Part shown: piece after piece, positions 1 through 11,772 of the stretch
Layout of the letters: every line of letters begins with the position of its first letter
Position numbering within the stretch: position 1 is the first letter of the stretch
Assembly: GCA_030549955.1 (NCBI GenBank)
Contig: JAUQQI010000116.1
Location: 1 to 11,772 of the forward strand
Reading direction: 5' to 3'
Source: Chloroflexota bacterium
GTDB lineage: Bacteria > Chloroflexota > Dehalococcoidia > JAUQQI01
Length of the DNA: 11,772 nt
Notes under the pieces: generated by a model
Seen by the model: the letters and a program-made list of their open reading frames with translations, nothing else
The model's database searches: none
What the model was told of the DNA's origin: nothing
Translations under genes and position numbers: made by a program

Positions 1-1
1 G

Positions 2-349
2 GTCCTGCCGAAGCACGCCCCCCTGCTGACCATGCTCAAACCCGGGGAACTGGTTGTTCGCCGGGAAGGGGAAGAGATCAGCATGGCCGTGAGCGGGGGC
101 TTTCTTGAGGTCATGCCGGACAAGGTTGTTGTCCTGGCCGATACGGCCGAGCGGGCCGAGGAAATCGACATCGCCCGGGCCGAGGCGGCCCGGCGGCGGG
201 CGGAGGAGAGCCTGCGGCGGGCAACCACCGAGGAGGAGATCGCCCGGGCCAGGGTTGCCCTCCAGCGGGCACTGGTCCGGATGCGGGTTGCGGAGCGCCG
301 CCGACGCCGGGAGCGGCTCCCGCGCGCCACGGCGGAGGCCGGCGAATAG
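2..349 (+). CDS. atpC: F1Fo ATP synthase epsilon subunit (5' end cut by window)
   Basis: This is the central-stalk epsilon subunit of the F-type ATP synthase, which couples gamma rotation and can inhibit ATP hydrolysis. The reading frame is open from base 2, and the residues before the first ATG (VLPKHAPLLT at 2-31) match the family's conserved N-domain, so the true start lies upstream of the window and the ATG at 32 is internal. About 115 residues are visible. The beta-sandwich end (LKPGEL, then AVSGGFLEV and VLADTAERAEEID) is followed by a C-terminal two-helix domain that is very rich in Arg, Glu and Ala. The segment IDIARA, where the helical domain begins, matches the I(L)DxxRA ATP-binding motif known from Bacillus epsilon subunits. 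The gene ends 3 nt before murA in the same frame, suggesting co-transcription with the ATP synthase genes presumably upstream. Confidence 0.95.
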   Translation, partial: VLPKHAPLLTMLKPGELVVRREGEEISMAVSGGFLEVMPDKVVVLADTAERAEEIDIARAEAARRRAEESLRRATTEEEIARARVALQRALVRMRVAERRRRRERLPRATAEAGE

Positions 350-352
350 GGC

Positions 353-1624
353 GTGCCGACCGGGAGTAAAGACGGCGCCTTCGTCATCAGCGGCGGGGCC
401 CGCCTCGGGGGCAGTGTGCGGGTCAGCGGCGCAAAGAACGCGGCCCTGCCCCTCATGGCCGCGGCCCTGCTGACCCCCGACGACGTTTACCTGGAAAATG
501 TTCCCCACATCGACGACGTGGAGGTCCAGGCGGCCGTCTTGCGGTCCCTGGGCGCCGAAGTCGAATGGGTCGAAGAGCATACCCTCCGGATCCGGGCCGC
601 GAACCTGACCAACCACACCGCCCCGGCCCACCTCGTTCAGCGCCTCCGGGGCAGTTTCCTCGTCGTCGGGGCCCTGCTCGGCCGGCTCGGGCGGGCGGCA
701 TCGTGCGCGCCGGGCGGGGATGTCATCGGCCAGCGACCCATCGACGTCCACCTGGCCGGCTTTGACGCCCTGGGCGCCCGGGTCAGGTTTGAGGACAGCA
801 TTTACCACTGCGAAGCCGAATGCCTTCGGGGCAACCAGGTGTTTATGGATTACCCGAGCGTATCGGGGACGGAGAACCTGGTCATGGCCGCGGCGAGGGC
901 CCGGGGCGAGACTATTATCGTGAACGCCGCCCAGGAGCCCGAGGTCGTCGAGCTGGCCGGCATGCTGAACGCCATGGGGGCGGAGGTGACGGGGGCCGGA
1001 ACCAGCGTGGTCAGGATAAGGGGCGCCGACCGCCTCCACGGAACCCGCTGGCGGCTTATCCCCGACCGGATCGAGGCCGGGACCTTCGCCATCGCCGCTG
1101 CCCTGGCCGGGGACGAGGTGACCATCGAAGGCTGCATCCCCGAGCACCTCCTTGCCCTGACCTGGAAACTTCGGGAGGCGGGGGCTGAGGTCCTGACCGG
1201 GGAGGATTTCATCATCGTCCGGGGACGCCGGCCCCTCCGGGCCGTCAACATTCAGGCCGTACCGTATCCGGGGTTTGCCACCGACCTGCAGTCGGTTATG
1301 GGGGTGCTTTTAACCCAGGCCGAAGGCATAAGCGTAATCCACGAACGCGTTTACGATAATCGATTGCTCTACGTATACGAGTTGCGCAAAATGGGGGCCG
1401 ATATCGAGGTGAGCGGCCAGACGGCACTGATCCGGGGCCGCACTCCCCTCTTCGGGGCCGAGGTGAGCGCACTGGACATCCGGTCTGGGGCCGCCCTGGT
1501 CCTGGCGGGGCTGGTGGCCCGGGGCTCAACCCTCATCCGGAACATCTACCACCTGGACCGGGGCTACGAGAAATTTGATATAAAACTAAGGCAACTTGGG
1601 GCAGTGATCGAAAGGGTGGATTAA
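353..1624 (+). CDS. murA: UDP-N-acetylglucosamine 1-carboxyvinyltransferase MurA, Cys-to-Asp variant
   Basis: MurA transfers enolpyruvate from PEP to UDP-GlcNAc, the first committed step of cytoplasmic peptidoglycan precursor synthesis. The protein is 423 residues, close to the usual 419-430. Visible landmarks are K28-N29 (E. coli K22-N23), the catalytic loop [10 protein letters not shown] at about 120-129, D311 in [10 protein letters not shown] (E. coli D305), R377 in [13 protein letters not shown] and R403 in LDRGYEKF (E. coli R397). The residue aligned with the fosfomycin-target Cys115 is Asp123 (codon at 719-721), as in Mycobacterium and Chlamydia MurA, so the enzyme should be active but fosfomycin-insensitive. 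The GTG at 353 is the only sensible start because the atpC stop codon at 347-349 lies in the same frame. A GGAGG at 334-338 is rather far away (14 nt), so translation may be coupled to atpC. Confidence 0.96.
1611..1619 (+). promoter_or_regulatory. Ribosome binding site of mreB/mbl
   Basis: AAAGGGTGG lies inside the last codons of murA, 10 nt before the ATG at 1630. It supports that start and a shared murA-mreB transcript. Confidence 0.6.
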
Positions 1625-1629
1625 CAGGC

Positions 1630-2670
1630 ATGTTGACAAAGCGAATCGGCATTGACCTGGGCACGGTCAACGTCCTGGTGTACGTCAAGGGCAAGGGGGT
1701 GGTTATTAACGAGCCGTCAGTGGTGGCCGTAGCCCTTCACGACAAACGGATCCTGGCCGTGGGGAACGAGGCGAAACAGATGCTGGGCCGAACCCCGGCC
1801 ACCATTCAGGTGATCCGCCCCCTCCGGGACGGGGTTATTGCCGACTACCTGGTAACCGAGGCGATGCTCCGGTACTTTATCGGCAAGGTTGCGGGCGGCT
1901 TTCGCCTCTTCAAGCCTGAGGTGATGGTCTGCGTCCCCGCCGGGGTCACGTCGGTCGAATACCGGGCCGTCCGGGACGCCGCCGAACAGGCCGGGGCGCG
2001 GCGGCCGGCCTACGTCATACCCGAGCCCCTGGCGGCGGCCATCGGGGCCGGGATTCCGGTGGGCGAACCGACCGGGAACATGGTTGTCGACATCGGCGGC
2101 GGCACGACCGATGCCGCGGTTATCTCCCTGTATGGTATTGTTGTTTCCAAGTCGGTCAGGGTTGGGGGAAACCACCTGGACGAGGCCATTGCAACGTACA
2201 TCAAGCGCCGGTACGGCCTCGTGGTTGGTGAGCGGACAGCGGAAGAGATTAAGATAAAAATCGGCTCGGCCCTGCCCCGCGATGAGCAGCTCGTAATGGA
2301 AGTGCGGGGCCGGGACCAGGTGACGGGCATGCCCCAGACCATCCAGATAAGCTCGAACGAAGTTGCCCAGGCCATCGTGGAACCCCTCCAGCAGATTGTG
2401 GCCGCCGTCAAGGCTGTGCTGGAGGCGACCCCACCTGAGCTTGCGTCCGATGTGGTGGACCGGGGCATTGTGCTGACCGGGGGCGGCAGCCTGCTCCGGG
2501 ATATCGACCGGCTCATCTCCCTGGAGACGGGGGTCCCGTGCTACGTCGCCGACGACCCGCTGAGCTGTGTAGCGATCGGGGCCGGGCTGGCCCTCGAACA
2601 CCTCGACCTGATCCGGCGGGCCATGCCCCTCGACGACTACAGCGCCATCGCCGCCTCGAGCACGGGCTAG
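1630..2670 (+). CDS. mreB: Rod shape-determining protein, MreB/Mbl family
   Basis: This is a bacterial actin that forms membrane-associated filaments guiding lateral cell-wall synthesis. It has 346 residues, the normal length. The actin-fold nucleotide motifs are in order: phosphate-1 loop [12 protein letters not shown] at about 7-18, phosphate-2 loop DIGGGTTD at 154-161, and the adenosine motif LTGGGSLL at 282-289. MreB-type stretches NEPSVVAV (27-34) and [10 protein letters not shown] (132-141) are present. The N terminus is short ([11 protein letters not shown]), lacking the longer leader of E. coli MreB, and together with [13 protein letters not shown] looks closest to the Mbl paralogue of Gram-positive bacteria, so mbl would be an equally good name. 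It starts 5 nt after murA, which fits one cell-envelope transcription unit. It lacks the DnaK substrate-binding domain, which excludes an Hsp70. Confidence 0.95.
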
Positions 2671-2672
2671 CC

Positions 2673-2689
2673 GGTAGCCTCAGGCTGCC
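2673..2689. terminator. Possible shared terminator hairpin between convergent mreB and copA
   Basis: GGTAGCC and GGCTGCC form a 7-bp stem (one G-U pair) with a 3-nt loop, TCA, which is the copA stop codon read on the other strand. A competing 5-bp stem, GGCTA/TAGCC, lies at 2665-2679. No T-tract follows on either strand, so function as an intrinsic terminator is uncertain, but this is the only structure in the 9-nt gap between two convergent genes. Confidence 0.35.
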
Positions 2690-5211
2690 ACCGCCGGACG
2701 GAACCGCCGCAGCCGGAGCGAGTTGCTCACCACCGACACCGAGCTGAAGGCCATCGCCAGGGCAGCGAGCATCGGGTTGAGGGCCGGGCCGCCGAAGGGC
2801 ACCAGCACCCCCGCAGCTACCGGGATCAGCACGACGTTGTAGACGAAAGCCCAGAAGAGGTTCTGCCGGATCGTCCTGACCGTCGCCCGGGACAGGGCGA
2901 TGGCCGTAACCACGAGCCGGAGGTCGCCTCCCACAAGGGTTATATCCGCCGTCTCCATGGCGACATCCGTTCCGGTGCCGATGGCAATGCCGACGTCGGC
3001 GGCGGCCAGGGCCGGGGCATCGTTAATGCCGTCCCCGACCATGCCAACCCGACGGCCTTCGGCCTGCAGCTCCCGGACAATCCGGGCCTTGTCTTCCGGT
3101 AGCACTTCAGCGATGACCCGACTTATCCCCGCCTCGGCAGCAATGGCCTCGGCCGTTTGCCGATTGTCGCCGGTGACCATAATGACGTCCAGGCCGAGCC
3201 GGTGGAAGGCCTCGACCGCCTCCCGGGTGCCCGGCTTAAGGGTATCGGCCAGGGTCACCAGGCCACCCAGGCGGCCATCGACAACGACGAAGACGGCCGT
3301 CTGACCCCGACGTCGGGCCGCCTCCAGGTTCGGGCCCAGCCCATCGGCCCCGGCACCGACCTCGGCCAGGAGCCGGTCGCCCCCGACCAGAACCCGGCGG
3401 CCGTCAACCACCGCCTCCACCCCCCAACCGGGCCGATACCGGAAGTCCGCCGGCTCCGGAACGCTCAGCCCCTCGGCCTCAGCCCGGCGCAGGATTGCCC
3501 GGGCCAGGGGGTGTTCGCTCCGGCGCTCGGCCGCGGCCGCAAGCCCAAGAAGCTCGACGGGGGCCAGGCCGTTGACCGGGTGGACGGCCACAACCTCGGG
3601 CCGGCCGGCGGTCAGGGTCCCGGTTTTATCCAGGACGATGGTGTCCAGACGATGGGCCCGTTCGAGGGCCTCAGCATTTCGGATCAGGATCCCAGATTCG
3701 GCTCCCCGACCGGTCCCGACCATAATCGCCGTCGGCGTCGCCAGGCCCAGAGCACACGGGCAGGCGATGATGAGCACCGCAATCGCCCGGAGCATGGCCG
3801 GGGTGAAGGCCGGCTCCGGCCCGAAGGCCAGCCAGAACCCGAAGGTGAGGGCCGCGACCCCGATGACGGCCGGAACAAACACGGCGGAGACCTGGTCAAC
3901 GAGTCGCTGGATCGGGGCCTTGCTGCCCTGGGCCTCCCGGACCAGGCGGATGATGCGGGCAAGCACCGTTCCCTCACCCACAGCTGTCGCCCGAATCACT
4001 AAGGCCCCGGCCAGGTTCACCGTGCCCCCGATAACCCGGCCACCAGGAACCTTCTCGGCGGGCATACTCTCACCCGTCACCATTGACTCATCCACCGTCG
4101 AGGCGCCATCCACCACAACCCCATCAACCGGGACCCGCTCGCCCGGCCGGACCAGGAGCAGGTCGCCGACCCGGACCGCCTCGACCGGGATTTCTTGTTC
4201 GAGCCCGTTGCTCAGCCGGCGAGCTGTCCGGGGCTGGAGGCCTATGAGCTTCCGGATTGCCGCCGAGGTCTGGACCCGGGCCCGGAGCTCCAGATAGCGG
4301 CCCAGAAGGATCAGGGCGATAATGGTGTCCGACGTGTCAAAGTAGACGTCGGGGACAACCCCGCCGGCCACGAACCAGCCCGGGAAGAAGGTCGCCAGGG
4401 CACTGTAAAAATAAGCGGCACTCGTGCCCACCGCAATCAGGGTATTCATGTCGGCTGTGCGGTGCCGGAGGGCGCCCCAGGCGCCCCGGTAGAACCGCCA
4501 GCCGGCCCAGAACTGGACCGGGGTTGCCAGCACCAGCAGAAGGAGGTTCAAAACAAAGGGGTTCTGGCCGAACACGAGGGCAACCGGGTGGGCGAGGACC
4601 TCAATAAGCTGGTCCACCGGCCCGATGCCGGTGGTCAGGGGGTGGCGGCTGTGGGCTGCCAGCATCGTGAGGACGAAGGTAACGACGGCTATTGCCGCCG
4701 CAAAAACGAACCGCCGACGCATGTCCCGGAGCTCAGCGGCATGCTCCCGGTCAAAAGCCGCTTCTTCGGGCCGCCGCAACTCCTCGGCCCCGTAACCGGC
4801 CGCCTCAACCGCAGCCTTCAGATCACCCACCGTGACGGCCCCCGGCAGGTGGTCCACCGTGGCAGTCTCAGCGGCCAGGTTGACCCGGGCATCAAGGACC
4901 CCCGGCACCCGCTTCAGCGCCCGCTCAACCCGGGCCACACAGGAGGCGCAGGTCATGCCGCTGACGCGGAGGGTTACCTGCGCCGGGGCGACTTCGTAGC
5001 CGGCCTCCTCGACGGCAAGCTTGAGCCTGGCCAGGTCGACGCCGGGTTCAACCTCAACGGTGGCCTGCTCGGTGGCAAGATTGACCGAGGCTGACCGCAC
5101 CCCCTCAACCCGGCGCAGGGCCCGCTCGACCCGAACCACGCACGAGGCGCAGGTCATTCCCCGGATGGGGAGCTCGATAGTCTGCGGCTTCGAAAGGTTA
5201 GCCTTCGTCAC
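2680..5211 (-). CDS. copA: Copper-exporting P1B-type ATPase CopA
   Basis: This is a membrane Cu(I)-translocating ATPase that exports copper from the cytoplasm at the expense of ATP. It has 843 residues from the chosen start. In order it shows two N-terminal heavy-metal-associated domains with GMTCASC at 18-24 and 85-91, membrane helices from about 168, the actuator motif TGES at 379-382, the transport motif CPC at 484-486, the phosphorylated Asp in DKTGT (D528), the P1B-specific SEHPLA (HP at 567-568) and the hinge GDGIND at 726-731. The last two helices carry YN (801-802) and MAFSS (820-824), the remaining Cu(I)-site residues typical of the P1B-1 group. The frame is open further upstream to 5439, but that part only shadows csoR. 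The GTG at 5209-5211 has GGAGG 7 nt upstream and begins just before the first metal-binding domain. It overlaps the csoR end by 14 nt, suggesting translational coupling. Confidence 0.96.
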
Positions 5212-5485
5212 CGCCCGTCCTCCGGATGTTGAGGTTAAAGATCTCGATGAGCTCGCCGGTGATCCGGTCGGCGTCGCCGGCGCGAATGCCATCGACGACG
5301 CAGGTCCGGAGATGGCCGGCCAGAACCAGGCTTTCGAGACGCTCGATGGCCCGGCGAACGGCGAGGGTCTGGCGGAGGACATCCACACAGTACTTGTCCT
5401 CCTCGACCATCCGCCGGATCCCGGCAATATGGCCCTCAATGTAATTTAGGCGCCTGATGGCTTCGGCCCGAACCTGCGGGTCCAT
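5198..5485 (-). CDS. csoR: Copper-sensing transcriptional repressor CsoR
   Basis: This is a small all-helical Cu(I)-responsive repressor of the CsoR/RcnR (DUF156) family; copper binding releases it from the operator. With the ATG at 5485 it has 95 residues. The Cu(I) ligands form the classic C-H-C set: C33 (in KYCVDV), H58 and C62 (in AGHLRTC). The family core, with [16 protein letters not shown] at 11-26, is intact. The frame is open to a TTG at 5515, but the ATG has AAGGAG 5 nt upstream and the extra ten residues would run through the operator palindrome, so the shorter form is preferred. The gene leads the csoR-copA operon and is likely autoregulated. The His in the second position and the two Cys argue for copper rather than nickel (RcnR) or formaldehyde (FrmR) sensing. 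Confidence 0.93.
5219..5223 (-). promoter_or_regulatory. Ribosome binding site of copA
   Basis: On the minus strand GGAGG sits 7 nt before the GTG at 5211, inside the csoR coding end. It decides the copA start against the longer open frame. Confidence 0.75.
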
Positions 5486-5490
5486 ACCGG

Positions 5491-5496
5491 CTCCTT
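5491..5496 (-). promoter_or_regulatory. Ribosome binding site of csoR
   Basis: On the minus strand AAGGAG lies 5 nt before the ATG at 5485. It selects this start over the TTG at 5515. Confidence 0.7.
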
Positions 5497-5508
5497 CTAT
5501 CAACAGTA

Positions 5509-5532
5509 TACCCAACCCCCGGGGGTGGGGTA
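5509..5532. promoter_or_regulatory. Putative CsoR operator palindrome
   Basis: This is a 24-bp inverted repeat with a single mismatched pair (5514/5527). Its arms begin and end TACCC...GGGTA around a CCCCCGGGGG centre. GC-rich palindromes with TACCC/GGGTA-like arms are typical of CsoR boxes. It lies between the predicted transcription start and the csoR ribosome binding site, 10 bp downstream of the -10 element, so bound CsoR would block initiation or escape. Binding is inferred. Confidence 0.72.
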
Positions 5533-5542
5533 CGCCAGTTAA

Positions 5543-5571
5543 ATAATAGTCCGGCGCCGAGCGGGTGTCAA
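5543..5571 (-). promoter_or_regulatory. Sigma-A/sigma-70-type promoter of csoR-copA
   Basis: On the minus strand TTGACA (5566-5571) and TATTAT (5543-5548) are separated by exactly 17 bp (5549-5565), close to the vegetative consensus. It is the best promoter in the window. Transcription would start around 5535-5537, next to or within the operator palindrome. Confidence 0.75.
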
Positions 5572-5636
5572 GGCCGGGGCTGGAAGCCCTTTGGAAGTTG
5601 GTGTGGTTAAGAAGTTGACAGGTATAGCGGTGGTCT

Positions 5637-5673
5637 GGGGGTCAGCCCCCGATAGCTGCAGAAAAACTATTGG
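5637..5673 (+). other. Two mutually exclusive small hairpins in the cytochrome c leader
   Basis: GGGGG (5637-5641) can pair with CCCCC (5646-5650) around a 4-nt loop. Alternatively CCGATAG (5649-5655) can pair with CTATTGG (5667-5673), with one G-U pair and an 11-nt loop. The two stems share bases 5649-5650. They lie 13-50 nt before the cytochrome c ATG. No recognised riboswitch is evident, and a regulatory role is only a possibility. Confidence 0.25.
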
Positions 5674-5686
5674 CGGTGTGACGGCG

Positions 5687-6520
5687 ATGAAGGTCAAATT
5701 TTACCGGGTCTTGGCGGCCGCGGCAACGGCCGCTTTAACCGCAGGGCTTGCTTTCTCCGTCTTTGCCCAGCCCCCAGTCGAGCAAGGTCAGCAGATCTTC
5801 CAGCAAAAATGTATCGGTTGCCACACCATCGGCCAGGGCGACCGGGTCGGCCCGGACCTGAAGGGGGTGACCCAGCGGCGGGACCGCGCCTGGCTTGAGC
5901 AGTGGATTTTGGCCCCTGACCAGATGCTCGCCCGGGGCGACCCCATCGCCACGCAACTGCTGCGTCAGTACAACAACGTCGCGATGCCGAACCTTGGCCT
6001 GAGCCGGGACCAAGTGCTCGCCGTCATCAGCTACGTGGAGGCGGCCACCACCGGACAGGCTCCGGCGCCGGCGGCCGCCCTGCAGCTCCCGGCCGGGGAC
6101 CCGGTCCGGGGCAAGAACCTCTTCACCGGGGTCGACCGGTTCCAGAACGGCGGGCCGGCTTGCCTGGCCTGTCACAGCGTCGCCGGAATTGGCGCCCTGG
6201 GCGGGGGTCTGCTGGGCCCCGACCTGACCGGGGTTGTCGACCGCTACGGCGGGCCGCAGGGTCTGGCCAGTTTTGTCAGCGCCCCAGGTACCCCGGTGAT
6301 GAGCTCGGTCTGGCCCCAGAAGCCGCTGACCCCGCAGGAACTGGCCGACGTAACCGCCTTCCTGCAGCAGGCCTCGGTCGGGGAGCGGCCACTCCAGCTG
6401 GTCTGGCAGCTTGGGGCCATTGCGGTGGCCGGGGTGGCCCTCCTGGCCGGCGTGGCCACCGTCTACTGGCGCAACCGGCTGGCCGGCGGATTGCGCCGCC
6501 GCTGGCTTGGGTATCAATAG
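5687..6520 (+). CDS. Membrane-anchored diheme cytochrome c of the nar/nxr operon
   Basis: This is a 277-residue c-type cytochrome likely to carry electrons on the outer face of the membrane. A signal peptide spans about residues 1-28 (MKVK, then an Ala/Leu-rich core ending near FAQ). The first heme site is CIGCH at 42-46, with Met100 in AMPNLG as probable sixth ligand. The second is CLACH at 159-163, with Met205 a candidate ligand. A single hydrophobic helix at about 238-260, followed by Arg-rich residues, anchors the C terminus with a cytoplasmic tail. The ATG at 5687 is chosen because it starts the signal peptide directly; the ribosome binding site is weak, GTG at 5678 is possible, and the frame is open back to 5591. 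It ends 27 nt before narG/nxrA. By position and type it resembles NarC of the Thermus nar operon, and the cytochrome c gene heading Nitrobacter nxr. It may link the oxidoreductase to terminal oxidases or quinol oxidation. Confidence 0.88.
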   Translation: MKVKFYRVLAAAATAALTAGLAFSVFAQPPVEQGQQIFQQKCIGCHTIGQGDRVGPDLKGVTQRRDRAWLEQWILAPDQMLARGDPIATQLLRQYNNVAMPNLGLSRDQVLAVISYVEAATTGQAPAPAAALQLPAGDPVRGKNLFTGVDRFQNGGPACLACHSVAGIGALGGGLLGPDLTGVVDRYGGPQGLASFVSAPGTPVMSSVWPQKPLTPQELADVTAFLQQASVGERPLQLVWQLGAIAVAGVALLAGVATVYWRNRLAGGLRRRWLGYQ

Positions 6521-6534
6521 GGTCTGAACTGAGA

Positions 6535-6539
6535 GGAGG
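6535..6539 (+). promoter_or_regulatory. Strong ribosome binding site of narG/nxrA
   Basis: GGAGG, within AGAGGAGG at 6532-6539, sits 8 nt before the ATG at 6548. It is the best-placed such site in the operon, consistent with high expression of the catalytic subunit. Confidence 0.75.
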
Positions 6540-6547
6540 CCATTAAG

Positions 6548-9500
6548 ATGGGCTGGATTCAGGACCTCGTAAATCCGAAGCAAAGGGTCTGGGAAGAGTT
6601 CTACCGGAACCGGTGGGCCCACGACCGGGTCGTTCGGAGCACCCACGGGGTCAACTGCACCGGCGGCTGCTCCTGGGCCGTCTACGTTAAGGACGGCATC
6701 ATCACCTGGGAGATGCAGCAGACGGATTATCCGCTGCTCGAATCGAAGCTTCCCCCTTACGAGCCCCGGGGCTGTCAGCGGGGAATCTCCGCTTCCTGGT
6801 ACGTCTACAGCCCGATCCGGGTCAAGTATCCGTATGTCCGGGGCCGGCTCCTCGACTACTGGCGGGAGGCCCGGGCCCGGCATACGAACCCGGTCGAGGC
6901 CTGGGCCTCGATTGTCGAGGACGAAGAAAAGCGGCGCCGCTACCAGTGGGCCCGGGGCAAGGGCGGCTTCCAGCGGGCCTCCTGGGATGAGGTCCTCGAG
7001 CTGATTGCCGCGGCCTGCCTCTACACCGCCCGGAAGTGGGGCCCCGACCGGGTCGCCGGCTTCTCGCCGATTCCGGCCATGTCCTATCTGTCTTACGCCG
7101 CCGGGTCGAGGTTCCTGCAGCTTTTCGGCGGCTTTAACATGAGCTTCTACGACTGGTACGCCGACCTGCCCAACGCCTTCCCGGAGGTCTGGGGCGACCA
7201 GACGGATGTGTGCGAGAGCGCCGACTGGTACAACGGCAAGTTCATCGTCAGCATGGGCTCCAACCTCAACATGACCCGGACCCCGGACGTCCACTTCATC
7301 TCGGAGGCCCGGCACGAAGGGGCCAAGTTCGTCGTCATCTCGCCGGACTTCAGCCAGGTGGCCAAGTATTCTGACTGGTGGATCCCCATCAAGGCCGGGC
7401 AGGACCTGCCCTTCTGGATGGCCGTAAACCACGTCATCCTTAAGGAGTTCTACGTCGACCGGCAGGTGCCCTACTTTGTTGATTACGTCAAGCGCTACAC
7501 CGACTTACCGTTCCTGGTCGAGCTTATACCGGTCCCTGGCGGCTACCGGATGGGCAAGCTGGTCCGGGCTAATCGGCTTGCCCGCTACGCTGAGGTCACC
7601 AATGGCGACTGGAAGATGGTCGTCTTCGACCGGCTCAGCGGCGAGCCCCGGATGCCCAAGGGTCAGGTCGGCTTCCGCTGGGACAAAGAAAGGGGCAAGT
7701 GGAACCTCAAGATGGAGGACGGCCTCGACGACAGTCCCATCGACCCGGTCCTTTCCTTCCTGGGCGAGCACGACGAGATTGTCAAGGTCGGTTTCTATGC
7801 CCACGCCGAGAAGCAGATGCTCTGGCGGGGCGTGCCGGCCAGGCGCCTGCGGCTTAAGGACGGCTCGACGATTCTGGTGACGACCGCCTTCGACCTGCAC
7901 ATGGCCCACTTCGGCATCAGCCGCGGCCTCCCCGGCGACTTTCCGCGCGACTACGACGATGACGTGCCGTACACCCCGGCCTGGCAGGAGAAGTTCACCG
8001 GCATCGGCCGCGCCACCGTCACCAGGTTTGCCCGGGAGTTTGCCCACAACGCCGAGGTGACCCAGGGGCGGTCGATGGTCATCATCGGGGCCAGCGTCAA
8101 CCACTGGTACCATAACAATCTGATCTACCGGGCCGTCATTAACGCCCTGATCCTCTGCGGGTGCTGCGGCCGCAATGGCGGCGGCATGAACCACTACGTC
8201 GGCCAGGAGAAGCTCACGCTCATTGCCCCCTGGGTGAGCCTGGCCTTTGCCCTCGACTGGGTCAAGCCGCCCAGGCGCCAGCAGACCCCCACCTGGCACT
8301 ACGTAAACAGCGACCAGTGGCGGTATGAGGCCGAGTTTACCGATTACGATAGCGTGCCCCCGGAGGCCCGCTGGGCGAAGGGCCACGCCGTCGACCTGGT
8401 GGCAAAGGCCGTCAGGCTGGGCTGGATGCCCTGGTACCCGCAGTTCAACCGCAACCCCCTTGAAATCATCCGGGATGCCGAGCGGGCCGGGTGCAAGACA
8501 GATGCCGAGATTATCCAGTGGGTTGTCGACCAGCTCAGGCAGGGCAAGCTCCGGTTTGCGGTTGAGGACCCCGACGCCCCCGAGAACTGGCCCCGGGTCT
8601 GGTTCATCTGGCGGGGCAATGCTATCCAGTCGAGTGCCAAGGGCCACGAGTTCTTCCTGCGCCACTACCTGGGCACCCACGACAACGCCGTTGCCCCGGA
8701 GCGGGCCGGGGGCAAGACCCGGGTTGTTCGCTACCGGGAGCCGGCCCCGCGGGGGAAGATGGACCTGGTCATCGACATCAACTTCCGGATGGACTCTTCG
8801 GCCCTTTATTCGGACATCGTTTTGCCGACGGCCTTCTGGTACGAAAAGAATGACGTTAACACCACCGACCTGCACTCCTTTGTTCACCCGCTCGGCGAGG
8901 CGGCCCCACCGGCCTGGGAGTCCAAGACCGACTGGGATATCTTCAAGTCGGTTGCCCGGAAAGTCAGTGAGCTTGCCCCGCTGGTGTTCCCCCAGCCGGT
9001 AAGGGACCTGGTGGCCACGCCCCTCATGCATGATACGCCCGATGAGCTTGCCCAGCCCCGGGTCCTGGACTGGGCGGAGGGCGAGACCGAGCCGGTTCCG
9101 GGCAAGACGATGCCGCACCTGCGGGTCGTTGAGCGGGACTACGTCAATCTTTACCGGCGCTTTATCTCCCTGGGCCCGCTCATCCGCCAGGACGGGATAA
9201 GCGGCAACGGCGTCCACATCAACATCGAGCAGTTCTACGACGAGCTCCTCGAGCTCGGCAAGGTCGCCGACTTCCCCGACCCGTGGCGGGTCCGGTGTGT
9301 GGAGTGGGACGGCCGGCGCTACCCGAGCCTGGAGGACCCGCTGGATGCGGCCAATGTCCTGCTCCACCTTGCCCCGGAGACCAACGGCGAGGTCGCCTAC
9401 CACGCCTTCAAAGAAGAGGAGGAGCGGACCGGGGTGCCCCTGGCCGACCTGGCCGAGCCGAACCGGGCCCACCGGGTGACCTTTGGTGATATCACCCGCC

Positions 9501-10195
9501 AGCCGCGCCGGACCCTCACCAGCCCCTGCTGGACCGGCATCGTCAACAACGGCCGGGCCTACTCGGCCTGGTGTCTTAACGTCGAGCGGCTGGTGCCCTG
9601 GCGGACCCTTACGGGCCGGCAGACGCTTTATATCGACCACGAGTGGTACCTGGACTTCGATGAGGCCCTGCCAACCCACAAACCGAAGCTCGACTGGCGC
9701 AAGACCGGGGACATCATCAACAGCCGGGTCGACGATAAGTGTCTCATTCTCAACTACATCACGCCCCACGGCAAGTGGAACATTCACTCGACCTACAAGG
9801 ACAACCACCGGATGCTCACCCTCTCCCGGGGCATGGACCCGGTCTGGATCAACGACAAGGATGCCGAGCGGGTCGGCATCAAGGACAACGACTGGGTCGA
9901 GGTGTACAACGACAACGGGGTTGTGGTGACCCGGGCCTGCGTCAGCGCCCGGATTCAGCCCGGCACCTGCCTCTACTACCACGCCGTCGAGCGGACCGTC
10001 TACATCCCCAAATCGCAGGAACGGGGCCGGCGGGGCGGCGGCCACAACAGCCTGACCCGGACCCGGATAAACCCGGTGGAGCTGGCCGGCGGCTACGCCC
10101 AGTTCACCTACGGCTTCAACTACTGGGGCCCCATCGGGATCATGACCCGGGACACCCACGTCCTCGTTCGGAAGATGGAGAAGCTCGAGTGGTAG
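6548..10195 (+). CDS. narG: Respiratory nitrate reductase alpha subunit / nitrite oxidoreductase NxrA
   Basis: This is the catalytic molybdo-bis(MGD) subunit interconverting nitrate and nitrite. It has 1215 residues (E. coli NarG 1247). The FS0 [4Fe-4S] ligands are H33, C37 and C41 ([13 protein letters not shown]) and C76 (YEPRGCQRG). The Mo-ligand Asp is D206 in FYDWYADLP, equivalent to E. coli Asp222. Further NarG signatures are GFSPIPAMS (171-179), [12 protein letters not shown] (218-229), and a C-terminal molybdopterin-dinucleotide-binding domain from about 1070 containing [12 protein letters not shown] and YGFNYWGP. There is no twin-arginine leader, so the active site should face the cytoplasm, as in NarGHI and Nitrobacter-type Nxr. 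Compared with E. coli, VPQ of GSNVPQTRTPD is LNM (240-242) and the CTGSCSW serine is Gly. Cofactors, length and neighbours fit both nitrate reductase and NxrA. The cytochrome c upstream and prolyl isomerase downstream lean towards nxrA, but direction is not proven. Confidence 0.96.
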
Positions 10196-10197
10196 GG

Positions 10198-10902
10198 ATG
10201 GCGGACCGGCTTCCGACCCCAAACCCGAACCCTGACGGCAGGGGCACCGCCCAGCCGATCTTCCTGCTCGGCGATGTCGGCCAGCTGAGGCGGCGGGATG
10301 AGCAGGTTGTTACCAGGGGCAAAGTCGTGGCCATCTACTACATGTTGAAGGTCAACGGCATCCTCCGGCACGGCCGGTCGCCCCTTTGGAACGACCCGCC
10401 CCTGGAGTACCTGCACGGGTCCGGGCAGGTCATCCCGGGTCTGGAGAAGGCCCTGGAAGGCCGGCGGGTCGGCGAAAGCTTCAAGGTCGTCCTGCCGCCT
10501 GAGGAGGCCTACGGGCCGCGCCGGCGGGAGCTCCAGCAGAAGGTCCCCATTGACGACCTGCGGGCGGCCCTGGGCCTTAAGAAAATCGAGGAGGGGCTGG
10601 TCTTCCAGGGCCGGACCGAGGACGGGCGGGTCGAGACTTTTATGGTTACGGAGGTCCTTGAGGATGAGGGGATGGCCCTGGTTGACGCCAACCATCCCCT
10701 CGCCGGGATGGAGCTCGTCTTTGAGGTCGACGTGGTCGGGATCCGGGAGCCGACCGAGGAGGAGGCCCGGCGGGGTTTCGTGGCCCCCCATCCGGCCGGG
10801 AGCGGGACCCACGGCCGGAGGGGCTGGGTCCACCGGCCGGGCGCCGACCTCAGCGACCGGGACGAGCTCCATGATTTTGAAGATTGGGAGGAGGGTCACT
10901 AA
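10198..10902 (+). CDS. SlyD-like FKBP-type peptidyl-prolyl cis-trans isomerase inserted between alpha and beta genes
   Basis: This is a 234-residue protein with a SlyD-type FKBP fold. The first FKBP half spans about 41-108 (GKVVAIYYML, LEYLHGSGQVIPGLEKALEG, LPPEEAYGPRR). A chaperone insert-in-flap region spans about 112-160. The closing strand contains ANHPLAGMELVFEVDVVGIR (164-183), followed by EPTEEE. SlyD proteins combine prolyl isomerase and holdase activity, and some help insert metals. This one has an unusual 40-residue N-terminal extension rich in Pro and Arg. Its tail is acidic (DLSD, DFEDWEEGH) rather than Cys/His-rich, so nickel delivery is unlikely. No export signal is seen, so it should be cytoplasmic with NarG/NxrA and NarH/NxrB. 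The ATG at 10198 lies 2 nt after the narG stop; a GTG at 10189 would overlap narG. Nitrobacter nxr operons carry a prolyl isomerase gene (nxrX) at the same position, so a role in folding or assembling the AB complex is likely but inferred. Confidence 0.9.
   Translation: MADRLPTPNPNPDGRGTAQPIFLLGDVGQLRRRDEQVVTRGKVVAIYYMLKVNGILRHGRSPLWNDPPLEYLHGSGQVIPGLEKALEGRRVGESFKVVLPPEEAYGPRRRELQQKVPIDDLRAALGLKKIEEGLVFQGRTEDGRVETFMVTEVLEDEGMALVDANHPLAGMELVFEVDVVGIREPTEEEARRGFVAPHPAGSGTHGRRGWVHRPGADLSDRDELHDFEDWEEGH
10887..10895 (+). promoter_or_regulatory. Ribosome binding site of narH/nxrB
   Basis: GGAGGAGGG lies 7 nt before the ATG at 10903, inside the last codons of the prolyl isomerase gene. It fixes the narH start and makes coupled translation likely. 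Confidence 0.75.
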
Positions 10903-11772
10903 ATGGATATTCGGGCGCAGGTTTCGATGGTCTTTCACCTGGACAAGTGCATCGGTTGTCACACCTGCAGCATCGCCTGCAAGAACATCTGGACCGACCG
11001 CAAGGGTGCCGAGTACATGTGGTGGAACAACGTCGAAACAAAACCCGGTACCGGGTACCCGTTCCGGTGGGAGGACCAGGAGCGTTATCGCGGCGGCTGG
11101 GTCCTTGACGAGAAACGCAACAAGCTTAAGCTCAGGCTCCAGGGCAAGTTTGGCACCCTGGTCAATATCTTCTACAACCCATACCTTCCGGCCCTGGACG
11201 ACTACTATGAGCCCTGGACCTATGACTATCAGAATCTCTTCGATGCCCCTGAGGGCGACGACCAGCCCGCCGTCCGGGCGATCTCAATGGTGACCGGCAA
11301 GTACATCGACACCATCGAGTACGGCCCGAACTGGGATGACGACCTGGGCGGGTCGACAGTCTACGCCGCCAACGACCCGAACCTGGACGGGTGGACCGAA
11401 GAGGAGCGGATGCAGATGCGGGAGGTGCTGCGGGTTGCGTTCTTCTACCTGCCGCGCATCTGCAACCACTGCCTGAACCCGGGCTGCGTTGCGGCCTGCC
11501 CGGCCGGGGCGATTTACAAGCGGGGCGAGGACGGCATCGTGCTTATTGGCCAGGACAAGTGCCGGGCCTGGCGGATGTGCATCTCGGGCTGCCCCTACAA
11601 AAAGGTCTACTTTAACTGGGCAACGGGCAAGTCCGAAAAGTGCATCCTCTGCTACCCCCGGCTTGAGACCGGTCAGCCGCCGGCCTGCTTCCACGCCTGC
11701 GTCGGCCGGATCCGGTACATCGGGCTCGTGCTTTACGACGCCGGCCGGATTGAGCAGGCAGCCAGGGCTCCG
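10903..11772 (+). CDS. narH: Respiratory nitrate reductase beta subunit / nitrite oxidoreductase NxrB (3' end cut by window)
   Basis: This is the iron-sulfur electron-transfer subunit that links the molybdenum subunit to the membrane cytochrome b (NarI/NxrI) or its equivalent. The visible 290 residues align with the N-terminal part of NarH (about 510 in E. coli). Four Cys clusters are complete: C16-C19-C22-C26 (CIGCHTCSIAC), C187-C190-C195-C199 (CNHCLNPGCVAAC), C220-C226-C230 and C247-C250-C262-C266. In the third, Trp223 in CRAWRMC replaces one Cys, as in E. coli NarH, which marks the [3Fe-4S] cluster beside three [4Fe-4S] clusters. NarH signatures NNVETKPG, DDYYEPW and GPNWDDDLGG are present. 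No signal sequence is seen, consistent with a cytoplasmic partner of the alpha subunit. It starts directly after the prolyl isomerase stop codon. The frame remains open to the last base, and narJ- and narI-like genes are expected beyond it. Confidence 0.96.
   Translation, partial: MDIRAQVSMVFHLDKCIGCHTCSIACKNIWTDRKGAEYMWWNNVETKPGTGYPFRWEDQERYRGGWVLDEKRNKLKLRLQGKFGTLVNIFYNPYLPALDDYYEPWTYDYQNLFDAPEGDDQPAVRAISMVTGKYIDTIEYGPNWDDDLGGSTVYAANDPNLDGWTEEERMQMREVLRVAFFYLPRICNHCLNPGCVAACPAGAIYKRGEDGIVLIGQDKCRAWRMCISGCPYKKVYFNWATGKSEKCILCYPRLETGQPPACFHACVGRIRYIGLVLYDAGRIEQAARAP

Follow-up and report, generated by a model that had tools for sequence, protein, structure and literature searches.

Gene content of the locus

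The window, by which we mean the whole 11,772-nucleotide stretch of DNA that was analysed, is one entire contig (G000:C275) of a bin of 334 contigs that is 82.4% complete with 4.2% contamination. Four genes lie head to tail on its + strand from 5687 to 11772:

5687..6520, + strand: c-type cytochrome, 277 aa (ATG at 5687, stop at 6520; Pfam Cytochrom_C, E=8.3e-20)
6548..10195, + strand: nxrA/narG, catalytic molybdenum subunit, 1215 aa (TIGR01580, 1538 bits)
10198..10902, + strand: nxrX, SlyD-type FKBP prolyl isomerase/chaperone, 234 aa (ATG at 10198, stop at 10902; FKBP_C, E=3e-10)
10903..11772, + strand: nxrB/narH, iron-sulfur subunit, from its ATG at 10903 to the contig end (TIGR01660, 462 bits)

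The gap between narG and the isomerase gene is 2 bases and that between the isomerase gene and narH is 0. A first-pass annotation had placed a cytochrome c, a NarG/NxrA, a prolyl isomerase, and a NarH/NxrB here in tight series, and all four genes were recovered at this place and on this strand. The lineage is not Bacillota: the host is a member of the Chloroflexota, and its class is taken to be Dehalococcoidia from a class-mate that carries reductive dehalogenases. The same contig carries atpC, murA, and mbl.

The cytochrome c has one CxxCH motif at residue 42 and a second at 159, an N-terminal signal or anchor and a C-terminal hydrophobic stretch, in agreement with the diheme protein first proposed, and corresponds to nwi_0773 of Nitrobacter and narC of Thermus. 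The NarG/NxrA is the only one in the bin above the TIGR01580 cut-off of 1084 bits (four other matches are distant, at 17-35 bits), and its translated start lacks a twin-arginine signal, in keeping with a full-length protein of 1215 aa in cytoplasmic orientation. An NarG of the E. coli/Bacillus type was rejected, as Nitr_red_alph_N (PF14710) had no match in the bin and did match the E. coli and B. subtilis controls; a periplasmic NXR of the Nitrospira/anammox type was likewise rejected, with 97 bits to the Kuenenia NxrA structure 7b04 as against 1303-1309 bits to E. coli NarG structures. The contig end falls inside narH, leaving the N-terminal 290 of about 510 residues, and because of this cut the TIGR01660 score is under the full-length cut-off of 524 bits. 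A search of the bin with full-length NarH found no further piece of the gene, and any narJ, narI, and narK of this operon would lie past the contig end.

Comparison with known nxr and nar operons

The operon described for Nitrobacter winogradskyi (nwi_0773-0779) runs cytochrome c, nxrA, nxrX, nxrB, narJ, nxrC, narK (PMC4786786), and the four genes of the window have the order of the inferred Nitrobacter loci L246, L248, and L250, and of L252 as far as L252 reaches. Against Nitrobacter, NxrA is 72-73% identical, NxrB 80%, NxrX 52%, and the cytochrome c 45-48% (four operons), but Nitrobacter belongs to another phylum and the inferred Nitrobacter genomes have two NarGs compared with the single one over the cut-off in our bin. 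Operons with nxrX also occur in the Thermomicrobiaceae family (MAG contig CALKCJ010000044, bacterium HR28, and genome G240), where the window's order continues into narJ and narI and NxrA is 80-81% identical to ours. Nitrococcus resembles the window in its NxrA (69-73%), in the cytochrome c that comes first and in having an NxrX-family protein in the genome, but differs in having no nxrX between nxrA and nxrB in any of the five stretches that hold both genes; in Nitrococcus G918, nxrX lies at C1:1772017, distant from both nxrA copies. The nar operons of Thermus (narCGHJIK) and of class-mates of the window's genome share with it the plan of cytochrome c, narG, narH, narJ, narI, but contain no NxrX, and NarG is 62-65% identical in Thermus and a seven-member group of class-mates.

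Among the Chloroflexi nitrite oxidisers Nitrolancea, Ca. Nitrocaldera, and Ca. Nitrotheca, a Nitrobacter-like nxr organisation is described for Nitrolancea, together with a Calvin cycle, and for Ca. Nitrocaldera (PMC7365893). The NCBI taxonomy treats Nitrocaldera and Nitrotheca as incertae sedis, so the window may come from one of these two lineages.

Distribution of the isomerase NxrX

The isomerase scored 103 bits against the SlyD model NF008008, under the model cut-off of 174, and its predicted structure matched Thermus SlyD (Foldseek, E=2.7e-18). It is 52% identical over 148 aa to the nxrX product of an inferred Nitrobacter, and in a tree of 95 proteins it fell in a clade of 51 (support 1.0), made up of proteins from the window, Nitrobacter, Nitrococcus, Thermomicrobiaceae, and Burkholderiaceae, apart from the 44 other SlyD-like proteins. 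By these sequence comparisons the window isomerase is orthologous to Nitrobacter NxrX.

A profile of NxrX searched against 38 genomes gave a two-humped distribution, with 267-306 bits in 16 genomes, 96-110 bits in five, and no hit at E<=1e-10 in the other 17. The 16 positives were the window's genome, all five Nitrococcus, all five inferred Nitrobacter, three genomes of the Thermomicrobiaceae family, and two other proteobacteria, the last two groups being covered by G357, G178, G240, G488, and G1075. No positive was found among 22 Chloroflexota that carry a whole or partial NarG outside the window's clade (110 bits or less), and none of the 24 other Chloroflexota stretches holding both narG and narH had NxrX between them. 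Distances for NarG and NxrX agreed across 12 genomes (r=0.84, p=0.0001) and with one genome per lineage (eight lineages; r=0.68, p=0.0024).

Six NxrX relatives at 75-85% identity (P0002-P0007) come from other assemblies. Scanning contigs with the NxrX alignment gave at least 80 loci, with nar context in L006 and L007, the two to which tblastn was applied; by title and identity the other loci listed were mostly Gammaproteobacteria and other SlyD. Among 43 plasmid records there was no NxrX-like match above 80% coverage, and the best 40 of 314 plasmid NarG matches were Thermus NarGs and NarGs of about 50% identity only. At two loci, L215 and L216, narG and narH are more than 1 kb apart; in L216 the spacer holds a 587-aa ORF that is not NxrX. 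At L254, one of two copies in an inferred Nitrobacter, narH follows narG by 1.65 kb and no NxrX was detected between them.

Phylogeny of the catalytic and iron-sulfur subunits

Raw NarG identity gives no separation of NxrX-bearing from NxrX-less relatives: values to the window were 80-81% for the Thermomicrobiaceae-family homologues with NxrX, 74-75.5% for NarGs from Chloroflexota without NxrX that belong to the same large clade, and 71.8-73.1% for inferred Nitrobacter. One residue, R719, occurs in all 15 sequences that have NxrX or come from Nitrococcus and in none of the 13 compared that lack NxrX, and a single position is too little to build on.

The maximum-likelihood tree of NarG (IQ-TREE, LG+F+R4, 56 of 186 sequences) supported the window's clade, in which the Thermomicrobiaceae-family operons are sister, at 100/100, its union with Nitrococcus at 99.6/100, and that with the Nitrobacter side at 96.7/98. 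The AU test rejected four alternative topologies (p of 0.014 or less), and by the SH test Nitrococcus outside the clade was not excluded (p=0.054). In the NarH tree (32 sequences) the NxrX-bearing operons and Nitrococcus formed one clade that included the window (91.5/91), with the window, whose NxrB is 79-80% identical to those of inferred Nitrobacter and Nitrococcus, closer to Nitrobacter than to the Thermomicrobiaceae-family operons. The proposal of a Nitrobacter-like nxr in which nxrX separates nxrA from nxrB is supported by gene order, NxrX orthology, these two trees, and the RuBisCO, phosphoribulokinase, and oxidase genes of the bin. The placement with Nitrobacter and Nitrococcus and away from Thermus, which the first-pass annotation had put up for checking, stood in the 56-sequence NarG tree and the NarH tree, but the full clade was not supported in two others: under the LG+C10 mixture model the union with the Nitrobacter side had only 38.9 SH-aLRT, and FastTree on all 186 sequences placed Nitrococcus outside (0.982) and did not join the window and Nitrobacter.

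NxrX status is known for at most 19 members of the 27-member NarG clade. The inferred Nitrobacter references were drawn from a sample of 391 genomes, and the NarG and NarH trees were built without sequences of Nitrolancea, Ca. Nitrocaldera, or Ca. Nitrotheca; of 61 genomes from the order to which the Thermomicrobiaceae MAG belongs, none was recognisable as Nitrolancea, and 397 from the order of Chelativorans had no NarG above 54% identity.

Metabolic genes of the bin and alternative explanations

One contig of the bin (G000:C242) carries rbcL, rbcS, prk, tkt, and tal. Six COX1 matches over the cut-off lie on five contigs, and CtaD and CoxB on G000:C273 exceed their cut-offs, giving aa3-type oxidases. 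The nitrite-oxidiser traits that were to be sought, RuBisCO, phosphoribulokinase, and oxidase genes, were therefore found, and an alpha subunit lying firmly in denitrifier or Thermus clades in a genome with no CO2 fixation, the outcome named beforehand as counting against a nitrite oxidiser, was not what we observed. We consider it reasonably likely (probability about 0.68) that the locus is the first part of an operon for a cytoplasm-facing NXR of the Nitrobacter type in an uncultured member of the Dehalococcoidia, run toward nitrite oxidation in a candidate chemolithoautotroph.

The same genes could instead encode a respiratory nitrate reductase that uses NxrX for maturation and reduces nitrate at low oxygen with formate or organic donors, RuBisCO then serving some other lithotrophy. 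Enzymes of this class run both ways, cytochrome c also opens Thermus-type nar operons, and the bin has a nirK (TIGR02376, 375 bits) and a formate dehydrogenase N (1124 bits), so that the host could reduce nitrate or nitrite and draw on other donors. Three of the five NxrX-bearing genomes checked outside Nitrobacter and Nitrococcus (G178, which is HR28, G240, and G488) gave no match in the RuBisCO search, leaving G357 as the only one of the three Thermomicrobiaceae-family genomes with RuBisCO. However, Nitrobacter is reported to have nirK too (PMC13101473) and Nitrolancea to have genes for formate oxidation (PMC7365893), and the presence of NxrX in all 10 Nitrococcus and inferred Nitrobacter genomes, set against its absence from all 22 Chloroflexota with NarG that lie outside the clade of the window, makes a nitrate reductase of this kind unlikely. 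Much less credible is the Thermus-type narCGHJIK nitrate reductase that had been named as the main alternative: its operon does open with a c-type cytochrome gene ahead of narG, but it has no isomerase gene, its NarG is only about 62-63% identical to ours and Thermus lies outside the clade in the NarG trees (FastTree included) and the NarH tree, which together refute it as a family assignment.

It is also conceivable that one or both of the nxr and RuBisCO contigs were binned from another organism, such as a relative of Thermomicrobium, given that the closest NarG relatives of known context are Thermomicrobiaceae-family genomes and not class-mates, and that the bin is fragmented into 334 contigs with some contamination. 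The tetranucleotide composition of the nar half correlated at r=0.71 with the window's first half and 0.87 with the RuBisCO contig, compared with 0.24-0.66 for 14 foreign stretches, although two of the bin's own contigs (r=0.61 and 0.65) matched it no better than the best foreign one (0.66). With atpC, murA, and mbl on the operon's own contig, and a 91% identical NarG (P0121) in another assembly besides the six NxrX relatives, we regard such an artefact as improbable.

Proposed function and implications

Dehalococcoidia are best known for anaerobic dechlorinators, and a class-mate of the window's genome carries reductive dehalogenases. For the present host, we infer the direction of catalysis, the electron route, the role of NxrX, and the lifestyle as follows. 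Nitrite would be oxidised to nitrate at the molybdenum centre of NxrA, and the iron-sulfur clusters of NxrB would relay the electrons to a NarI-like NxrC, presumably encoded beyond the contig end, from which they would go on through the membrane-anchored diheme cytochrome c to an aa3-type oxidase, with part of them driven uphill to RuBisCO-based carbon fixation. NxrX, as a SlyD-type isomerase and chaperone, may aid the folding or loading of NxrA. Judged from its gene content, the host is probably a nitrite-oxidising autotroph.

The operon may have moved between Chloroflexota and Proteobacteria. To judge from its name, HR28 may be among the 41 bins of a bioreactor at 65-70 C in which nitrate was formed although no nitrite oxidiser had been identified. 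In their account of a 70 C reactor, Kato et al. 2018 describe the direction of NarG/NxrA as usually unreadable from sequence (PMC5877337). We tentatively propose, at somewhat less than even odds, that an autotrophic, oxygen-respiring nitrite oxidiser exists within the Dehalococcoidia and that NxrX is a cross-phylum mark of the nitrite-oxidising branch of NarG/NxrA, able to flag such organisms (HR28, for example) in cases that NarG/NxrA phylogeny does not settle by itself. If NxrX does track that branch, one small gene would serve to screen metagenomes for nitrite oxidisers, and RuBisCO-coupled nitrite oxidation would, if this reading is true, be added to a class known for its anaerobic dehalogenators.

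Gene layout of the window contig

The window, which is contig G000:C275 in its full length, belongs to a bin (G000) of 2,472,290 bases in 334 contigs, with completeness of 82.4% and contamination of 4.2%. Its genes are laid out as follows:

ahead of the copper genes, plus strand: atpC (3' part), murA, mbl
2680-5515, minus strand, between mbl and the cytochrome c gene: copA, csoR
5687-6520, plus strand: cytochrome c
6548-10195, plus strand: narG/nxrA
10198-10902, plus strand: FKBP-type isomerase (nxrX)
10903-11772, plus strand: narH/nxrB

The four genes at the right-hand end, which the first-pass annotation had proposed as a possible nitrite oxidoreductase (NXR) locus, were all present in that order and tightly packed: the cytochrome c gene ends 27 bases ahead of narG, narG lies 2 bases from the isomerase gene, and narH follows the latter with no spacer. 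The narH gene is broken off at residue 290 by the end of the contig, and a search with full-length NarH found no further piece of it in the bin. The two copper genes diverge from these and encode a CsoR-like repressor and a CopA-type copper ATPase that has two metal-binding domains; the listed ATPase ORF and csoR overlap at 5198-5439 on the minus strand, so translation of the ATPase probably begins further downstream than the listed TTG.

Operon order in other genomes

The order given for Nitrobacter winogradskyi is cytochrome c (nwi_0773), nxrA, nxrX, nxrB, narJ, nxrC, narK (PMC4786786). Three stretches assigned by inference to Nitrobacter (L246, L248, L250) have this order, as does a fourth (L252) up to its contig end; the basis of the assignment includes two nxrA copies per genome and a NarG 69-70% identical to that of Nitrococcus. 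The window order is also shared with a Thermomicrobiaceae MAG (L006), bacterium HR28 (L212), a third genome of that family (G240, L213) and the Burkholderiaceae MAG Bin_7R (L007), all with narJ and narI behind. Thermus JL-18, representing the nar operon raised earlier as the alternative, has cytochrome c, narG, narH, narJ, narI and a transporter without an isomerase, and in Nitrococcus narH directly follows narG in all five stretches with both genes, with nxrX elsewhere in the genome. No NxrX lay between narG and narH in any of the 24 other Chloroflexota stretches with both genes.

Several individual loci were also recorded. In Bin_7R the full run from cytochrome c through nxrA, nxrX, nxrB and narJ to narI occupies L007:3858-11796, and its genome had no RuBisCO match. 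The NxrX-family gene of Nitrococcus mobilis (G918:C1:1772017-1772586, L261) is distant from both nxrA copies (146725, 3330859). In one Chloroflexota nar operon, narH and narG are separated by a 587-aa ORF of the same orientation (L216:5391-7154), which is not an NxrX. In G1075 (4.9 Mb; L255 and L259), drawn from the family of the inferred Nitrobacter genomes, an NxrA fragment 73% identical to the window protein adjoins a cytochrome c gene, and NxrX (302 bits) is on a separate contig; because a single nxrA was seen, this is possibly a Nitrobacter-type NXR outside Nitrobacter.

Distribution and structure of NxrX

Close relatives of the window isomerase in a protein search were 75-85% identical (P0002-P0007), with a wider group at 40-59%, and identity to the nxrX product of L246 was 52% over 148 residues. 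We built a tree of 95 proteins, comprising the window isomerase, eight operon proteins, 60 search matches and every third of L008-L085 as ordinary SlyD. With midpoint rooting, 51 of the 95 formed an NxrX clade (support 1.0, branch 0.33). Besides the window protein and 42 matches, one of which (P0001) is the window's own copy, this clade contained proteins from the Thermomicrobiaceae family, Burkholderiaceae, inferred Nitrobacter and Nitrococcus. The AlphaFold model had a mean pLDDT of 79, with at least 90 at 149 of 234 residues and disorder at both ends, and aligned to Thermus SlyD with a target-normalised TM of 0.90 over 160 columns, a match by which the isomerase, as modelled, keeps the FKBP and insert-in-flap plan of a prolyl isomerase/chaperone.

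An NxrX profile from 31 family proteins (alignment A1, including one Nitrococcus protein and its close kin and none labelled Nitrobacter) was searched over 38 genomes. Matches of 267-306 bits occurred in 16, namely the window's bin, the three Thermomicrobiaceae-family genomes (G357, G178, G240), G488, G1075, five of the Nitrococcus order (G918-G922) and five inferred Nitrobacter; five genomes had weaker matches (96-110 bits), and 17 had none at E<=1e-10. The 22 genomes without NxrX were 12 class-mates and 10 other Chloroflexota, all with NarG or pieces of it and several of them incomplete bins (54-99%); the gene-order survey was consistent with this absence. RuBisCO was found in only two (G000 and G357) of the five NxrX-bearing genomes checked outside Nitrobacter and Nitrococcus, with none in G178, G240 or G488, and therefore NxrX is not a marker of autotrophy.

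Phylogeny of NarG and NarH

In a FastTree analysis of 186 NarG sequences, the three Thermomicrobiaceae-family genomes and P0121, which is 91% identical to the window protein, grouped with the window (1.0); Nitrobacter did not, and Nitrococcus fell outside a 152-member clade (0.982). A tree of 56 of these sequences, hand-picked, was then inferred with IQ-TREE (LG+F+R4, SH-aLRT/UFBoot). It recovered the window clade (100/100), joined by Nitrococcus (99.6/100) and then by a 17-member Nitrobacter side (96.7/98). The resulting 27-member clade took in every sequence known to come from an NxrX-bearing genome, with NxrX status unrecorded for P0129, P0124, P0137, P0145, P0149, P0168, P0183 and P0188. 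Under LG+C10 this clade was again recovered, but with an SH-aLRT of only 38.9, against 99.8 for window plus Nitrococcus. The AU test rejected placing Nitrococcus outside (p=0.013), a placement that the SH test retained (0.054), and also rejected pairing the window with class-mate G026 (0.0001), setting it outside the rest (0.002) and joining it to Nitrobacter with Nitrococcus left out (0.014).

An independent tree, built from 32 NarH sequences, placed the NxrX-bearing operons and Nitrococcus in a clade of 13 (91.5/91), within which the window adjoined Nitrobacter and L007. Across 12 genomes, NarG and NxrX tree distances correlated with r=0.84 (Mantel p=0.0001); when each lineage was represented by a single genome, eight in all, r was 0.68 (p=0.0024). 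Raw NarG identity is no guide: the window protein shared 72-73% identity with Nitrobacter, 74-75.5% with those members of the larger clade that lack NxrX, and 62-65% with Thermus and the other class-mates. Published trees place NxrA of Nitrobacter, Nitrococcus and Nitrolancea near cytoplasmic nitrate reductases (PMC6050957, PMC8387239).

The bin was compared with its nearest genomes, 59 of the same class. The window NarG did not come from a seven-member group of class-mate NarG (L093, L099-L104). Among relatives of known gene context, those closest to it were of the Thermomicrobiaceae family, which suggests that the operon moved from one lineage to another. The NarG of G026, on a 350,501-base contig, is public record P0194, labelled 'Chloroflexi bacterium'. 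Another class-mate, G012 (47.9% GC over the 400 kb read), had five ORFs that fit a reductive-dehalogenase signal pattern, one of which is short and lacks the iron-sulfur motif; all three tested were reductive dehalogenases above the NCBIfam cut-off. Such traits are those of Dehalococcoides, so the class shared by G012 and the window's bin is, by inference, Dehalococcoidia.

Genes for carbon fixation and respiration in the bin

Contig G000:C242 carries, in one direction, genes for transaldolase, rbcL (476 aa, 763 bits), rbcS (RuBisCO_small, 124 bits), a HAD phosphatase, phosphoribulokinase (409 bits against a cut-off of 236) and transketolase. Large and small subunits together with phosphoribulokinase indicate form I RuBisCO serving CO2 fixation. 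The tetranucleotide correlation of the window's nar half with this contig was 0.87; eight more pieces of the bin gave 0.61-0.85 and 14 foreign stretches 0.24-0.66, so the overlap is small. COX1 matches occurred on five contigs, with a CtaC/CtaD-like oxidase set on G000:C273 (subunit I 687 bits, subunit II 198, both above cut-off). The bin also has nirK, which scored 375 bits against a cut-off of 296, and formate dehydrogenase N alpha, which scored 1124 against 814. On G000:C237, a copper nitrite reductase with an additional N-terminal cupredoxin domain (L206:13382-14782) is accompanied by a COX1 homologue, an SCO1-like protein, cytochrome b and a NarQ/NarX-like sensor kinase. The Calvin cycle is described as the pathway of known Nitrobacter-type nitrite oxidisers (PMC6050957).

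Relation to known nitrite oxidisers

Chloroflexota nitrite oxidisers already reported are Nitrolancea, Ca. Nitrocaldera and Ca. Nitrotheca. Since NCBI has the latter two as Chloroflexota incertae sedis, the window lineage may be one of them. The searched portions of open-licence papers described no nitrite-oxidising Dehalococcoidia; a 2013 sediment study reported rare nxrA genes from Chloroflexi (PMC3971608). Kato et al. 2018 described ammonia-fed reactors run at 65-70 C for more than four years, with 41 bins given HR numbers, in which nitrate formed and NarH/NxrB phylogeny could not tell the nitrite-oxidising gene product (PMC5877337). Judging from its name, HR28 may be one of these bins, although the main text of that paper does not mention it. 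HR28 has the NxrX operon, and its genome had no RuBisCO match.

Because gene order, NxrX, clade, RuBisCO and oxidase are common with Nitrobacter, we consider nitrite oxidation the likeliest use of the window operon. Catalysis would then run in the nitrite-oxidising direction, with electrons passing from NxrB to cytochrome c, and NxrX, stated with the genome paper as source to aid NXR folding (PMC4786786), would do the same here.
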